From contig JAGAIM010000116.1 of the NCBI GenBank assembly GCA_017626555.1, positions 1 through 64,000 on the forward strand: a stretch of DNA of 64,000 nt. The letters are read 5' to 3'. A program made the translations under genes and the position numbers. This DNA comes from Bacteroidales bacterium (lineage in GTDB: Bacteria; Bacteroidota; Bacteroidia; Bacteroidales; UBA932). The notes under the pieces were generated by a model. It did not search any database. It saw only the letters and a program-made list of their open reading frames with translations, and was not told the DNA's origin. Shown piece by piece: positions 1 to 64,000 of this stretch (position 1 is its first letter; each line of letters begins with the position of its first letter).

Positions 1-145
1 CTTTTCTTGCTTCTTTTACCCGATGGCTGCGTTGGACTTCGTTCGGCGGTCGGTCATTACCGAAAGGTAACTCCCTTCCTTCTCACTCGTCCGCCTTGCC
101 CTCTGGCAAAATAAGCGTCGAAAGTATTCCGAAGAACTTTTTTTG

Positions 146-219
146 CGGTGCGGACGGGACTCGAACCCGCGACCCCCGGCGTGACAGGCCGGTATTCTAA
201 CCAGCTGAACTACCGCACC
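146..219 (-). tRNA. tRNA-Asp (GTC)
   Basis: On the minus strand this reads as a complete 74-nt cloverleaf. A 7-bp acceptor stem (GGTGCGG pairing with CCGCACC) is followed by a D arm containing AGTTCAGCTGG, an anticodon loop CTGTCAC with anticodon GTC (aspartate), and a T arm with GGTTCGAGTCC. The discriminator base is G. The 3' CCA is not fully encoded, since the DNA continues CA only. A consensus promoter lies 40 bp upstream (259-289). The 145 bp beyond its 3' end contain no gene I recognise. One of only six AGCT tetramers in the window falls in its D arm, where the structure constrains the sequence. Confidence 0.96.
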
Positions 220-258
220 AATTTGTTCAGACTTATGCGTTTTTCTCGAACGCGGATG

Positions 259-289
259 CAAAGGTACGCAAAAAATCGGAACCTCCAAA
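259..289 (-). promoter_or_regulatory. Bacteroidales-type promoter of tRNA-Asp
   Basis: On the minus strand TTTG (289-286), a 19-bp spacer and TACCTTTG (266-259) match the Bacteroides housekeeping promoter consensus exactly. The mature tRNA starts about 40 bp downstream. Confidence 0.8.
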
Positions 290-301
290 TTTTTTGCGTA
301 C
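264..301. repeat. 12-bp perfect inverted repeat spanning the tRNA promoter, possible hsp20 terminator
   Basis: GTACGCAAAAAA (264-275) is the exact reverse complement of TTTTTTGCGTAC (290-301), with a 14-nt loop. It lies just past the hsp20 stop codon and covers the spacer of the tRNA-Asp promoter. It may terminate hsp20 transcription, or it may form an operator-like dyad. The sequence does not decide which. Confidence 0.5.
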
Positions 302-318
302 TTTTTTGCGTTTTTTTG

Positions 319-765
319 TTATTTGACCTCAATTTCTCTCTTCTCGTCCTCGGCCTTTACTTTCTCCAGTTTTGGTATTATTACCTTTAGAACTCCGTTA
401 TTCACCTGAGCCTCAATTCCTTCTTTGTCGGCATTGTCGGGGAGTAGCAATGTCTGGCTGAATTTTGAGTAAGAAAACTCTTTTCTGAGATATCGACACT
501 CTTTTTTGTCCTCCTCTTTTCCTTTGCAGCCACATTCCTTCTTCTCCATTTCGATTATGAGGTTGCCGTCTTTATTAAGATGAACCTTGAAGTCATCCTT
601 GCACATTCCCGGTGCTGCGACTTCGAGTCTGTATTCTTTTTCGTTTTCCAAAACATTCATTGCAGGTGCAGTGCCTGTTACTTTTTCCAATGCCTTGTTC
701 TCGAAGAAATCGTTGAAGAAATCCGTGAGACCATATTGGCTGTTGAATCTTCTTGATGGTAGCAT
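319..765 (-). CDS. Small heat-shock protein, Hsp20/alpha-crystallin family
   Basis: A 148-aa protein of normal length for bacterial small heat-shock proteins, which are ATP-independent chaperones that hold unfolding proteins as oligomers in the cytoplasm. The N-terminal arm (about residues 1-30) is followed by the alpha-crystallin domain, starting at PAMNVLENEKEY and ending in the diagnostic GVLKVIIPK. The C-terminal tail is charged. The loop in the middle of the domain carries three cysteines (ECGCKGKEEDKKECR), which I do not expect in most family members and which could bind metal or sense redox. The start is preceded by AAAGGAG, an unusually good ribosome-binding match for this phylum. It is transcribed toward tRNA-Asp, and the 3' inverted repeat at 264-301 may terminate it. 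Confidence 0.93.
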   Translation of the reverse strand: MLPSRRFNSQYGLTDFFNDFFENKALEKVTGTAPAMNVLENEKEYRLEVAAPGMCKDDFKVHLNKDGNLIIEMEKKECGCKGKEEDKKECRYLRKEFSYSKFSQTLLLPDNADKEGIEAQVNNGVLKVIIPKLEKVKAEDEKREIEVK

Positions 766-878
766 ATTCTATTCTCCTTTTTTGTTAAATTGTTTTATAA
801 ATATCTGCCAATTTTCATCGGCCCTTTCCCGAATATCAATATCCAGACCATTGGGATGAATTTGTGGTGTAAAATTCG

Positions 879-886
879 TATATTTG
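879..886 (+). promoter_or_regulatory. -7 element upstream of uvrA
   Basis: TATATTTG is an exact match to the TAnnTTTG -7 consensus, 25 bp before the uvrA start. A convincing -33 TTTG at 19-21 bp spacing is not visible, so the call rests on the -7 box and its position. Confidence 0.5.
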
Positions 887-910
887 TAGGCTGCCATCAA
901 ATGCAGATGT

Positions 911-3784
911 TTGAAACGGATGAAAGAAGAAGGAAATATCATAGTCAGAAGAGCGAAAGTCAATAACCTTAAAGACGTTACCGTGGAGATTCCGCGAGGG
1001 AAGTTTGTCGTCATAACGGGAATTTCCGGATCGGGCAAGTCTTCACTTGCCTTTGATACGCTTTTTGCTGAAGGACAGAGACGTTTTGCGGAGAGCCTTT
1101 CGTCTTATGCCCGTCAATTTCTAGGAAGAATGTCCAAACCGGATGTGGAACTTATTGAGGGTATTCCTCCAGCAATTGCAATCGAACAGAAGGTGAATAC
1201 TAGAAATCCTCGTTCGACAATCGCCACCAGCACAGAGATATTTGATTATCTGAGGATGATATTTGCCCGGATAGGGCGCACCTATTCTCCTGTGACGGGT
1301 GAGGAAGTAAAATGTCACTCTGTCAATGATGTGATGTCGTACCTGCTGGATGGAGATGCCTCTGCTGCATATATACTTGCTGATCTGGACTGGAATAACC
1401 GTCAGGATAAGGTGGAACTGATGCTCCAACTTAAGGAGGAGGGATATTCTCGTTTCTTTGCAGACAGAGTAATCAGAATTGAGGAGGTTATGCAGAAGGC
1501 TGAAGCAGGTGACTATCCTTCGGAATTGTATCTGTTGATTGACCGTGTAAAACTGCCACGTATCTCCGAACATCTTCCTGTGGATATGGGACAGAATGAC
1601 TGGGAAGATCTTCAGACCCGTCTGAATTCATCTGTTGATACTGCTTTCGAAAAGGGAAACGGCACGATGCTCGTCAGAAAGGAACTGTATGATGGTGCTG
1701 TGGTGATGAAAAATTTCATCAATCGTTTCGAGGCAGATGGGATAGAGTTTGCAAAACCGGATGAGTACCTGTTCAGTTTCAACAGCCCTTTGGGCGCCTG
1801 TCCAGTGTGTGGTGGTTTGGGACAGATAATAGGTATAAGTGAAGATCTTGTGGTACCGGATAAGAGTCTTACCCTTTATGATGGAGCGATAGCCTGCTGG
1901 AGGGGTGAGAAGATGGGTTGGTTCAAAGATCAGTTGATACGGAATTCATCTAAATATGGCATTCCTATTTTTGAACCTTACTGCAATCTCAGTCAGGAAG
2001 TGAGGGATCTGATATGGAAAGGTTGTCCTGCAGCGACTGAAGAGGAATCTTTGATCGGCTTGAATGAGTTTTTCAAATGGGTGGAGTCCAACAGGTATAA
2101 GATCCAATATAAATATATGCTGAGCCGTTATTCCGGAAGGACGGTATGTCACGAATGCGGTGGCAGCCGTCTTAGGAAAGAGGCTTTGTATGTCAAGGTG
2201 GGAGGAAAGACAATTCACGAACTTCTATGTATGAATGTGTCTGCTCTTCTGGAGTTTTTCGAAGGGGTGCAATTGTCGGAGTATGAATGGAATATAGCCT
2301 CTAAAGCAATAGGTGAGATAGTGTCCAGACTCAGATATATAGAGGATGTAGGGTTGGGGTATCTTACTTTGAACCGTACTTCCAATACTTTGTCGGGAGG
2401 TGAGAGCCAGAGGATAAATCTGGTAACTGCTCTCGGAAGTTCGCTCGTGGGGTCGCTTTATATACTGGATGAACCGAGCATCGGCCTGCATCCTCGTGAT
2501 ACAGAGAGGCTTATAACGGTCTTGAAGAGACTTAGGGATATCGGTAATACAGTGATTGTGGTGGAGCACGATGAAGAGATAATGAAGGCAGCCGACCTGC
2601 TTATCGATATAGGACCAAAGGCTGGAGTAAATGGCGGCGAGATTGTCTTTCAAGGCAGAATAGGGGAGGAGGACAGCGGTTCAGGATACGAAAAATCTCT
2701 TACCTTGCAATATCTGAACGGAGATAGAGGACGATATGTGCGGAAGAAGCGCGGCTGGACATATTCGATAAAGGTGGAAGGTGCTATGGAGCATAACCTG
2801 AAGGATATTGATGTAAGATTCCCATTAGGGGTGCTGACAGTTGTGACCGGAGTCAGCGGCAGTGGAAAATCATCGCTGGTCGGTGATATACTTTATCCTG
2901 CATTATATCGTGAGATAAATCATACCGGTTCTGCTCCAGGTACATACAGAGGACTTTCCGGCAATATAGACCGCATCACCCAGGTGGAATATGTCGATCA
3001 GAATCCTATCGGCAAAAGTTCGCGTTCCAATGCCGTGACATATCTGAAAGTCTATGATGAGATACGTAAACTCCTTTCCGATCAGCAGTATGCAAAAATG
3101 AACGGTTATACTCCTTCGCATTTTTCTTTCAATATGGATGGCGGACGCTGTCCTGAATGTCAGGGAGAAGGATTCGTGAAGATCGGTATGCAGTTTATGG
3201 CCGATGTGTCGATGGTCTGCGAGTCGTGCGGCGGAAAACGTTTCAAGCCGGATATACTTGAGGTGAGATACAAGGGATTGAATATCGATGATATCCTTAA
3301 TATGAGCGTTGAGGAGGCTATAACATTTTTCGGATCGCAGGATGATGCGACTGCAAAAAGAATTGCAGAAAGACTTCAGCCTCTGGTTGATGTGGGACTC
3401 TCATATATCAAACTTGGGCAGAGCAGCAGTACTCTTTCCGGTGGTGAGAGTCAGCGAATCAAACTTGCTTACTTCCTTTCTATGAATGACAACGGATCCA
3501 GGACAAAGAATCAGAATATTCTCTTCATCTTTGACGAACCGACTACAGGCCTGCATTTCTATGATGTTGAGAAACTTCTCAAGTCTTTCGATGCTCTTCT
3601 GGCCAAGGGACATTCCATAGTAGTGGTAGAACATAATCCGGACGTCATACGTGCGGCGGATTGGGTGATCGACCTGGGGCCTGAGGCTGGTGACGGAGGT
3701 GGAAATCTTGTGTATGCCGGTACTCCGGAGAATTTGTCATCGTGCGAAGAATCATATACCGGAAGATACGTCTTTCAGGGCTGA
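911..3784 (+). CDS. uvrA: Excinuclease ABC subunit A
   Basis: A 957-aa UvrA, the DNA-damage recognition ATPase of nucleotide excision repair that loads UvrB onto lesions. It has two ABC modules. The first Walker A is GISGSGKS at residues 37-44, and both LSGGESQRI signatures are present (one per half). The second Walker A is GVSGSGKSS. The zinc-binding CxxC pairs are visible as CPVCGG and CHECGG in the first half, and CPEC and CESCGG in the second. Length is normal for the family. The first ATG was kept, and a second ATG three codons later (920) is possible. The gene is monocistronic in appearance. Its last 10 bp overlap the end of the convergent DUF4906 gene. Confidence 0.97.
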   Translation: MKRMKEEGNIIVRRAKVNNLKDVTVEIPRGKFVVITGISGSGKSSLAFDTLFAEGQRRFAESLSSYARQFLGRMSKPDVELIEGIPPAIAIEQKVNTRNPRSTIATSTEIFDYLRMIFARIGRTYSPVTGEEVKCHSVNDVMSYLLDGDASAAYILADLDWNNRQDKVELMLQLKEEGYSRFFADRVIRIEEVMQKAEAGDYPSELYLLIDRVKLPRISEHLPVDMGQNDWEDLQTRLNSSVDTAFEKGNGTMLVRKELYDGAVVMKNFINRFEADGIEFAKPDEYLFSFNSPLGACPVCGGLGQIIGISEDLVVPDKSLTLYDGAIACWRGEKMGWFKDQLIRNSSKYGIPIFEPYCNLSQEVRDLIWKGCPAATEEESLIGLNEFFKWVESNRYKIQYKYMLSRYSGRTVCHECGGSRLRKEALYVKVGGKTIHELLCMNVSALLEFFEGVQLSEYEWNIASKAIGEIVSRLRYIEDVGLGYLTLNRTSNTLSGGESQRINLVTALGSSLVGSLYILDEPSIGLHPRDTERLITVLKRLRDIGNTVIVVEHDEEIMKAADLLIDIGPKAGVNGGEIVFQGRIGEEDSGSGYEKSLTLQYLNGDRGRYVRKKRGWTYSIKVEGAMEHNLKDIDVRFPLGVLTVVTGVSGSGKSSLVGDILYPALYREINHTGSAPGTYRGLSGNIDRITQVEYVDQNPIGKSSRSNAVTYLKVYDEIRKLLSDQQYAKMNGYTPSHFSFNMDGGRCPECQGEGFVKIGMQFMADVSMVCESCGGKRFKPDILEVRYKGLNIDDILNMSVEEAITFFGSQDDATAKRIAERLQPLVDVGLSYIKLGQSSSTLSGGESQRIKLAYFLSMNDNGSRTKNQNILFIFDEPTTGLHFYDVEKLLKSFDALLAKGHSIVVVEHNPDVIRAADWVIDLGPEAGDGGGNLVYAGTPENLSSCEESYTGRYVFQG

Positions 3785-5013
3785 TTTACCTCGATGATGA
3801 ATAGAGCGGCATCATTTACCGGCTCTCCTGCTTCCATATATATCAAGCCTCTGCCAGGACCGGTAAGGGTAAGTACCGCTCCGTGACCGTCATCGTCGAT
3901 CGTGTAATCATATATGCCTTCGGCTTTGTCATCGTCCATATACTGGATTCCTATGTCAAAAGGAGCATCAGCCGGACTGAATTCGCACCAGATATGTATT
4001 CTGTCTCCTATGTCTCCTCTGATGTAGTCGGAAGGATATGCTCTGAAAAAAGGGGAAGATATATCTTCTATTCCGCTCTGATCCACACGCCAACTGTTTT
4101 CAGACAGACCGTCGTTTTCAGGAGTTACAGTAATATGGTATGATGTGTTGCGTCTGACATCAAAACTGTTTCTGTCCTCTCCCAGATAGAAACGGTATAT
4201 CAGGCCTTTTTCTCCGCTTTTCTTGTCTTCAGACATATATTCTATCTCCAGTTCTATGTAGGAGCACAGATCTGCTCTCGGATCGTCTTTGTCAATGACC
4301 TTGTCGCTGTCCTTGCCCGATGGCACATCAGTTCTCCCCTGTATGTTTTCAAACATATACAGATATACTTCTTCGCTCAGTCCGGATCCGTCCTTGGTGT
4401 TCAGGTCTGCAGTCTGTATGTCATTGAGGGAGAATCCTAATGGGAAACTGTCATCAGCATCTTCTATATGGCTTTCTCCGAACGGCCTGACATATCTCGG
4501 GCAGTTGCCGATCCTTGCGGAACGAACATTCATTTCCACATCTTCATCAAGTCTGCTCCTGTCCATTTTCAGGCAGATCTTTGCCATAAGTCTTTCAAGT
4601 CCGATGTTGATGTCTGTGTTTTCCGATATTGTTATTTCTTGCATAGCATACATCGGGATGCCTTCACGATATTCATCAGGATATGCCATACGATAAATGG
4701 TCTCCTGAAGTTCATCGATATGATCGGCATAGACCTGATATCCGAAATTGGCGCAAGCACAGAAAGTATATGTGTTCCCTACGATAAGCCTCAGTGTGCA
4801 TTCTGTCGTTCCATTGTTGAGCCAGATACATTCCTCAGCATTCCCTGTCGCGTCAAATACCATAAGGCTTATGTCTGTAATGAGATATTCGTCAGGGCTG
4901 TCAGAACGTACCTGAGGGGTCGTTCCATAAAAGAAGATCCTTGTTTCTTCAATCTTCTCATACCTTTCGCACGAGCATATTGCTATGATGCCTGAAATCC
5001 ATATAAATGCCAT
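3775..5013 (-). CDS. DUF4906-type fimbrillin-like lipoprotein
   Basis: A 412-aa predicted outer-membrane or surface lipoprotein. The chosen start gives signal peptide MAFIWISGIIAICSC with a lipobox cysteine at the end, and its ATG overlaps the upstream stop as TGATG, typical of translational coupling. A longer start at 5049 would overlap the upstream gene by 37 bp. The N-terminal half has fimbrillin-type beta-domain features (ISLMVFDATGN, LRLIVGNTYTFCACANFG). The C-terminal half contains the motif block I associate with DUF4906 (YLYMFENIQG, then CSYIELEIEYM, then YRFYLGEDRNSFDVRRN and ENSWRVD). The same block occurs in the large protein at 22330-25395. It is the last gene of a three-gene fimbria-like operon. 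Exact role, structural subunit or adhesin tip, is inferred only. Confidence 0.75.
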   Translation of the reverse strand: MAFIWISGIIAICSCERYEKIEETRIFFYGTTPQVRSDSPDEYLITDISLMVFDATGNAEECIWLNNGTTECTLRLIVGNTYTFCACANFGYQVYADHIDELQETIYRMAYPDEYREGIPMYAMQEITISENTDINIGLERLMAKICLKMDRSRLDEDVEMNVRSARIGNCPRYVRPFGESHIEDADDSFPLGFSLNDIQTADLNTKDGSGLSEEVYLYMFENIQGRTDVPSGKDSDKVIDKDDPRADLCSYIELEIEYMSEDKKSGEKGLIYRFYLGEDRNSFDVRRNTSYHITVTPENDGLSENSWRVDQSGIEDISSPFFRAYPSDYIRGDIGDRIHIWCEFSPADAPFDIGIQYMDDDKAEGIYDYTIDDDGHGAVLTLTGPGRGLIYMEAGEPVNDAALFIIEVNQP

Positions 5014-6080
5014 CAGAAAATGATGGGATAGTCTTCCTTTTCTGTCCATTTCTCGATACTAAGTCTTATGTCCATATCTTCGGTCTTTACGGGAATGTCG
5101 GGATCGGTACTGCCTTTTCTTGTGATCCGGACATTGTAGATATATCTCTCGTTTCTGCAGACACCTCCTCCTGAGTCCTCCCTGTTTATGTTTATCGGCC
5201 AATAATATTTCGAGCCTGATATCTTTCCCTCAATGACAAGCCTTGTAAACGGTGTGCCTGGACTCTCTGCGTTAGAATTGTTAGGATAGCATATAAGATT
5301 TATATCCGGGTATATGATATTCCGCCCGACTTCTCCCGGTATTTCTCTCATCAGCATTGATGGTGCCGGAAGCATATCCATATCTTCTTCGCAGAGTCTG
5401 CCTGCGTTTATGATCCTTGAAGGGAGTATGTCATTCGTGTCAAATATACCGCATTCGCCATTGACATTTGTCAGATATACCTTTACGTCCGTCATCTTTT
5501 CCCCTGCGTACGGCTTGTCTGAGAAATCGCAGCACAGGCTCCTTAACTCCACGCTGCAGTACAAGGGACATATATTCATAACTGCCTGCCTTCCGCTTTC
5601 TCCTGAAGGTACACTCATAATGCCGCTCATAAAAGGGGACTCTATGCTGTCGTCTTCCAATTGCATTCTGATTTCCTTCAATGCAGCCAGCGACGAAAGG
5701 AAAGACCAGTCCTGTATGCTCTTGCGGCTGTTTGCGCACACGGCAATGAGCCTGTCTCCATTTCCCGATACGACTTCTTCATTCCAGGAGAGCGGGTCTG
5801 TTATCTTCTGATAGCAGTCGAGTCTCTGCATCCGGTCGTCATCAAAGACAAAGATGTCCAGTTCCTTGATGTCAACGGAGGTTCCTGCCAGACAGATATT
5901 TACTGTCTTTTCCTGAAGATGCTGTGGCAGTGGTTCCGGAACACTGCATCCGTATAAGAATGCCGGGAGAATGTTCAACAAGGTAAGCGTGCCCAGAAAA
6001 GGCAGAATTGGTTTTGAAAAATAAACTGAGATAACTGAAAAGAGATGCTCCCGGCAGATATTTTCATTGTAATTCTCCAT
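5013..6080 (-). CDS. Fimbrillin-like lipoprotein, Mfa2/FimB-type anchor candidate
   Basis: A 355-aa protein with an N-terminal hydrophobic stretch (about residues 25-44) ending in a lipobox-like FLYGCS, so it is probably exported as a lipoprotein despite a rather long positively charged leader. After the cysteine it shows the pattern of Mfa2/FimB anchors: VNICLAGTSVDIKELDIFVFDDD, then a long beta-rich region with VYLTNVNGECG and PLYCSVELRSL. In Porphyromonas and Bacteroides, proteins of this family cap or anchor fimbriae on the outer membrane. It lies 1 bp from the DUF3575 gene upstream and overlaps the DUF4906 gene downstream, so the three are one operon. Family assignment is by pattern, not alignment. 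Confidence 0.6.
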   Translation of the reverse strand: MENYNENICREHLFSVISVYFSKPILPFLGTLTLLNILPAFLYGCSVPEPLPQHLQEKTVNICLAGTSVDIKELDIFVFDDDRMQRLDCYQKITDPLSWNEEVVSGNGDRLIAVCANSRKSIQDWSFLSSLAALKEIRMQLEDDSIESPFMSGIMSVPSGESGRQAVMNICPLYCSVELRSLCCDFSDKPYAGEKMTDVKVYLTNVNGECGIFDTNDILPSRIINAGRLCEEDMDMLPAPSMLMREIPGEVGRNIIYPDINLICYPNNSNAESPGTPFTRLVIEGKISGSKYYWPININREDSGGGVCRNERYIYNVRITRKGSTDPDIPVKTEDMDIRLSIEKWTEKEDYPIIF

Positions 6081-6081
6081 A

Positions 6082-6549
6082 TTATAATCTATAATGAATT
6101 TCTATTGCTATGTCCTGTGTGCCTGGCTTTATCCCTTTGATGCTCTGCATCATACGGAGTCCGTATCCGATGTTGATGTGAATGCCTTTCCAAAGGGGAA
6201 TGGTATAGGCAACATTGATTTTCAGATCAGGAATCTGCTTGAATCCGCTTACGATCCCTAAGGCTACCGATGCACCTTTATGCTTATCCTGAGCCCAATA
6301 TCTGAACGACATCTCCCATTCAGAATATCCGTTACCGGAGAAGGTCCTGTTATGCCATAGATCGTTGCCTATCCTGAATGAAGCGCTTGCTTCCGAACTC
6401 CACATCTGTGAAAATGCGTGGGATATGATGATGCGCATATTACCATTGTATGCAGTTTCGGCTAAGTCGGTGCCGATGCTCAGATAATTCTGCCCGAATG
6501 ATAGCGTTGAAACTGCGAGAGCAATGATGAGGGTCGTGCAACGTGTCAT
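6082..6549 (-). CDS. DUF3575-like outer-membrane beta-barrel protein of a fimbria operon
   Basis: A 155-aa protein that begins MTRCTTLIIALAVSTLSFGQ, a standard signal peptide with cleavage after FGQ. The mature part (LSIGTDLAETAYNGNMRIII, then SSEASASFRIG, YWAQDKHKGASVALG, IHINIGYGLRMM) has the alternating hydrophobic pattern of a small outer-membrane barrel and resembles DUF3575 proteins found beside Mfa/FimA-type fimbrial genes. The reading frame is open for a further 72 codons upstream, but that region is A/T-rich, lysine-rich and not signal-like, and a -7 promoter box lies inside it (6562-6569), so the ATG at 6549 is preferred. First gene of the operon. Confidence 0.65.
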   Translation of the reverse strand: MTRCTTLIIALAVSTLSFGQNYLSIGTDLAETAYNGNMRIIISHAFSQMWSSEASASFRIGNDLWHNRTFSGNGYSEWEMSFRYWAQDKHKGASVALGIVSGFKQIPDLKINVAYTIPLWKGIHINIGYGLRMMQSIKGIKPGTQDIAIEIHYRL

Positions 6550-6561
6550 TTTTTTTGATGG

Positions 6562-6569
6562 CAAATCTA
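6562..6569 (-). promoter_or_regulatory. -7 element of the fimbria-like operon
   Basis: The minus strand reads TAGATTTG, an exact TAnnTTTG match, ending 13 bp before the start of the DUF3575 gene. No clear -33 TTTG was found. The divergent gap to licD also holds long A/T tracts. Confidence 0.45.
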
Positions 6570-6739
6570 TCCTGTGAATTTGAATTTTACAGCAGAACTT
6601 AAAAAAGAAAAACGCATTTTTTCTCTTTTTTATCTTCTTGTAACTTTTTTTATGTGACATAAAATTTATTTTATCTTTATTTTGACTGAGAATCCTGACA
6701 GATTGTCTTTTTATGCTATGATTTCTTGAGGAAAAAGCA

Positions 6740-6747
6740 TATATTTG
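6740..6747 (+). promoter_or_regulatory. -7 element of the licD cassette
   Basis: TATATTTG, an exact -7 consensus match, ends 13 bp before the licD ATG at 6760. The implied leader is only a few nucleotides, unless translation starts at the in-frame ATGs at 6772 or 6781. Confidence 0.5.
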
Positions 6748-6759
6748 ACAGATTGTATA

Positions 6760-7608
6760 ATGCAAGATCAGATGGCAATGGCTGAAATGATTGACTCAAG
6801 AGATTTTTCCAGATATAACCCCGAGGGATCGGCATTGCGTCGTGACCAGATGGAACTGTTACGGATGCTGGAGAAACTGGCCGGGATATGTGATGCCAAC
6901 GATATCCCTTGGTGGCTCAGTTCCGGGACACTTCTCGGTGCTATACGTCATAAAGGATTCATTCCCTGGGATGATGATGTAGATATTGTGATGTTTCGGG
7001 AGGACTGTCTGAGATTGGAGAAGGTGTTGCTTGAGATGGAAGATGACGAGTATGTGTTCCATTCGAATAAAACCGATCCTGATTATGTGTATGTGTTCGG
7101 TAAATTCCGCAAACGTGATGGAGAATATGAGGTTATGGACCGCAGGAGCGGATATTACAAGTGGAGGGGACTCAGTATTGATATTTTCAGCATTGAAAAG
7201 ACCAGTTATCTTGCGGCTCAGTTGGCACGGTTCTTTTACAAGACGGCTCTCAGGGTGTCACAGAATGTCAAGAACCGCAAGTGGAGACATAGGCTGATAG
7301 CCGCTGCCAACTGGTGGGGTTACAGATGTGTATTCCCTTTCTTCAGATTCATAGGACGCTTGAATCCTAATGGTGAATATCATTATACAATGGGTATAGG
7401 TTGGGCGAAATCAACGTTTTATATGAAGGATATATTGCCTCTTTCACGAGCATCCTTTGAAGGAAGGATGATGCCTGTGCCCAAGGATGCCGATGCATAT
7501 CTGACCAATGTATATGGTGACTGGAGGAAACTCCCATCGGACGCACAGATCAAAAAGGCTATACATAGCCGTGAATACAGGGATGAGATATTCCCGGAAG
7601 ATAAGTAG
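6760..7608 (+). CDS. LicD-family phosphotransferase
   Basis: A 282-aa cytoplasmic or membrane-associated enzyme. Near the N-terminus it carries the LicD hallmark, WWLSSGTLLGAIRHKGFIPW followed by DDDVDI, in which the aspartates bind metal and nucleotide. LicD enzymes move phosphocholine, or a related phospho-alcohol such as phosphoethanolamine, from its CDP-activated form onto a sugar of a teichoic acid, lipooligosaccharide or capsule. This is the first gene of a cassette with a Stealth protein, a GT2, a LicC-like cytidylyltransferase fusion and an opine-type dehydrogenase, so a CDP-linked donor made within the cassette is likely. Three in-frame ATGs (6760, 6772, 6781) are possible starts. 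The identity of the transferred group cannot be read from this gene. Confidence 0.88.
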   Translation: MQDQMAMAEMIDSRDFSRYNPEGSALRRDQMELLRMLEKLAGICDANDIPWWLSSGTLLGAIRHKGFIPWDDDVDIVMFREDCLRLEKVLLEMEDDEYVFHSNKTDPDYVYVFGKFRKRDGEYEVMDRRSGYYKWRGLSIDIFSIEKTSYLAAQLARFFYKTALRVSQNVKNRKWRHRLIAAANWWGYRCVFPFFRFIGRLNPNGEYHYTMGIGWAKSTFYMKDILPLSRASFEGRMMPVPKDADAYLTNVYGDWRKLPSDAQIKKAIHSREYRDEIFPEDK

Positions 7609-7612
7609 AGAA

Positions 7613-8491
7613 ATGGATATTGTCATTACATACGTTGACGGGAACGATCCTGTCTGGAAGAAGGATTACGAGAAATATACTAGTGTCCCGGTTATGGAGA
7701 AGCGTTTCCGTGACTGGGGAACGTTGAAATATCTCCTCAGAGGCATAGAGGTGAATATGCCTTTTATAAGGAATGTATATCTTGTGGTGTCACATCCATC
7801 ACAGGTCCCTGCGTGGGTGAATAGTGAGCAACTTAAAATAGTCCTTCATAAGGATATAATACCGGCAGAGTATCTGCCTACATTCAATTGCAACCCGATC
7901 GAGATGCATCTTCATCGTATAGAGGGACTTGATGAGGAGTATTTATATTTCAATGACGACCTGTATCCTCTTGCAGAATGCCGTCCTGAGGACTTCTTCC
8001 GTGAAGGTAAAGGAGTTCTGGGATTTACGAAGCATTTCTGGGTGTCAGGTATGTATAAGCAAATATGCAGAAATTCTGACAGATTTGCGCGTAAGGCTCT
8101 TGCGATGCCAGCCTCGCCGGTGTTCGTCAGGCCTCAACACACTTGTACACCTATGTTCCGCAGTGAGTGTGAGAGACTTTATTCGATGCTGGAGACTGAT
8201 ATTCTTGGATCCTTGACCAGAACTCGTACGAAGGATAACCTGAATCAATATCTTTTCCTGGATTATCAGTTTTACAAAGGGCGTATTATCAATGAGAAGA
8301 TTTCAAACAAGCATTATTCTGTCGCTCTTGCTTCACCCCAGAGGCTGTCTGCATTCATAATGAATCCGACAAGGAAACTCTTGTGCGTGAATGATGTACA
8401 TCTTGCTGAAGAGCGGTATATGGCTCTTAGGACTGCAATGATAGATGCTTTTGAAAAGAAGTTCCCGGTCAGATCTAGATTTGAAAAATAA
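7613..8491 (+). CDS. Stealth-family sugar-phosphate transferase
   Basis: A 292-aa protein opening with conserved region 1 of Stealth proteins, MDIVITYVDGNDPVW, followed by FRDWGTLKYLLRGIEVN and the region-2 pattern FNCNPIEMHLHRI then YLYFNDDLYPL. Characterised Stealth enzymes are hexose-1-phosphate transferases that build phosphodiester-linked capsule polymers. The ATG at 7613, 4 bp after the licD stop, is chosen because the family starts at this residue, and the open frame upstream only overlaps licD. Together with LicD it implies that the product glycan contains phosphodiester links. The sugar is unknown. Confidence 0.88.
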   Translation: MDIVITYVDGNDPVWKKDYEKYTSVPVMEKRFRDWGTLKYLLRGIEVNMPFIRNVYLVVSHPSQVPAWVNSEQLKIVLHKDIIPAEYLPTFNCNPIEMHLHRIEGLDEEYLYFNDDLYPLAECRPEDFFREGKGVLGFTKHFWVSGMYKQICRNSDRFARKALAMPASPVFVRPQHTCTPMFRSECERLYSMLETDILGSLTRTRTKDNLNQYLFLDYQFYKGRIINEKISNKHYSVALASPQRLSAFIMNPTRKLLCVNDVHLAEERYMALRTAMIDAFEKKFPVRSRFEK

Positions 8492-8492
8492 T

Positions 8493-9446
8493 ATGGATAC
8501 GAATATTACCATATCTCTGGTAATGCCTATATATGGAGTAGAAAAATATATAGGGCGCTTTGCGGAATCTGTTCTGGGACAGACATATCCACATATACAG
8601 TTCGTTTTTGTGAATGATGGTACCAGAGATCGTTCGATCGATATTCTGGAAGGGATTATCGATGAGAAATACGGCCATCTTCGTGACCGTATAGTGATAG
8701 TTCATAAGGAAAACGGCGGGCTTCCGTCTGCGCGTAAGACAGGAATGGAATATGTTCGAGGGGATTATGTCTGGCATATAGATTCGGATGACTGGATCGG
8801 ACAGGATGCGGTGGCGAAGATCGCGATATGTGCAGAGGCTACAGGTGCCGATGTCATCTATTTCGATTTCTACAAGGAATATGAGGGCAGGACAAGACTC
8901 AAGGTCGAGTCTGATTATGCTGATAAGGATAGATATATAAGGGATATGTATAATCACCGGGCATTCGGATGTGTATGGAACAAATGCGTATGCCGGAGAT
9001 TATATCAGGAGAATGAGGTGCATTTCCCGAAATATTCATACGCAGAGGATACGTTTCTGATGTCTCAACTTGTGGGATATGCATCGGGAATGACTCATCT
9101 GAAAGAACCTCTGTATCATTATCGCAAAGACAATCCCCACGCAATAACTAAACAGAAAAGGACAAAAAGGCGTAGAGAGGCTGTGATGAATTTTCTGTCT
9201 CTTTATGAAATATACTCAGATAAACCATTGCAGGATAATCCGGTTCTTCCGATAACGGATGACATATTCTACAGAGCCGGATGGTATTCGCTCATTTATG
9301 GATTCGGCTTTTTCAGAGAATATCCTTATCTCGCTGATAAGATTCTGAAGGCAGAAATCAGGGGCAGGTCTGATATCGGTATTCCGATACAGATTGTACT
9401 GAAAGTATATGCCTTTTTCCGTTGTATGTTAACAATTAAGCATTAA
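8493..9446 (+). CDS. Glycosyltransferase family 2
   Basis: A 317-aa GT-A fold enzyme. Residues 6 onward read SLVMPIYGVEKYIGRFAESV, followed by FVFVNDGTRDRS (nucleotide-sugar binding Asp), GGLPSARKTGME, and the DXD-type metal motif in WHIDSDDW. After about residue 200 there is a less conserved C-terminal helical part (YHYRKDNPHAITKQK) common in capsule GT2 enzymes. The ATG lies 1 bp after the Stealth stop codon. It probably transfers a sugar to a lipid-linked acceptor at the inner membrane. Donor and acceptor are not predictable from sequence alone. Confidence 0.88.
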   Translation: MDTNITISLVMPIYGVEKYIGRFAESVLGQTYPHIQFVFVNDGTRDRSIDILEGIIDEKYGHLRDRIVIVHKENGGLPSARKTGMEYVRGDYVWHIDSDDWIGQDAVAKIAICAEATGADVIYFDFYKEYEGRTRLKVESDYADKDRYIRDMYNHRAFGCVWNKCVCRRLYQENEVHFPKYSYAEDTFLMSQLVGYASGMTHLKEPLYHYRKDNPHAITKQKRTKRRREAVMNFLSLYEIYSDKPLQDNPVLPITDDIFYRAGWYSLIYGFGFFREYPYLADKILKAEIRGRSDIGIPIQIVLKVYAFFRCMLTIKH

Positions 9447-9452
9447 CTGGAT

Positions 9453-11264
9453 ATGCAAGTCGTTATATTGGCCGCAGGTATGGGAAAGCGGCTTGGAGAG
9501 TTGACAAAGGAAAATACGAAATGTATGGTCAAGGTCAATGGTGAGGCATTGATTGACAGGCTTTTAGGACAATTGTCCCGACTTGACCTTACGAGAGTGA
9601 TCATTGTGGTCGGATATGAAGGCGACAAACTGATAAACCATATCGGTGACCGATATTCTGACCGTCTGAAGATCGAGTATGTCACCAATCCGATTTATGA
9701 CAAGACCAACAATATATATTCTCTGGCTCTGACCAAGGATAAACTTCAGGAGGATGACACGCTGCTTATCGAGTCGGATCTCATATTCGATGACAGAATG
9801 TTTTCTCTTCTTCTGGATAATCCGTATCCAAATCTGGCTCTTGTTGCAAAATACTGTACCTGGATGGACGGTACGATGGTCAGGATTGATGATGACTGCA
9901 ATATCGTGAACTTCATCACAAAGAAGGCTTTCAAGTATTCTGATGTGGATTATTACTACAAGACTGTGAATATCTACAAGTTCAGCCGAGACTTCCTTGT
10001 GCATAAGTATATTCCTTTCCTGGATGCGTATTGTTCTGCCTTAGGAAACAATGAGTATTATGAGCAGGTGTTGAGGGTTATCTGTATGCTGGATAATTCG
10101 GAACTGAAGGCTCTGCCGATTTCTGATGAGAAATGGTATGAAATCGATGATGTCCAGGATCTGGATATTGCTGAGGCACTTTTTGCCGATGATGAGCAGC
10201 ATCTCAAGCAATATATGAGGCGCTTCGGCGGATATTGGCGTTTCCCGGATATGCTGGACTATTGCTATCTTGTCAATCCGTATTTCCCTTCGCGCAGACT
10301 GAAGGATGAGATGAGGGCAAATTTCGATTCTCTTCTGACAGAGTATCCGTCCGGAATGTATGTGAATTCATTGCTCGCAGGCAAGTGTTTCGGTGTGAAG
10401 CAGGATTATGTGGTGCCGGGAAATGGAGCGGCAGAACTGATAAAGAGCCTGATGGGGTACCTTAAAGGCCGGATGGGTGTTGTATATCCGACTTTTGAGG
10501 AATATCCTAACAGACGTAGTCAGGATGAATTGGAAATCTTTGTCCCATCATCTGACGGGTTTCGTTATACGGCCGATGATCTGATGTTGTATTTCTCTGA
10601 TCATAAGCCGGATCATATTCTCCTCATTAATCCTGACAATCCGTCTGGAAACTATATTCCATATAAAGATCTCCTTCGTATCGCCGACTGGTGTAAGGAA
10701 AAGAAAATAAGGCTGGTAGTTGATGAATCTTTCGTTGATTTCAGTTCGGAATTCCCGGAATGCTCCTTGTTGCGTGATGATGTTCTGGAGGCGTATCCCG
10801 ATCTGGTTGTCGTAAAGAGCATATCTAAGTCATACGGGGTTCCCGGCCTTCGTCTCGGTATTATGGCAAGTGCTGACAAGGAACTGATATCCTTCCTGAA
10901 GAAGGATGTGGCGATCTGGAATCTGAACTCATTCGCCGAGTTCTTTATGCAGATATATACAAAGCACGAGGCTGATTATATCAAAGCCGCTGAAAAGTTC
11001 CGTGCAGAAAGACTGAGATTCTGGGAGGATCTGGATGCCATACCATATCTGAAAGTATATCCTAGTCAGGCCAATTATTTCCTTTGTGAGGTACATTCTC
11101 CTTACTCGTCATATAATCTTGCTGTTGATTTGCTGAAGGAACATAATATCCTGATAAAGGACTGCAGCGGTAAAAAGGCTTTCGGAGGAAAGAATTTCAT
11201 AAGGATAGCAATCCGATCCCGAGAAGACAATGTCAGGTTGGTTGAAGCACTTAAATCGTTGTAG
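9453..11264 (+). CDS. Bifunctional LicC-like nucleotidyltransferase / fold-type I PLP enzyme
   Basis: A 603-aa fusion. Residues 1 to about 235 are a nucleotidyltransferase: VILAAGMGKRLGELTKENTK, then the KVNGEALIDR lysine region, LIESDLIFDD for metal binding, and WYEIDDVQDL near the domain end, the layout of LicC-type CTP:phosphocholine cytidylyltransferases. Residues about 255-603 are an aminotransferase class I/II domain: NPDNPSGN, VVDESFVDF (pyridine-binding Asp424) and SISKSYGVPGLRLG (Schiff-base Lys459). The PLP part resembles HisC and CobD equally well to my eye. CobD-like relatives decarboxylate phosphothreonine or phosphoserine, so one protein could make phosphoethanolamine and activate it as CDP-ethanolamine. 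That is inference. Transamination is the alternative. It starts 6 bp after the GT2 gene. Confidence 0.85.
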   Translation: MQVVILAAGMGKRLGELTKENTKCMVKVNGEALIDRLLGQLSRLDLTRVIIVVGYEGDKLINHIGDRYSDRLKIEYVTNPIYDKTNNIYSLALTKDKLQEDDTLLIESDLIFDDRMFSLLLDNPYPNLALVAKYCTWMDGTMVRIDDDCNIVNFITKKAFKYSDVDYYYKTVNIYKFSRDFLVHKYIPFLDAYCSALGNNEYYEQVLRVICMLDNSELKALPISDEKWYEIDDVQDLDIAEALFADDEQHLKQYMRRFGGYWRFPDMLDYCYLVNPYFPSRRLKDEMRANFDSLLTEYPSGMYVNSLLAGKCFGVKQDYVVPGNGAAELIKSLMGYLKGRMGVVYPTFEEYPNRRSQDELEIFVPSSDGFRYTADDLMLYFSDHKPDHILLINPDNPSGNYIPYKDLLRIADWCKEKKIRLVVDESFVDFSSEFPECSLLRDDVLEAYPDLVVVKSISKSYGVPGLRLGIMASADKELISFLKKDVAIWNLNSFAEFFMQIYTKHEADYIKAAEKFRAERLRFWEDLDAIPYLKVYPSQANYFLCEVHSPYSSYNLAVDLLKEHNILIKDCSGKKAFGGKNFIRIAIRSREDNVRLVEALKSL

Positions 11265-11265
11265 G

Positions 11266-12291
11266 ATGAAGAGGATATGTATATGTGGCGGAGGATCTTT
11301 GGGACACGTGATTGCAGGATGGCTCTCTGCAAAAGGAAAGGCTGAGGTCAGTGTGTTGACAGGTCGTCCGGACAGATGGAGCCCTGCCGTGACAATTGCA
11401 TTGCCGGATTCAGGAACTATTACGGGTCATCTTGAAACAATAAGTGGAGATCCCTCGGACGTGATTCCTTCCGCAGATGTTGTTTTGTTCTGTTATCCTG
11501 GCTTTATGATAGCCTCGGAACTGGAAAGGATAATGCCATATCTGCGTCCGGATACATTTGTGGGCAGCGTTTTTTCTTCGACCGGCTTTTTCTTTGAAGC
11601 CTTGAAGAGGCTTCCCTCCGGTCAGCCCCTGTGGGGGTTCCAGAGGGTCCCTTTCATCTGCAGAGTAAATGAATATGGCTGTTCGGCCAATCTTCTCGGC
11701 TATAAACCTTGCTATCATATTGCAGTTGAGAATATCCCGGAGACTGATAAAAAGAAATTCGCTGCAATGATATCCGATTGGTTTGAAAGACCTGTGCATT
11801 TGCTGAGAAACTATTATGAGGCGAGTCTGACCAACAGCAATCCTCTTCTGCATACGTCAAGATTATATACAATGTTCGGCGGTGAGAATGAAGGAAGGGC
11901 TTATCCTCAGATGATCAATTTCTATGAAGATTGGACAGTAGAGGCATCGGAGGTGCTTATAAAGATGGATCAGGAATTTTTCGACCTGTTGAAGGTGCTG
12001 CCGGTAGGAGAGGACTACCTTCCGACTATACTTGATTATTATGAAAGCCGTGATGCAGAGTCTTTGACCAATAAGTTGTCTTCTATATCTGGATTCAAGG
12101 GTATCACTTCTCCGATGATTCAGACCGACAGAGGCTGGATTCCAGATTATAAAAGCCGATATTTTACTGAAGACTTTCCGTATGGATTGAAGTATATCTG
12201 GATGCTTGCTCACGAAAATGATATCTCCGTCCCGATGATAGATAAGGTATATGAGTGGGGGATTTCCAAATTGGAAAGTCTGGATGTGTAA
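11266..12291 (+). CDS. Octopine/nopaline (opine) dehydrogenase-family protein
   Basis: A 341-aa protein. It begins with a Rossmann dinucleotide-binding segment, RICICGGGSLGHVIAGWLSA, continues with VVLFCYPGFMIASELERI and WGFQRVPFICRV, and ends in an all-helical C-terminal domain containing NSNPLLHTSRLYTMFGG, where family members place the catalytic His. This is the NAD(P) octopine/nopaline dehydrogenase architecture, enzymes that reductively join an amine to a 2-oxo acid. The ATG is 1 bp after the stop of the fusion gene, so it is the last member of the cassette. In this context it could N-carboxyalkylate the amine made by the PLP enzyme (inference). A bidirectional terminator follows. Confidence 0.82.
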   Translation: MKRICICGGGSLGHVIAGWLSAKGKAEVSVLTGRPDRWSPAVTIALPDSGTITGHLETISGDPSDVIPSADVVLFCYPGFMIASELERIMPYLRPDTFVGSVFSSTGFFFEALKRLPSGQPLWGFQRVPFICRVNEYGCSANLLGYKPCYHIAVENIPETDKKKFAAMISDWFERPVHLLRNYYEASLTNSNPLLHTSRLYTMFGGENEGRAYPQMINFYEDWTVEASEVLIKMDQEFFDLLKVLPVGEDYLPTILDYYESRDAESLTNKLSSISGFKGITSPMIQTDRGWIPDYKSRYFTEDFPYGLKYIWMLAHENDISVPMIDKVYEWGISKLESLDV

Positions 12292-12312
12292 TTAACCTAT
12301 AATATATATAAG

Positions 12313-12343
12313 AAATCGCCTGCGTCACTGACGCAGGCGATTT
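12313..12343. terminator. Bidirectional intrinsic terminator between the lic cassette and nqrF
   Basis: A near-perfect palindrome (15-bp arms 12313-12327 and 12329-12343, GC-rich centre CGCCTGCGTCA) is flanked by AAA on the left and TTT on the right. It sits between two convergent genes. Confidence 0.8.
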
Positions 12344-12348
12344 GAGTA

Positions 12349-13608
12349 TTACGCTCCGAAGTTGTCGTAAAGGATGTTCTCCGGTGGTACTCCGAGTGAG
12401 TCTAGGAGGTTTACAACCGCTCCGACCATCATAGGAGGTCCGCACATAAGGTAGAGTGCATCCTCTGGATTCTCGTGCTGCTTGAGATAAGTCTCGAACA
12501 TAACGTTGTGTACGAAACCAGCAACGTATGGTACGCCTGCTGCATCAGCCTCAGGATCCGGTCTGTCAAGTGCGAGGTGGAACTTGAAGTTAGGGAATTC
12601 CTTCTCGATTGCGTGATAGTCATCGAGGTAGAAGGCCTCCTTAAGCGCACGTGCACCATAGAAGAAGTTCACCTTGCGGTCTGTCTTCTCTGTCTTGAAG
12701 AGATGCATAATGTGGCTTCTCATAGGAGCCATACCTGCACCACCACCGACGAAGATCAGTTCGGTCTCTGGTGAAAGATCCTTTGGAAGGAAGAACTCAC
12801 CGTAAGGACCTGAGATTGTGATCTTGTCACCTGGCTTGAGAGAGTAGATGTATGAAGAACAGATACCAGGGTTCACATCAACCCACTTGCCCGCAGCCCT
12901 GTCGAATGGAGGAGTTGCGATACGTACGTTGAGTTTGATAATGTCACCCTCTGCAGGGTAGCAGGCCATCGAGTATGCACGTACGGTAGGGGTCGGGTTG
13001 ACCATCTTGAGAGTCCTGAGACCCATTTTCTCCCAATCTGCCTGATACTGCTCGTCAACGTCGATATCCTTGTAGTCAACAGTAACAGCAGGTACGTCGA
13101 TCTGGATATATCCACCAGACTGGAAGTTGAGGTGCTCTCCCTCCGGAAGTTTCACCACAAATTCCTTGATGAATGTAGCCACGTTGTGGTTAGAAACCAC
13201 CTCGCACTCCCACTTCTTCACGCTGAGAGCAGAAGCAGGTACCTCGATAGACATATCTTCCTTGATCTTTACCTGACATCCCAGACGCCAGTTGTTTGCG
13301 ATCTGCTTGCGGTTGAAGAAACCGACCTCAGTAGGAAGGATCTCTCCGCCACCCTCGGTCACACGGCACTTGCACTGTCCGCAGGCTCCCTTACCACCAC
13401 AGGCTGAAGGAAGGAAAATCTTCTGTTCTGCGAGGGTTGAGAGAAGGTTTCCGCCAGGGGTTACCTCGACGATCTTGCTTCCCTCGTTGATGTTGATCTT
13501 AACTGTTCCTGAAGGTGTCAACTTCGTCTTGATGAAGAGGAGAAGCGCCACCAGAATGAGTGTGACGATCACGAAGACAATCACAGCAAAAAGTATTGTT
13601 TGTGTCAT
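12349..13608 (-). CDS. nqrF: Na+-translocating NADH:quinone reductase subunit F
   Basis: A 419-aa subunit that takes electrons from NADH into the Na+-NQR complex. It has an N-terminal membrane anchor (residues 3-26), then a 2Fe-2S ferredoxin domain with Cys70, Cys76 and Cys79 in CGGKGACGQC and a fourth candidate Cys at 111. The FAD-binding domain contains RAYSMACYP and the NADH-binding domain GGGAGMAPMRSH. Full length for the family. Last gene of the six-gene nqr operon, 17 bp after nqrE, and followed by the terminator at 12313-12343. Confidence 0.97.
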   Translation of the reverse strand: MTQTILFAVIVFVIVTLILVALLLFIKTKLTPSGTVKININEGSKIVEVTPGGNLLSTLAEQKIFLPSACGGKGACGQCKCRVTEGGGEILPTEVGFFNRKQIANNWRLGCQVKIKEDMSIEVPASALSVKKWECEVVSNHNVATFIKEFVVKLPEGEHLNFQSGGYIQIDVPAVTVDYKDIDVDEQYQADWEKMGLRTLKMVNPTPTVRAYSMACYPAEGDIIKLNVRIATPPFDRAAGKWVDVNPGICSSYIYSLKPGDKITISGPYGEFFLPKDLSPETELIFVGGGAGMAPMRSHIMHLFKTEKTDRKVNFFYGARALKEAFYLDDYHAIEKEFPNFKFHLALDRPDPEADAAGVPYVAGFVHNVMFETYLKQHENPEDALYLMCGPPMMVGAVVNLLDSLGVPPENILYDNFGA

Positions 13609-13625
13609 ATTCTTGTCCTCCTATA

Positions 13626-14243
13626 TTAAAGTTGAATACCCATAAATGTCATAAATGCGATACCCATAAGACCTACGGTAATGAATGTGATACCGAGACC
13701 CTTGAGTCCTGCAGGCACGTGTGAATAAGCCATCTTCTCGCGGATTGCAGCGAGAGCGACGATAGCAAGCCACCAGCCGATACCTGAACCGAGTGCATAA
13801 ACAACAGGCTCACCGAAGTTTACGAAATCTCTTTCCTGCATAAAGAGCGAACCACCGAGGATTGCGCAGTTCACAGCGATCAGCGGAAGGAAGATACCGA
13901 GTTGTGAGTAGAGGTTCGGAAGAAATTTCTCCACTACCATCTCCACGATCTGTACGATTGCTGCGATGACTGCGATGAAGATGATGAAACTGAGGAAACT
14001 CAGATCAAGGCTCGCATATTTCTCGCCCATCCAGGCCAGAGCACCTGGCTTGAGGATGTACTCGTTGAGGAGATAGTTGACAGGGAGAGTGATCAGAAGC
14101 ACAGCGATAACGGCAATTCCGAGGCCGTTTGCTGTCTTCACGTTCTTTGATACCGCCAGGTATGAACACATACCAAGGAAGTAGGCGAATATCATATTGT
14201 CGATGAAGATCGACTTTACAAATAAACTAATATAATCTGCCAT
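13626..14243 (-). CDS. nqrE: Na+-translocating NADH:quinone reductase subunit E
   Basis: A 205-aa integral membrane protein with about six hydrophobic segments, homologous to NqrD and RnfA. The N-terminal segment around [21 protein letters not shown] contains the conserved cysteine that with NqrD coordinates the membrane-embedded iron centre. A second conserved Cys lies in AVNCAILGG. It is part of the sodium-conducting core of Na+-NQR in the inner membrane. It sits 19 bp after nqrD and 17 bp before nqrF. Confidence 0.96.
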
Positions 14244-14262
14244 AGTTTTCTTTAGTTATGTG

Positions 14263-14880
14263 TTATTTTTCCTGAAGGTCCTTCTGAATCGATCTCTGTA
14301 CCCAGATGACGCATCCGAGGAGGATGAGTGCCATCGGAGGGAGGATCATAAGACCGTTGTTTACGTAACCGAAATCATAAACGGCCTGCGGGATTACCTG
14401 GAATCCGAAGAGCGTGCCGCTTCCGAGAAGTTCACGGAAGAAAGCAACGATCACAAGGATCATAGCATATCCCACACCGTTTCCGAGGCCGTCCATAAGT
14501 GACGCGAAAGGCTTGTTTCCGAGAGCAAATGCCTCGATACGTCCCATCACGATACAGTTGGTGATGATGAGGCCGATATACACGGACAGGGTCTTGCTGA
14601 CGCTGTATGCGTATGCCTTGAGCACCTGATCCACAAGGATTACCATCATTGCTACAACGACTAACTGCACAATGATACGGATTCGGTTAGGAATCGTGTT
14701 CCTTAAAAGTGAACAGATAAGGCTTGAAAGACCTGTTACGATTATAACGGAAAGTCCCATCACGAACGCACCCTTCAACTGTACAGTAACTGCAAGTGAA
14801 GAACAGATACCGAGGACAAGGACAGAAATAGGGTTGCCCTTGAATATCGGATTCAAAAATGTTTCCTTAATGTTTCCCAT
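14263..14880 (-). CDS. nqrD: Na+-translocating NADH:quinone reductase subunit D
   Basis: A 205-aa membrane subunit with six predicted helices, the inverted-topology partner of NqrE. It shows NPISVLVLGICSSLAVTVQLK with the conserved cysteine near the N-terminus and ITNCIVMGRIEAFAL in the fourth helix with the second. Both belong to the intramembrane iron site. It is separated by 4 bp from nqrC upstream. No anomalies seen. Confidence 0.96.
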   Translation of the reverse strand: MGNIKETFLNPIFKGNPISVLVLGICSSLAVTVQLKGAFVMGLSVIIVTGLSSLICSLLRNTIPNRIRIIVQLVVVAMMVILVDQVLKAYAYSVSKTLSVYIGLIITNCIVMGRIEAFALGNKPFASLMDGLGNGVGYAMILVIVAFFRELLGSGTLFGFQVIPQAVYDFGYVNNGLMILPPMALILLGCVIWVQRSIQKDLQEK

Positions 14881-14884
14881 AATG

Positions 14885-15661
14885 TTATTCCTCCACTGTG
14901 TTTACTGGCTCAACAACTTCTTCTGCAGCAACCTCTTCGCAGCAAGGTTGTCCAAAGCATTCTGCGGCGTTCTTTGCGAAATAGTTCTGGTAGAAACCGA
15001 ACCACTGGTTGAGGGTCTTGCCAAGAGCCTGTGATGTGATTGTCGCACCTGAGATGGCATCGACACCATTGTTCTCGGTCTGACGGTTTGCCGGCTTTGC
15101 AACTTCGAAAAGGATGTCGCCTGTTCCGACCTGCTTTCCTACGAATGCCTCAGCAAATGAAGGCTCGTCTGCGATCTTTGCACCGAGACCAGGAGTCTCA
15201 CTCTTATGTCCGAAGCAGACAGCCTTGATAGTCTTGAGGTCGCCCTCGAAACCTACATATCCCCAGATCGGACCCCAGAGGCCTGCTCCGTAGCAAGGAA
15301 CCACTGTGATGCCGTTCTTGAAAATATATACCGGAAGAGCTTTCTGTTCTGCGGCAATCTGTCTCTTGAGGTCAGATGTTCCATAAACTTCACAATCCTG
15401 AATGTCAAGGTCAGCGACCTTGTTGCCATCCATATCAACGAGGATTGCAGATTCGATCTCCTGTCTGTAAGTGTCAAGGATTTTCGCATCCTCTACTCCC
15501 GGGAATGTTGCTGCAGTAAGGATCTGGCTGATTGTGTCCTTCTTTACATTGGCATCCTGAGTCGGCTTGAGGAACATTGCAGCGAATGCAAGAACCGCAG
15601 CGACTATCACAACAAGGATAATCGAATATATGACTGTATATGTATTACTGTTTGTATTCAT
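14885..15661 (-). CDS. nqrC: Na+-translocating NADH:quinone reductase subunit C
   Basis: A 258-aa subunit with one N-terminal transmembrane helix (residues 9-31) and a periplasmic FMN-binding domain. The flavin-transfer motif DAISGATIT is at residues 201-209, and Thr207 is the expected covalent FMN attachment site made by ApbE, which is not encoded in this window. The C-terminus ends in an acidic tail (EEVAAEEVVEPVNTVEE) longer than the conserved domain needs. Third gene in the operon, 12 bp after nqrB. Confidence 0.96.
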   Translation of the reverse strand: MNTNSNTYTVIYSIILVVIVAAVLAFAAMFLKPTQDANVKKDTISQILTAATFPGVEDAKILDTYRQEIESAILVDMDGNKVADLDIQDCEVYGTSDLKRQIAAEQKALPVYIFKNGITVVPCYGAGLWGPIWGYVGFEGDLKTIKAVCFGHKSETPGLGAKIADEPSFAEAFVGKQVGTGDILFEVAKPANRQTENNGVDAISGATITSQALGKTLNQWFGFYQNYFAKNAAECFGQPCCEEVAAEEVVEPVNTVEE

Positions 15662-15673
15662 ACCTATAATATA

Positions 15674-16855
15674 TTAAGCGGTTTTTACTTTCTTCGCTCT
15701 TCTCTTGAGGGATCCTTCGATCACATAATGGTCGATGAGCGGTGCAAATGTGTTCATAAGGAGGATGGCAAGCATCATTCCTTCAGGGTAACCTGGGTTC
15801 CAGAGACGTACTGTCACAGCGAGAGCACCTACGAGGAATCCATAAATCCACTTACCGCACTCAGTCTGAGCGGATGTCACAGGGTCTGTCGCCATAAATA
15901 CGGTACCGAAAAGGAAACCACCCATTACAAGTTGATAATATCCAGGAAGGTCGGTTGCTCCGACTGCATATCCGAGATATCCGATTGCCAGACCACCAAG
16001 TACAGATGAAACCATAATCTTCCAACTTGCAACACCTGTCCAGAGAAGGACGATTGCACCAAGAAGGATAGCGATCACGGAAGTTTCACCTACAGAACCG
16101 GGTATTGTTCCGAGAATCATATCCCAGAGGCTGTAACCGCTGTCCTGAAGTCCCTGCATTGATGCATTTGCGAGAGGAGTAGCACCTGAGAAACCATCCA
16201 CAAGGCCGTTTCCTGCCTGGAATGCCACACCTTCGTTCATCCATCTCTCTACACCACCTGTCCATACAGTGTCACCGGACATCTTGCTTGGATAAGAGAA
16301 GAAGAGGAATGCACGTGTGAGGAGTGCAGGGTTCCAGATGTTCATACCGGTACCTCCGAATACCTCCTTGCCGATGATCACTGCGAATGCTACAGCGATA
16401 GCAAGCATCCAGAGCGGAACGTCAACAGGAACGATAAGCGGAATGAGCATACCTGATACGAGGTAACCCTCGTTCACTTCGTGTCCCTGGATCTGAGCTG
16501 AAACGAACTCGATGCCGAGACCTACAAGGTATGAAACGATATAAAGAGGAAGTACCTTTACGAGACCGTAAAGTACAATGTTCCAGAAGCCCCAGTCGAG
16601 GCCGAATGCGAGGCTGTGCTGATAACCTGTGTTCCAGATACCGAAAAGCATTGCAGGAACGAGGGCGATCACCACCATAATCATAACTCTCTTCAAATCG
16701 ACGCAGTCCCTTACGTGAGCGCCACGGCGTGTCACTGTATTAGGGACAAAGAGGAATGTCTCGAAAGCGTCGAATGTCGAATGAAGGAATCCAAGTTTTC
16801 CGCCTTTCTCAAAGGTCGGCTTGATCTTATCTACAAAATTTCTTAATCCGTTCAT
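15674..16855 (-). CDS. nqrB: Na+-translocating NADH:quinone reductase subunit B
   Basis: A 393-aa polytopic membrane subunit that carries a covalent FMN, riboflavin and the quinone-side sodium channel. The flavinylation motif DGFSGAT places FMN on Thr226. Conserved segments include NIWNPALLTRAFLFFSYP, GSVGETSVIAILLGA and GGFLFGTVFMATDPVTSAQT. Nine to ten helices are expected from the hydrophobic pattern. It lies 10 bp after nqrA and 12 bp before nqrC. Length and motifs are normal. Confidence 0.97.
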   Translation of the reverse strand: MNGLRNFVDKIKPTFEKGGKLGFLHSTFDAFETFLFVPNTVTRRGAHVRDCVDLKRVMIMVVIALVPAMLFGIWNTGYQHSLAFGLDWGFWNIVLYGLVKVLPLYIVSYLVGLGIEFVSAQIQGHEVNEGYLVSGMLIPLIVPVDVPLWMLAIAVAFAVIIGKEVFGGTGMNIWNPALLTRAFLFFSYPSKMSGDTVWTGGVERWMNEGVAFQAGNGLVDGFSGATPLANASMQGLQDSGYSLWDMILGTIPGSVGETSVIAILLGAIVLLWTGVASWKIMVSSVLGGLAIGYLGYAVGATDLPGYYQLVMGGFLFGTVFMATDPVTSAQTECGKWIYGFLVGALAVTVRLWNPGYPEGMMLAILLMNTFAPLIDHYVIEGSLKRRAKKVKTA

Positions 16856-16865
16856 ATTCTTCGCT

Positions 16866-18221
16866 TTAGCACATTTCTTTCAACATAAGGGCAATACCGT
16901 CTGTGATGATCTGCTGGATGTAGATCTTTGACGGACATACATATTCGCAAAGTGCAAGATCTTCCTCGAGAACTTCGTAGATACCGAATTTCTCCATCTT
17001 GTCGATGTCGTTTGCGAGGCAGGCCTTGAGAAGATATACAGGATAAAGATCCATCGGAAGAACCTTTCCATATACATCGTTTACAACGAATGCACGTGGA
17101 CCACCGTGAAGGTTGGTATCCATATCATACTTCTTGTTAGGGGTAAGCCAGGAGAAATATGTGCGTGATGCACTGAACAGTTTTGGTCTGAATGGCTTAG
17201 CCCATCCGAGGAGTTCGTACTTGTCTCCTTCCTCGAGGATAGTGACCTGATTGTCGAAGAATCCGATGAATCCCTCTGCGCCGATATTCGTACCTGTGAG
17301 AATGTCACCGCTGATGAAGCGGAGGTTCTCGGAAGCGTCGTAGAACTCTTTGATGTCTTTCATTGAGATTCCAGGAAGTCCTTCCACGTATGCCGGATTG
17401 ATGGCTTTCGGGCCGGTTACGGCAATCTTTCTGCTGACATCATACTTTCCTGTGTTGAAAAGTTTGCCGATTGCAGCAAGCATTACTGGAGAAACTGTCC
17501 ATACGATTTCACCCTTCTGTACGGGAGAGATGTGATGGATCTGTACTCCTACGTTTCCTGCCGGATGCTTTCCTGAAACTGTGTGAAGCACTACGTTCTG
17601 AAGTTTGCTGAATACAGAAGCAGAAGCATTTGCGGCATTTACGCTTACGTGAACATTGCAGCCTGCCATTTTGGCAAGTGCATCAACTGCAGTCTGGATG
17701 TGCGCCGCCTGTCCGTTAAGGGCAAACTCTGTGTCTGCTGCAAGAGGAGCAGTTGAAAATGCTGATACGAAAATCGCCTTTGGCTTGCTCTCAGGGTTTG
17801 CGATGATTCCGTAAGGCCTCTGAGTGAGGGCAGGCCATAGACCTGCAACAAGAATGGCTTCCTTGATCTGCTCAGCAGACATCTCGGATACCTTCTGCTT
17901 TCCGAAATCGACATACTCCTGCTCTGCATCGGCTTTGATGCGAACCTCAAGCAACTTTCTCTTTTCGCCTCTGATCACCTCTGCTACGGTACCGCTTACC
18001 GGTGATGCGAAGAGGATGTTCTGAGACATCTTGTCTGCCAATACTGGTGTTCCTGCGAGGACCTTGTCACCCTCCCTTACCAGAAGTTTCGGAACGAGAC
18101 CTCGGAAATCGGTAGGTTTTACGGCCACAACATCAGGAGTGATCACCTTCTTGGTGTTCTGGGTCGCCGCTCCATTGATCGGAATGTCGAGACCCTTTTT
18201 CAAATAGATGTTGTTTGACAT
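16866..18221 (-). CDS. nqrA: Na+-translocating NADH:quinone reductase subunit A
   Basis: A 451-aa peripheral subunit on the cytoplasmic face of Na+-NQR. It starts MSNNIYLKKGLDIPINGAA, the conserved family N-terminus, so the ATG at 18221 is preferred over one 10 codons upstream. Lipoyl-like hammerhead features (VREGDKVLAGTPVLADK, FASPVSGTVAEVIRGEKRK) and NLHGGPRAFVVNDVYGKVLPMDL near the C-terminus are as in other NqrA proteins. First gene of the operon nqrABCDEF. A near-consensus -7 box (TATCTTCG on the minus strand, 18269-18262) lies about 40 bp upstream. Confidence 0.97.
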   Translation of the reverse strand: MSNNIYLKKGLDIPINGAATQNTKKVITPDVVAVKPTDFRGLVPKLLVREGDKVLAGTPVLADKMSQNILFASPVSGTVAEVIRGEKRKLLEVRIKADAEQEYVDFGKQKVSEMSAEQIKEAILVAGLWPALTQRPYGIIANPESKPKAIFVSAFSTAPLAADTEFALNGQAAHIQTAVDALAKMAGCNVHVSVNAANASASVFSKLQNVVLHTVSGKHPAGNVGVQIHHISPVQKGEIVWTVSPVMLAAIGKLFNTGKYDVSRKIAVTGPKAINPAYVEGLPGISMKDIKEFYDASENLRFISGDILTGTNIGAEGFIGFFDNQVTILEEGDKYELLGWAKPFRPKLFSASRTYFSWLTPNKKYDMDTNLHGGPRAFVVNDVYGKVLPMDLYPVYLLKACLANDIDKMEKFGIYEVLEEDLALCEYVCPSKIYIQQIITDGIALMLKEMC

Positions 18222-18361
18222 TATATAAACTGTTTTGAGTATAGAATTCAAAATGCGCCCGCGAAGATACGGACTTTTTCCCTATTTTAGAAGTAAAAAG
18301 CACCTTTTTTGTCAACTTGAATGTTTTTGCAAAAAGTTCGGATGAATTGCAATGTTTTGCC

Positions 18362-18369
18362 TAATTTTG
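18362..18369 (+). promoter_or_regulatory. -7 element immediately before the UvrD/PcrA helicase
   Basis: TAATTTTG, an exact TAnnTTTG match, ends only 8 bp before the ATG at 18378. If used, transcription would begin almost at the start codon. No good -33 box is visible. Confidence 0.45.
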
Positions 18370-18377
18370 CAGCCGTT

Positions 18378-20846
18378 ATGGAAAACAGGTGCAGTACTAT
18401 TCTGGAGGGACTGAACAGTGAGCAGAAGGCTGCTGTCAGTTGTGTCGATGGGCCGGTGCTCATTGTTGCTGGAGCGGGATCGGGCAAGACAAGGGTTCTG
18501 ACCAGCAGAATCGCATATATTCTGGAACGCGGATGTGATCCTTCGCGAATTCTTGCCTTGACCTTTACCAAGAAGGCGGCAACGGAAATGAAGGAAAGGA
18601 TTGCGTTGATGGTGGGTGAAAAGCGTGCGAGACGCTTGTATATGGGCACATTCCATTCTGTGTTCATCCGTTTCCTGAGGGAGTTTGCCGACTCGTTGGG
18701 ATATCCTCAGGCTTTCACCATATACGACACCAGCGATTCGGTAAGTGCGATCAAGACCTGCTTGAAGGAACTTCAACTTGACGAGAAGATATACAAGCCG
18801 AAGGATGTACTTTCGCGGATTTCGATGGCGAAGAATAATCTTGTGACAGCATCGGCCTATCGTCGGAATCCGACGGCGCTGCAGAATGATGCGGCTGCAA
18901 AGAAACCACGCATTTGCGATATATACGACCTGTATGCTTATAAATGCAAAATGGCAGGCGTGATGGATTTTGATGATATCCTGCTGAATATGAACATATT
19001 GCTCAGGGATAATCCTGCAGCCCTCGAATCAGTTGCCGGCAGATTCGACTACATAATGGTCGATGAGTATCAGGATACAAACCTGTCGCAGTATCTGATA
19101 TTGAAGAAACTCAGCCAGTTTCACAAGAATATCTGTGTCGTGGGTGACGATTCACAATCTATATATGCTTTCCGCGGAGCCAAGATTGAAAATATTCTGA
19201 ATTTCAAGAAGGATTATCCGGAACACCATATCTTCCGTCTGGAGCAGAATTATCGTTCGACGAAGACCATTGTGGATGCCGCCAATTCTCTGATAGCCAG
19301 AAACTCAGCCCGTATTCCCAAGGAATGTTATTCGATGGGCGATACCGGTGAAAAGATAAGACTCATACAAGCATATACGGAGCAGGAGGAAGCATTGTTG
19401 ATTGCCTCGTCAATAATCACCCGTATCCATTCTGAATCTGCTCAGTATCAGGACTTTGCAATACTGTATAGGACTAATGCCCAGTCACGTGCGCTGGAAG
19501 AGGCTCTTCGCAAGAGGAATATTCCATACGTCATATATTCAGGTAATTCATTCTTCGACAGGGCGGAGGTCAAGGATATGATGGCTTATCTGAAACTTGC
19601 TGTCAATCTTAATGATGACGAGTCTTTCAAACGAGTCGTAAACAAGCCTGCGCGAGGAATCGGTGACACATCTTTGACGGCATTGTCTGCTGCAGCGAAC
19701 GAGCATAAGACATCTCTTTTCAAAGCGGCTTTTCTGGATGACCTGGAACGGTTTGGCTTGAAGAATGCGGCAATTCAGAAAATACGTGCGTTCTGCGAAA
19801 TGATGAGCAGATTGTGTGTCAGAGGAGCAAAGGAGGATGCTTATACAGTGGCGACGGCACTGGCGATGGAGTCAGGGCTTCTGTTGTTTTATAAAAGCGA
19901 TAACAGTATTGAGGGACAGTCACGTACGGCAAATGTTGAAGAACTTCTCAATAGTGTCAAGAATTTCATTGAGGAGAAGCAGAATGAACAATTCGAGGAA
20001 ATGCAGGCGGAAGGCTCTGTCGGTGAAGGTGTTGAGTTGACTTCCGCGGATTTTTCTGTTGTTACTTTGGGGGATTATCTTGAAAATGTTTCGCTATTGA
20101 GCGCAGTAGATATGGAGGATGAAGAGGATGCTTCCAACAAAGTCGCTCTTATGACGGCGCATTCTTCCAAGGGTCTGGAATTTCCATACGTGTATGTTGC
20201 AGGAATGGAGGAGAATATTTTCCCTTCCGGTGGCTTTCTTGCATCGGAGACTGAAATCGAAGAGGAAAGAAGGCTCTTCTATGTGGCTATGACCCGCGCC
20301 AAAAAAGCAGTGTCATTTTCATTCGCTCAGACTCGCACCAGAAATGGAAAACACGAATCCAATTCACCTTCGAGATTCATAAGGGAAGTGAATGCCAGAT
20401 ATATTGCAAATCCATTGACATCTGCTCTGGATGATGTCGATGACGAGCCGCGTCAGAGTTCCGGCAGCCAGTGGGGATATCGTCCTTCACATCATCGCCA
20501 GGGTTATATGTACGGACAGTCTTCAAAGCCTGTTGTCGAGCGCCGGCCATCCCAATCTCAGCCGATACGCAGGGCTGAACCGGTAAGACGCGCGGAACCT
20601 GTTCCTGTTAGAAGACCACAGCCTCTTTCTTCAAAAGTTCCTGCCAAGGAATTCGAACCGACTCCTATTCTCCAATTAAGGGCTGGACAGAGAATCGAGC
20701 ATAATCGTTTTGGCTATGGAAAGATTTTGGAAATATCGGGCAATGTTGTCGATTTGAAGGCAAAAATAGCCTTTGATGACCACGGAGAGAAGATTTTGAT
20801 ATTGAAATATGCAAAAATTCGTGCATTGGACTTGGAAAATAATTAA
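18378..20846 (+). CDS. UvrD/PcrA-type ATP-dependent DNA helicase
   Basis: An 822-aa superfamily-1 3'-5' helicase acting in repair and replication-fork maintenance. Motifs in order: Q motif LNSEQKAAV, Walker A VAGAGSGKT, motif Ia LTFTKKAATEMKER, DExx box as VDEYQDTN, motif III GDDSQSIYAFRGA, motif IV LEQNYRST, motif V MTAHSSKGLEF, and motif VI RLFYVAMTRAKK. The C-terminus (from about residue 700) is a low-complexity Arg/Pro/Gln linker and then a small globular part (LRAGQRIEHNRFGYGKILEI), the PcrA-like tail that in other species contacts RNA polymerase. The start MENRCSTILEGL is preferred because a -7 promoter lies just upstream. A 19-codon longer start would overlap that promoter. Confidence 0.95.
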   Translation: MENRCSTILEGLNSEQKAAVSCVDGPVLIVAGAGSGKTRVLTSRIAYILERGCDPSRILALTFTKKAATEMKERIALMVGEKRARRLYMGTFHSVFIRFLREFADSLGYPQAFTIYDTSDSVSAIKTCLKELQLDEKIYKPKDVLSRISMAKNNLVTASAYRRNPTALQNDAAAKKPRICDIYDLYAYKCKMAGVMDFDDILLNMNILLRDNPAALESVAGRFDYIMVDEYQDTNLSQYLILKKLSQFHKNICVVGDDSQSIYAFRGAKIENILNFKKDYPEHHIFRLEQNYRSTKTIVDAANSLIARNSARIPKECYSMGDTGEKIRLIQAYTEQEEALLIASSIITRIHSESAQYQDFAILYRTNAQSRALEEALRKRNIPYVIYSGNSFFDRAEVKDMMAYLKLAVNLNDDESFKRVVNKPARGIGDTSLTALSAAANEHKTSLFKAAFLDDLERFGLKNAAIQKIRAFCEMMSRLCVRGAKEDAYTVATALAMESGLLLFYKSDNSIEGQSRTANVEELLNSVKNFIEEKQNEQFEEMQAEGSVGEGVELTSADFSVVTLGDYLENVSLLSAVDMEDEEDASNKVALMTAHSSKGLEFPYVYVAGMEENIFPSGGFLASETEIEEERRLFYVAMTRAKKAVSFSFAQTRTRNGKHESNSPSRFIREVNARYIANPLTSALDDVDDEPRQSSGSQWGYRPSHHRQGYMYGQSSKPVVERRPSQSQPIRRAEPVRRAEPVPVRRPQPLSSKVPAKEFEPTPILQLRAGQRIEHNRFGYGKILEISGNVVDLKAKIAFDDHGEKILILKYAKIRALDLENN

Positions 20847-20861
20847 TTATCCGTACCTTTG
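20832..20861 (+). promoter_or_regulatory. Consensus promoter just downstream of the helicase gene
   Basis: TTG (20832-20834), a 19-bp spacer and TACCTTTG (20854-20861) match the Bacteroides promoter. The -33 box lies inside the last codons of the helicase gene. It points into a 75-80 nt stretch ending in a strong hairpin and T-run, with no ORF. Confidence 0.6.
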
Positions 20862-20867
20862 CAACGA

Positions 20868-20944
20868 AGTTTTTCATAGTTTAAGTTTAGGTTAAGTAGC
20901 GGAGCGTTCGCAGTTGATGCGGGTGCTCCGTGAATTTTTTTTTT
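20868..20944 (+). ncRNA. Candidate small RNA, or 3' UTR with intrinsic terminator
   Basis: Downstream of a consensus promoter lie about 30 nt of A/T-rich sequence and then a two-level stem: CGGAGC (20900-20905) with GCTCCG (20925-20930), a symmetric GTT/GGT internal loop, and CGCA/TGCG closing a GTTGA loop. A run of ten T follows (20935-20944). No ORF of any size fits. It could be a free-standing short RNA, or merely the terminator of the helicase mRNA. The consensus promoter inside the gene end favours a separate transcript. I do not recognise a known RNA family. Confidence 0.45.
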
Positions 20945-21086
20945 GACCATCTTGTATTATTTGTCATTTCTGATGAAAAATCCAATAAGATTTGATGAAA
21001 ATGCATAAAAAAGAGAAATAAATCTGCATAAAATAAAGCAACTGAATCTTTTTCTTTTTCTTAAATAAATTCTCATCCGCATATCC

Positions 21087-21094
21087 TACTTTTG
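21087..21094 (+). promoter_or_regulatory. -7 element and leader hairpin of the DUF4493 gene
   Basis: TACTTTTG matches the -7 consensus 45 bp before the ATG at 21140. It is followed directly by a leader hairpin, GCCGCT (21094-21099) pairing with AGCGGC (21111-21116). Confidence 0.5.
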
Positions 21095-21139
21095 CCGCTG
21101 TCCGCAATGTAGCGGCGTATAGATATGAGGAGTTGGAAA

Positions 21140-22243
21140 ATGAAGAAAAAATCATTTTTACGTTTGTCAGCGGCGGTTGCCGCCGTTTATGTCTCAACAA
21201 TACTGCTTCTTCTGCAGTCGTGCAATTTACTTGGATCAGGATCTCCCGGGGAAGGTGAATTACGTATAGCCTTTGCGCGTGGGCAGGAACTGCTTACCCG
21301 TGCGGGACTTGAGATACCGGATACAAGCGATTTCATACTTACCGTTAAGGATAGCAAGGGAACAGTCATCTATGATGGTGCATACGGTGCTTCACCGCAA
21401 TCCCTGACTTTGAAGGCAGGAAGTTATACCGTCAAAGTGCTCTCCGCACAGTTCAGCAAACCAGCCTTTTCCGCTCCGCAATTCGGGGATGAACAGTGTG
21501 TTGTGGTGTCAGAGGGAGAGGTTGCAGATGTCAGGCTGGAATGCCGTCAGATGAATTCCGGCATCCGTCTTTATATAGATTCCGCTTTCCTGTCTAAATA
21601 TCCTGATGGTGCTTTGATTCTTAAATCATCTTTTGGAAGGCTGCTTTACGGTTTCAGAGAGAAACGCATTGCCTATTTTGCTCCTGGCAATATCTCTCTG
21701 GTGCTAGCGGATGGTGGAACTGATGAGGTGCTGCTGACACGGACTCTGAAGGCTCAGGAAATACTTGAACTCAGGCTCAAAGTGGGGGCATCTGGAAATT
21801 CTTCACAAGGAACTGCTGTGTCGGATAGGATATCAGTGACTGTTGATACTACTAGAGTATGGAAATCAGAAGATTATGTTATAGGATCCGGAGCGTCGTC
21901 GGGTGGTGGGATACTGTCGGTGTCGGATGCAATTTCCAGCCCTGGGGAGGAAGATGTCTGTGTGAGCGGATATATTGTCGGTGGAGATCTGACTTCTTCT
22001 TCTGCCTCTTTTGAAAAGCCATTTTCATCAAGAACAAATATTATTATCGGCCCGAGAACGAATACTTCTGAAAAATCCTCCTGTCTGTCTGTCCAATTGC
22101 CTTCAGGAGAGATCAGGGATGCTCTGAATCTGGTGGATAATCCCGGACTTCTGGGTCGTAAAGTGCTCCTCAGAGGTGATATCGTGGATGCTTATTATGG
22201 GATTCCTGGAATCAAGAATATTACAGAGTATGAATTGCAGTAA
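21140..22243 (+). CDS. DUF4493 / DUF6359-type surface lipoprotein
   Basis: A 367-aa predicted lipoprotein: Lys-rich start, hydrophobic signal, lipobox LLLLQSCNL. The N-terminal domain (GELRIAFARGQELLTR, then DFILTVKDSKGTVIYDG, LKAGSYTVKVLSAQ) matches the pattern of DUF4493, a carboxypeptidase-regulatory-like beta domain common in Bacteroidales. The C-terminal part (VSDAISSPGEEDVCVSGYIVGGDL, CLSVQLPSGEIRDALNL, KVLLRGDIVDAYYGIPGIKN) resembles the OB-fold-like DUF6359. GGAG lies before the chosen ATG, and an alternative ATG is at 21125. It precedes the large DUF4906 lipoprotein, separated by a possible attenuator hairpin, and likely works with it on the cell surface. Confidence 0.75.
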   Translation: MKKKSFLRLSAAVAAVYVSTILLLLQSCNLLGSGSPGEGELRIAFARGQELLTRAGLEIPDTSDFILTVKDSKGTVIYDGAYGASPQSLTLKAGSYTVKVLSAQFSKPAFSAPQFGDEQCVVVSEGEVADVRLECRQMNSGIRLYIDSAFLSKYPDGALILKSSFGRLLYGFREKRIAYFAPGNISLVLADGGTDEVLLTRTLKAQEILELRLKVGASGNSSQGTAVSDRISVTVDTTRVWKSEDYVIGSGASSGGGILSVSDAISSPGEEDVCVSGYIVGGDLTSSSASFEKPFSSRTNIIIGPRTNTSEKSSCLSVQLPSGEIRDALNLVDNPGLLGRKVLLRGDIVDAYYGIPGIKNITEYELQ

Positions 22244-22281
22244 GTCAGTTTGTTTCATTAAGTTACTTGAATCAGTGTGTG

Positions 22282-22312
22282 GGCGGCGCTGCCGTGAGGT
22301 ACCGCCGTTTTT
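22282..22312 (+). terminator. Hairpin plus T-run between the two surface lipoprotein genes
   Basis: GGCGG (22282-22286) pairs with CCGCC (22302-22306), followed by GTTTTT. A competing inner hairpin CGGC-GCT-GCCG overlaps the left arm. It could terminate or attenuate transcription into the DUF4906 gene 18 bp further on. Confidence 0.55.
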
Positions 22313-22329
22313 AAAAACAATCTAAAAAT

Positions 22330-25300
22330 ATGTTGATTATGGGAAGAAATACAGCCTGTTTGTTGTTTTTGTGTCTGTCAGTCTCTTGTGCAGTGGAAAA
22401 TACTGAAGAGCAATCTATGAATGCATCTTCTTCTGCTTGGGAAGAAGTATGTTTCTGCACAGAGATCGAAGGAGAGGAAGTGATAAATGTGAAAAGTGTA
22501 TTGCCGGAAGATATTGAAACAAAAATCTCTGATGTGACTTTAGCCTCGTATTCTGCCGATGGAAGCCTTACGGATGCAAGATACTATGAATCTGGATTTT
22601 CGTCAATGCGTCTGTATGTGCAGGAGGGCATTGGAAGCAATATTTATGCAGTTGTGAATATGGGAGATATGACAGATGCTTTCCCGGAGGATGAAGAATC
22701 TGTTCAGGATATTGTGTATGATGTCGGGTCTTATCAGACAGTCGGAATGCTTGGCTTTCCGATGAGCGGATCTCTTACTGGTTTTACTCTTTCAGAAAGT
22801 CCCGGGGTCGTGAAAGTGGAACGATTGTTCTCAAAGATTTGTGTGAGGATTCTGCATAATAGTCTGAGCGGGTATGATCCATCATCCGTCTATTCCTACA
22901 ATATGTGCAACAGAAGTCTGTATGTCAGACAGGCAAATAAACGTCTTCTTCCTTTTGCGATAAGAGGCAGCCGTGCATTATCTCCCTTGGATATACTGCA
23001 ATCGTCTGATTATAATTCGAATATGAATGACAGAACAGCATACGATGGATCATTGGCTGCCAGTCAGTTGGGTCCGGGACCCGGATATTTCCAGGATACG
23101 ACTGTGGTGTTTTATGTCCCGGAGAATATGCAGGGTAATCTTTTGCCATCCAATACCGATCCATATAGGAAAGAGTACGACAATATTTCCGATATAAATG
23201 GCAGATCTTACTCTGATTTATGTACCTATCTGGAGTTCAATGCAAGGCGCGAGCCTACAATCGGTTATTCGGGAAGTGTTATGTATCGTTATTATCTTGG
23301 AGCAGACAATACATCTGATTTCAATCTGGAGCGGAACAAACGCTATGACCTGACTTTGGATTTCACTGAAGAGGGCTTCTATGCAGATAGTTGGAAGGTT
23401 ACCAGAGGAAGTGACTGGAATGATAAGCGTGTGCTGGAATTCCTTGAGGAACCTTTTGGCATCCAGCCTGGAGGTACTGAAAAGGTAATGATTCATTACC
23501 ATCGATACGGGGCTTCGGGTTCCCAGAATTATCCGGATGACTGGAGTTTTGTGGCTGATGAATCGGCAATGAAGGCTGCCGGGCTGACATTATCTTTCGA
23601 TCCTGATGTTCTTGTCACCGGCAAGAACGGGTATAAGGATTTCTGTGTCAATGTTTCAGCCTCTTCATCTGCAAAGGTTGGGGCAAAGTTCCCGTTGAAA
23701 GTAATAACCAATGATGGGGTGATATGCGATGAGAGTACTATAACTGTCATAGAAAAAACAGGATTGATTCCTGTGTGGAGCAATGAGGTAGAGTATGTTT
23801 CACAGGAAGGCATATTGTCATTTACGGGTGCTGTTGAGGGTGACTTGCCGCTGTCGGTAACTTTGTCCGATGAGTCTAAAGTGGATTGTACCCGTATAAG
23901 TGATTATTCTTTCAAGGTTGTTGCCAATCGTACCGGAGATGTGACTGTCAATGTCAGAAATGCTTCGGGTACAAAGACAGTTTCCGTTGATATGTCCATA
24001 ATTGCTCCGGTTCTTGATGTCAGCGATTCAAGTATCGATCTTAATCCTGATGGTGCTTCAGAAGTTACGTCATATAATTATCTGGATCGTTATGGAAAGG
24101 CGCTGTCAAATGTAAATTCCTCAGCATTCGATACATACCTCAGGCCGGTGGTCAGTGCTGGCGGATATTTCAATTCCTACGTGACATCATCGTCTTTGCG
24201 GTTTGAAATAGGATCCTTGAATGTGTCCGGTGTCAGGATAAACTTGGGGAGAACGTATCCGGCAAAAGTGTCAGCCGTTGATTGCCAGGGTGTGGATCCT
24301 AAGACTGTTGCATTGGTGGTAACTGATCCGTTCCCGGATATCGCAGCGGAAAATCTGGGGAGCATAGATGATTATACCCTTTTCGCATCTTACGGGACGG
24401 TTCCTGCTTTGAGGACTGTTTTTGCAGATGAAATTGCAGCAAATGCGTCATTTGAATATCAAGGCTTTGTGCCGGATGCAGAAAGTCAGTATGTTTCTGT
24501 GGCATTGGAACCGGAGTGGCTTGGACGCTTCAGTAATTCGAATGATATATTCAAGGCTTCGCTGGATCTGGGTTCAGGCAGAATTTCTGTGAAACAGACA
24601 ACGTTATTGACAGGTGCAGAACACAGTGCTGGCAGGCACAATCTGATGATATATGTGCAGAACAGACATTCTTCTGAAAAGATAGGCCGCTCGTGCGGGA
24701 CTGTTGATGTTTATGTGCACACGGCGATAGGCGCAAGAGCGGTGTTTGACTCACGTGCTTGCGGATACAGGAATGGAGGCACTGAAACATTCGCATCGGT
24801 ATATAATACAGTTGCCGGACAGACGATTTATCCTAATACGACATCATCTGATAAAATCCATTATATTGATGTTTCGATGGAGTGGATGACCGATGTGTCG
24901 GGAGTATATGTCCTTGGGACAATGGATAATGCGACTAAGGGTAATGGATATGCTTTTGATTCGGACAAGATCATACGCCCGTCGGTTTCTGATTGCCAGA
25001 CGCTTACAAGTACACGTATGTTATATTCGTTATGCAGCACCAGGGACAGCCGTATATCGGTGTGCGATGAACCATATAGGGAATATAAAGGAATCGGGGC
25101 TGTGCTTTACAGGGCGCTTCTCATACCTGCATATTCGGGTACGGTGAGCGAAATCAATCTGAAACTCTGGTTCTTCGGGTGGCAGTCGCATACCGGCAAA
25201 GGTACTATAGCGTACGCTCCTTGTTATGAATTATATGATGTGTTGAATGGAATAACTGTTACTTCGAGACAACCATATCATTTTACGCCATCGGCATTGA

Positions 25301-25395
25301 AATCATACGTTGACAAATCAGGAAGGGGGTACCACGTAATTCATTTTCTGGAGAAGATATATCCCGATACATACGGTTGGATCAATCTTCTGTAA
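22330..25395 (+). CDS. Very large DUF4906-type surface lipoprotein
   Basis: A 1021-aa protein with signal peptide and lipobox (LFLCLSVSCAVEN). The N-terminal 350 residues mirror the smaller protein at 3775-5013: fimbrillin-like start (ISDVTLASYSADGSL), FYVPENMQGNLLP, CTYLEFNARREP, MYRYYLGADNTSDFNLERNK and YADSWKVTRG. About 250 residues of immunoglobulin-like repeats follow (TGLIPVWSNEVEYVSQEGIL), then a C-terminal region with repeated VYVHTAIGARAV-like beta patterns. Function is unknown; a long adhesin or fimbrial tip stalk is plausible. No dedicated promoter is evident, so it is probably read from the promoter at 21087 through the intervening hairpin. The 186 bp after it hold a terminator and the susC promoter. 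Confidence 0.75.
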   Translation: MLIMGRNTACLLFLCLSVSCAVENTEEQSMNASSSAWEEVCFCTEIEGEEVINVKSVLPEDIETKISDVTLASYSADGSLTDARYYESGFSSMRLYVQEGIGSNIYAVVNMGDMTDAFPEDEESVQDIVYDVGSYQTVGMLGFPMSGSLTGFTLSESPGVVKVERLFSKICVRILHNSLSGYDPSSVYSYNMCNRSLYVRQANKRLLPFAIRGSRALSPLDILQSSDYNSNMNDRTAYDGSLAASQLGPGPGYFQDTTVVFYVPENMQGNLLPSNTDPYRKEYDNISDINGRSYSDLCTYLEFNARREPTIGYSGSVMYRYYLGADNTSDFNLERNKRYDLTLDFTEEGFYADSWKVTRGSDWNDKRVLEFLEEPFGIQPGGTEKVMIHYHRYGASGSQNYPDDWSFVADESAMKAAGLTLSFDPDVLVTGKNGYKDFCVNVSASSSAKVGAKFPLKVITNDGVICDESTITVIEKTGLIPVWSNEVEYVSQEGILSFTGAVEGDLPLSVTLSDESKVDCTRISDYSFKVVANRTGDVTVNVRNASGTKTVSVDMSIIAPVLDVSDSSIDLNPDGASEVTSYNYLDRYGKALSNVNSSAFDTYLRPVVSAGGYFNSYVTSSSLRFEIGSLNVSGVRINLGRTYPAKVSAVDCQGVDPKTVALVVTDPFPDIAAENLGSIDDYTLFASYGTVPALRTVFADEIAANASFEYQGFVPDAESQYVSVALEPEWLGRFSNSNDIFKASLDLGSGRISVKQTTLLTGAEHSAGRHNLMIYVQNRHSSEKIGRSCGTVDVYVHTAIGARAVFDSRACGYRNGGTETFASVYNTVAGQTIYPNTTSSDKIHYIDVSMEWMTDVSGVYVLGTMDNATKGNGYAFDSDKIIRPSVSDCQTLTSTRMLYSLCSTRDSRISVCDEPYREYKGIGAVLYRALLIPAYSGTVSEINLKLWFFGWQSHTGKGTIAYAPCYELYDVLNGITVTSRQPYHFTPSALKSYVDKSGRGYHVIHFLEKIYPDTYGWINLL

Positions 25396-25419
25396 TCTAT
25401 CGGCTCTATGATTATGGGT

Positions 25420-25452
25420 GGGACAGACACAAAAAGTCTGTCCCTGTTTTTT
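25420..25452 (+). terminator. Intrinsic terminator after the DUF4906 gene
   Basis: GGGACAGAC (25420-25428) pairs perfectly with GTCTGTCCC (25436-25444) across a 7-nt A-rich loop, followed by TGTTTTTTG. Confidence 0.88.
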
Positions 25453-25521
25453 GTATGGTCGTCTTCTTTCCTGCAGATTGGCCGAAAAATGAATAATGCG
25501 TGAATATTATGTCTTTAGGCA

Positions 25522-25552
25522 TTGGAATAGAGCCGAAAATCCGTTATATTTG
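25522..25552 (+). promoter_or_regulatory. Promoter of the susCD locus
   Basis: TTG (25522-25524), a 20-bp spacer and TATATTTG (25545-25552) match the Bacteroides consensus. The susC ATG is 30 bp downstream. Confidence 0.78.
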
Positions 25553-25581
25553 CACGATTTGGATATTAATATAAATAACTG

Positions 25582-28524
25582 ATGAGAAAAATTCAAATAT
25601 TGATTTTGGCATTATTGATGTCAGTCATCGGTGGAACGGGACTTCGGGCTCAGAATTCAGTGAAAGTGGTTGGAGTTGTAACTTCCGCTGATGACGGGCT
25701 GCCGATGGTAGGGGTGGCCGTGATGGCTGGTCCTGGCAATGGCGTCATCACTTCTCTTGATGGAGAATACGAGATAGAGGTGGCTCCTGGTACCGAACTG
25801 ATCTTCTCAAGCATCGGTTTTCTTGATGACAAGGTGATAGTGCCGTCTGTGGAGACATTCACATATAACGTGGTGATGCAGACGGAGGCGATGAATCTCG
25901 ATGATGCCGTTGTTATTGCGTATGGTGTACGCAAGAAAGGTACTGTGGCGGGATCTGTTTCGACTGTGAAGTCGGAGAAACTGGAGAATACGCCTACTGC
26001 AGCGTTTGATCAGGCACTTCAGGGACAGGTCGCAGGCCTTACGGTGCTTTCAAGCACAGGTGAGCCAAGTGCTTCGGCAACAATGACTATCCGTGGAACC
26101 AATTCAATCAACTCCGGAACATCTCCGTTGTATATACTTGATGGTGTGGCTATCTCTGCTGCCGACTTCAACACTATCAATCCGGCTGATATCGAAAGTA
26201 TGTCCATTCTTAAGGATGCTTCTTCGACATCGATATATGGAGCCCGCGCTGCAAACGGTGTGATAGTGATAACTACCAAGAGAGGACGTAATATGGATCG
26301 TCCGAACGTCAACTACCGTATGCAGATGGGATGGTCGTCCCTCGCTCACGGCAACTGGGATCTGATGAATACTGCAGAGCGTATCCAGTATGAAAAGGAA
26401 CTTGGTCTGACTGCCGGTCAGAATTATGATTATCTTTCCAAGACTGATGTCAATTGGATGGATGTCGTGTTCAATGATTCCGCAATGCTTCAGAGTCACG
26501 AACTATCGGTGTCAGGAGCGACAGAAACGACCAATTATTATTTCTCCGGTGGATATTATGATCAGGAGGGAATTGCGCCCGGATCAGAGTTCGAGCGTTA
26601 TTCAATGCGTTTCAATTTCGAACAACAGATGGCAAAATGGTTGAAGATGGGAACCAACACTATGTTCAACTATCAGAATATCAAGCAGGCTGATGAAGGA
26701 GCATATACTCTTGTAACTCCTATTTCCGCAGCTCGTTTTATGCTCCCTTATTGGAATCCATATAGAGCGGATGGCTCATTGGCATCTATCAATGACGGCT
26801 CGTGGAACGGACAGGGACAGAATCCTCTCGAGTGGCTGGCCAACAATCCTCTGACCTACAAGAAGTACAAGATGATATCTACTGTGTTTGCAGACCTTAC
26901 TCTTTACAGAAATCTTGTATTCCGGTCACAGTTTGCTGTCGATTTCTCGCATACTACTGGATTCAGCCAGTCTTTCCCGGATTACGAACCTAATCTTGGT
27001 GAGGGCTCAGCGGCCAGAAGTTCAACAGATGGTCTGGGCCTGCATCTTACCAATACCTTGACCTATCGTTTTGATATCGATAATATCCACGATTTCAATT
27101 TCCTTCTCGGTCACGAATGGCAGGACTATCACCTTGAGGCTTTCAGTGTAAGTACAGCAGGACAGACCAATTCAAAACTTACAGACATATCCAACGGAAC
27201 AAGGGCTACATCCTGGACAAGTACGGCAGACTCTGATTACTCACGTGTGTCGTTCTTCGGACGAGGTGAATATAATTATTCAGACCGGTATTATGCAGAG
27301 GTCTCCGTCCGTACTGACGGTTCGTCCCGTTTCGGAGAAAACAACCGCTGGGGTGTGTTCGGAGCGATAGGATTTATGTGGAACCTTAGGAATGAAGGTT
27401 TTATGTCCGGAACGCGTGATTGGCTCACTATGGGACAGGTGGCTTTCAGTACCGGAACTTCCGGAAACTCGGAAATTCCTAATTATGAGCATCTTGCCCT
27501 TATCGGAGGCGGTTCTGACTATATTGGTGATGCCGGTGTCGCTCCTGTTCAGCCGGGTAATGAAGACCTGACCTGGGAAAATACCTGGACTACCAATCTG
27601 GCTTTGCATTTCGGGTTCTGGAACAGGCTTAATGTCGATCTTGAACTCTATAACAAGAAGACTACCGATATGCTTATGTCGGTTCCTCTTGCATATTCCC
27701 AGTCAAACGGATATGGATACAAGTGGGATAATATCGGTGCTATGGTCAACAGGGGAGTTGAACTCAATGTGAATGCAACTGTCCTTCAGATCAGGGATTT
27801 CTCCTGGAATATCAATGCGAATGTAGGATATAACCATAACAGGCTTACCGAACTCTACAATGGAGTCGATGAATATGAAACATCGAATACAAATACTAAA
27901 CTGGTGGTAGGTCGCCCGATAGGAGAATTCTACATCAACAGATATGCAGGAGTCAATCCTGCCAATGGTGATGCCCTGTGGTATGATAAAGACGGTAACA
28001 TCACTAATGAACTCAGAGATGAGGACAAGGTTATGGTCGGAAAGTCCTATCACGCTCCTTGGCAGGGTGGATTCGGTACTTCACTTTCCTGGAAGGGACT
28101 CAGCCTGAGTGCACAGTTCAGTTGGGTCGGAGACAGGTGGATGCTCAATAACGACCGTTATTTCGATGAGTCGAACGGACGTTTTATGACATATAATCAG
28201 TCGAACAGGCTTCTCAATCGCTGGAAACAGCCTGGTGACGTTACCGACATTCCGCGACACGGTGAATATACCGAGTTCGACAGCCGTCTTCTTGAGGATG
28301 CTTCCTTCCTCAGGCTCAAGAATCTGATGCTTTCCTACAATCTTCCTTCCGGACTTTTGAAGAAGACCGGCTTCATCAGAGGACTCAGAGTCTATGCTCA
28401 GGGACAGAACCTCTTGACTTTCACTAACTTCTCCGGTCTTGATCCTGAGGGTGTCACAAATATCTATGCGGCTCAGTACCCAATGTCGCGTCAATACACC
28501 TTCGGACTTGACATTATGTTCTAA
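25582..28524 (+). CDS. SusC/RagA-family TonB-dependent outer-membrane transporter
   Basis: A 980-aa protein with signal peptide (MRKIQILILALLMSVIGG, cleavage near LRAQ). A carboxypeptidase-like domain (KVVGVVTSADDGLPMVGVAV) is followed by the TonB plug (AYGVRKKGTVAGSVSTVKSE, GQVAGLTVLSSTGEPSASAT, IRGTNSINSGTSPLYILDG, YGARAANGVIVITTKRG) and a 22-strand barrel ending in an aromatic C-terminus (QYTFGLDIMF). It imports large oligomers across the outer membrane with its SusD lid, powered by TonB. susD follows after 3 bp. Because all other genes in the operon encode LRR, BACON and protease lipoproteins and none encodes a glycoside hydrolase, a peptide substrate is more likely than a glycan (inference). 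Confidence 0.96.
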   Translation: MRKIQILILALLMSVIGGTGLRAQNSVKVVGVVTSADDGLPMVGVAVMAGPGNGVITSLDGEYEIEVAPGTELIFSSIGFLDDKVIVPSVETFTYNVVMQTEAMNLDDAVVIAYGVRKKGTVAGSVSTVKSEKLENTPTAAFDQALQGQVAGLTVLSSTGEPSASATMTIRGTNSINSGTSPLYILDGVAISAADFNTINPADIESMSILKDASSTSIYGARAANGVIVITTKRGRNMDRPNVNYRMQMGWSSLAHGNWDLMNTAERIQYEKELGLTAGQNYDYLSKTDVNWMDVVFNDSAMLQSHELSVSGATETTNYYFSGGYYDQEGIAPGSEFERYSMRFNFEQQMAKWLKMGTNTMFNYQNIKQADEGAYTLVTPISAARFMLPYWNPYRADGSLASINDGSWNGQGQNPLEWLANNPLTYKKYKMISTVFADLTLYRNLVFRSQFAVDFSHTTGFSQSFPDYEPNLGEGSAARSSTDGLGLHLTNTLTYRFDIDNIHDFNFLLGHEWQDYHLEAFSVSTAGQTNSKLTDISNGTRATSWTSTADSDYSRVSFFGRGEYNYSDRYYAEVSVRTDGSSRFGENNRWGVFGAIGFMWNLRNEGFMSGTRDWLTMGQVAFSTGTSGNSEIPNYEHLALIGGGSDYIGDAGVAPVQPGNEDLTWENTWTTNLALHFGFWNRLNVDLELYNKKTTDMLMSVPLAYSQSNGYGYKWDNIGAMVNRGVELNVNATVLQIRDFSWNINANVGYNHNRLTELYNGVDEYETSNTNTKLVVGRPIGEFYINRYAGVNPANGDALWYDKDGNITNELRDEDKVMVGKSYHAPWQGGFGTSLSWKGLSLSAQFSWVGDRWMLNNDRYFDESNGRFMTYNQSNRLLNRWKQPGDVTDIPRHGEYTEFDSRLLEDASFLRLKNLMLSYNLPSGLLKKTGFIRGLRVYAQGQNLLTFTNFSGLDPEGVTNIYAAQYPMSRQYTFGLDIMF

Positions 28525-28527
28525 AGA

Positions 28528-30045
28528 ATGAAGAAGATGAAATATATATATAATGCAATAATCAAGATGGCGGCAGTGATTGCCGTTGCCTTAAGTCTGA
28601 CATCCTGCCTTGAGAAACTTCCTGGAGACTATATTCTTGAGGAGGATGCTATGCAGACGCTTTCGGATGCAGAGCAGACGCTTACCGGTATATACACAGC
28701 CTATATGAGCGGTGCCCTGTACAGCGGCTACCTTACACTATGTCCTGATATCCAGGCAGATCTTGTCTATGCTGTACAAGGTAACACAAACCAATACGGC
28801 ACACACTGGTTGTGGGATATCCGTTCGACAAACTCGGAAATCGAATCTGTGTATGCCGCTTTATACAGAGTTATAGGACGATGCAATTTCTATCTCGATC
28901 AGGTGGATGAACTTCGTTCAACTCTGACTGATGATGAAGAAATCAAATATCTCGATTTCTATACAGGTGAGGTATATTGTGCAAGAGCCCTGGCCTACTC
29001 CGAACTTCTCAAGTGCTTCTGCAAGGCATACGATCCTGCGACGGCGGAAAATGAACTTGGAGTAGTGCTTGCCGATACTTATTTCGGCCAGAAACCAGCG
29101 ACAAGAGCCAGTCTGAAGGAATCATACGAATTTGTCATCCGCGATCTCCGGAAGGCTCAGGAACTCCTTGATGAAGATAACGACGGCTTTGATGCCCCAT
29201 ATTTCACAAAGGCTGCGGCTCACGCGATACACGCCCGTACTGCCTTGTATATGCAGGACTGGGATAGCGCGATCGAACATTCTACGGTTCTTATTGATTC
29301 GGATGCCTTTGCTCTTGCTTCTGCAAGAGGTTATGTTTCTTCTACTCAGACATATCTGGATTACCTTTGGACTAATGACTCTTCATACGAGAACATCTGG
29401 AGAATAGGCTATACAACGACATCATACGGTGGAGCACAAGGTTCTGTATTCCTGAATTTCACCACAGATTTTTACTACTATTATCCGGATTATGTGCCGG
29501 CTCAGTGGGTTCTGGATCTTTATGCTTCCGGTGATGCAAGATATAATGCATATTTTGCCCGACTTCAGACGGGATATCCGCATCAACTTGTATGGCCGCT
29601 TCTTGTAAAATACTATGGAAATGAGGCGCTTATGCAGAATCTCATATATCACGTTAATATGCCGAAGCCTCTCCGACTGGCCGAGCAGTATCTTATCCGT
29701 GCCGAGGCATATTGCCGAAAGGGAGGATTTGCCCAGGCTTCAGCCGATCTTTCGGCTCTCAGAGAGTCCAGATACACTTCTGGAGGAACGATTTCGGTAA
29801 ATGCAGGAAACTGGCTTGAAACCATTTCTGATGAGAGGGTACGTGAACTTTATATGGAAGGATTCCGTCTTCAGGACCTCAAGCGATGGGGCAAAGGTTT
29901 TGAGCGTACACCGCAGTCACAGACCCAGTCGGAGGGTAGTTCACTTAAGATTGAGGCCGGTGACCCACTTTTTGTGTGGCCGATTCCAAATCACGAGATA
30001 GTGTCGCCTGGTTCACAGATCCAGCCTAATGAAAGTAACAGATAA
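28528..30045 (+). CDS. SusD/RagB-family nutrient-binding lipoprotein
   Basis: A 505-aa surface lipoprotein: signal peptide and lipobox LSLTSCLEK, then the SusD start (LPGDYILEEDAMQTLSDAEQ) with TPR-like helices (AALYRVIGRCNFYLDQVDEL, ARALAYSELLKCFCKAYDP) and the C-terminal RagB part (RLAEQYLIRAEAYCRKGGF, ISDERVRELYMEGFRLQDLK, FVWPIPNHEI). SusD proteins form the hinged lid over SusC and bind the substrate. It starts 3 bp after susC and is followed by the lipoprotein genes of the operon. Length and motifs are normal. Confidence 0.95.
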   Translation: MKKMKYIYNAIIKMAAVIAVALSLTSCLEKLPGDYILEEDAMQTLSDAEQTLTGIYTAYMSGALYSGYLTLCPDIQADLVYAVQGNTNQYGTHWLWDIRSTNSEIESVYAALYRVIGRCNFYLDQVDELRSTLTDDEEIKYLDFYTGEVYCARALAYSELLKCFCKAYDPATAENELGVVLADTYFGQKPATRASLKESYEFVIRDLRKAQELLDEDNDGFDAPYFTKAAAHAIHARTALYMQDWDSAIEHSTVLIDSDAFALASARGYVSSTQTYLDYLWTNDSSYENIWRIGYTTTSYGGAQGSVFLNFTTDFYYYYPDYVPAQWVLDLYASGDARYNAYFARLQTGYPHQLVWPLLVKYYGNEALMQNLIYHVNMPKPLRLAEQYLIRAEAYCRKGGFAQASADLSALRESRYTSGGTISVNAGNWLETISDERVRELYMEGFRLQDLKRWGKGFERTPQSQTQSEGSSLKIEAGDPLFVWPIPNHEIVSPGSQIQPNESNR

Positions 30046-30056
30046 AACATAGAAAT

Positions 30057-30959
30057 ATGAAGCATATTTTGAAATATATTGCAATTCCTTTCCTTGTATT
30101 CCTTTATTCGGCCTGCCAGGAAAGATATGTGACATATTCCGATGCCGAATATGTTATGTTTGCAGATACTCTGGCCACATATCCTGTGCAGAGGGATGTA
30201 GAATATTTCAGCATTCCTGTTGTATCGACTGTGACAAGGGATTATGACAGAACTTTCGGTGTGGAAATCATAGATAAAGGCAGCAATGCCATAGAGAAAG
30301 TTCACTATAGCCTTAAGTCCAATACCGTGACCATCAAGGCTGGGGAAAACCGTGCAGACGTTCTTGTCCACGGATATTATGACAATATCGAGCCTACTGA
30401 TTCATTGGGATTCCAACTTCAACTCATAATGAACGAAAGTCTTGAGATGCCGATGTACGGCAAGCAGACCAAGGCTGTGCTTATGAAGAGTTGTCCGTTT
30501 GACATCAATGGATTCACGGGATATTGTGTACTTACATCGATGTTCCTTTATGATTACAGCATTACAGGTTCGTATCAGCGTCTTGTATATACGGATAAGC
30601 ATCCTACAGAAGATAATATGATAATCTGCCGCAATTGGTTCAATGACGGATATGACGTTACGATAAGATTCAATGCCGATGATCCGATGAAGCCATTCGT
30701 GACAATGGATGAGGATCAGGTGGTGAGTGATGAAGGATCCTTTTTCGGAACAGCCCACGGTGATGACAAGATACTTGTCAGAACAAGTCCGCTCTATGAT
30801 TCGGTGTTCTACCCGTGTGGTAATTATCTTTATTTATGGGCAGAAATTTATGTCGAGAATCTTGGCGAACCGGTCGGTACAGTCGGTCATTTCTATAATA
30901 TAATGGAGTGGGTGAGCGATGAAGAAGCCGACAGACTTCAGAAGGAAGAGGGTATGTAA
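30057..30959 (+). CDS. DUF4843/DUF4984-like lipoprotein linked to SusCD
   Basis: A 300-aa lipoprotein (MKHILKYIAIPFLVFLYSAC gives signal and lipobox). The mature N-terminus has the pattern YVMFADTLATYPVQRDVEYF, then VEIIDKGSNAIEKVHYSL and VTIKAGENRADVLV, an immunoglobulin-like fold typical of DUF4843 proteins. After about residue 145, FDINGFTGYCVLTS begins a DUF4984-like C-terminal domain. Such proteins lie immediately after SusD in many Bacteroidales loci and are thought to be surface glycan- or peptide-binding accessories, but their ligand is unknown. It is 11 bp downstream of susD. Confidence 0.72.
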   Translation: MKHILKYIAIPFLVFLYSACQERYVTYSDAEYVMFADTLATYPVQRDVEYFSIPVVSTVTRDYDRTFGVEIIDKGSNAIEKVHYSLKSNTVTIKAGENRADVLVHGYYDNIEPTDSLGFQLQLIMNESLEMPMYGKQTKAVLMKSCPFDINGFTGYCVLTSMFLYDYSITGSYQRLVYTDKHPTEDNMIICRNWFNDGYDVTIRFNADDPMKPFVTMDEDQVVSDEGSFFGTAHGDDKILVRTSPLYDSVFYPCGNYLYLWAEIYVENLGEPVGTVGHFYNIMEWVSDEEADRLQKEEGM

Positions 30960-30979
30960 AACACTTGGATAATGAAAAT

Positions 30980-33340
30980 ATGAAGACTATGAATATAAAG
31001 AGAATATTTGCAGCACTTTTTGCTGTCAGCGCCTTTATGGCTGTTTCTTGTAATAATCCTGAGCCTGACGGACCTGATAAGCCAGGAACGGTAAAACCGG
31101 TTTTCCCTTCTGTCGTGGAAGATAATGACGTGGCTCCAGGGGATGTCCTTACCCTTACTTTTGAGGCTAATATGGACTGGACGGTGAGTGTTCCGTCCTC
31201 GACTCTTCAGTGGTTCTGGATCAAGGACGATGCCTTCAAACTTGATAAGGTGAGTGGCAAAGTTGCAGACGGAAAGAATGAGTCCGTTACTGTGCAGATC
31301 GGAGTCTCCGAGAATGAAGAGTTCGACACCAACCGCTCTTGTGAAGTGACACTCACTATGGGTGGCGAGTCCAAGGTGATAGCAAAGTATATGCGTCCGG
31401 CAAAGAACAGGTCTCTCGCTGTATATGCGGCAGAGTTCGATGGCAGTGCATTTGTCACCGGTACAGATGGAGGATATCAGTATGAGACATCGGAGGCATC
31501 TTCACTTGACCTTGTCTGGTCGGAGACTGATGCTGATTTCCGTATGCCTGTGAAGGTTGAGGCAAACTGCGAATGGCAACTTGAAACGCCAGAGTGGCTT
31601 GAGGTGCAGGTACCTGAGACCACAGTCGGCTCTATCGATCTTGTCCTGCTGGGAGCATCTGTGGATGCGGCTGATGGAAAGATTGTATTCAAGGCTGGAG
31701 ACAGCGTATTGAAGGAAATAAATGTAAGCGTTCCGGAGTGCGGTGAGATTGAAGTATATTCTACGCAGATCGATGAGAACGGTGAATTCCTGTTCGGTAC
31801 CGACGGAGATTATCTTTATACTGCCGATCCTGTAGAGTCTGTTACACTCGTCTGGCCCGGAAGTGATTTCCGTATGCCTGTGAAGGTTGATGCCAAGTGT
31901 GATTGGACACTGGAATTACCTGAATGGCTCGTTGTCAAGTATTCCGGAGATGCACCGTCAAAGCATTCCGGAGTCGTGAATTTCAATCTTATGGGTGATC
32001 CTTTCAAGTATCCGCTTGAAGATACGACCGAGGACATAGAGTTCAAGTTCAAAGGAGAAACAGTTCATACTGTGGCTGTTACTATACCGGGATGCAGGGA
32101 TATGTTCGGGTTCGGACTGGAAATGGCTCTTACATCCTGGGAGTTCAACACTGCAGGACAACTTATGACTGCGGTCGGTTTCCAGAATCTGCCTGCTGCT
32201 GCCTGGATTATGGGTACCAAAGATGCTGGTGCTGTCGCTGTGGAAATGAATGGCGGAAAGAAGGTTTCCGAAAATCCGGAATGGATTACTCTTGATGTAC
32301 AGGCATACGTGCAGGGAGGTGAAGTGCTCCAGCAAAGGGAAATATCTCTTGTCGTCAATGAGAATTCAGGAGAAAAACGTGAGGCCTACCTTGTATTCGC
32401 CAAGGACGGGAATATTGACATTTTCTTCGAGGCTGACGGTACTCCAAAGGAGAATCTTGCAGACAATTCGGTTCATATCGTACAATATGGCAGTGATATG
32501 GACTATGTGATTATGAACTCTTCAGAAGAGGATATGAATGCTGCAGGTGCTATGTTCGAGGAATCTGATAATCCGAGACTTACCTCCTGGTTCGGTAATA
32601 CGGATTTCCGTTATACACTGACTTATACAAATGTATATGCACGTGATAATGCTTTTATGTCATTTGCAAGACCATACGCTTCGTATAAGATATTCAATAC
32701 AGGCAGGAACGATGTGACTTCCGATCCTGACTACTGGCTCAAATTTACGCCATCAAATGAAAGCAATAGCGGAGGAGTCATCGATATGTTCAGCGGTATG
32801 GAGGCTCCGGACAGAAAAGATACCGGGTATATCGTATTTTATGGTACAGGTGGAGATGTGCTGGCAATCATAGAATGTGTGTTTGACCCGTCGGCTGTCA
32901 GCAGCGGGGATGTACTTATATCCTTTACAGAGCAGTCTGCTCAATATGCAGATATGCTGGGCTTCACTCTTGAGCACTTGACAAGTGGTCCGCTTTATGA
33001 CACATATTTTGATGGCGTTGCTCCGGTATATCATCTGACATATACCTGCGAGGGTATGCCTATGTCTGTCAAATTACCGTCAAATGTCAAGAAACATAAT
33101 GTCAATCCTTGGATGCTGAAGGATGCAATCCGTGTCAACAATGTGCCGTACGATACCGATCTGGGACCATCATCAACCATCGGTGAGATTACATTGGACG
33201 ATGAAGGTGCGGTCGAAATCTATATGAATATTCCTGAGGGTTCGGACAAGACGATGATTCGCGGCAATATTAATTTCCTGGATGCGTCTGATGCAGTCAT
33301 TGTGGTTCTTGTCTGCACTCTTGACCTTAGAGAACAATAA
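30980..33340 (+). CDS. Large BACON/DUF5003-like surface lipoprotein
   Basis: A 786-aa lipoprotein with signal and lipobox (FAVSAFMAVSCNNPEP) and a Pro/Gly-rich linker. Then come beta-sandwich modules of BACON type: DVLTLTFEANMDWTVSVPSS, followed by two close copies of a module, one with SLDLVWSETDADFRMPVKVE and ANCEWQLETPEWLEV, the other with SVTLVWPGSDFRMPVKVDAK and CDWTLELPEWLVV. The second half (MALTSWEFNTAGQLMTAVGF onward) looks like DUF5003. BACON domains are thought to bind carbohydrate, mucin or protein outside the cell. The ATG at 30980 is chosen over a TTG at 30965. It lies in the middle of the SusCD operon. Confidence 0.7.
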   Translation: MKTMNIKRIFAALFAVSAFMAVSCNNPEPDGPDKPGTVKPVFPSVVEDNDVAPGDVLTLTFEANMDWTVSVPSSTLQWFWIKDDAFKLDKVSGKVADGKNESVTVQIGVSENEEFDTNRSCEVTLTMGGESKVIAKYMRPAKNRSLAVYAAEFDGSAFVTGTDGGYQYETSEASSLDLVWSETDADFRMPVKVEANCEWQLETPEWLEVQVPETTVGSIDLVLLGASVDAADGKIVFKAGDSVLKEINVSVPECGEIEVYSTQIDENGEFLFGTDGDYLYTADPVESVTLVWPGSDFRMPVKVDAKCDWTLELPEWLVVKYSGDAPSKHSGVVNFNLMGDPFKYPLEDTTEDIEFKFKGETVHTVAVTIPGCRDMFGFGLEMALTSWEFNTAGQLMTAVGFQNLPAAAWIMGTKDAGAVAVEMNGGKKVSENPEWITLDVQAYVQGGEVLQQREISLVVNENSGEKREAYLVFAKDGNIDIFFEADGTPKENLADNSVHIVQYGSDMDYVIMNSSEEDMNAAGAMFEESDNPRLTSWFGNTDFRYTLTYTNVYARDNAFMSFARPYASYKIFNTGRNDVTSDPDYWLKFTPSNESNSGGVIDMFSGMEAPDRKDTGYIVFYGTGGDVLAIIECVFDPSAVSSGDVLISFTEQSAQYADMLGFTLEHLTSGPLYDTYFDGVAPVYHLTYTCEGMPMSVKLPSNVKKHNVNPWMLKDAIRVNNVPYDTDLGPSSTIGEITLDDEGAVEIYMNIPEGSDKTMIRGNINFLDASDAVIVVLVCTLDLREQ

Positions 33341-33353
33341 AACGAGTGGATAT

Positions 33354-35969
33354 ATGAAATTGTTTAGATTCATCATAACTGCAGTGATTCCTATGGTTGC
33401 GGCTTTCGTACTGGCAGGTTGTGCCAAGGTTGAAGAGCCTGACTATATGGAAAATGACTACGGATATGTACAGTTCAAGTTATATAAGGAAGCGTCCTAT
33501 CCGGGTACTAAGGCTGCTCAACTCGAGTATCTCAGGGACGTTGCGAAACTCAAGGTCACTCTCAGATATGAGGATAATCTCATATCACAGACGCTTGTTA
33601 TGGGTGCATCCTCAGATGAAGCCGCTGAGTACGGACTCCGTAGTGACAAACTGAAACTTCTTTCGGGTGACTATCAGGTGATTACATTTACTCTATATAA
33701 CAAGTTGGATGAGCCTGTATATGACGGCACTCCGTCTGAAGGAAATAATTCATTCTCTGTCATAGCCGGAGGTCTATCGATCCACGATCTTCTTGCTGAT
33801 GTCGTGGAGAGAGGAAAGGTGAGGTTTACAGTTGTCAAAGATATGTCCGACTTCAAGGATACCCCTCAGACCAAGGCACCTGCGAGAGAATATACGTTCG
33901 ATGAGATCGAATACCTTTCGGTTTCGGTCAAGACCGGTAATACAGTGACAGCATTCGAGATGCTTCCTGCAGAGTTTTCTGTGCATTTTGAAGATGACGG
34001 AGATGATACAGACGGATATCAGACATCTTCTGCAGTATGTGACAGTCTTCTGTCTTTGAGAGCCGGCGAATACCAGATTGTTTCCTATAGTGTGTTCGAC
34101 AGCAGCAGGAGGCTTCTGGAGACTGAAAATCCTGCAGATGCTAAATTCATCGTCGAGGATAACAAGACAACAGATGCGGATGTACCGGTGAAACTCCACG
34201 AAAGTGACGAGTATCTCAAGGACTACTATGCCCTTTACGAGATATGGAAGTCACTGGGCGGACCGGATTGGTACTATGTCGGTGAGGATCAGCCTAGAGG
34301 ATGCAACTGGGACTTTAACAAGGATCCTGATCTTTGGGGTGTCCAGCCTGGTGTGTCACTTCATTCCAATGGCCGTGTGGCCTTGATCAATCTCAGTGAG
34401 TTCGGATTTTATGGCGATATGTCTCCGGCTATCGGCCAACTTACCGAACTTGTTGAACTCTACCTCGGTAATCATAATGACGGCAATCTGATAACGTATG
34501 ATCCTACTGTCCAGCCAGGAAAGGGTACTGCACGCCGTATGGAAAGACATAAGGAGTTTATGGCATCTGCAAGGACTGTAACTCAGGTGTCCGAGCCTAT
34601 AGCCAGGGCACTTGCTGAGAACGGCATTTCCATTCCTGAGATGGCTATGTATGAGAAGATGAACGAGTCAGATATCATCGAGAAAGAGACTGGAAAGATG
34701 AGAATCCAGCCTAAGGATATGATTTCCGGAAAGATCAACAATGGTCTGAAGAGTCTTCCGAAGGAGATAGGATACCTCACCAATCTTGAGCAACTTTTCA
34801 TCGCAAACAGTGAAATCGAGACATTGCCGGACGAGATTGCGAATCTTGTATCCTGCACAGATGTCGAGATCTATAACTGTCCTAGGATGAAGGAATTTCC
34901 TATGGCGGTGACTCGGATGCCGAATCTTGCATTGCTGAATCTTGCCAACAATCTTCAGTGGAGTCCGGAAGAAATCCTCAAAGGATTCAAGGAACTTGCT
35001 ACAGGGCCGTCGAGGCAGAAGATACAGATCCTTTATCTCAACGAGAATAATCTTGAAATCGTACCGAAAGAAATCAAGAATATGAAGAAACTCGGTATGA
35101 TCGATTTCTCTTCCAACAGGATACATACGATAGAGGAGGCCTGGGGTAATGACATCAAGCCTGTTCAGATTTATTTTGACAACAACAGGCTTTCTGAATT
35201 TCCGGTGGATGAGAAAGGTGTGTTCTGCTATATGGAGGATGCCGAGACATTTTCTGTGAGGAACAATAACTTCACTCAGTTCCCGAATATTTTCGATGCT
35301 GAGTCTATGTACGCCATTGTCTCAATTGACTTCTCATATAATCACATCAGTTCATTCCCTGAAGATTTCAGAGGAGTCTATGTCCAGACACTTACGATAT
35401 GCAATAATCCGGAATTTACCAAGTATCCGGTGGAACTTGCAAAGTCTAATTCCAAGATAATGAACATCAATTTCAGAGGATGTAACATCAATGAGATACC
35501 TAAGGGTTCGTTTGAATATGAGAATGCCATTCTGCTTCAGTCATTTGACTTCTCGTACAACGACCTCAAGAAACTTCCTTGGGAAATGCACGCAGGCAAT
35601 CTTCCATACCTCTACGGTGTGGAACTTTCCTACAATCAGTTCTCAGAATTCCCTTGGGAACCGCTTGACAGCCAGTATCTGACTGTGTTTGCAATCAGGG
35701 GACAGCGTGATGAAAACGGTGCCAGATGCCTTTCTGACTGGCCGGAAGGCATATATCAGCACAGAGGTCTTCGCGGATTCTACATCGGATCCAACAACCT
35801 CGGAAAGATCGATGACACCATCTCGACCATCTGCTATTATCTTGACATCAGCGATAATCCGGAAATCGTCTTTGATGCATCGGACGTATGCTATGCAATC
35901 CAGCAGGGCGCGTACATCCTGATTTATGACAAGACACAGGAAATCAGAAATTGTGACATCTTATTCTAA
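33354..35969 (+). CDS. DUF4458 and leucine-rich-repeat surface lipoprotein
   Basis: An 871-aa lipoprotein (signal ending AAFVLAGCAKVEEP). Two tandem DUF4458-like modules follow: YGYVQFKLYKEASYPGTKAA with RDVAKLKVTLRYED and LKLLSGDYQVITFTLYNKLD, then GKVRFTVVKDMS with IEYLSVSVKTGN and SLRAGEYQIVSYSVFDS. An LRR cap (ALYEIWKSLGGPDWYY) leads into about 500 residues of leucine-rich repeats, with cores such as LPKEIGYLTNLEQLFIANSE, LYLNENNLEIVPKEI and FDFSYNDLKKLPWEM. LRR surfaces usually bind protein, so this is the best candidate for a protein receptor in the locus (inference). The start at 33354 gives a clean signal peptide. It overlaps the next gene's possible ATG by 1 bp (TAATG). Confidence 0.82.
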   Translation: MKLFRFIITAVIPMVAAFVLAGCAKVEEPDYMENDYGYVQFKLYKEASYPGTKAAQLEYLRDVAKLKVTLRYEDNLISQTLVMGASSDEAAEYGLRSDKLKLLSGDYQVITFTLYNKLDEPVYDGTPSEGNNSFSVIAGGLSIHDLLADVVERGKVRFTVVKDMSDFKDTPQTKAPAREYTFDEIEYLSVSVKTGNTVTAFEMLPAEFSVHFEDDGDDTDGYQTSSAVCDSLLSLRAGEYQIVSYSVFDSSRRLLETENPADAKFIVEDNKTTDADVPVKLHESDEYLKDYYALYEIWKSLGGPDWYYVGEDQPRGCNWDFNKDPDLWGVQPGVSLHSNGRVALINLSEFGFYGDMSPAIGQLTELVELYLGNHNDGNLITYDPTVQPGKGTARRMERHKEFMASARTVTQVSEPIARALAENGISIPEMAMYEKMNESDIIEKETGKMRIQPKDMISGKINNGLKSLPKEIGYLTNLEQLFIANSEIETLPDEIANLVSCTDVEIYNCPRMKEFPMAVTRMPNLALLNLANNLQWSPEEILKGFKELATGPSRQKIQILYLNENNLEIVPKEIKNMKKLGMIDFSSNRIHTIEEAWGNDIKPVQIYFDNNRLSEFPVDEKGVFCYMEDAETFSVRNNNFTQFPNIFDAESMYAIVSIDFSYNHISSFPEDFRGVYVQTLTICNNPEFTKYPVELAKSNSKIMNINFRGCNINEIPKGSFEYENAILLQSFDFSYNDLKKLPWEMHAGNLPYLYGVELSYNQFSEFPWEPLDSQYLTVFAIRGQRDENGARCLSDWPEGIYQHRGLRGFYIGSNNLGKIDDTISTICYYLDISDNPEIVFDASDVCYAIQQGAYILIYDKTQEIRNCDILF

Positions 35970-35983
35970 TGAGGAGGAAATAT

Positions 35984-37594
35984 ATGAAGATAGATAGAAT
36001 CATAATGGTTTTTGCTGCGATAGTATTCGTTGCAGCCTGCCGTCCTGTTACTCAGATAGAATTCGGTGTGGATACGGACAATATTAATATAGGTCCAGCC
36101 GGCGGAATGAAGAAGATAAACATCAGTTCTTCCGGCGATTGGGTCGCTATGACAGAGTCTCCTTGGATCACAGTGTCTCCAGCCAATGGAAATGGCTCCG
36201 TAGAATGCTCGATAAGCATAGACTCCACTCTTGTAACCGAGTCTAGAACAGGGTCGGTGCGCATCTTGAGTCTTGATACTGATGAGAACAGAGACTTTAC
36301 AGTTGTTCAGGAAGGTTTTGAATATCAGATTGTTATTGATGATTCCCAGGTTGATGTTGCGGATTATGCAGATTACGATTCAAGGTATTTCGAAGTGAAT
36401 GTGAAGGCCAATATAGACTTTGACGTGATTCTCCCTGAGGGTGCGGAAAGTTGGCTTACGTTCAAGAAGAGTGATCTCAATCTCGACAGAGGAGCAAGGC
36501 CGCGCGAATCCAAGGTCCGCTTTGACTGGCGTGTCAATTCACGCGATAATGAAAGAATCGCAGATATAGAGTTCAGACCAAAGGAGGAGGTTTCTATGGG
36601 ACACCACGATGCATTGAAGGTGGTGCAGAAAGGAGCGCTTCCTATACCGGTAGGAACTCCGGCAGGTGACTCGCTTGCGATTCTTGCCGTGAGCCGCGCC
36701 CTTAATATGTTCACGGAATGGGAGACATCCGAGAGAATGGAACATTGGAATAATGTAGCAGTCTGGAAAGACGGTCCGGACAAGGGACGCATCAGATATG
36801 TCCAGTTCTTTATGTTCAAGACAATGGAAGAGATTCCGTTTGAAATCCAGTATCTTACGGCGGCAGAAGAGATAATAATATACTCTAATGCCAACCACTT
36901 CCTCCGTAATCTTGATACCGGTGAGCATATTACCAAACTTACCAATCTGAAGAGATTGACGATCGGTGCATACGGACTCACAAGCCTACATCCGGACTTT
37001 AAGAATCTGAAGAATCTTGAATATCTCGATCTCAGTTCCAACTGTTTCCAGACTATTCCTGATATCCTGACTCAAGAGAATTTCCCAAATCTTCACGCTC
37101 TGGTGCTTAACGCTAACCAGCGCCATACGATTTATGACCTGAGCAATGACATCAGGGAAAATGTCGGTGGATTCATAGATGAACCTAAGTTCCCGGAAAG
37201 GATACTCGAGTGGAATAAACTGGATACGATCAGACTTTCCGTTAACTATCTCCAGGGTGAACTCCCTAAGATGCTCGATCACGAGAAATGGACAGCGGAA
37301 GAGGTGCAGGCTAACGATACCCTCCCTGATGTGCTTATAGGTCTTCCTAAGGTACTTCCTGATACGGAATTCTTCGCCATCAACTATAACCGTCTGACAG
37401 GTGAGATTCCGGAGTGGCTGCTCTTCCATCCGAAACTGGATATCTGGTATCCGTTCTCTCTCGTCTTCTCGCAGGAGGGAAAGACAAGGGACGGAGTCAA
37501 TGCAGGGTTCAGCAATGAGCCTGCAAGCCTTGACTATTATTATCAGCACTATACCAACAAGAAGTACAACCCGAATAACAGAACAGAAGAATAA
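35984..37594 (+). CDS. BACON-LRR surface lipoprotein
   Basis: A 536-aa lipoprotein with lipobox IVFVAACRPV. The N-terminal 200 residues hold BACON-type sandwiches (INIGPAGGMKKINISSSGDW, SPWITVSPANGNGSVECSI, then NVKANIDFDVILPEGAESWL). After residue 220 an LRR region follows (SLAILAVSRALNMFTEWETS cap; LTNLKRLTIGAYGLTSLHPD, LEYLDLSSNCFQTIPDIL, NRLTGEIPEWLLFHPKL). The chosen ATG has AGGAGG 9 bp upstream. An earlier ATG at 35969 overlaps the upstream stop and is also possible. It shares the LRR architecture with its neighbour, suggesting that the pair bind the same protein ligand. Confidence 0.78.
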   Translation: MKIDRIIMVFAAIVFVAACRPVTQIEFGVDTDNINIGPAGGMKKINISSSGDWVAMTESPWITVSPANGNGSVECSISIDSTLVTESRTGSVRILSLDTDENRDFTVVQEGFEYQIVIDDSQVDVADYADYDSRYFEVNVKANIDFDVILPEGAESWLTFKKSDLNLDRGARPRESKVRFDWRVNSRDNERIADIEFRPKEEVSMGHHDALKVVQKGALPIPVGTPAGDSLAILAVSRALNMFTEWETSERMEHWNNVAVWKDGPDKGRIRYVQFFMFKTMEEIPFEIQYLTAAEEIIIYSNANHFLRNLDTGEHITKLTNLKRLTIGAYGLTSLHPDFKNLKNLEYLDLSSNCFQTIPDILTQENFPNLHALVLNANQRHTIYDLSNDIRENVGGFIDEPKFPERILEWNKLDTIRLSVNYLQGELPKMLDHEKWTAEEVQANDTLPDVLIGLPKVLPDTEFFAINYNRLTGEIPEWLLFHPKLDIWYPFSLVFSQEGKTRDGVNAGFSNEPASLDYYYQHYTNKKYNPNNRTEE

Positions 37595-39621
37595 TGATAA
37601 TAAGGAAAAGCATATATGTTTTTGCGGCTGTCCTGATGGCAGGATTTGCCGCGTGTTCGGTCGAAGGCCCTGAGACAGGAACTCTGACTGAAGGCAACAA
37701 GGCTCCTATGATCACTGAGGATGTCGTAAAAGGACAACTTCTTGTACGGTTTGACCCGAGAGTAAGTGATATACTCGATAGGGCAGGGATTACAAAAAGC
37801 GGCCCTATGGCTCCTATGACACGTTCAGGTATCCTTAGTGTGGATGAGATTCTCGACCTTGTGGACGGCTATCAGATAGAAAGAGTATTCCCTGTAGATA
37901 TGCGAAGTGAGGAAAAGGCAAGGAAGGAGGGTCTTCATCTGTGGTATGTGGTACGCTTCAGCGAGGATCATCCTGTTGATAAGGTCGCTGCCGATCTTGC
38001 AAGACTCGGTGAAGTCAGCCGGGTGGAATACAACCGTACTCTGAAGAGGGCATCAGACGACAAGCCTACTCCTCTGTCGGTCGAGCGTCTCAACGAACTT
38101 GCAGCAAATGCAGTAAGTGGTGCATTCAACGACCCTCTCCTTTCGGATCAGTGGCATCTTGTGAACAATGGCAATCTTCGCCCGACAAAGTTCATAAAGG
38201 GTGCAGATGTGAATGTTGAAAAGGCCTGGGATCTTACTACTGGTGATCCATCCATCATCGTAGCGGTTCTTGATGAGGGTGTGGATGTCTCCCACCCGGA
38301 TCTTAAGGAGAGTATGTGGGTGAATGAAGGTGAGATATGGAAGTCAACTGAAGATAATGACGGAAACGGATATATAGGTGATGTACACGGATACAATTTC
38401 GTAGGCAAGCACGGTGTGATTTCCACAGACAGCAAGTATGATACAGGACACGGAACCCACGTTGCCGGTGTCATCGCTGCCACAAACGGCAACGGCCTTG
38501 GCATCAGTTCGATTGCCGGCGGAAACGGATCCCTTCCAGGTGTTAAGATAATGTCCTGCCAGATATTCTCAGGCTTGTACGCAGGTACTGTGCTTGAGGA
38601 AGTCAGAGCAATCAAATATGCCGCAGACAATGGTGCGGTGATACTCCAATGCAGTTGGGGATATATTTCAGGCGCTGCCAATCCATACGAATGGACTCCT
38701 CAGTACTCGACTGACGAAGAGTGGGAGACTTACAATGTACTGGAAAGGAAGGCTCTTGACTATTTCATCCATAATGCAGGTTCCCCTGATGGTGTTATAG
38801 AAGGAGGTCTGGCGATATTTGCAGGTGGTAATGAGGCTGCTCCAGCAGCAAGTTATCCTGCTGCATATCCTGATTTCGTGGCTGTCGCTGCTACAGCAGG
38901 CGACTTTACCCCTGCCGTCTATACCAATTACGGCCCGGGCACGACAATTTCGGCTCCGGGAGGAGACCAGGACTATTACTGGGACTATGTTGATGATACT
39001 CACAGACTTGGAGAGGTTGGATGCATTCTTTCCACCCTTCCTTTCAATGTCAGTGAAAGCGGATACGGATATATGGAAGGTACATCTATGGCCTGTCCTC
39101 ACGTGTCCGGTGTTGCGGCACTGGGTCTTTCATACGCAGCCAAACTCAGAAAGCATTTCAAGGCAGACGAGTTCAAGGCTCTTCTTTATGACACTGCGAC
39201 TCCGATTGACGACTATATGAGCGGTATGAAATACTATAAGAAATATGTCATAGACCTTGAAGGTTCCGCTCCATTGATGTCTCTCAATATGGATGATTTC
39301 CGAGGAGGTATGGGTTATGGACAGGTCAATACGTATGCGCTTCTGAAGGCTATTGAAGGCTCCGGCGTGGATATGACATTCCCGAACCTGTTTGTTGCTG
39401 TCGGGGGGCAGGCGACTGCAATCCCTTCAATGTATATGGAAGGTAAGGATTTTACTGTCAGCGTAAATGATGCATCTGTAGCAACGGCGGAAATAGTGGA
39501 TGGTAAGATGATCGTCAAAGGTATCAAAGCCGGCCAGACAGAGGCTTCTGTGACCGGAAGCAGAACCGATAAGTTCGTCATAACCGTGCGTGAGTCGGCA
39601 AGCGGAGCAGGCTGGTTATAG
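37594..39621 (+). CDS. Subtilisin-family (S8) serine protease lipoprotein
   Basis: A 675-aa surface or periplasmic protease. Signal and lipobox (VLMAGFAACSVEG), an N-terminal propeptide-like region (QLLVRFDPRVSDILD, LHLWYVVRFSEDHP), then the S8 catalytic domain. Catalytic residues are Asp227 (AVLDEGVDVSHPDL), His289 (GHGTHVAGVIAAT) and Ser498 (GTSMACPHVSG), with the oxyanion region FAGGNEAAPAASYPA. The C-terminal 80 residues form a Big2-like beta domain (DASVATAEIVDGKMIVKG). ATG overlaps the stop of the upstream LRR gene by 1 bp. It is the only hydrolase in the SusCD operon, which makes protein degradation the likely purpose of the locus. Confidence 0.9.
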   Translation: MIIRKSIYVFAAVLMAGFAACSVEGPETGTLTEGNKAPMITEDVVKGQLLVRFDPRVSDILDRAGITKSGPMAPMTRSGILSVDEILDLVDGYQIERVFPVDMRSEEKARKEGLHLWYVVRFSEDHPVDKVAADLARLGEVSRVEYNRTLKRASDDKPTPLSVERLNELAANAVSGAFNDPLLSDQWHLVNNGNLRPTKFIKGADVNVEKAWDLTTGDPSIIVAVLDEGVDVSHPDLKESMWVNEGEIWKSTEDNDGNGYIGDVHGYNFVGKHGVISTDSKYDTGHGTHVAGVIAATNGNGLGISSIAGGNGSLPGVKIMSCQIFSGLYAGTVLEEVRAIKYAADNGAVILQCSWGYISGAANPYEWTPQYSTDEEWETYNVLERKALDYFIHNAGSPDGVIEGGLAIFAGGNEAAPAASYPAAYPDFVAVAATAGDFTPAVYTNYGPGTTISAPGGDQDYYWDYVDDTHRLGEVGCILSTLPFNVSESGYGYMEGTSMACPHVSGVAALGLSYAAKLRKHFKADEFKALLYDTATPIDDYMSGMKYYKKYVIDLEGSAPLMSLNMDDFRGGMGYGQVNTYALLKAIEGSGVDMTFPNLFVAVGGQATAIPSMYMEGKDFTVSVNDASVATAEIVDGKMIVKGIKAGQTEASVTGSRTDKFVITVRESASGAGWL

Positions 39622-39638
39622 AATTAAGTGTGAACCTT

Positions 39639-40415
39639 ATGCTCAGGCGCTTCGCTATTGCATTACTTTTGACCTTCGGGATGTATTCTGGCCTGTATGC
39701 CCAGTTGAAGATACTCCCGAAGGAAAAGATTGATAATATAGCAAATCCTCGGCTATCGGCCGATTCTTCAGCCATAAGATTTGAGGCCGAACATATAGTT
39801 GCCGAAACAATGAATGAGGATGATGCTCCGAAAGACTTTGTGTTCCGTTTCACAAATGTCGGAGATGATGTAATACATATTGACAGGCTTGTTTCGACCT
39901 GTTCCTGTGCATCTGCATCATCAGACAAGACGGAAGTCCTCCCGGGAGAGCAAGCGGCAATAACTGTAAGATATACCCCAAAGGGGCATCCCGGTAGTTT
40001 TGAGAGGAGAGTATTCTTATACACTGGAAAGGGGAGTGCGCCGGCAGCAGTATTGAAACTATCTGTCAATGTGGAGAATGGTTCTGACCTTTCGGGCTTA
40101 TGGCCTGTTCAGATGGGGACGATACGCCTCAGACGATCGGAATTAGTTTTCAAGGAAGGACAGAAGGCAGTGGAAAGCCTTCGTTTCATCAATCTTAGCG
40201 GGCGACCTTTAAGACTTGAATGTGAAGATGCTTTTCTTCCCGGATTCCTGTCGTTCAAGACGATACCGGAAGTACTGGAGGACGGAATGGAGGGTGAGAT
40301 TCTCATATCGTACGCTCCTTCCGAACCGCTGAAACAGAATGTGGTCAAGGTGATCCTGAAAGGATTGGGCGTTCCTCCGAGCCGTTCCTCCCTGATAGTC
40401 AGGATAGAACAGTAA
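39639..40415 (+). CDS. DUF1573-domain exported protein
   Basis: A 258-aa protein with signal peptide MLRRFAIALLLTFGMYSGLYAQ. It contains a DUF1573 (ASH-like immunoglobulin) domain: KDFVFRFTNVGDDVIHIDRL, the characteristic STCSCASASS, then LPGEQAAITVRYTPKGHPGS. A second similar fold follows (ELVFKEGQKAVESLRFINLS, GEILISYAPSEPLKQ). These domains are common in Bacteroidales periplasmic or surface proteins and have no assigned activity. The ATG at 39639 is preferred to a GTG at 39630. It is 17 bp from the protease gene, so probably same operon. Confidence 0.8.
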   Translation: MLRRFAIALLLTFGMYSGLYAQLKILPKEKIDNIANPRLSADSSAIRFEAEHIVAETMNEDDAPKDFVFRFTNVGDDVIHIDRLVSTCSCASASSDKTEVLPGEQAAITVRYTPKGHPGSFERRVFLYTGKGSAPAAVLKLSVNVENGSDLSGLWPVQMGTIRLRRSELVFKEGQKAVESLRFINLSGRPLRLECEDAFLPGFLSFKTIPEVLEDGMEGEILISYAPSEPLKQNVVKVILKGLGVPPSRSSLIVRIEQ

Positions 40416-40440
40416 GATGATAATGATAAAATTTAAAGAT

Positions 40441-40893
40441 ATGAACAGAATTAAAATATTGATGGCAGCGTTATATGCGGTGGCTGCACTTCTGGTTTCC
40501 TGCACTGAGAAACCGGATGAGGCGGTGCAGTACCTTGATGTCAATGCCAATAACATTTCAGGCAAGTGGGAACTTGTTCAGTGGAATGATGCTCCTCTCG
40601 CAGAAGGTACATACGTGTATCTGGATATTGTACGTAACGACAAGACTTATACGATGTACCAGAATCTTGACAGTTTCACTAATGTCCCTCACAAGGTGAC
40701 AGGATCATACTACATTGAATACGATCCTGAACTGGGCGCCATTCTCCGCGGTAACTATGACCACGATGCTGGCGACTGGTCTCATCGTTACATCGTGAAG
40801 GATCTCACGGCAAATGAAATGTCCTGGATTGCAAGTGACGACCAGACATTTATCCAGAAGTTTGTCCGAGTAGATTCCATTCCTGTAGAATAA
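40441..40893 (+). CDS. Small lipocalin-like lipoprotein
   Basis: A 150-aa lipoprotein (MNRIKILMAALYAVAALLVSC, then TEKPDEAVQYL). The mature part starts NNISGKWELVQWNDAPLAEG, the opening strand pattern of Bacteroidales lipocalin-like and DUF5004-like proteins, and continues as regular short beta strands (YVYLDIVRNDKTYTMYQNL, GSYYIEYDPELGAILRGNY, NEMSWIASDDQTFIQKFVRV). Earlier in-frame ATGs at 40417 and 40423 exist, but the signal peptide is best from 40441. Last gene of the SusCD-protease operon, followed by a terminator. Ligand unknown. Confidence 0.7.
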   Translation: MNRIKILMAALYAVAALLVSCTEKPDEAVQYLDVNANNISGKWELVQWNDAPLAEGTYVYLDIVRNDKTYTMYQNLDSFTNVPHKVTGSYYIEYDPELGAILRGNYDHDAGDWSHRYIVKDLTANEMSWIASDDQTFIQKFVRVDSIPVE

Positions 40894-40916
40894 TCCTCGG
40901 CCACCATAAAACCCTT

Positions 40917-40946
40917 ACGGACTGATATATCAGTCCGTCTGTTTTT
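40917..40946 (+). terminator. Intrinsic terminator of the SusCD-protease operon
   Basis: A perfect 22-bp palindrome (ACGGACTGATA, then its complement) at 40917-40938 is followed by CTGTTTTTTG. The convergent small membrane-protein gene ends inside it. Confidence 0.85.
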
Positions 40947-41061
40947 TGGATTGTTTCCTGCTTCTTCTCCACCATCTGAACCATCTGGCATATATCGGTC
41001 CGAGGATGCCTCCGGCCAGAGCCGGAATTATGAATGTGTATACGATATCCCAGAAATCCAT
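40930..41061 (-). CDS. Small membrane protein (43 aa), unrecognised
   Basis: A 43-codon ORF with the sequence start MDFWDIVYTFIIPALAGGIL, one hydrophobic helix (about residues 5-24), then GPIYARWFRWWRRSRKQSKK, a tryptophan- and arginine-rich tail, ending QTD. Its ATG follows the stop of the 126-aa membrane protein by 2 bp, so the two are almost certainly cotranscribed and coupled. The sequence fits a positive-inside single-pass protein with the tail in the cytoplasm. I do not recognise a family. The stop codon lies in the terminator palindrome shared with the convergent operon. Coding status rests on position, length and amphipathic design only. Confidence 0.6.
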   Translation of the reverse strand: MDFWDIVYTFIIPALAGGILGPIYARWFRWWRRSRKQSKKQTD

Positions 41062-41063
41062 AA

Positions 41064-41444
41064 CTATCTGTTTTTGTCCATTATAAGGAGTTTTACGGCA
41101 TCATAGACATCCTTGGCTCCGTAGATTGCCAGGAATATCATTATGCCTATGCCGAAGATCTCGTCTCTGTTGTTTACCTCGTCCCACCAGATGATGATGA
41201 CAAGGAACCATAATACGGCCTCGACCAACTTCAGATACGGTAGCCAGCGTGTAGGGGGATTGTATTCCTTGTTCATCCACATTCTGATGAAACGGAATAT
41301 GAAAAGGCCGATAAATACTGCCTGAATGACCAGAGATATGGTTCCGGGTGTCGAATCGGGGCTTATGAACAGGCCGATGCCGCCGAAACAGCCTCCCAAG
41401 GCCAGGAGGATTCCGCTGATGGGATCTTCAAACTTGCTTCTCAT
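41064..41444 (-). CDS. Predicted four-helix membrane protein
   Basis: A 126-aa hydrophobic protein with helices at about residues 10-27 (ISGILLALGGCFGGIGLFI), 34-54 (GTISLVIQAVFIGLFIF), 68-86 (YLKLVEAVLWFLVIIIWW) and 95-112 (EIFGIGIMIFLAIYGA), joined by short charged loops. No catalytic motif is visible and no family is recognised. ATG overlaps the stop of the upstream HTH gene by 4 bp (ATGA) and the next small gene starts 2 bp later, so it is the middle of a tight three-gene operon and possibly a partner of the HTH protein in the inner membrane. Confidence 0.75.
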   Translation of the reverse strand: MRSKFEDPISGILLALGGCFGGIGLFISPDSTPGTISLVIQAVFIGLFIFRFIRMWMNKEYNPPTRWLPYLKLVEAVLWFLVIIIWWDEVNNRDEIFGIGIMIFLAIYGAKDVYDAVKLLIMDKNR

Positions 41445-42238
41445 ATTTGTGGGGATTTTGCAGGTACATCTTCATCAATCTCCTGCAGGAGTTTCTGGAT
41501 ATACAGGTTGATATTCGTGTCGTGTTCGTTAAGTCCGAGTTTCTTCCTGATGGCACTGCTGGCGTTGTAGTAACTGTGGCTGTTGAGGTAGGAGACGATT
41601 TCCTTGCCTCTCAACCCGATTGCGTGAAGGCAGCAATAGCCTATTTCAAGATCGGTAAGTCCTTTTTCTTTCAAGTATATAAGGAACCGGGGATGTCCTA
41701 TGATGAAAGACATACGGGTTGATTCGATGAAACTGTTTCTGTCGCTCATAAGTCTTTCAAGTTCGTTGTATGCTTTTTCCGAATAATTGCCAGAAATATG
41801 GGCAGTGATGAATCCGTTGAGCACATTGAGCCTCTCTTCCAGAAGCATCTTCATATCTTCATTTATAACTCCTTCTTCTTTCATTTCGGAGAGCATCTTT
41901 ATTTCTTGCTCCAGTTTCTCTATATCCCTCTTCAGCCACTTGTTCCGTATCTCAGTCTTACGCTTGGCGATTGCAATCTTGTCCACGACGACTGACGATA
42001 CGATTATTGTGAGGATGATAATGGTCAGCATCATAGACCTTGTGTTCCTTTCCTTTTCCAGGACTTTGCGCGTGATGTCCTGCTCCAGCATCTCGATATA
42101 AGCCGCAGTATCCGCCATCATTGTGATGTCCGGCTGCTGTGGGTGTCTTGCTTCTGCGGTCTCTCCGGCATTCCCGGCTTCTACGGAGCAACCAGCCATA
42201 AAAAGCGTTGTCGTTAATATGAAAAGCAATAGTCTCAT
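41441..42238 (-). CDS. Lipoprotein-signal, membrane-anchored, coiled-coil HTH protein
   Basis: A 265-aa protein with an unusual order of parts. It has a signal peptide with lipobox (TTTLFMAGC, Cys17), an extracytoplasmic acidic stretch, a transmembrane helix at about 69-87 (MMLTIIILTIIVSSVVV), a charged coiled coil (about 90-130, IEKLEQEIKMLSEMKEEG), and a C-terminal LuxR-like helix-turn-helix region (LTDLEIGYCCLHAIGLRGKE, then SYYNASSAIRKKLGLNEHD). The layout resembles the C-terminal part of Bacteroidales TPR-TM-coil-HTH regulators with the TPR sensor missing. The frame is open another 129 codons upstream, but that part overlaps relic DNA and has no signal. A near-consensus -7 (TATATTCG, 42270-42263) supports the ATG at 42238. 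Confidence 0.72.
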   Translation of the reverse strand: MRLLLFILTTTLFMAGCSVEAGNAGETAEARHPQQPDITMMADTAAYIEMLEQDITRKVLEKERNTRSMMLTIIILTIIVSSVVVDKIAIAKRKTEIRNKWLKRDIEKLEQEIKMLSEMKEEGVINEDMKMLLEERLNVLNGFITAHISGNYSEKAYNELERLMSDRNSFIESTRMSFIIGHPRFLIYLKEKGLTDLEIGYCCLHAIGLRGKEIVSYLNSHSYYNASSAIRKKLGLNEHDTNINLYIQKLLQEIDEDVPAKSPQI

Positions 42239-42388
42239 AGTGGTGGTCTGAATTTCTGTCTGCGAATATATGCAAAACCTCTCTCCCATCAAAAAATAAA
42301 GTTTCACCCTTGTATCGGAGGCTAATGTTGTGATAATTAGTGCCTTATGTGTCCTGCGTGCCGCACAAAGGGGAGCACGTGGAGTCGG

Positions 42389-42606
42389 TAAGTCGCTGAA
42401 ATACAGCGTGATAGGTGTGCGGGCGAATGAAACTAAATAATACACTTCGGACAGAAAAACGTGACGGCTGCTATTGGTCGTCCGGACCGGCCAACGGCAC
42501 CGCCTACGACATCTATTTCTTCGGCACCAACACTGGTAGGGGCACCTCCCCTCGTGCGAGCGGGTACTCTGCCCGTTGCGTCCAGGCAACCGACTAAGTC
42601 GCTGAA
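42389..42606. repeat. 12-bp direct repeats bracketing a gene fragment
   Basis: TAAGTCGCTGAA occurs at 42389-42400 and again at 42595-42606, 206 bp apart, each followed by a short self-complementary tail (CGCTGAAATACAGCG and CGCTGAACTTTAGCG). They enclose the FISUMP-domain tail. The second copy includes the fragment's stop codon. This arrangement could result from slippage or recombination that removed the rest of a gene. Confidence 0.55.
42424..42597 (+). pseudogene. C-terminal remnant of a FISUMP-domain surface protein
   Basis: The plus-strand frame ending at the TAA at 42595-42597 encodes GCYWSSGPANGTAYDIYFFG and then ASGYSARCVQATD. This is the C-terminal signature of the Fibrobacter succinogenes major paralogous domain, usually written YWSS...A..L.F.........GY.VRCV. 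Only about 45 residues are left. The same frame has stop codons just upstream (TGA and TAG near 42399-42414), and no signal peptide or N-terminal domain is present. I therefore call it a relic, not a gene. The surrounding 500 bp between the HTH operon and the CoA-transferase otherwise contain hairpins and short repeats only. Confidence 0.65.
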
Positions 42607-42650
42607 CTTTAGCGAAGAATATCACTCCTGTTCAGACGGGTTATAAATTA

Positions 42651-42696
42651 AATACCGGTGCTACACAGATCGACTCATTCGTGTAGCACCGGTATT
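42651..42696. repeat. Perfect 16-bp hairpin with ACCGGT centres
   Basis: AATACCGGTGCTACAC (42651-42666) is exactly complementary to 42681-42696, with a 14-nt loop. It is followed by GGTTTT. It may be a terminator for the relic region, or for the minus-strand CoA-transferase gene. Confidence 0.65.
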
Positions 42697-42715
42697 GGTT
42701 TTATATCAATCTGGG

Positions 42716-42766
42716 GTGATATCTGCACCGGTGATGCATAAAATGCGCGTTTTATATCACACCGGT
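42716..42766. repeat. Second dyad with ACCGGT and TTTTATATCA repeats
   Basis: GTGATAT (42716-42722) pairs with ATATCAC (42754-42760). ACCGGT occurs at 42727-42732 and 42761-42766, as it does twice in the preceding hairpin, and TTTTATATCA recurs at 42699 and 42750. It ends 15 bp from the CoA-transferase stop, so it may be that gene's terminator. Confidence 0.45.
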
Positions 42767-42780
42767 CAGATTCAACTGGA

Positions 42781-44088
42781 TTATATATTCACGATGTGGT
42801 AATGCGGGCCGAAGCGTTCGAAGGCTGCGCGGTCGAGTTCTTCGCGGTGGTCAGGATGGGCGATGCTGATCAGTAACTTGGCGCGCTCCTGCATTGACTT
42901 TCCGTAGAGATCGACGGCACCGTATTCAGTCACGACATAATGGACGTGCGGTCTGGTGGTTACGACTCCGCCGCCTTCGATGATTACCGGTGCGATCTTG
43001 CTGCCTCCTTTGTTGGTGGTAGAAGGCATTGCGATGATGGCCTTGCCCTGAGGCGCGAGGGAGGCTCCGTAGATGAAGTCAACCTGACCGCCTACTCCGG
43101 AGTGGAAGCGTGTTCCGATGGAGTCTGCGCAGACCTGTCCGGTAAGGTCGATCTGTACAGCGGAGTTGATTGCTGTCATCTTAGGGTTCTTTGCAATCAC
43201 GAACGGGTCGTTGGTGTATCCAACATCCATCATCGCTACCATAGGGTTGTCGTCGATGAAATCATACACTTTCTGCGAGCCCATAAGGAAGGTTGACACA
43301 AGTTTGCCACGGTCGGTAACTTTGTTGGAGCCGTTGATGATACCTTTCTCAACAAGTTCGAGGACACCGTCTGCGAACATTTCTGTATGTACACCAAGGT
43401 TCTTGTGTCCGCCCAGTTGTGCCAGAACGGCATTAGGTATGGCTCCGATACCCATCTGGAGGCAGGCTCCGTCGTCGATGAGTGCCGCACAATGCTTTCC
43501 GATGGCGGTTTCCACTTCGTTCGGCTCGCTGAAATGTGCAGGTTCCAAAGGCTCGTTTCCTTCAACGAAGATGTCGATCATATCCATCGGGATCATTGCA
43601 TCTCCCCAAGCGCGTGGAACATTCGGATTCACAACAGCGATGACTGTTTCTGCGCATTCGATCGCTGCCAGTGTGGCATCCACAGATGTTCCCAGGGATA
43701 CATAACCGTGTTTGTCAGGCGGACAAACCTGTATCATTGCCACATCGCAACGGAGGGCACCACATCTGTAAAGTTTCTGCGTCTCGCTCAGGAATACCGG
43801 AATGTAGTCCGAATAGCCGGCCTGAACGCTTTTGCGGACATTGCTTCCTACGAAGAATGCCTGATGGAAGAAGATCCCGTTGAATTTCGGGTCGGTATAT
43901 GGAGCCGCTCCTTCAGTGTGGAGATGATGGATGCGTACATCCTGCAGTTCTCCTGCTTCACCCCTTCTGCAGAGGGCTTCGATAAGGATGCGTGGAGCGC
44001 TTGCTACACTGCTGAAATGAATATGATCGCCTGATTTAACGACCTTTACGGCTTCGTCTGCCGATACGAATGTGATGTCTTTGCGCAT
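42781..44088 (-). CDS. Acetyl-CoA hydrolase/transferase family CoA-transferase
   Basis: A 435-aa cytoplasmic enzyme of the family that includes 4-hydroxybutyrate CoA-transferase and butyryl-CoA or succinyl-CoA:acetate CoA-transferases. Visible landmarks are GDHIHFSSVASAPRILIEAL, IHHLHTEGAAPYTDP, the glycine-rich LQMGIGAIPNAVLAQL, the catalytic glutamate in LGVHTEMFADGVLEL, and GVGGQVDFIYGASLAPQGK with IAPVIIEGGGVVTTRPHVHY near the C-terminus. It probably moves CoA between acetate and a C4 acid in fermentation. The exact acid cannot be told. ATG 44088 matches the family N-terminus, and a -7 box (44108-44115) lies 20 bp upstream. Monocistronic. Confidence 0.9.
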   Translation of the reverse strand: MRKDITFVSADEAVKVVKSGDHIHFSSVASAPRILIEALCRRGEAGELQDVRIHHLHTEGAAPYTDPKFNGIFFHQAFFVGSNVRKSVQAGYSDYIPVFLSETQKLYRCGALRCDVAMIQVCPPDKHGYVSLGTSVDATLAAIECAETVIAVVNPNVPRAWGDAMIPMDMIDIFVEGNEPLEPAHFSEPNEVETAIGKHCAALIDDGACLQMGIGAIPNAVLAQLGGHKNLGVHTEMFADGVLELVEKGIINGSNKVTDRGKLVSTFLMGSQKVYDFIDDNPMVAMMDVGYTNDPFVIAKNPKMTAINSAVQIDLTGQVCADSIGTRFHSGVGGQVDFIYGASLAPQGKAIIAMPSTTNKGGSKIAPVIIEGGGVVTTRPHVHYVVTEYGAVDLYGKSMQERAKLLISIAHPDHREELDRAAFERFGPHYHIVNI

Positions 44089-44107
44089 AATTATGTGATT
44101 GAATCTC

Positions 44108-44115
44108 CAAAGATA
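44108..44115 (-). promoter_or_regulatory. -7 element of the CoA-transferase gene
   Basis: The minus strand reads TATCTTTG, an exact -7 match, 20 bp before the ATG at 44088. The divergent mazG -7 box is only 13 bp away on the other strand. Confidence 0.5.
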
Positions 44116-44127
44116 GAATTTTATTAT

Positions 44128-44135
44128 TAATTTTG
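44128..44135 (+). promoter_or_regulatory. -7 element of mazG
   Basis: TAATTTTG matches the -7 consensus and lies 49 bp before the mazG ATG at 44185. It lies in the 96-bp divergent gap with the CoA-transferase promoter. Confidence 0.5.
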
Positions 44136-44184
44136 TATGATTTCCGTCTATGCTTTGTCGCTTGATGGAGGAAAAACTGGTAAT

Positions 44185-45003
44185 ATGCATACAAGAGAAG
44201 AAAAACTTGAGGCCTTCGGAAGAATTCTGGATGTGCTGGATGAATTAAGAGAGAAATGTCCTTGGGACAGGAAACAGACAAATGAGTCTCTTCGTCCTCA
44301 GACAATAGAAGAGGTATATGAACTGAGCGATGCCATCCTCAAGGGGGAGGAAAGGGAACTGTCGAAGGAATTGGGTGATGTACTTCTTCACGTGATATTT
44401 TATGCAAAGATCGGGGAGGAGAAACAGCATTTCGATATAGTGGATGTAATCAACTTCCTGTGTGACAAACTTATATATCGTCACCCGCACGTGTTCTCAA
44501 GTGCTCAGGTGGGCGATGCCGAGGATGTGATCAAGCAGTGGGAAATGCTCAAGACTACAGAGAAGGACGGAAACAAGAGGGTGCTTTCCGGAGTGCCGGA
44601 CGGCCTTCCGCCGCTGCTCAAGGCCTATCGTATGCAGGACAAGGCTCGCGGAGTGGGATTTGATTGGGAGAAGAAGGAACAGGTCTGGGACAAGGTGAAG
44701 GAGGAGATGGGAGAATATCAGGCTGAACTCGATGCAATGGCAGCCGCTCAGACTGAAGAAGAGAAGGCAGCAGCATACGACCGCGCTGAAGACGAACTTG
44801 GAGATTTCCTCTTTGCAACTGTCAATGCAGCAAGGCTTTATGGTCTGAATCCGGATACGGCTCTGGAACGTACCTGTGCCAAGTTCAGAAGAAGATTCAC
44901 TTACCTTGAAGAGCATACCATCCGTCAGGGACGCAATCTGACCGATATGACGCTGGCTGAGATGGATGCCATCTGGGACGAAGGAAAAGCCAAAGGATTA
45001 TGA
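44185..45003 (+). CDS. mazG: Nucleoside triphosphate pyrophosphohydrolase MazG
   Basis: A 272-aa all-alpha NTP pyrophosphatase that removes abnormal nucleotides (NTP to NMP and PPi). Two MazG modules are present: the first with LREKCPWDRKQTNESLRPQT, EVYELSDAI and ELGDVLLHVIFYAKIG (the ExxE...ExxD metal site), the second with DKVKEEMGEYQAEL and RAEDELGDFLFATVNAARLY. Length is normal. The start at 44185 (MHTREEKLEAFGRIL) matches the family. A longer start 16 codons upstream is rejected as promoter-proximal sequence. The end overlaps the TcdA gene by 4 bp (ATGA), so the two are cotranscribed. Confidence 0.94.
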   Translation: MHTREEKLEAFGRILDVLDELREKCPWDRKQTNESLRPQTIEEVYELSDAILKGEERELSKELGDVLLHVIFYAKIGEEKQHFDIVDVINFLCDKLIYRHPHVFSSAQVGDAEDVIKQWEMLKTTEKDGNKRVLSGVPDGLPPLLKAYRMQDKARGVGFDWEKKEQVWDKVKEEMGEYQAELDAMAAAQTEEEKAAAYDRAEDELGDFLFATVNAARLYGLNPDTALERTCAKFRRRFTYLEEHTIRQGRNLTDMTLAEMDAIWDEGKAKGL

Positions 45004-45725
45004 TCTACGATTGGCAGGAAAGGACAGCAATGCTGGTAGGGGAGGAGATGCTGGAGCATTTCCGTAATTCCACTGTGGCTGTCATCGGAGTCGGAGGTGT
45101 GGGAGGCTATGCTGCGGAGATGGTTGTGAGGGCAGGCATCGGACATCTGATCATTCTTGACAGTGACGACGTGTCGGTAAGCAACAAGAACCGGCAGTTG
45201 CTGGCTTTGGATTCTACGGTGGGCAGACCAAAATGCGATGTTCTTGCTGCCAGACTCAAGGATATCAATCCTGAGTTGGATCTTATAATAATAAAAGAAT
45301 ATCTGGAAGCGGAGAGGGCTGGCGATCATCTTGCTGCATATAAGATTGATTTTCTGGTGGATGCGATTGATACATTGTCGCCGAAACTGCATCTGATAAA
45401 ATACTGTATGGACAATGGAATTCCTCTGGTGTCATCGATGGGAGCGGGCGCAAAGTTTGATGCGACCAAAGTCAGGATTGCCGATGTCTCGAAATCCTTT
45501 AATTGCCCTTTGGCCTACATTGTGCGCAAGCGGCTGAGATATATGGGCATCAAGAAGGGATTCAAGGTGGTTTTTTCGGAGGAACTGCCTGATAAGGAAT
45601 CTATTGTACCTTGTGAAGACCGCAATAAGAAGTCTCAGGTCGGCACGATATCGTATATCCCGGCTGTGTTCGGATGTGTATGTGCTCAGGCTGTCATTCA
45701 GGGACTTATGGAAAAATACAGATAA
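45000..45725 (+). CDS. tcdA: tRNA threonylcarbamoyladenosine dehydratase (TcdA/ThiF family)
   Basis: A 241-aa E1-like ATP-dependent enzyme that cyclises t6A37 of tRNAs to ct6A. It carries the ThiF/MoeB nucleotide-binding loop AVIGVGGVGGYAAEMVVRAG, the adenylation region DSDDVSVSNKNRQLLAL, and DAIDTLSPKLHLIKYC with the conserved downstream SSMGAGAKFDATKVRIADVS that separates TcdA from MoeB and ThiF. It has no rhodanese or zinc CxxC domain, as expected for TcdA. The ATG overlaps the mazG stop. The next gene, prfA, has its own -7 box. Confidence 0.88.
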   Translation: MIYDWQERTAMLVGEEMLEHFRNSTVAVIGVGGVGGYAAEMVVRAGIGHLIILDSDDVSVSNKNRQLLALDSTVGRPKCDVLAARLKDINPELDLIIIKEYLEAERAGDHLAAYKIDFLVDAIDTLSPKLHLIKYCMDNGIPLVSSMGAGAKFDATKVRIADVSKSFNCPLAYIVRKRLRYMGIKKGFKVVFSEELPDKESIVPCEDRNKKSQVGTISYIPAVFGCVCAQAVIQGLMEKYR

Positions 45726-45730
45726 TTTAT

Positions 45731-45738
45731 TATCTTTG
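45731..45738 (+). promoter_or_regulatory. -7 element of prfA
   Basis: TATCTTTG matches the -7 consensus exactly, 18 bp before the prfA ATG and 5 bp after the tcdA stop codon. Confidence 0.5.
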
Positions 45739-45756
45739 CACGATTAAATTAGATAT

Positions 45757-46839
45757 ATGGCAGATAACACATTGTTGGAGAAGGTTTTAGGCCTTCAGGA
45801 AAAATATGAGGCTCTTCAGAATCAACTCGCAGATCCTGAAGTGATTTCCGATATGAAGAAATTCGTTCAACTCAACAAGGAGTATAAGGAACTTACTCCT
45901 ATCATCGAGGCCGGTAACGAATTCAAGAGAATTCTTGAGAATTATGAGATGGCAAAGGATATTCTTGCTACTGAGAAGGATGAAGATCTTCGTGAAATGG
46001 CGAAAGAGGAAATCGCTGAGATAGAGCCGACTCTTCCTGAATGGGAGGAGAAGATCAAACTTCTGCTTATCCCAGCCGATCCTCAGGATAGCAAGAATGC
46101 GATTCTTGAGATTCGTGGTGGCTCGGGCGGTGATGAGGCTGCTATTTTTGCCGGAGACCTCTTCCGTATGTATTCGAAGTTTGTCGAGACCCGAGGCTGG
46201 AGAATGGAGATTACCAGTCAGGCGGAGGGCGCTGCAGGCGGATTCAAGGAAATCATCTGCAAGGTATCCGGTGACGGAGTGTATGGAGTGCTCAAGTATG
46301 AGTCGGGTGTACACCGCGTGCAGCGTGTGCCTCAGACCGAGACTCAGGGACGTGTGCATACTTCTGCCGCATCAGTAGCAGTTCTTCCGGAAGCGGATGA
46401 ATTCGATATCGAACTGAATATGAACGATATACGTAAGGATACATTCTGCTCTTCAGGCCCGGGAGGACAGTCTGTCAACACGACTTATTCGGCTATCCGT
46501 CTAACCCATATCCCTTCAGGTCTCGTTGTGCAGTGTCAGGATGAGAAGTCACAGTTGAAGAACTTTGACAAGGCTCTTGCCGAACTTCGTACCCGTCTCT
46601 ACAATCTCGAATATGAGAAATATCTTGCCGAGATTTCATCAAAGAGAAAGACTATGGTTGCAGGTGGTGACCGCTCTGCCAAGATCCGCACATACAACTA
46701 CCCTCAGTCACGTGTGACCGATCATCGTATCAACTACACGATGTACAATCTTCCTGTATTTATGGACGGAGCGATCCAGGACGTAATCGACCAACTTCAG
46801 ATTGCCGAGAACGCCGAGCGTCTCAAGGCTGCGGAATAG
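45757..46839 (+). CDS. prfA: Peptide chain release factor 1
   Basis: A 360-aa class I release factor reading UAA and UAG. N-terminal coiled-coil domain, then domain 2 with the catalytic GGQ at residues 236-238 (FCSSGPGGQSVNTTYSA) and the methylated-Gln context. The SPF-core region RVQRVPQTETQGRVHTSAAS is as in RF1. The RF1-type codon-recognition motif should be PxT, and VPQTE fits RF1 better than the SPF of RF2. No frameshift site is present, also unlike prfB. It is followed 10 bp later by the thioesterase gene. Confidence 0.97.
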   Translation: MADNTLLEKVLGLQEKYEALQNQLADPEVISDMKKFVQLNKEYKELTPIIEAGNEFKRILENYEMAKDILATEKDEDLREMAKEEIAEIEPTLPEWEEKIKLLLIPADPQDSKNAILEIRGGSGGDEAAIFAGDLFRMYSKFVETRGWRMEITSQAEGAAGGFKEIICKVSGDGVYGVLKYESGVHRVQRVPQTETQGRVHTSAASVAVLPEADEFDIELNMNDIRKDTFCSSGPGGQSVNTTYSAIRLTHIPSGLVVQCQDEKSQLKNFDKALAELRTRLYNLEYEKYLAEISSKRKTMVAGGDRSAKIRTYNYPQSRVTDHRINYTMYNLPVFMDGAIQDVIDQLQIAENAERLKAAE

Positions 46840-46849
46840 CCTTGGATCT

Positions 46850-47326
46850 ATGCATAAGATAAAGAATCCATATCTGGGACTGGAGGAGCAGGGCTATAAC
46901 TGCTTTGCCTGCTGTCCGGAGAATCCATACGGATTGAAGATGGAGTTTTATGAAGATGGGGATGACCTTGTCTGTCTGTGGAACTCTGACGACCATTATC
47001 AGGGATGGCTCAAGACCCTTCACGGCGGTATTCAGGCTACCTTGATGGATGAACTGGGAGGCTGGATCGTGAACCGGAAACTTCAGACAGCCGGAATGAC
47101 GACCAGTCTGACTATGAAGTACCGCCATCCTGTGCCTACAGGAAAGGATGTCAGGATCGAGATCCGTGGCAGCATAAAGGAAATGAAACGTAATTTCGCA
47201 TTCATAGAAGCGGAACTGATCCACGATGGCCAGGTCTGCTCAATGTGCGAAATGACATACTACTGCTTCACGAAAGAAAAGGCTGCATCCGATTTCTTCT
47301 TTACCGGATGTGAGCTGGAAGACTGA
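46850..47326 (+). CDS. PaaI-type hotdog-fold thioesterase
   Basis: A 158-aa hotdog-fold protein. Landmarks are YNCFACCPENPYGLKMEFYE at the N-terminus, the central LKTLHGGIQATLMDELGGWI (the HGG...DE active-site helix) and LTMKYRHPVPTGKDVRIE. It probably hydrolyses an acyl-CoA thioester in the cytoplasm, with unknown acyl chain. Two cysteine pairs (CFACC and CSMC) are seen and could bind metal. The ATG lies 10 bp after prfA. The stop codon marks the first bases of the palindromic repeat element that follows. Its penultimate codons hold one of only six AGCT sites in the window. Confidence 0.85.
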   Translation: MHKIKNPYLGLEEQGYNCFACCPENPYGLKMEFYEDGDDLVCLWNSDDHYQGWLKTLHGGIQATLMDELGGWIVNRKLQTAGMTTSLTMKYRHPVPTGKDVRIEIRGSIKEMKRNFAFIEAELIHDGQVCSMCEMTYYCFTKEKAASDFFFTGCELED

Positions 47327-47430
47327 TAAACAGCAACTGTCGGTATACCGATGACCCCCGCCCTCCCTTTGGTCGGGCACCCCCTAGCCGGGGGTGGCAC
47401 GTCATCTATATACCGACAGTTGCTGTTTAT
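47326..47430. repeat. Palindromic element copy 1 (core in a terminator stem)
   Basis: Two perfect 22-bp arms (47326-47347 and 47409-47430) enclose a 61-bp GC-rich core. The core contains GATGAC/GTCATC, CCCCCGCCCTC, then ACCCCCTAGCCGGGGGT (itself a hairpin), GGCACGTCA and a TATA at each junction with the arms. The arms are unrelated to those of copy 2 (51149-51245), but the core is shared. The element fills the whole gap between two convergent genes, so it presumably acts as their terminator. Confidence 0.85.
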
Positions 47431-48320
47431 TCTTCTATCGGATCCAGAAGAGGCTGGACTTCTGTGAAATAACTCAATACATTGTCCGTATATGTCTTGG
47501 TTACAGGAAGCGGCTGAATGGCTTCATTGTCCAGGTCAAGTACATAGCCGTCGCTTTCCTTGCGCAATGTGGCTACTTTATGGATATTCACGATATATTT
47601 CCTGTTGCATCTGACAAGTCCCACTCCTCTGAAATTCTCTTCAACCGTCTTGAGACGGCAACGGAGCATATATTGCTTGAGTTCTCCTTTATTGTCTGTG
47701 TACCATACCTTTATGTAGTTGTCATCGGATTCGATATAGTACAGACTGTCCGGATTCAACGATAGTTTAAGTGCACCGCTGTTGTCGAAAAGGGTGATCT
47801 TGTTCATCTGTGTTCCCGCCTTTACCGGTTCGTCAGTGACTACATTCTCATAATTGAGAAGTCTTATGGTGTTGTTCTTATCTATGATGGCGAAATACAT
47901 TCCTGAGATAATGTACGGTATCCCAAGCGCAATAGTCACATACAGAAATGCTCTTCCGAATACTGTCAATGTGGTCTCGGTCTGGGGCTGGGCTATTCCC
48001 GTGGTTATGCCGGTATAGAATACAGATATGGTGAGTATCTCAAGAATGCACCAGATGATATATTCAAGATAGTTGATCTCGAAGTATTTCTTTATTTTGT
48101 ACATCAGCAGGCGGCTGGCTATCAGTGTAAGAATGGACACTGTGATCACTATGACAGTGAGCAGGAACATCACTGAGTCTCCGAGTCCGAACCACGCAGT
48201 TTCTGAGAAGGGTATATATATATTCAGGAATACCACTGCGAACAGAACAGAGAATGTAACTGTACCGATCAGTTGGTATTTCCCCAGAAGATATTCAGGA
48301 ATTTTATCTTTTAGAAACAT
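47427..48320 (-). CDS. Membrane-bound LytTR-family transcriptional regulator
   Basis: A 297-aa protein. The N-terminal 170 residues contain four transmembrane helices (LIGTVTFSVLFAVVFLNIYI; DSVMFLLTVIVITVSILTLI; LEYIIWCILEILTISVFYTG; FLYVTIALGIPYIISGMYFA). The C-terminal LytTR DNA-binding domain follows: PDSLYYIESDDNYIKVWYTD, LRCRLKTVEENF, and VRCNRKYIVNIHKVATLRKE. It lacks a receiver domain, so it is a one-component membrane sensor-regulator rather than a classical AlgR/AgrA response regulator. Target genes cannot be read here. A promoter with both boxes lies upstream (48344-48375). The end of the gene overlaps the palindromic element by a few bases. Confidence 0.88.
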   Translation of the reverse strand: MFLKDKIPEYLLGKYQLIGTVTFSVLFAVVFLNIYIPFSETAWFGLGDSVMFLLTVIVITVSILTLIASRLLMYKIKKYFEINYLEYIIWCILEILTISVFYTGITTGIAQPQTETTLTVFGRAFLYVTIALGIPYIISGMYFAIIDKNNTIRLLNYENVVTDEPVKAGTQMNKITLFDNSGALKLSLNPDSLYYIESDDNYIKVWYTDNKGELKQYMLRCRLKTVEENFRGVGLVRCNRKYIVNIHKVATLRKESDGYVLDLDNEAIQPLPVTKTYTDNVLSYFTEVQPLLDPIEE

Positions 48321-48343
48321 CTTATTTCAGGTTTTAGTCGAAG

Positions 48344-48375
48344 CAAATGTATGAATTTTTGCCTCAATTACCAAA
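48344..48375 (-). promoter_or_regulatory. Promoter of the LytTR regulator
   Basis: On the minus strand TTTG (48375-48372), a 20-bp spacer and TACATTTG (48351-48344) match the consensus. The start codon is 24 bp downstream. Confidence 0.7.
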
Positions 48376-48459
48376 AACGGTCAGCCTCGGGAAATAATCT
48401 CTTTGACCTTTTGGGAATAAAAATAAGTTGCACATCATCCGTAATGACGAAAAAATCAA

Positions 48460-48467
48460 TAACTTTG
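48460..48467 (+). promoter_or_regulatory. -7 element of fabF
   Basis: TAACTTTG matches the -7 consensus, 14 bp before the ATG at 48482. No -33 box at the proper distance. Confidence 0.45.
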
Positions 48468-48481
48468 TATTTTTATTGGTA

Positions 48482-49750
48482 ATGGACGATATAGATATGG
48501 TCAGAAGAGTTGTTGTTACAGGAACAGGGGTCATCACTCCTGTAGGAAATGATGTGAAGACATATTGGAAGAATCTCCTGGACGGAGTATGCGGCATCGA
48601 TTTCATAACTTCCATACCAGTTGACGACCTGCCGGTGAAGATTGCCAGTGAAGTCAAGGATTTCAATCCTGCAGATTATGGAATTGAACCACCTTTTGCA
48701 AGGAAACAGGACAGGTTTACCATATTTGCAGTTGCTGCTGCCTGGCAGGCTGTGAATCAGTCCGGCCTGGATTCCTCGGAGGAGGGAAATATAGATCCAT
48801 TCCGTTTCGGTGTATATGTCGGTTCCGGAATCGGTGGATTCGCCACACAGGTCAGAGAGACGGAGAAGATTCTCAAGGAGGGAGCAAAGTGGGTTTCTCC
48901 GCTCTTCATCCCTACGATGATATCCAATATAGCAGCGGGAAACATTGCAATCAGAAACAATGCGTGCGGCCCCTGCCTCCCGGTTGTTACAGCCTGCGCA
49001 ACATCGACTCACGCCATCGGTGAGGCCTACAGGGCTATTAAGCACGGATATGCGGATGCGATAATCGCGGGAGGATCAGAAGCGGTAATCATTCCGTTGG
49101 GTATAGCAGGCTTTGCCAATGCCAAGGCTTTGTCCAGATCGGAAGATCCTCACTATGCGTCGCTTCCATTCAACAGGAATCGTGGCGGCTTTGTTATGGG
49201 AGAAGGTGCCGCGATGCTTGTGCTTGAGGAATATGAGCACGCAGTTGCACGAGGAGCAGAAATAATCGCTGAGGTATGCGGATATGGCAATACCTGTGAC
49301 GCTCATCACGTGACGGCACCGAGACCGGACGGACTCACACAGGCTGCAGCGATACGTCAGGCTCTTGATGAGGCGGAATATACTTCTGAGGATGTTCTGT
49401 ATATCAATGCACACGGCACTGGTACGGCTCTGAATGATGTTTCCGAGACTGCTGCATTCAAGATTGCTTTAGGTGATGATGCTTATAAGGCTCATATCAG
49501 TTCCACCAAGGGCTCTACCGGACATCTTCTCGGGGCAGCAGGCGCTGCTGAGGCTGTCGCTGCAGTAATGGCTGTCAAGGAAGGAATTGTGCCTCCTACA
49601 ATCAATCTTGATGAAACGGATCCGGAATGTGACCTGGATTATACTCCTTGCAGACCCGTACAGGCAGACATTACCATAGCGATTTCAGATTCTCTTGGGT
49701 TCGGCGGACATAACGGTTGTGTCGCTTTCAGGAAGTATTCTGGAGAATGA
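48482..49750 (+). CDS. fabF: Beta-ketoacyl-ACP synthase II
   Basis: A 422-aa thiolase-fold condensing enzyme for fatty-acid elongation. It opens RRVVVTGTGVITPVGNDVKT. The catalytic cysteine is in VVTACATSTHAIGEAYRAI, and the two active-site histidines are in INAHGTGTALND and STKGSTGHLLGAAGAAE. The C-terminal PC-rich and SLGFGGHNGCVAFRKY segments are typical FabF/FabB. FabB enzymes have a similar layout, but FabF is usual as a stand-alone gene in Bacteroidota. Two starts are possible (48482, 48497). No fab or acpP neighbour is found here, so it appears to be a monocistronic copy. Confidence 0.92.
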   Translation: MDDIDMVRRVVVTGTGVITPVGNDVKTYWKNLLDGVCGIDFITSIPVDDLPVKIASEVKDFNPADYGIEPPFARKQDRFTIFAVAAAWQAVNQSGLDSSEEGNIDPFRFGVYVGSGIGGFATQVRETEKILKEGAKWVSPLFIPTMISNIAAGNIAIRNNACGPCLPVVTACATSTHAIGEAYRAIKHGYADAIIAGGSEAVIIPLGIAGFANAKALSRSEDPHYASLPFNRNRGGFVMGEGAAMLVLEEYEHAVARGAEIIAEVCGYGNTCDAHHVTAPRPDGLTQAAAIRQALDEAEYTSEDVLYINAHGTGTALNDVSETAAFKIALGDDAYKAHISSTKGSTGHLLGAAGAAEAVAAVMAVKEGIVPPTINLDETDPECDLDYTPCRPVQADITIAISDSLGFGGHNGCVAFRKYSGE

Positions 49751-49755
49751 CGCTG

Positions 49756-50184
49756 TCAACGGTTCTTTTTCGCTTTTCTTGTCGCCTTGACAGATTGTAT
49801 AGTCATTTCATCGACCATTGACCTTTTGGCTGCGGCAAAATCAAGAAATGCTGCAATAAGAGGGAACAGGGCTGTAAATGAAAATGACATATCGTTTCTG
49901 TTTATGAGTATGTCAGTCGCGAGCCAGATCTGAAATCCGATCGCCAACAGTCCTGCGATAGCGCCGATTCGAGCCTGAAGAAAGAATGCCTTGAAACTGG
50001 CTGTCGCGGCGATTTGTGCCACTATCATCATTATCATCAAAGTCAGATATGCGAGTTTCTCAGAATATCTGATGACGATCTCGGAGCCTTCGGGGCCTGC
50101 GATTGTTGCGAATGTGCAGAAAAACATCGAGAAAACAAGACAGGTCGCAATGATGAAATATAAGGTCTGTATCCTTTGCCACAT
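49756..50184 (-). CDS. DUF4293 membrane protein
   Basis: A 142-aa protein starting MWQRIQTLYFIIATCLVFSM, the DUF4293 opening, with four helices (5-28; 45-64; 70-88; 100-118) and a basic C-terminal tail ending TRKAKKNR. DUF4293 proteins are Bacteroidota-specific inner-membrane proteins of unknown function, often beside rho and DNA-metabolism genes. Convergent with fabF (5 bp between stops) and divergent from the nucleoside phosphorylase gene. A -7 box (TATTTTTG on the minus strand, 50223-50216) is 31 bp upstream. Confidence 0.85.
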   Translation of the reverse strand: MWQRIQTLYFIIATCLVFSMFFCTFATIAGPEGSEIVIRYSEKLAYLTLMIMMIVAQIAATASFKAFFLQARIGAIAGLLAIGFQIWLATDILINRNDMSFSFTALFPLIAAFLDFAAAKRSMVDEMTIQSVKATRKAKKNR

Positions 50185-50244
50185 AATGATAGAGTATTAT
50201 ACGCTTGTGAATGAACAAAAATAGGAATTTTCGATGGAAAAAAC

Positions 50245-50252
50245 TATATTTG
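50245..50252 (+). promoter_or_regulatory. -7 element of the nucleoside phosphorylase gene
   Basis: TATATTTG matches the -7 consensus, 25 bp before the ATG at 50278. It is divergent to the DUF4293 box at 50216-50223. Confidence 0.5.
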
Positions 50253-50277
50253 GCAAGACTTTGTAATGGTTTAAGAT

Positions 50278-51147
50278 ATGAGAATAGCAGAATCAGAACT
50301 TATAATCAATGGCGACGGATCGGTGTTCCATCTTCACCTCCGTCCTGAGGAATTGGCCGACAATGTGATTCTTGTCGGAGATCCCGGTCGCGTGGATATG
50401 ATCGCAGAATACTTTGAAGAAAAGGAATTCAGACATTCTTCGCGTGAATTCGTTTCAGTTACGGGAAAATATAAAGGAGTCAGAATGACTGCCTTATCCA
50501 CAGGCATCGGTACAGACAATATCGACATCGTGATGAACGAACTTGATGCTCTGGCCAATGTCGATTTCGAAACTCGTGAAATAAAGCCGGAACACCGTTC
50601 GCTGAACATCATCCGCATCGGCACATCCGGTGCCATTCAGCCGGAGATTCCTCTTGGAGCATTTGTCTTCTCGCATATTTCCGTAGGCTGCGACGGGCTG
50701 CTCAACTGGTATGCCGACCGTGATAAGATTGCCCTGACTGATATTGAAGATGCTTTCAAGAAGCATACAGGCTGGAATACTCATCTTCCTGATCCGTATT
50801 TCGTAAAGGCCGGTGATAAGATGTCCGCTCTTTTCCGTGATTGCACCGTGCCGGGAATGACGATTGCCGCTTCCGGCTTCTACGGACCTCAGGGGCGTGT
50901 CATCAGAATGCCTCTGGCGATGCCAGATATGCTTGATACCTTTGAATCTTTCCGTTTCAATGATCTCAAAGTCACAAACTTCGAGATGGAGGGATCTGCG
51001 ATTGCCGGTATCGCCGCACATCTGGGACATAATGCCGGCACAGTGTGTTGCATCATAGCCCACAGGCATCATAAGGCAAGTAACCCGGACTACAAGCCTC
51101 AGGTCAGAAAACTTGTCGAACTTGTTCTTGACAAACTCGCAGAATAA
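50278..51147 (+). CDS. Nucleoside phosphorylase, uridine phosphorylase-like
   Basis: A 289-aa PNP/UDP-family enzyme that phosphorolyses a nucleoside to base and (deoxy)ribose-1-phosphate for salvage. Landmarks are VILVGDPGRVDMIAEYF (phosphate loop), STGIGTDNIDIVMNELDAL, IRIGTSGAIQPEIPLGAFV (the RxGTSG nucleoside/phosphate site), and KVTNFEMEGSAIAGIAAHLG (ribose-binding EMEGS). The set resembles Udp more than DeoD, but substrate is not fixed by these motifs. It is transcribed alone, followed by the second palindromic element. Confidence 0.88.
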   Translation: MRIAESELIINGDGSVFHLHLRPEELADNVILVGDPGRVDMIAEYFEEKEFRHSSREFVSVTGKYKGVRMTALSTGIGTDNIDIVMNELDALANVDFETREIKPEHRSLNIIRIGTSGAIQPEIPLGAFVFSHISVGCDGLLNWYADRDKIALTDIEDAFKKHTGWNTHLPDPYFVKAGDKMSALFRDCTVPGMTIAASGFYGPQGRVIRMPLAMPDMLDTFESFRFNDLKVTNFEMEGSAIAGIAAHLGHNAGTVCCIIAHRHHKASNPDYKPQVRKLVELVLDKLAE

Positions 51148-51148
51148 T

Positions 51149-51245
51149 CATACTGAAAGGCTGCTATAACGGTGACCCCCACCCTCTTCGAGGGAACCCC
51201 CTAGCCGGGGGTGGCACGTCACTTATATAGCAGCCTTTCAGTATG
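51149..51245. repeat. Palindromic element copy 2 (core in a terminator stem)
   Basis: Perfect 20-bp arms (51149-51168 and 51226-51245) enclose a 57-bp core that shares GTGACCCCC, CCCTC, AACCCCCTAGCCGGGGGTGG and CACGTCA with copy 1 (47326-47430). It again has TATA at both core-arm junctions. A small nested hairpin CCCTC-TTC-GAGGG replaces a less paired segment in copy 1. It sits between the stop codons of two convergent genes. Confidence 0.85.
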
Positions 51246-51259
51246 GTTACGGTCAGGAA

Positions 51260-52216
51260 TCAGTTGCCGTACAATTCCTTACGGGACTGAGGACCTGAAC
51301 CTTTATAGACATCAGGGTCGCTGAGCCAAGCCTCGACGATCCTTTGTTTTTTCTGCATTACATTGGTCTCAAGGAACCTGATCTGAAGATCGACGGTAGT
51401 ATCCATAGATCCGGCGATTTCGTGGCCGTAATCGATGAAATGATACATATTGTAACTCAGACCGTATTTCTTGAATCTTTCCACAAGTTTGCCGCCACCG
51501 AAGAATCCGAGGTTGAAAACCTTGATCTGCTCGTATGGCACCAGTTTGTCTGCAGTTCCGTGCAGCATAAGGGTCGGGCAAGGATCATCCTTGAAATCAA
51601 CCTTTCCCTCCCTGGAGAGAATCGCTCCTGAAAAAGACATTACTCCTGCGTAATTGAAGCCAGACGGAAGAACAGAGGCCCATTCGGTTCTGTTGGCTAT
51701 TTCATATTCCGCCTGCATAACGCTGATGGCACCTGCCGAAGAACCGCTTATGACGATGTTGCCGGGATCAACCCCTAACTGTTCTGCGTTGTCGATGATG
51801 AATGTAGTGGCGCTGAACAGGTCTTCAACAGCAAGGTGTATGGCCTTGTCAAGTACGTTTACCTGAGCGACCCCCACTTTGTCCGAACCCTTGAGTCCGA
51901 GGCGGTAGTCGATGGAAATTATCCTGTATCCGTTTTCTGTCATCATTCTGAACCATTTGAGATAATCTGCGTCATCCCTTGTTCCTTGAATAAAGCCACC
52001 TCCGAACATAAAGATGATGGTAGGCTTTCCGATGCCGAATGCGGACGTTTCACTGCCTTCTGCAGGATCGTAAACATCCATAAACAGATCGCAAGTGTCT
52101 CTTTGGACAAAGAGATATGTCCCGTTTGGCTTTATCTCCGGTTCTTGTGCAAACATAACTTCATTTCCGATACCAGCCATAATGATTGCTGCGATGATGA
52201 TTAATTTCTTTATCAT
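51260..52216 (-). CDS. Exported alpha/beta-hydrolase (carboxylesterase-like)
   Basis: A 318-aa protein with a signal peptide (MIKKLIIIAAIIMAGIGNEV, cleavage near MFAQ). It has the alpha/beta-hydrolase order: oxyanion region IIFMFGGGFIQGTRDDAD, nucleophile elbow VISGSSAGAISVMQ with the serine, an Asp in LMLHGTADKLVPY, and a late His in YHFIDYGHEIAG. This is the BD-FAE/esterase type, probably acting on small acetyl or feruloyl-like esters in the periplasm. It follows the AI-2E transporter by 13 bp and is the last gene of a three-gene operon. Confidence 0.85.
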   Translation of the reverse strand: MIKKLIIIAAIIMAGIGNEVMFAQEPEIKPNGTYLFVQRDTCDLFMDVYDPAEGSETSAFGIGKPTIIFMFGGGFIQGTRDDADYLKWFRMMTENGYRIISIDYRLGLKGSDKVGVAQVNVLDKAIHLAVEDLFSATTFIIDNAEQLGVDPGNIVISGSSAGAISVMQAEYEIANRTEWASVLPSGFNYAGVMSFSGAILSREGKVDFKDDPCPTLMLHGTADKLVPYEQIKVFNLGFFGGGKLVERFKKYGLSYNMYHFIDYGHEIAGSMDTTVDLQIRFLETNVMQKKQRIVEAWLSDPDVYKGSGPQSRKELYGN

Positions 52217-52229
52217 TTTTTTTCAGATT

Positions 52230-53393
52230 TTAGTCTTGATCTCCAGTTATCAGCCTTTCAGACGGTATCAGCCTGCGTATAGCCTTGATATGTCTGAAGA
52301 AACGGAATGCAATCACCCTTACGACTGTATAGCACGGTATGGCTACAATCATACCCAGAGGCCCTCCGATATGTCCTACGATAAGCAGGACGATGAATAT
52401 TTCGAGAGGTTTCGACTTTATGCTTGTCGAATAGATTACAGGCTGATAAAGGAAATTGTCAATAAGTTGGGTGAAACAGAATATGGCGATAAGGATTGCT
52501 GTGAACACCCAGAAATTCACGTCCAGACCGATAGGGACTGCACTGCTGTATTTCAGGATAAGGCCGAGGATCGTTCCGATCGCTCCTCCAAGCAGCGGTC
52601 CTACGTATGGGATGATATTGGTGATTCCGGTAAGGAATGCTATTCCTATGGATGCATTGAATCCAAGTCGGGCTATCAGGAGCAGACCGATGAAATTTAC
52701 CAAAGCGACTCCGGTCACTTCCACAAGCACTCCGATGAAATAGCGTGAGAGAAGGTATCCTATGTCGGAAATAGCCTTTTCTGTGGTCTTTTCGTGTTTG
52801 TCCGGTACCAGGGCACATACTATTTTGGTGAACAGACCGTCATCCTTGATGAAGAAGAAGCCGATGAATACGACCGAGAATATGCCTACTCCGAAACTTG
52901 TAAGAAACGATGTCGCCGAGCCTATCATCGATGATATGACGGACACATCGAATATCTTCTGGAGTTCCTGGATCACAGCCATTTCTATTCTGAAATCCTT
53001 TCCAAGTTGAGGGAATGTATCTCTGAGGAAAACATTCAGGTCGGCCAGAGGAAGCGCTATCTGTCCGGCGGCCCCTTCGATGTATGATATGGATATCCCT
53101 TTTATTATGTTGCTTACTATAGGGACTATGAGTGTGAGTACCAGAAGTATGAGCGCTATCACTGTACCTAAAGATAAGGCCGCGAGGAACCAGTCAGGAG
53201 CCTTGTGACCCTTTATCCTGATTTTCTGCAGGAGTCCCATTATCGGCTTTGCGATGAGCGAGACCACAACTGCGGCGAGTATATATACGAGTACGCTTCT
53301 GAAATACCAGCATATTGCGCAGACTATTCCGATGCCTGCTGCTATGAGTATGTATTTGGCGAGTCTGTCAACGTATCTTTCTGTCTGTTCCAT
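52230..53393 (-). CDS. AI-2E family transporter (PerM/TqsA-like)
   Basis: A 387-aa inner-membrane protein with about eight helices. The family pattern is seen in the N-terminal pair (IAAGIGIVCAICWYFRSVLV, VYILAAVVVSLIAKPIM), a central soluble amphipathic region (residues about 120-190), and the C-terminal conserved ITNIIPYVGPLLGGAIGTIL plus FIVLLIVGHIGGPLGMIVAI. Members export autoinducer-2 or other small solutes or act as Na+/H+ antiporters, so no substrate is assigned. Between the HAD phosphatase (11 bp) and the esterase (13 bp), all minus. Confidence 0.88.
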   Translation of the reverse strand: MEQTERYVDRLAKYILIAAGIGIVCAICWYFRSVLVYILAAVVVSLIAKPIMGLLQKIRIKGHKAPDWFLAALSLGTVIALILLVLTLIVPIVSNIIKGISISYIEGAAGQIALPLADLNVFLRDTFPQLGKDFRIEMAVIQELQKIFDVSVISSMIGSATSFLTSFGVGIFSVVFIGFFFIKDDGLFTKIVCALVPDKHEKTTEKAISDIGYLLSRYFIGVLVEVTGVALVNFIGLLLIARLGFNASIGIAFLTGITNIIPYVGPLLGGAIGTILGLILKYSSAVPIGLDVNFWVFTAILIAIFCFTQLIDNFLYQPVIYSTSIKSKPLEIFIVLLIVGHIGGPLGMIVAIPCYTVVRVIAFRFFRHIKAIRRLIPSERLITGDQD

Positions 53394-53404
53394 AGTATGG
53401 CAGT

Positions 53405-54088
53405 TTAACGCAAAGTTATTCTTTTTTCATTATCATACAGCACTGCTGATGAAATTTCTGCGGGAAATCCGACCAAAAGCCAAGGATTGTATGCGGAAAG
53501 TTCCTCTTCGGTCCTGAATCCCCAGGTGACACCTATTGCTCTGACTCCTGCGTTTATGCCTGTCTGCATATCCACATCGGAATCTCCGCAGTATATGACC
53601 TCTTCAGGAGAGATCCCCTCGATGCCTGTCATTGCTTCCCGGACTATTTCCGGATCCGGTTTTATAGGTTTGCCCTCTCTTTGACCAAGAATCCTGACAA
53701 AGGTATAACTGCTGAAAAACTTATCAATAAGTGCTTCTGTGCCAGCCTGATACTTGTTGGATGCTATAGCAAATGCAATGCCTTCTGCGGATAAGGTGTC
53801 CAGCATATCGGTTATGCCTGGGTAGGGTCTGGTACAGTCATCTATGTGACTGTTGTAGTACGGGACAAAGTGGCTTTTCATCTTCATTATCATTTCATCG
53901 TCCCTCTTGTCTTCAGGCAAAGCCTGGCGGAAAAGATTATATATTCCTCTTCCCACCAGCATATTGTATTCCTGTATGTCTCTTTCCGGACAGCCGCACT
54001 TCTTGAGCGCGTAATTGCAGGCATTCGCTATGTCTTCCCGTGTGTCCAGAAGTGTCCCGTCCAGGTCGAATATTATGAGTCTGGTCAT
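53405..54088 (-). CDS. HAD-superfamily phosphatase, phosphoglycolate phosphatase-like
   Basis: A 227-aa HAD-IA phosphatase. Motif I is FDLDGTLLDTREDIANAC, motif II is FAIASNKYQ, the motif III lysine lies in the KPIKPDPEIV region, and motif IV is VIYCGDSDVDMQTGINAGVR. The helical cap module lies between residues 15 and 90. The layout is that of Gph, which clears 2-phosphoglycolate from DNA repair, but related pyrophosphatases look alike. First gene of the minus operon with the AI-2E transporter and esterase. A convincing -7 box was not found upstream. Confidence 0.87.
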   Translation of the reverse strand: MTRLIIFDLDGTLLDTREDIANACNYALKKCGCPERDIQEYNMLVGRGIYNLFRQALPEDKRDDEMIMKMKSHFVPYYNSHIDDCTRPYPGITDMLDTLSAEGIAFAIASNKYQAGTEALIDKFFSSYTFVRILGQREGKPIKPDPEIVREAMTGIEGISPEEVIYCGDSDVDMQTGINAGVRAIGVTWGFRTEEELSAYNPWLLVGFPAEISSAVLYDNEKRITLR

Positions 54089-54136
54089 ATTGTTTCAAAT
54101 TTTTCTGTTGTGCTTTACATTGGCACAGACGCCTGC

Positions 54137-54144
54137 TACTTTTG
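54137..54144 (+). promoter_or_regulatory. -7 element of a short peptide gene
   Basis: TACTTTTG matches the -7 consensus, 37 bp before the ATG at 54182. Possible TTG -33 boxes are at poor spacing (14 or 26 bp). Confidence 0.4.
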
Positions 54145-54181
54145 CATCAACAAAACGGATAAACCAATAAAAACTACAGAT

Positions 54182-54304
54182 ATGAATACCGACAACACTC
54201 TCGCTTTCATCAGTTCAATGTTTTCATCTGAAGCCACCTATAGAACCTTGGTCGATATGATCGATGAGATGGAGCTGGAACTTATGGATGTCAATATTGC
54301 CTAG
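54182..54304 (+). CDS. Short acidic peptide (40 aa), unrecognised
   Basis: A 40-codon ORF reading MNTDNTLAFISSMFSSEATY then RTLVDMIDEMELELMDVNIA. It has no transmembrane helix or signal peptide. It carries a strongly acidic amphipathic helix candidate in the second half. It begins 37 bp after a -7 promoter box in the gap between the HAD and clpC genes and ends with a stop that overlaps the convergent clpC stop by 4 bp. No family recognised. Possible roles such as an adaptor of ClpC or a small regulatory peptide are guesses. It might simply be non-coding leader sequence. Confidence 0.45.
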   Translation: MNTDNTLAFISSMFSSEATYRTLVDMIDEMELELMDVNIA

Positions 54305-56649
54305 CGCCATTCCACTGCAGTGCTTTCCTTGTCTTCAGACAGGCTGACGCGGATTCTTTTCAGGTCAGCGGTGTTTTTGCCGGACAGCATTCTGCCTGTT
54401 ATAATGTGTTCAGATACAGGATCTTCTATATATTTCTGTATTGCTCTTTTCAGTGGTCTTGCTCCATAGTTGGGGTCGTAGCCGCACTCTGCTACCAGAT
54501 GTTTTGCAGCGGTTGTTACGTTCAGTTCGTATCCTGCTTCTTTGACGCGTTTCTTCAGACCTTTGAGTTCGATGTCGATGATCTTTCCGATATCTTCCTT
54601 GGTGAGTGAATTGAAGAATATCTGCTCATCGACCCTGTTTATGAATTCGGGAGGGAATGCCTTCCTGACAGCCTTTTCCAGCACGGTCTTCCTGTTGCTT
54701 CTGATATCTCTTCCAGCAGTGCTGAAACCGACTCCGCTGCCATACTCTTCAAGTTCCCTGCTGCCGACATTGGAAGTCATTATCACTATCGTGTTGCGGA
54801 AACTGACCGTTCTGCCATTGCTGTCCGTGAGCCGTCCTTCATCCATAACCTGAAGAAGTACGTTGAATACATCAGGATGTGCCTTCTCGATTTCGTCCAG
54901 AAGGACGACACAATATGGCTTGCGCCTCACTCGTTCGCTCAATTGTCCTCCTTCTTCGAATCCTACGTAGCCCGGAGGCGCCCCGATCAGTCTGGAGACA
55001 TTGAATTTCTCCATATACTCACTCATATCCAATCTGATCATATTTTCCTCTGAATCAAACAGATATTCAGCGAGAGACTTTGCAAGTTGCGTCTTTCCCA
55101 CTCCTGTGGAACCGAAAAACAGGAAGGTTCCGATAGGCTTGCCCGGATCCTTTATTCCGGCTCTGTTCCTCTGAATCGCACGGACGACCTTGTCGATCGC
55201 TTCGTCCTGTCCGATGATCCTGCTTTGCAGTTTGGACTTCATCTTCATAAGTTTGCTGCCTTCCCCCTCTGCGATTCTTCCGGAAGGGATTCCAGTCATC
55301 TTGGAAATCACTGTCGCAACATCTTCTGCACTCACGTATCCTGTCTTTTTAGGATTCTTCAGCCTTACCATAGAGCCTGCTTCGTCCATAGCGTCAATGG
55401 CCTTGTCTGGCAGACATCTGTCAGTGATATATCTGTCTGACATCCTGACGCAGGCTTCTATCGCTTCATCCGTATATATGACATTATGATGCTTCTCATA
55501 ATTGGTCTTGAGCCTGTCGAGAATGGATATTGTCTGTGGAATATCGGTATGTTCGACGACAATTTTCTGGAACCTGCGGTCAAGAGCACCGTCCTTCTCC
55601 ACAATTTTCCTGAATTCGTCCATAGTGGTTGCTCCTATGCATTGTATGTCTCCACGTGCGAGAGCAGGCTTGAGCATATTTGCAGCATCCAGACTGCCTG
55701 ATGCTCCTCCGGCTCCTACGATGGTGTGGAACTCATCTATGAACAGAATGACATCAGGGCTTTGCGCTACCTCATTGATGATGGATTTTAGTCTCTTTTC
55801 GAAATCGCCACGATATTTCGTTCCGGCGACAATGGAGCCTAAGTCCAAGGAAATCAGCCTTTTGTCGGCGAGTACAGGAGGTATGTCTCCGGTAACGATC
55901 TTGATGGCTATACCTTCTACGATCGCAGATTTTCCGACTCCGGGATCTCCGACAAGCATCGGATTGTTCTTGCGGCGACGGCCAAGTATCTGAATGACCC
56001 TTTGAATTTCATCTTCACGTCCTACGAGAGGGTCAAGCCTGCCTTCTCTCGCAGCCTGTGTTATGTCATAGCCGAATTCTTCCAGAGGAGAGACTGCCGG
56101 CACTTCTTCCTTCCTGTCTTCTGCTGCCACCGCGCGGATCCTTATGTGAGGGATGTTTTCGTCGCTTTCCTCAGTATTGCCGCTACCTTCGACAGCCGTA
56201 TCTTTATCGAGAAGTTCATTACGATCCAGATATTTGTATATATGCCCGTAGTCTATTCCCAGGTCGTGGAGGTAGGTGCTTCCGTACGAACTTCCCACTT
56301 TGCAAAGTGCTAGAAGAAGATGTTGTGACGATGCCTGTGCGCTTCGAAGTTTTGTCGCTTCCAAGATAGTGAAACTCAGCACGTTCTGTGTTCCTCTCGA
56401 AAATGAGACCTTATCGATGTCTGAATACGGGATGTGCTCGTTTGTGAATATTTTTTCGTCGATGAACTGCTTCATCTCGTCAATGTCTATCATTGCACCG
56501 CGCAGGGCATCTACAGCAGTGTTTTCCCGATGGCGAATTATGCCCAGGAACAGATGGTCCGGGGCTATTCCGTAACTTCCGGTGCGCATCGCTTCTTCTC
56601 GGGAGAAGTTTATGATTGAACTGAGTTCGTCTGATATGCTGATTTCCAT
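54301..56649 (-). CDS. clpC: ClpC-type ATP-dependent Clp protease ATP-binding subunit
   Basis: A 782-aa AAA+ unfoldase that feeds substrates to ClpP. N-terminal Clp repeats are seen (EEAMRTGSYGIAPDHLFLGI, SSQHLLLALCKVGSSYG). The first AAA module has Walker A GDPGVGKSAIVEG and Walker B VILFIDEFHTIVG, the second Walker A GSTGVGKTQLAKSLAEYL and Walker B VVLLDEIEKAHPDV. The C-terminal small domain includes YDPNYGARPLKRAIQKYIED. The start MEISISDELSSIINFSREEA matches the family, so the longer open frame (32 codons more) is rejected. A -7 box is 31 bp upstream, divergent from gyrA. The middle domain is short, as in ClpC-like proteins of this phylum. Confidence 0.92.
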   Translation of the reverse strand: MEISISDELSSIINFSREEAMRTGSYGIAPDHLFLGIIRHRENTAVDALRGAMIDIDEMKQFIDEKIFTNEHIPYSDIDKVSFSRGTQNVLSFTILEATKLRSAQASSQHLLLALCKVGSSYGSTYLHDLGIDYGHIYKYLDRNELLDKDTAVEGSGNTEESDENIPHIRIRAVAAEDRKEEVPAVSPLEEFGYDITQAAREGRLDPLVGREDEIQRVIQILGRRRKNNPMLVGDPGVGKSAIVEGIAIKIVTGDIPPVLADKRLISLDLGSIVAGTKYRGDFEKRLKSIINEVAQSPDVILFIDEFHTIVGAGGASGSLDAANMLKPALARGDIQCIGATTMDEFRKIVEKDGALDRRFQKIVVEHTDIPQTISILDRLKTNYEKHHNVIYTDEAIEACVRMSDRYITDRCLPDKAIDAMDEAGSMVRLKNPKKTGYVSAEDVATVISKMTGIPSGRIAEGEGSKLMKMKSKLQSRIIGQDEAIDKVVRAIQRNRAGIKDPGKPIGTFLFFGSTGVGKTQLAKSLAEYLFDSEENMIRLDMSEYMEKFNVSRLIGAPPGYVGFEEGGQLSERVRRKPYCVVLLDEIEKAHPDVFNVLLQVMDEGRLTDSNGRTVSFRNTIVIMTSNVGSRELEEYGSGVGFSTAGRDIRSNRKTVLEKAVRKAFPPEFINRVDEQIFFNSLTKEDIGKIIDIELKGLKKRVKEAGYELNVTTAAKHLVAECGYDPNYGARPLKRAIQKYIEDPVSEHIITGRMLSGKNTADLKRIRVSLSEDKESTAVEWR

Positions 56650-56679
56650 ATTGGCAAAGTTCTTTTGATTTTCATTGCA

Positions 56680-56687
56680 CAAAATTA
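56680..56687 (-). promoter_or_regulatory. -7 element of clpC
   Basis: The minus strand reads TAATTTTG, an exact -7 match, 31 bp before the ATG at 56649. The gyrA box is 13 bp away on the other strand (56700-56707). Confidence 0.5.
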
Positions 56688-56699
56688 CTATTTTTTTTG

Positions 56700-56707
56700 T
56701 AACTTTG
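56700..56707 (+). promoter_or_regulatory. -7 element of gyrA
   Basis: TAACTTTG matches the -7 consensus, 41 bp before the gyrA ATG at 56748. Confidence 0.5.
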
Positions 56708-56747
56708 CCAAGATGTAAAATTGAGCATAAAAAGAAAAATTGCATAT

Positions 56748-59252
56748 ATGGAAAATGAGGTAAAGACAGGTAGGATTGAGCAGGTCAATATCGATCAGCA
56801 GATGAGGAGTGCGTATATCGATTACTCTATGTCTGTAATCGTTTCAAGAGCGCTCCCTGATGTGCGCGACGGTATGAAACCTGTGCATAGAAGGGTGCTG
56901 TTCGGAATGGAAGGCCTCGGACTTACATATTCCAGCCAGACAAAGAAATCAGCCAGAATCGTAGGTGAGGTTCTCGGTAAATATCATCCGCACGGAGATT
57001 TAAGCGTTTATGACGCAATGGCTCGTATGGCTCAGGATTGGAGCCTGAGATATCCTCTCGTGTTCGGACAGGGTAACTTCGGTTCGATGGATGGTGACCC
57101 TGTCGCTGCTATGCGTTATACAGAGGCAAAACTTGCGAAACTTTCTGACGAGGTTCTTGCGGATCTCGACAAGGATACTGTAGATTTTCAGAATAACTTC
57201 GACGATTCCCTCCAGGAGCCGACTGTGCTTCCGACGAAACTTCCGCTTCTTCTCTTGAACGGATCGTCAGGAATCGCTGTCGGAATGGCTACGAATATGG
57301 CACCGCACAATCTTTCGGAGTGCTGCGATGCGATATGTGCCTATATTGATAATCCGGATATAACGATTGATGAATTGATGCAGTATGTCAAGGGACCGGA
57401 TTTCCCTACAGGAGGTATAATCCAGGGTCGCCAGGGCATAAGGGATGCATTCGAGACCGGACGTGGCCGTATAGTCATACGTTCCAAGACCGATATCGAG
57501 GTAAGTGACTCAGGACGTGAGACAATCGTTGTGACAGAGATACCTTATATGGTGAACAAACGCGAGATGATCGAGAAGATCGCTGAACTCGTGGAGACCA
57601 AGAAGGTGGACGGAATCGCATACATCAACGATGAGACTACAATGAAGGGAGTCCGCATTGTGATCAGGCTGAAGAAGGATGCCAATGCCAATGTGGTTCT
57701 GAATATGCTTTATAAATATTCTCCGCTTCAGTCAAGTTTCTCAGTCAACAATGTCGCTCTTGTCAACGGTCGTCCGCGTACACTTAATCTGAAGGATCTG
57801 ATCAAGTATTTTGTAAGACACAGACACGATGTTGTCGTAAGGAGGACAAAGTTCGATCTCGAGAAGGCTCGCAAGAGGGCGCATATCCTCGAGGGATTGC
57901 TCAAGGCTCTTGACGTTATCGATCAGATCATCAATATCATACGTTCTTCGAAGAGCGTCGAGGATGCCAAGAACGAATTGATGGAGACATTTGCATTTAC
58001 TGATGTTCAGGCAACTGCTATCGTCGAGATGCGTCTGCGTCAACTCACCGGACTCGAAAGAGAGAAACTTCAGAATGAGTATGACGAACTTATGAAGTTC
58101 ATCCGTTATTGCGAGGATGTGCTTGCTGACGAAAGGCTCCAGATGGGTATCATAAAGGATGAGACTCTTGAAATGAAGGAGAAATATGGCGATGCCAGAA
58201 GATCGGAAATAGCCCTTTCTGCCGAGGAATTCAATCCTGAAGATTTCTATGCTGATGAAGATGTGGTGATTACCATTTCACACCTCGGCTACATCAAGAG
58301 GACCTCTCTCACTGAATACCGCCTTCAGAACAGAGGTGGTGTCGGAATGAAGGGTAGTGCTACCCGTGATGAAGACTTCATAGAGCATATATATGTTGCC
58401 AATATGCACAGTACGATGCTCCTCTTCACACAGAACGGTCGCTGCTACTGGCTTAAGGTATATGAAATCCCAGAGGGGTCGCGTGCTTCTAAGGGACGTG
58501 CAATCCAGAATGTCATAAACATTGAGCCGGATGACAAGATCAAGACATATCTCAATGTCAGGAATCTCAAGGATGAGGATTATATAAACAATAATTATAT
58601 AGTTCTCGGAACAAAGAGGGGTATTATAAAGAAGACCTCGCTTGAGGCATATTCTAGGCCTAGAACCAACGGAGTCATTGCAATAACTGTTCGTGAAGGC
58701 GACGAACTTCTCGATGCTGTAATGACCAACGGACAGAGTGAAATCCTTCTTGCAGGACGTCACGGACGCTGCTGCCGATTTGACGAAAGCGATGCACGCG
58801 CCCTTGGAAGAACCGCTTCAGGAGTTCGTGGCATAAATATTGATGACGATGATGAAGTAATAGGAATGATTGCTTACGATCCGACCGCTGAAGACGCCAA
58901 GGCGCACAGCCTGCTTGTTGTCAGCGAACACGGCTATGGCAAGCGTTCCGATTTCGATGAATATCGCAAGACCAGCAGAGGAGGAAAGGGAGTCAAGACT
59001 CTGAATATCACTGATAAGACAGGAGAACTTGTTGCGATGAAGAATGTAACTGATGAAAACGATCTGATGATCATCAACCGTTCTGGTATCACGATAAGGA
59101 TGGCTGTATCTGATATAAAGGTGGCGGGACGCGCAACGCAGGGCGTACGCCTTATCAACATCAAGGACGGTGACGCAATTGCAGCGATTTCTGCAGTGAA
59201 CAAGAGTGAAGACGGTAGTGAAGAACCGGCTCAAGAACAGACTAATGAATAA
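56748..59252 (+). CDS. gyrA: DNA gyrase subunit A
   Basis: An 834-aa topoisomerase subunit that cuts and rejoins DNA to introduce negative supercoils with GyrB (not in this window). The winged-helix region contains [20 protein letters not shown], the quinolone-resistance region [19 protein letters not shown] and the catalytic tyrosine at residue 124 ([13 protein letters not shown]). The C-terminal beta-pinwheel has the GyrA-box variant [11 protein letters not shown] instead of QRRGGKG. Start [20 protein letters not shown] is chosen; a TTG nine codons upstream is unnecessary. The C-terminal tail is acidic and Glu/Gln-rich. The TPR gene follows after 21 bp. Confidence 0.96.
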
Positions 59253-59273
59253 ATAACTTAATACCATATTATT

Positions 59274-60596
59274 ATGAAAAGAATTTTGATCGCATTGGCA
59301 GTCCTCGTTTCAGTTCAGGTCGCTGATGCACAGACAAAGACCCCAGAGGCAGCCAGAAAGGCAGTCGAGAACGCTGAGGCAGCATCCAAGGATGCAAAGA
59401 AGGCTGCAAAGGTTGCAACCTGGACTAAACTCGCAGGTGCTTATATGGATGCATACAATGCTCCTGCAGGAAATGCTTGGCTTGGTGCTTCAAAGCAGGA
59501 ACTTCAACTCCTTATGGGTGCTGATAAGCCTCTTTCTACAGAAATGACAGTGGTTGGTGGCGAGCAACTTGAAAAGGAGACTTATTCAAACAAGGAATTC
59601 TACTACAGCCCTGCAGGTCAACTTGTTCTCATCAACGTGACAAAGCCAGTCGTAGAAGATGCTCTTGGCGGAGCGCTTGAGGCATACAAGAAGGCATACG
59701 AAGTGGATGTGAAGCAGTCAAAGACAAAGGATATCGTGGCAGGTCTTGCACAGATCGCTCAGAAATATCTTGACGAGGGTATGAACAGTTACTCTTTCGG
59801 CAATCTTGCTGAGGCCAGCGATCTTTTCGAGAAGGCTGCGATTGCATCTGCAACTGCTCCTCTTTCAAAGATCGATACTACTGCAGTTTACAATGCAGGT
59901 TATACAGCCTGGGCTATGAAGGATTATGAGAGAGCAAAAGGATTCTTCGAGAAGTGCCTTGAAATAGGTTATCATTATGAGGGTGGCGAAGTTTTCGCGA
60001 AACTTGGAGATGTATATTCAAATCTCGGCGATCCTAAGAAAGGTGCAGAGACTCTCGAGCAGGGTTTTGTAATGTACCCGCAGAGCCAGAGCATCCTCAT
60101 CGGTCTCATCAACTACTATATGACAAGCGGTGAGAATGCTGACCGTCTTTTCGTACTCATCGATGAGGCAAAGAAGAATGAGCCTAACAATGCTTCTCTC
60201 TATTATGTAGAAGGTAACATCTACAAGGAACTCAAGAATACAGAGAAGGCTATCGAGGCATATATGAAGTGTTCAGAAATAAATCCTGAGTATGAATTCG
60301 GTTACATCGGTGCAGGTATTCTTTATTATGAGACTGCAATCGAACTTCAGGAGAAGGCTGCAAACGAACTTGACGACAACAAGTACAACGCAATTGTAGC
60401 AGATTTCGAGAAGGCGCTCCAGAATGCTATCGCTCCATTCGAGCAGGCATACAACGTGTCTAAGGACAATGGTCTGAAAGTGAATATCGCAGAGTACCTC
60501 AAGAACATCTACTATCGCTTCAGCAGCAACGGCCCAGAGTATGAGGCTGGCTACAAGAAGTATGATGAGGTAGTCAAGACAGGTCAGGCTAACTAA
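59274..60596 (+). CDS. Exported TPR-repeat protein
   Basis: A 440-aa protein with signal peptide (MKRILIALAVLVSVQVADAQ). An Ala/Lys-rich helical stretch (about 21-48, possible coiled coil) is followed by a beta-like segment and then tetratricopeptide repeats: TAVYNAGYTAWAMKDYERAK, AKLGDVYSNLGDPKKGAETL, SLYYVEGNIYKELKNTEKAI, EFGYIGAGILYYETAIELQE. It is probably a periplasmic scaffold. No partner is evident from neighbours (gyrA upstream, phoH convergent). It is followed by the bidirectional terminator at 60619-60651. Confidence 0.85.
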   Translation: MKRILIALAVLVSVQVADAQTKTPEAARKAVENAEAASKDAKKAAKVATWTKLAGAYMDAYNAPAGNAWLGASKQELQLLMGADKPLSTEMTVVGGEQLEKETYSNKEFYYSPAGQLVLINVTKPVVEDALGGALEAYKKAYEVDVKQSKTKDIVAGLAQIAQKYLDEGMNSYSFGNLAEASDLFEKAAIASATAPLSKIDTTAVYNAGYTAWAMKDYERAKGFFEKCLEIGYHYEGGEVFAKLGDVYSNLGDPKKGAETLEQGFVMYPQSQSILIGLINYYMTSGENADRLFVLIDEAKKNEPNNASLYYVEGNIYKELKNTEKAIEAYMKCSEINPEYEFGYIGAGILYYETAIELQEKAANELDDNKYNAIVADFEKALQNAIAPFEQAYNVSKDNGLKVNIAEYLKNIYYRFSSNGPEYEAGYKKYDEVVKTGQAN

Positions 60597-60618
60597 GAAT
60601 AAATCAATTGAAATATAG

Positions 60619-60651
60619 AAAAGGGGAGACGGTTATACCGTTTCCCCTTTT
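60619..60651. terminator. Bidirectional terminator that includes the phoH stop codon
   Basis: A 15-bp stem with one G-T pair (60619-60633 with 60637-60651, centre GGGGAGACGGT) and a 3-nt loop has A-run and T-run flanks, so it can terminate on both strands. The phoH stop codon covers 60633-60635, and its last codons lie in the other arm. Confidence 0.85.
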
Positions 60652-61580
60652 TCGAATGCTTTTACTATCTTTGTTACAAGTGGATGCCGGACAATGTCTT
60701 CATTCTTGAAGAATATGGTCTTGATGCCCTTAATGTCCTTTGTCAGTTCTATACCCTTGAGAAGGCCGGAATCCTTTTTGTTCGGGAGGTCTATCTGACT
60801 TGCATCGCCGGTAACGATGAATTTTGCGTCACATCCCATTCTGGTCAGGAACATCTTCAATTGCCCCAGATTTGTATTCTGTGCCTCGTCCAGAATAACG
60901 CAGGCTCTGTCCAGAGTGCGTCCTCTCATATATGCAAGAGGGGCAATCTGAATAGTCCCTTCCGTCATAAATTCCTGAAGCCTTTTGGCCGGAATCATAT
61001 CCCCTAAAGCATCGTACAGAGGTTGGAGATACGGATCAAGTTTGTCTTTGAGGTCTCCGGGCAGGAAACCGAGTCTTTCGCCTGCCTCGACTGCAGGTCG
61101 TGTGAGAATGATCCTTTTTATTTCCCTGTTTTTCAATGCCCTGACAGCCAATGCGATAGCAACGTATGTCTTTCCTGTACCTGCGGGTCCCACAGCGAAG
61201 ATCAAGTCATTCTCGAAATAAGATTTCACCATTTCTTCCTGGGTGCGGTTGCGGGCTTTTATAGGCTTGCCGTCATTTCCGTGCACAATCACAGAGTTGC
61301 CGCACAGCCTGAATCTCTCAGGTGAGACTTCGCCGTCGAAAAGGTCTTCCACATCGTAGGGTGTAATGTTCATCTTATGATGTCTTCTTTCTATGAGCAT
61401 CTTCAGTTTGGTCTCGAATTCCTCTATGTCGGTGTCCTTGCCTTCGAGGATGATTTCATTGCCTCTGGCAACGACTTTCAGTTCCGGAAAGTAACTGCAC
61501 AATGCCTCGAGAATCTTGTTTGCCGCCCCGTATATCTCTATAGGGTCGATGGCTTCCAGCGTGATGTTCTTTCTTGTCAT
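60633..61580 (-). CDS. PhoH-family ATPase
   Basis: A 315-aa cytoplasmic P-loop protein. N-terminal KH-like region (residues 15-90), then the PhoH core: Walker A IFAVGPAGTGKTYVAIALAV, LTRPAVEAGERLGFLPGDLK, Walker B ACVILDEAQNTNLGQLKMFL with the RMGCDAKFIVTGDASQIDL sensor motif. PhoH proteins are RNA helicase-like ATPases linked to RNA and ribosome maintenance. The start overlaps the capA stop by 1 bp, so it is the second gene of an operon. The gene ends within the terminator stem at 60619-60651. Confidence 0.92.
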   Translation of the reverse strand: MTRKNITLEAIDPIEIYGAANKILEALCSYFPELKVVARGNEIILEGKDTDIEEFETKLKMLIERRHHKMNITPYDVEDLFDGEVSPERFRLCGNSVIVHGNDGKPIKARNRTQEEMVKSYFENDLIFAVGPAGTGKTYVAIALAVRALKNREIKRIILTRPAVEAGERLGFLPGDLKDKLDPYLQPLYDALGDMIPAKRLQEFMTEGTIQIAPLAYMRGRTLDRACVILDEAQNTNLGQLKMFLTRMGCDAKFIVTGDASQIDLPNKKDSGLLKGIELTKDIKGIKTIFFKNEDIVRHPLVTKIVKAFEKGETV

Positions 61581-62728
61581 TATTTATGTTCTGTTTCTTT
61601 TCTTACTCTTTCGTATGTCGTCTTCATCTTGTCGTAATCGCTGCCATTCTTCCACTCGGCCTTTCTTCCGATGTATTCATCGACCGGAATTATGACATAT
61701 CTGTCGTTATAACCTCCTGGTCTGGAACACCATAGGTATTTGAACTCCGTCGGAAGAGACCTGATATCTCCATTCCCGTATCTGACTAATCTTATGATGG
61801 CCATAAGTCCCAGTTGAGTGTTCTTTGCGCTCATATTCGACACCGCATTCCCCAATGAATATGCAACGGGGACTGTTCCTATTGTGTCGCGATCCTGTAT
61901 GACGTGAGGATGAGCGCCTATTATGCAGTCAACCCCGTTTTCTACCAGCCATCGGGCAAAGTCTTCCTGCGAGTCAGAATGACTTAGCGTATATTCCGTA
62001 CCCCAATGCGGAAGTGCTATTATGTAGTCGGCGTCTTCTTCTTCAGCCTTCGACAACGATCGTGCTATCTTGCTTCTCTCACCTATATAGTTGGTCTTGG
62101 GCCACCTCGTGTCAAGACCCGAATTGGTGCCGTAGGTAAAGTTCAATAATGCAATCCTGATGCCTTTTCTTCTGATCATCAACGGATTGTTCTCTTCCAT
62201 CTCGCTCTCGTTGCCTGCTATCCCGGTGAACCTGATGCCGTGACTTTCTCCCAGTCTTCTGTAAATGTCTATGGTTCTGTCTGCCCCTTTGGCTCCTTTG
62301 TCGAATATATGGTTGTTCGCTGCAAGGAATACATCAAACCCGCATCGAGCGAGATGACCCGCAAGAGTGTCCGGCGCAGAAAAGCAGGGATAGCCTGTGT
62401 ATGGTTCTCCGGCAAGGGTGAATTCCATATTTGCAACGGCAATGTCAGCCTTTTTTATTTCATCTCCTATCAGACTGAAATATGATGAGAAATCGTATCC
62501 GGAACCACCTGTATGGGCGTTTCTGATCTGTTCGGAATGCATCATAATGTCTCCGAGCACACAGATGCTCAAGGTGTCCTGTCTGAATATGGGTCTGGCG
62601 TATGAATATGCATTCTTCCATCTTTCGGGCATAATGATCTCTTGAGCCATCGAGGTGTGCCCTGATGCAAACAATATGAAGAATACCACTCCTGTAATCT
62701 TATGTAAATATGACTTGCTCTTGTTCAA
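61580..62728 (-). CDS. CapA-family protein (poly-gamma-glutamate synthesis CapA-like)
   Basis: A 382-aa exported protein: signal peptide (YLHKITGVVFFILFASGHTS, then MAQE) and a metallophosphatase-like CapA domain. Landmarks are LSICVLGDIMMHSEQIRNAH (metal-binding GD), KADIAVANMEFTLAG, FDVFLAANNHIFDKGAKG, YIIALPHWGTEYTLSH and CIIGAHPHVIQDRD. CapA members attach or export poly-gamma-glutamate in Bacillus, but many Gram-negative relatives have unknown roles. The only start giving the full signal peptide is TTG at 62728; the next ATG would remove it. Cotranscribed with phoH by a 1-bp overlap. Confidence 0.85.
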   Translation of the reverse strand: MNKSKSYLHKITGVVFFILFASGHTSMAQEIIMPERWKNAYSYARPIFRQDTLSICVLGDIMMHSEQIRNAHTGGSGYDFSSYFSLIGDEIKKADIAVANMEFTLAGEPYTGYPCFSAPDTLAGHLARCGFDVFLAANNHIFDKGAKGADRTIDIYRRLGESHGIRFTGIAGNESEMEENNPLMIRRKGIRIALLNFTYGTNSGLDTRWPKTNYIGERSKIARSLSKAEEEDADYIIALPHWGTEYTLSHSDSQEDFARWLVENGVDCIIGAHPHVIQDRDTIGTVPVAYSLGNAVSNMSAKNTQLGLMAIIRLVRYGNGDIRSLPTEFKYLWCSRPGGYNDRYVIIPVDEYIGRKAEWKNGSDYDKMKTTYERVRKETEHK

Positions 62729-62776
62729 AATAAACGTCAGAGGTTTATGATGTAAAATTCAGATGATTTCTAACTA

Positions 62777-62784
62777 CAAATATA
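62777..62784 (-). promoter_or_regulatory. -7 element of the capA-phoH operon
   Basis: The minus strand reads TATATTTG, an exact -7 match, 49 bp before the capA TTG start. Confidence 0.45.
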
Positions 62785-62795
62785 TCAAGAATTAT

Positions 62796-62826
62796 TTTGT
62801 CTCAGACTATTAAATCGTTAAATTTG
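62796..62826 (+). promoter_or_regulatory. Textbook promoter of the SPOR lipoprotein gene
   Basis: TTTG (62796-62799), a 19-bp spacer and TAAATTTG (62819-62826) match the Bacteroides promoter exactly. The inverted repeat TTGCAC-GAAT-GTGCAA (62824-62839) covers the predicted transcript start and might be an operator or a 5' hairpin. Confidence 0.8.
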
Positions 62827-62845
62827 CACGAATGTGCAAGTTTGT

Positions 62846-63370
62846 ATGAATATGAGAAAGTCTTTGATATTGTTGATGCTCGCTGTGATGTTGCTTGCTA
62901 CGGGATGTGATTTCTTCCGTATTCTGGCAGGAAGACCAACCAGCAAGGATATAGATGCGAAGCGTGTGGAAATAATGAAGTCCGAGGAAGCGGCTCTGCA
63001 GGCTCGTCTTGATTCTATCAAAAGAGCGGAGGAGCAGGTTATTGCTGATTCCATTGCAGCGCTGGATTCCATTGAACATTACGGAATCATAATGGACGGG
63101 GCTTCCAGATTTGGAGGTTTGCAGGAAGAAAGACTCTCACGACGTTACTATATAATAGCCGGAGCCTTTCGTGACAGAAGGAATGCGCAGAAACTTGTGA
63201 ATGAGTCCGTCGATGCCGGTTATCCTGCAGAAATGATAGAATGCAGACGTGGTATGATTGCTGTAGGATTATGCCCTTCGGATAGGATTGCTGAGGTGTA
63301 TGCTTCATTCCAGATGCTTCGTAAGGAGCCATTCTGCCCTAAGGATTCGTGGATTTTACTAAGTGAATGA
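62846..63370 (+). CDS. SPOR-domain lipoprotein
   Basis: A 174-aa lipoprotein (LILLMLAVMLLATGCDFFR gives signal and lipobox). A charged helical linker follows (residues about 30-85, EEAALQARLDSIKRAEEQV), then a C-terminal SPOR domain: RYYIIAGAFRDRRNAQKLVN, then RRGMIAVGLCPSDRIAEVYA. SPOR domains bind denuded peptidoglycan at division septa, so a cell-wall or division role is likely. ATG 62846 is used; 62852 is equally possible. The stop overlaps the next gene's start (ATGA). Confidence 0.88.
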   Translation: MNMRKSLILLMLAVMLLATGCDFFRILAGRPTSKDIDAKRVEIMKSEEAALQARLDSIKRAEEQVIADSIAALDSIEHYGIIMDGASRFGGLQEERLSRRYYIIAGAFRDRRNAQKLVNESVDAGYPAEMIECRRGMIAVGLCPSDRIAEVYASFQMLRKEPFCPKDSWILLSE

Positions 63371-64000
63371 ATATGATTTTCCGAAGATTGATAATGACGG
63401 TCTTTGCTCTGTCATCCGGCGTTATTATGTCTGCTCAGTTCAGAGAGGGAGCAGTATATGAGGATCTCTACGACGGGGAGACGGTTTCGGCATTGAAAAC
63501 GCACGTCAGAGAATTATCAGCCGCTCATCTCGAGGGCAGAAAGGCCGGCTCTGAGGGTGAGAAACTGGCTGCTGTATATGTGACTGATATCCTCAATTCC
63601 TACGGAGTCGATGTCTTGTCGCCGGCGGAAGGAGAAGTGTTCGGTATAAGAAAAGAAAGCGGGGACACCTTGACTTCACGGAATGTCATCGGATATGTCC
63701 AGGGTTATGACAAGAATCTGAGAGACAAATACATAGTTGTCGGAGCGAGATTGGATAATCTCGGAACAATGACAATGACCATTGACGGAAAACCGTATGA
63801 AAAGATATATTACGGAGCCAACGGAAATGCTTCCGGTCTTTCCATAATGCTCGAACTGGCCAGAATGGTGCAGACTAATTCCATCCTGTTCAGGCGTTCA
63901 GTACTTTTTGTCGCTTTCGGGGCATCTGCAGAAACATATTCCGGTTCGTGGTATTTCCTCAACAGATCATTTGCCGATGTCGGCAACATTGATGCTATGA
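63367..64000 (+). CDS. M28-peptidase-like protein, probably catalytically inactive (partial)
   Basis: Runs off the window end. 211 codons are seen. The signal peptide (MTVFALSSGVIMSAQ region) is followed by the M28 N-terminal pattern (ALKTHVRELSAAHLEGRKAG, EGEKLAAVYVTDILNSYGVD). At the metal-binding sites the expected HYDHLG, NGADDNASG and GEE motifs read GARLDNLG, YYGANGNASG and FVAFGASAETYSG. The zinc-binding His, Asp and Glu residues are thus replaced, while the fold is clearly kept. It is therefore likely a pseudoenzyme, perhaps a peptidoglycan- or peptide-binding partner of the SPOR lipoprotein with which it overlaps by 4 bp. The unseen C-terminus could alter this view. Confidence 0.75.
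   Translation, partial: MNMIFRRLIMTVFALSSGVIMSAQFREGAVYEDLYDGETVSALKTHVRELSAAHLEGRKAGSEGEKLAAVYVTDILNSYGVDVLSPAEGEVFGIRKESGDTLTSRNVIGYVQGYDKNLRDKYIVVGARLDNLGTMTMTIDGKPYEKIYYGANGNASGLSIMLELARMVQTNSILFRRSVLFVAFGASAETYSGSWYFLNRSFADVGNIDAM

Follow-up and report, generated by a model that had tools for sequence, protein, structure and literature searches.

In the Lic pathway (LicA-LicD) of Streptococcus pneumoniae and Haemophilus influenzae, a LicC-type cytidylyltransferase works with LicD, which transfers a phospho-amine to a glycan. The Pnt pathway of Treponema denticola is built along similar lines. In its PntC-AEPT protein (6pd1/6pd2, PMC6697681), a LicC-like N-terminal domain is fused to the PLP enzyme of the amine substrate, and LicD-like transferases are found nearby. 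On the chemical side, N-[(R)-1-carboxyethyl]ethanolamine phosphate (R-Cet-EtnP) is a known substituent of Proteus O-antigens, including the O-polysaccharide of Proteus mirabilis (PMC9630907), in agreement with what a sequence-only reading of the locus described here had stated. The papers that we searched yielded no genes for this group, and passages of PMC8657804 and PMC6801904 deal with other groups.

The locus lies in a 64,000-nucleotide stretch of contig JAGAIM010000116.1 from a Bacteroidales bacterium, which we call the window (Table 1). It combines elements of both pathways and departs from each. While it has the LicC-type cytidylyltransferase and LicD of the Lic pathway, there is no choline kinase (LicA), or any other kinase, among its five genes; instead, a decarboxylase is expected to supply the amine phosphate, and there is an extra reductase. 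Like the Pnt locus, it has a cytidylyltransferase fused to a PLP enzyme and a LicD-like transferase nearby, but its PLP half is CobD-like (class I/II) rather than a class V aminotransferase, no PEP mutase passes the cut-off in the genome, and the predicted linkage is a phosphate ester, not a phosphonate. As we read it, the cassette varies the theme of the Lic and Pnt surface-tailoring pathways in a new way.

Table 1. Features of the cassette and its borders (positions in the window).
Feature	Position	Strand	Basis or remark
Bacteroidetes-type -7 promoter-like element TATATTTG	6740..6747	+	sequence and regex match
LicD-family phosphotransferase	6760..7608	+	PF04991 131 bits, cut-off 22.6
Stealth-family protein	7613..8491	+	PF11380 110 bits; accessory, not core
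GT2 glycosyltransferase	8493..9446	+	PF00535 92 bits; accessory, not core
LicC-CobD fusion gene	9453-11264	+	603 aa
LicC/PntC-like cytidylyltransferase domain of the fusion	9453..10190	+	PF12804
PLP domain of the fusion, CobD-like; putative decarboxylase of phosphoserine	10203..11261	+	profile searches, PLP Lys459, WNxN 489-492
Octopine-dehydrogenase-family reductase (ODH)	11266..12291	+	341 aa; PF02317 104 bits, cut-off 30
Hairpin, likely terminator, between convergent transcription units	12313..12343	.	fold z -6.5

The five genes are tightly packed on one strand, as had been described, with successive gaps of 4, 1, 6 and 1 bp, and Pfam agrees with the families first assigned to them. The LicD gene, the only one detected in the genome, has candidate in-frame ATG starts at 6760, 6772, 6778 and 6787, and a TTG at 6745 is also possible; all lead to the stop at 7608. 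The proposal that a single promoter serves the cassette holds in part: the -7 element is present, as recognized with a Bacteroidetes consensus, but a regex search found no -33 TTG 18-22 bp upstream of it. At the other end, the region 12292-12360 folds at -26.7 kcal/mol (z -6.5), and its strong hairpin parts the cassette from a convergent minus-strand gene (12349-13608) that we take to encode NqrF.

We propose, with a probability of about 0.65, that the cassette makes an opine-type phosphoethanolamine and attaches it to a surface glycan; the substrates, products and order of steps are read from gene families and their arrangement. The CobD-like half of the fusion would decarboxylate L-phosphoserine to phosphoethanolamine, which the LicC-like half would convert with CTP to CDP-ethanolamine. 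ODH would then join the amine of the 2-aminoethyl phosphate to a 2-oxo acid, for which pyruvate is the likeliest candidate, and reduce the imine to give an N-(1-carboxyalkyl) derivative, probably while the group is still carried as its CDP form or in the course of transfer. Finally, LicD would shift the phospho-amine from CMP to the glycan. Stealth proteins are of the hexose-phosphate transferase type, and this one, together with GT2, may contribute to making or modifying the acceptor glycan of this lineage. With pyruvate as keto acid and an R configuration at the new center, the predicted product would be the Proteus substituent of PMC9630907, which is known in Proteus as a structure. In favor of this pathway are the adjacency of fusion and ODH, ODH-LicD frames, a compact three-gene run, replacement of ODH by a second reductase, the lack of a PEP mutase over the cut-off, 6oux as nearest solved relative of the PLP half, the solved reductases related to the second enzyme, the residue changes of ODH at the octopine dehydrogenase guanidinium site, and the occurrence of the group in Proteus; against it we count five of 23 fusion genomes with neither reductase, reductase genomes that lack the fusion, ODH loci in which LicD was not seen, the low score of the PLP domain against the CobD equivalog, cyclodeaminases among the relatives of the second reductase, and the residues Tyr203 and Ser105 at the putative amine and pyruvate contacts.

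Among the 80 best ODH loci, the fusion adjoins ODH in 72, with a median gap of 14 bp, and because it recurs so often the pairing exceeds chance. Six of the eight remaining genomes encode a full-length fusion elsewhere. In 14 of the 80 loci, and also in genome G102, a single open frame covers both ODH and LicD (the two domains were shown for L082), and another genome, G234, has the compact run fusion-ODH-LicD. LicD is present in 62 of the loci and unseen in 18, some of which are short. In contrast, Stealth was found in just three of the 80, and GT2 relatives at 45% or more in two (L027 and L028), with matches below 80 bits discarded. A survey for co-occurrence of the five families had been suggested; fusion, ODH and LicD travel together, but Stealth and GT2 are scarce, which rules out a conserved five-gene unit. 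Judged by gene content, the conserved core has three parts, the LicC-CobD fusion, ODH and LicD, with Stealth and GT2 as local extras, and this predicted kit is common to many relatives of the gut bacterium that carries it, among them the cultured Prevotella ruminicola KHT3 (locus L096).

Approaching from the fusion gave a second view of the reductase. Of 23 genomes found in this way, ten have ODH, eight have a reductase of the ornithine-cyclodeaminase/mu-crystallin family (OCD), five have neither, and none has both in full. In all eight, OCD sits directly downstream of the fusion, in the position of ODH. By position and family, the putative linking enzyme is exchanged between two unrelated reductase families in different relatives. 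The OCD-linked fusions do not form one clade (AU p 9e-6) in a quick tree in which 20 rows and the window alone stand for the ODH-adjacent fusions, L171 and L172 being omitted. A second quick tree of the fusions has 97 rows and leaves out L067, L173, L134, L017 and L018, which were not recovered as one frame or are cut by contig ends. Rows L167 and L168 are labelled 'none' in both trees although an unlinked ODH is present in G546 and G448, which has no bearing on the OCD result. The solved relatives of OCD include alanine dehydrogenase, pyrroline-2-carboxylate reductase and iminosuccinate reductase as well as cyclodeaminases, and the two OCDs scanned fall far under the listed NCBIfam cut-offs. 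In the order sample, two of five OCD genomes have no fusion. One OCD lies directly behind a PntC-aminoethylphosphonate-transaminase (PntC-AEPT) fusion, after PEP mutase and phosphonopyruvate decarboxylase. Given this placement, the substrate shared by ODH and OCD would most simply be a CMP-activated 2-aminoethyl phosph(on)ate. The reductase swap and the OCD behind a 2-aminoethylphosphonate activator lend support to the chemistry of the sequence-only reading, which as a whole is partly supported.

The PLP half had been called CobD/HisC-like, and profile searches sharpen that description. The best match is 6oux (214 bits), followed by 3ftb (164), CobD 1lc5 (144) and HisC 8bj1 (121). With the PLP lysine at position 459, kept in 96 of 97 fusions, and WNxN at 489-492, the domain carries the CobD-type signature. 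The motif is WNIN in 6oux and 3ftb, WSVN in 1lc5 and YNVS in 8bj1 and 8bj4, a contrast of CobD-type W-x-x-N with HisC-type Y-N-V-S drawn from these five chains only. Plain HisC is not the best label, given the first rank of 6oux, the lower scores of the HisC chains 8bj1 and 8bj4, and the domain's WNxN. Housekeeping CobD is also unlikely: the domain is the genome's top match to the CobD equivalog TIGR01140, but at 177.4 bits it is far under the cut-off of 290.55, and it is fused to a cytidylyltransferase. By these comparisons it is related to CobD without being CobD proper.

CobD of cobalamin synthesis decarboxylates phosphothreonine, and SMUL_1544 of Sulfurospirillum multivorans has phosphoserine activity. 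SMUL_1544 is a norcobamide-synthesis enzyme according to the title of the cited paper, and 6oux, a CobD-like enzyme, was deposited under a matching name; the domain studied here differs from SMUL_1544 in its fusion to a cytidylyltransferase. The homology to CobD and to HisC, along with the rank above CobD of 3ftb, deposited as a HisC despite its CobD-type motif, leaves a small chance that the domain has phosphothreonine as its substrate, or that it is an aminotransferase working on a phospho-aldehyde. The amine would then be 1-amino-2-propanol phosphate or another aminoalkyl phosphate, with the rest of the pathway unchanged. However, the nearest solved relative is 6oux, deposited under the name given to the norcobamide enzyme, and the OCD behind an aminoethylphosphonate activator points to a 2-aminoethyl group, which is why we favor phosphoserine.

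For the cytidylyltransferase half, the best solved relatives are LicC 1jyk, the top match, and PntC 6pd1. The Arg/Lys and metal Asp expected of LicC-like nucleotidyltransferases are present as R13, K23 and D109, and these residues and E107 are kept in 97 of 97 fusions. Glu107 aligns with Glu104 of T. denticola PntC (Tde-PntC), whereas the S. pneumoniae enzyme has Asp105. The alignment places Tyr203 opposite Glu196, the residue that makes a second contact to the amine in Tde-PntC, and this counts against the proposed chemistry. The likeness of this domain to Tde-PntC, the common glutamate and the shared cytidylyltransferase-PLP architecture (PMC6697681) could suggest a Pnt-type 2-aminoethylphosphonate decoration. 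Yet no PEP mutase over the cut-off was found in the genome (assembly about 95% complete), just one of 26 genomes searched has one, and the PLP domain is CobD-like and not class V. For this genome the phosphonate reading is largely refuted and highly improbable, and a phosphate ester is preferred.

ODH belongs to the family of the octopine dehydrogenase (OcDH) of Pecten maximus (3c7a, 3iqd), as the sequence-only reading held. Besides the match to PF02317, it has equivalents of the OcDH active-site residues His212, Arg324 and Asp329 in His196, Arg298 and Asp303, which are invariant in 26 of 26 aligned sequences. In contrast, OcDH Glu142, Gln118, Met206 and Tyr208 are replaced, and the gene setting is one of surface-glycan tailoring. 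Glu142, which binds guanidinium in OcDH (PMC6033044), is Gln126 here, and Arg127 and Arg199 are new invariant residues. Gln118, which contacts the carboxylate of pyruvate (PMC6033044), is Ser105, so that pyruvate is not assured as the keto acid. The loss of Glu142 and gain of Arg127 also speak against another division of labor, in which fusion and LicD add plain phosphoethanolamine and the product of ODH or OCD is a separate amino acid of the opine type, such as carboxyethyl-lysine, that is attached at another site on the same glycan. That arrangement would explain the five of 23 fusion genomes with neither reductase, where the fusion can evidently work alone, and the ODH relatives of 21-23% identity in polysaccharide-type loci that have no LicC-CobD match (L023, L025 and L026). 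Against it stand the ODH-LicD single frames, the compact fusion-ODH-LicD run, where inspection by eye revealed neither a ligase nor an amidation gene, and the OCD behind PntC-AEPT. We regard it as unlikely, if marginally less so than a different amine, and prefer a reductase acting on the phospho-amine itself.

The proposed pathway joins opine chemistry to Lic/Pnt surface-tailoring logic and offers a concrete enzyme route to N-carboxyalkyl phosphoethanolamine, a surface group known as chemistry whose genes did not appear in the papers searched. With two unrelated reductases at one operon position, the amine-plus-keto-acid step is directly testable with few purified proteins; their products perhaps differ in stereochemistry or keto acid. 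More tentatively, at somewhat less than even odds, Bacteroidales may have a modular 'opine-phosphate' surface code, in which mutually exclusive, unrelated enzymes, either ODH or OCD/mu-crystallin, N-carboxyalkylate a CMP-activated 2-aminoethyl phosphate or phosphonate, and LicD or a CDP-alcohol phosphotransferase then transfers the product. If so, swapping parts would alter the antigen and leave the glycan backbone untouched. Such groups would be exposed at the cell surface of Prevotella and related bacteria, many of which come from ruminants and horses according to record titles, and there they could encounter lectins, antibodies and phages.

ODH can also occur apart from the fusion. In the family sample, three of eight ODH genomes lack the fusion. 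G102 has a locus that stops at a contig edge, and G227 and G182 carry cytidylyltransferases other than the fusion. G227 (L016) has a LicC-kinase fusion.

The five cassette genes proved as tightly packed as the sequence-only reading had claimed: LicD, Stealth, GT2, the LicC-CobD fusion and the octopine-dehydrogenase-family reductase (ODH) are separated by gaps of 4, 1, 6 and 1 bp, and their Pfam families (LicD, Stealth CR2, Glycos_transf_2, NTP_transf_3 + Aminotran_1_2 and Octopine_DH) all score above curated cut-offs. Its placement of all five behind one promoter was borne out in part, as a −7-like element is present but no −33 TTG was found 18–22 bp from it. Contig C60, which carries the window, belongs to a 3.09-Mb genome of 222 contigs that is ~95% complete; no LicD gene besides that of the cassette was found in this assembly. 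Cassettes of this kind adjoin nqrF or sit within ~7 kb of it in the window and in loci L027, L028, L016, L085 and L128. NqrF is 97% identical to the window's in the near relatives L027 and L028 and 68–73% identical in the more distant L016, L085 and L128; surface-glycan genes may recurrently occupy this neighborhood.

Coordinates of features in the window and in compared loci
Sequence	Positions	Strand	Feature
Window	6740-6747		−7-like promoter element
Window	6745-12291	+	Five cassette genes
Window	12313-12343		Strong hairpin between cassette and convergent gene
Window	12349-13608	−	Convergent gene, taken to be nqrF
L129 (G041)	7659-9479		Fusion with Ser at the PLP lysine
L024 (G024)	8182-8316		46-residue ODH-like fragment
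L016 (G227)	8927-10480	−	LicC-kinase fusion (NTP_transf_3 + APH/Choline_kinase)
L022 (G182)	12154-15014		Amino-acid permease and stand-alone PntC-like cytidylyltransferase

The genome_contigs collection was searched with six aligned ODHs, and the best 80 of 400 relatives were kept. Apart from one MAG labeled Fibrobacter (L103, below), their titles name Bacteroidales MAGs or genomes, often of ruminant or equine origin; among them are three named isolates, Prevotella ruminicola KHT3 and Prevotella sp. tf2-5 and P5-50. In 72 of the 80 loci the ODH has LicC and CobD domains (>45% identity) as neighbors, and in 70 they share its strand. Measured from tblastn ends, the median gap is 14 bp, and 69/72 gaps are ≤60 bp. 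The two domains were recovered as a single full-length frame in all of the 72 except L067. Six of the other eight genomes have a full-length fusion elsewhere; in L032 the CobD half alone adjoins the ODH, and L082 (G256) has no fusion, with neighboring LicC-like and PLP genes at 27–29% identity. With 59 of the 80 loci at least 14 kb long, LicD is present in 62, adjoining the block in 47, and was not seen in 18. ODH and LicD share a single open frame in 14/80, as they also do in G102 from the window's family, and are two overlapping genes in G033 and G234, which belong to the genus of G102; none of the loci compared shows ODH fused to LicC or to CobD. As a five-family unit, the cassette fared less well than its core: Stealth occurs in 3 of the 80 loci, and the complete gene order is retained in L027 and L028. 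L126 (G037) has the same cassette minus ODH. In L103, from a MAG labeled uncultured Fibrobacter, the fusion and ODH are 52–74% identical to the window's and LicD 35%, reflecting either cross-phylum transfer or a misbinned contig. L023, L025 and L026, polysaccharide-type loci where LicC-CobD has no match, contain distant ODH-family proteins (21–23% identity) that perhaps make other N-carboxyalkyl groups.

Among solved chains, the PLP half scores highest with 6oux (214 bits), followed by 3ftb (164), CobD 1lc5 (144) and HisC 8bj1 (121). Its WNxN motif reads WNIN in 6oux and 3ftb, WSVN in CobD and YNVS in 8bj1. In this comparison with CobD and HisC the motif sets the domain apart from 8bj1; 3ftb, which outscores CobD, was deposited as HisC. 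The deposited name of 6oux is the one given to SMUL_1544, an enzyme of norcobamide synthesis that is active on phosphoserine. The PLP lysine is retained in 96/97 fusions; the exception is in G041, a genome with neither reductase described below, and because Ser replaces the lysine, this decarboxylase half is probably inactive, while its tested LicC residues are intact. Thirteen tested LicC-half positions, including R13, K23, E107 and D109, are identical in 97/97 fusions, whatever the reductase. In alignment, E107 falls on Tde-PntC Glu104, which together with a second glutamate is positioned to bind the AEP amine; Spn-LicC has Asp105 at the Glu104 position (PMC6697681). The second glutamate falls on Tyr203 of the fusion.

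In the ODH, His196, Arg298 and Asp303 (His212, Arg324 and Asp329 of Pecten maximus octopine dehydrogenase, OcDH) are invariant in 26 sequences. OcDH Glu142, which holds arginine's guanidinium, and Gln118, which holds the carboxylate of pyruvate (both from PMC6033044), are replaced by Gln126 and Ser105, and the alignment of 26 places a new invariant Arg127 beside Gln126; Arg199 is also new. Loss of Glu142 and gain of the two arginines would fit a substrate ending in phosphate; with Gln118 replaced, pyruvate is a less certain keto acid.

We put about two chances in three on a pathway in which phosphoserine would be converted to phosphoethanolamine, then to CDP-ethanolamine and its N-(1-carboxyalkyl) form, which LicD would transfer. 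We favor reduction after activation, because the LicC residues are unchanged across ODH, OCD (see below) and reductase-free forms and because ODH is fused to LicD, not to the activator. The Proteus precedent invoked from sequence was confirmed for Proteus mirabilis, whose O-polysaccharide contains N-[(R)-1-carboxyethyl]ethanolamine phosphate (PMC9630907), the same type as the predicted product. Among the open-access matches listed, judged by title and abstract start, none described such a pathway (LicD or aminoethylphosphonate with opine dehydrogenase or ornithine cyclodeaminase), a result that falls short of proving novelty.

Within the window's family, 12 of 249 genomes have the fusion (cut by contig ends in G026 and G033), as do 13 of 393 in the order sample (the G519 copy interrupted by a stop) and 1 of 395 in the phylum sample, the window's own, or 23 distinct genomes. 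ODH is found in ten, adjoining the fusion or split off by a contig end in G000, G026, G033, G234, G273, G297 (a weak match, 35–37% identity only) and G519, and unlinked in G188, G546 and G448. Eight have an ornithine-cyclodeaminase/mu-crystallin protein (OCD), unrelated to ODH, directly downstream of the fusion (PF02423 confirmed in all four scanned), and G037, G041, G539, G356 and G405 have neither. Full ODH and full OCD never occur together (0/23; p = 0.0026 under independence, kinship ignored). Because the OCD label requires at least five changes on a tree of 42 fusions and a single OCD clade is rejected (AU p = 9e-6), we infer that the fusion's reductase partner has changed repeatedly. The ODH-like fragment in G024, where OCD follows the fusion, is a possible trace of a swap.

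An order-wide query found OCD in 5/393 genomes at E 1e-25, three behind the fusion. In G492 (65% complete) two LicD genes adjoin it where the contig ends, and in G482 (L195) it lies directly behind a PntC-aminoethylphosphonate transaminase fusion, itself preceded by PEP mutase and phosphonopyruvate decarboxylase, all three above NCBIfam equivalog cut-offs. What the phosphate and phosphonate units are predicted to have in common is a CMP-activated 2-aminoethyl group. Solved OCD relatives include ornithine and lysine cyclodeaminases as well as alanine dehydrogenase, pyrroline-2-carboxylate reductase and iminosuccinate reductase, the last three of which reduce alpha-imino acids. Most simply, either reductase would condense the 2-aminoethyl amine with a 2-oxo acid. 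Two loci in which LicD was not found, L127 and L171, have a CDP-alcohol phosphotransferase (PF01066) behind the reductase.

Of the 249 family genomes, 12 have the fusion and 8 the ODH, a count that omits four weaker or fragmentary ODH matches; 5 have both (p = 5e-6). Three ODH genomes lack the fusion: G102, whose contig ends at ODH, G227 and G182. In G227, of the window's genus, ODH is followed by a separate LicC, an amidohydrolase, the LicC-kinase fusion and two LicD genes; here the amine phosphate may come from a kinase instead of the decarboxylase. In G182 the cytidylyltransferase after ODH is 41% identical to the PntC-transaminase protein of L195, and with the permease hints that the amine substrate is taken up.
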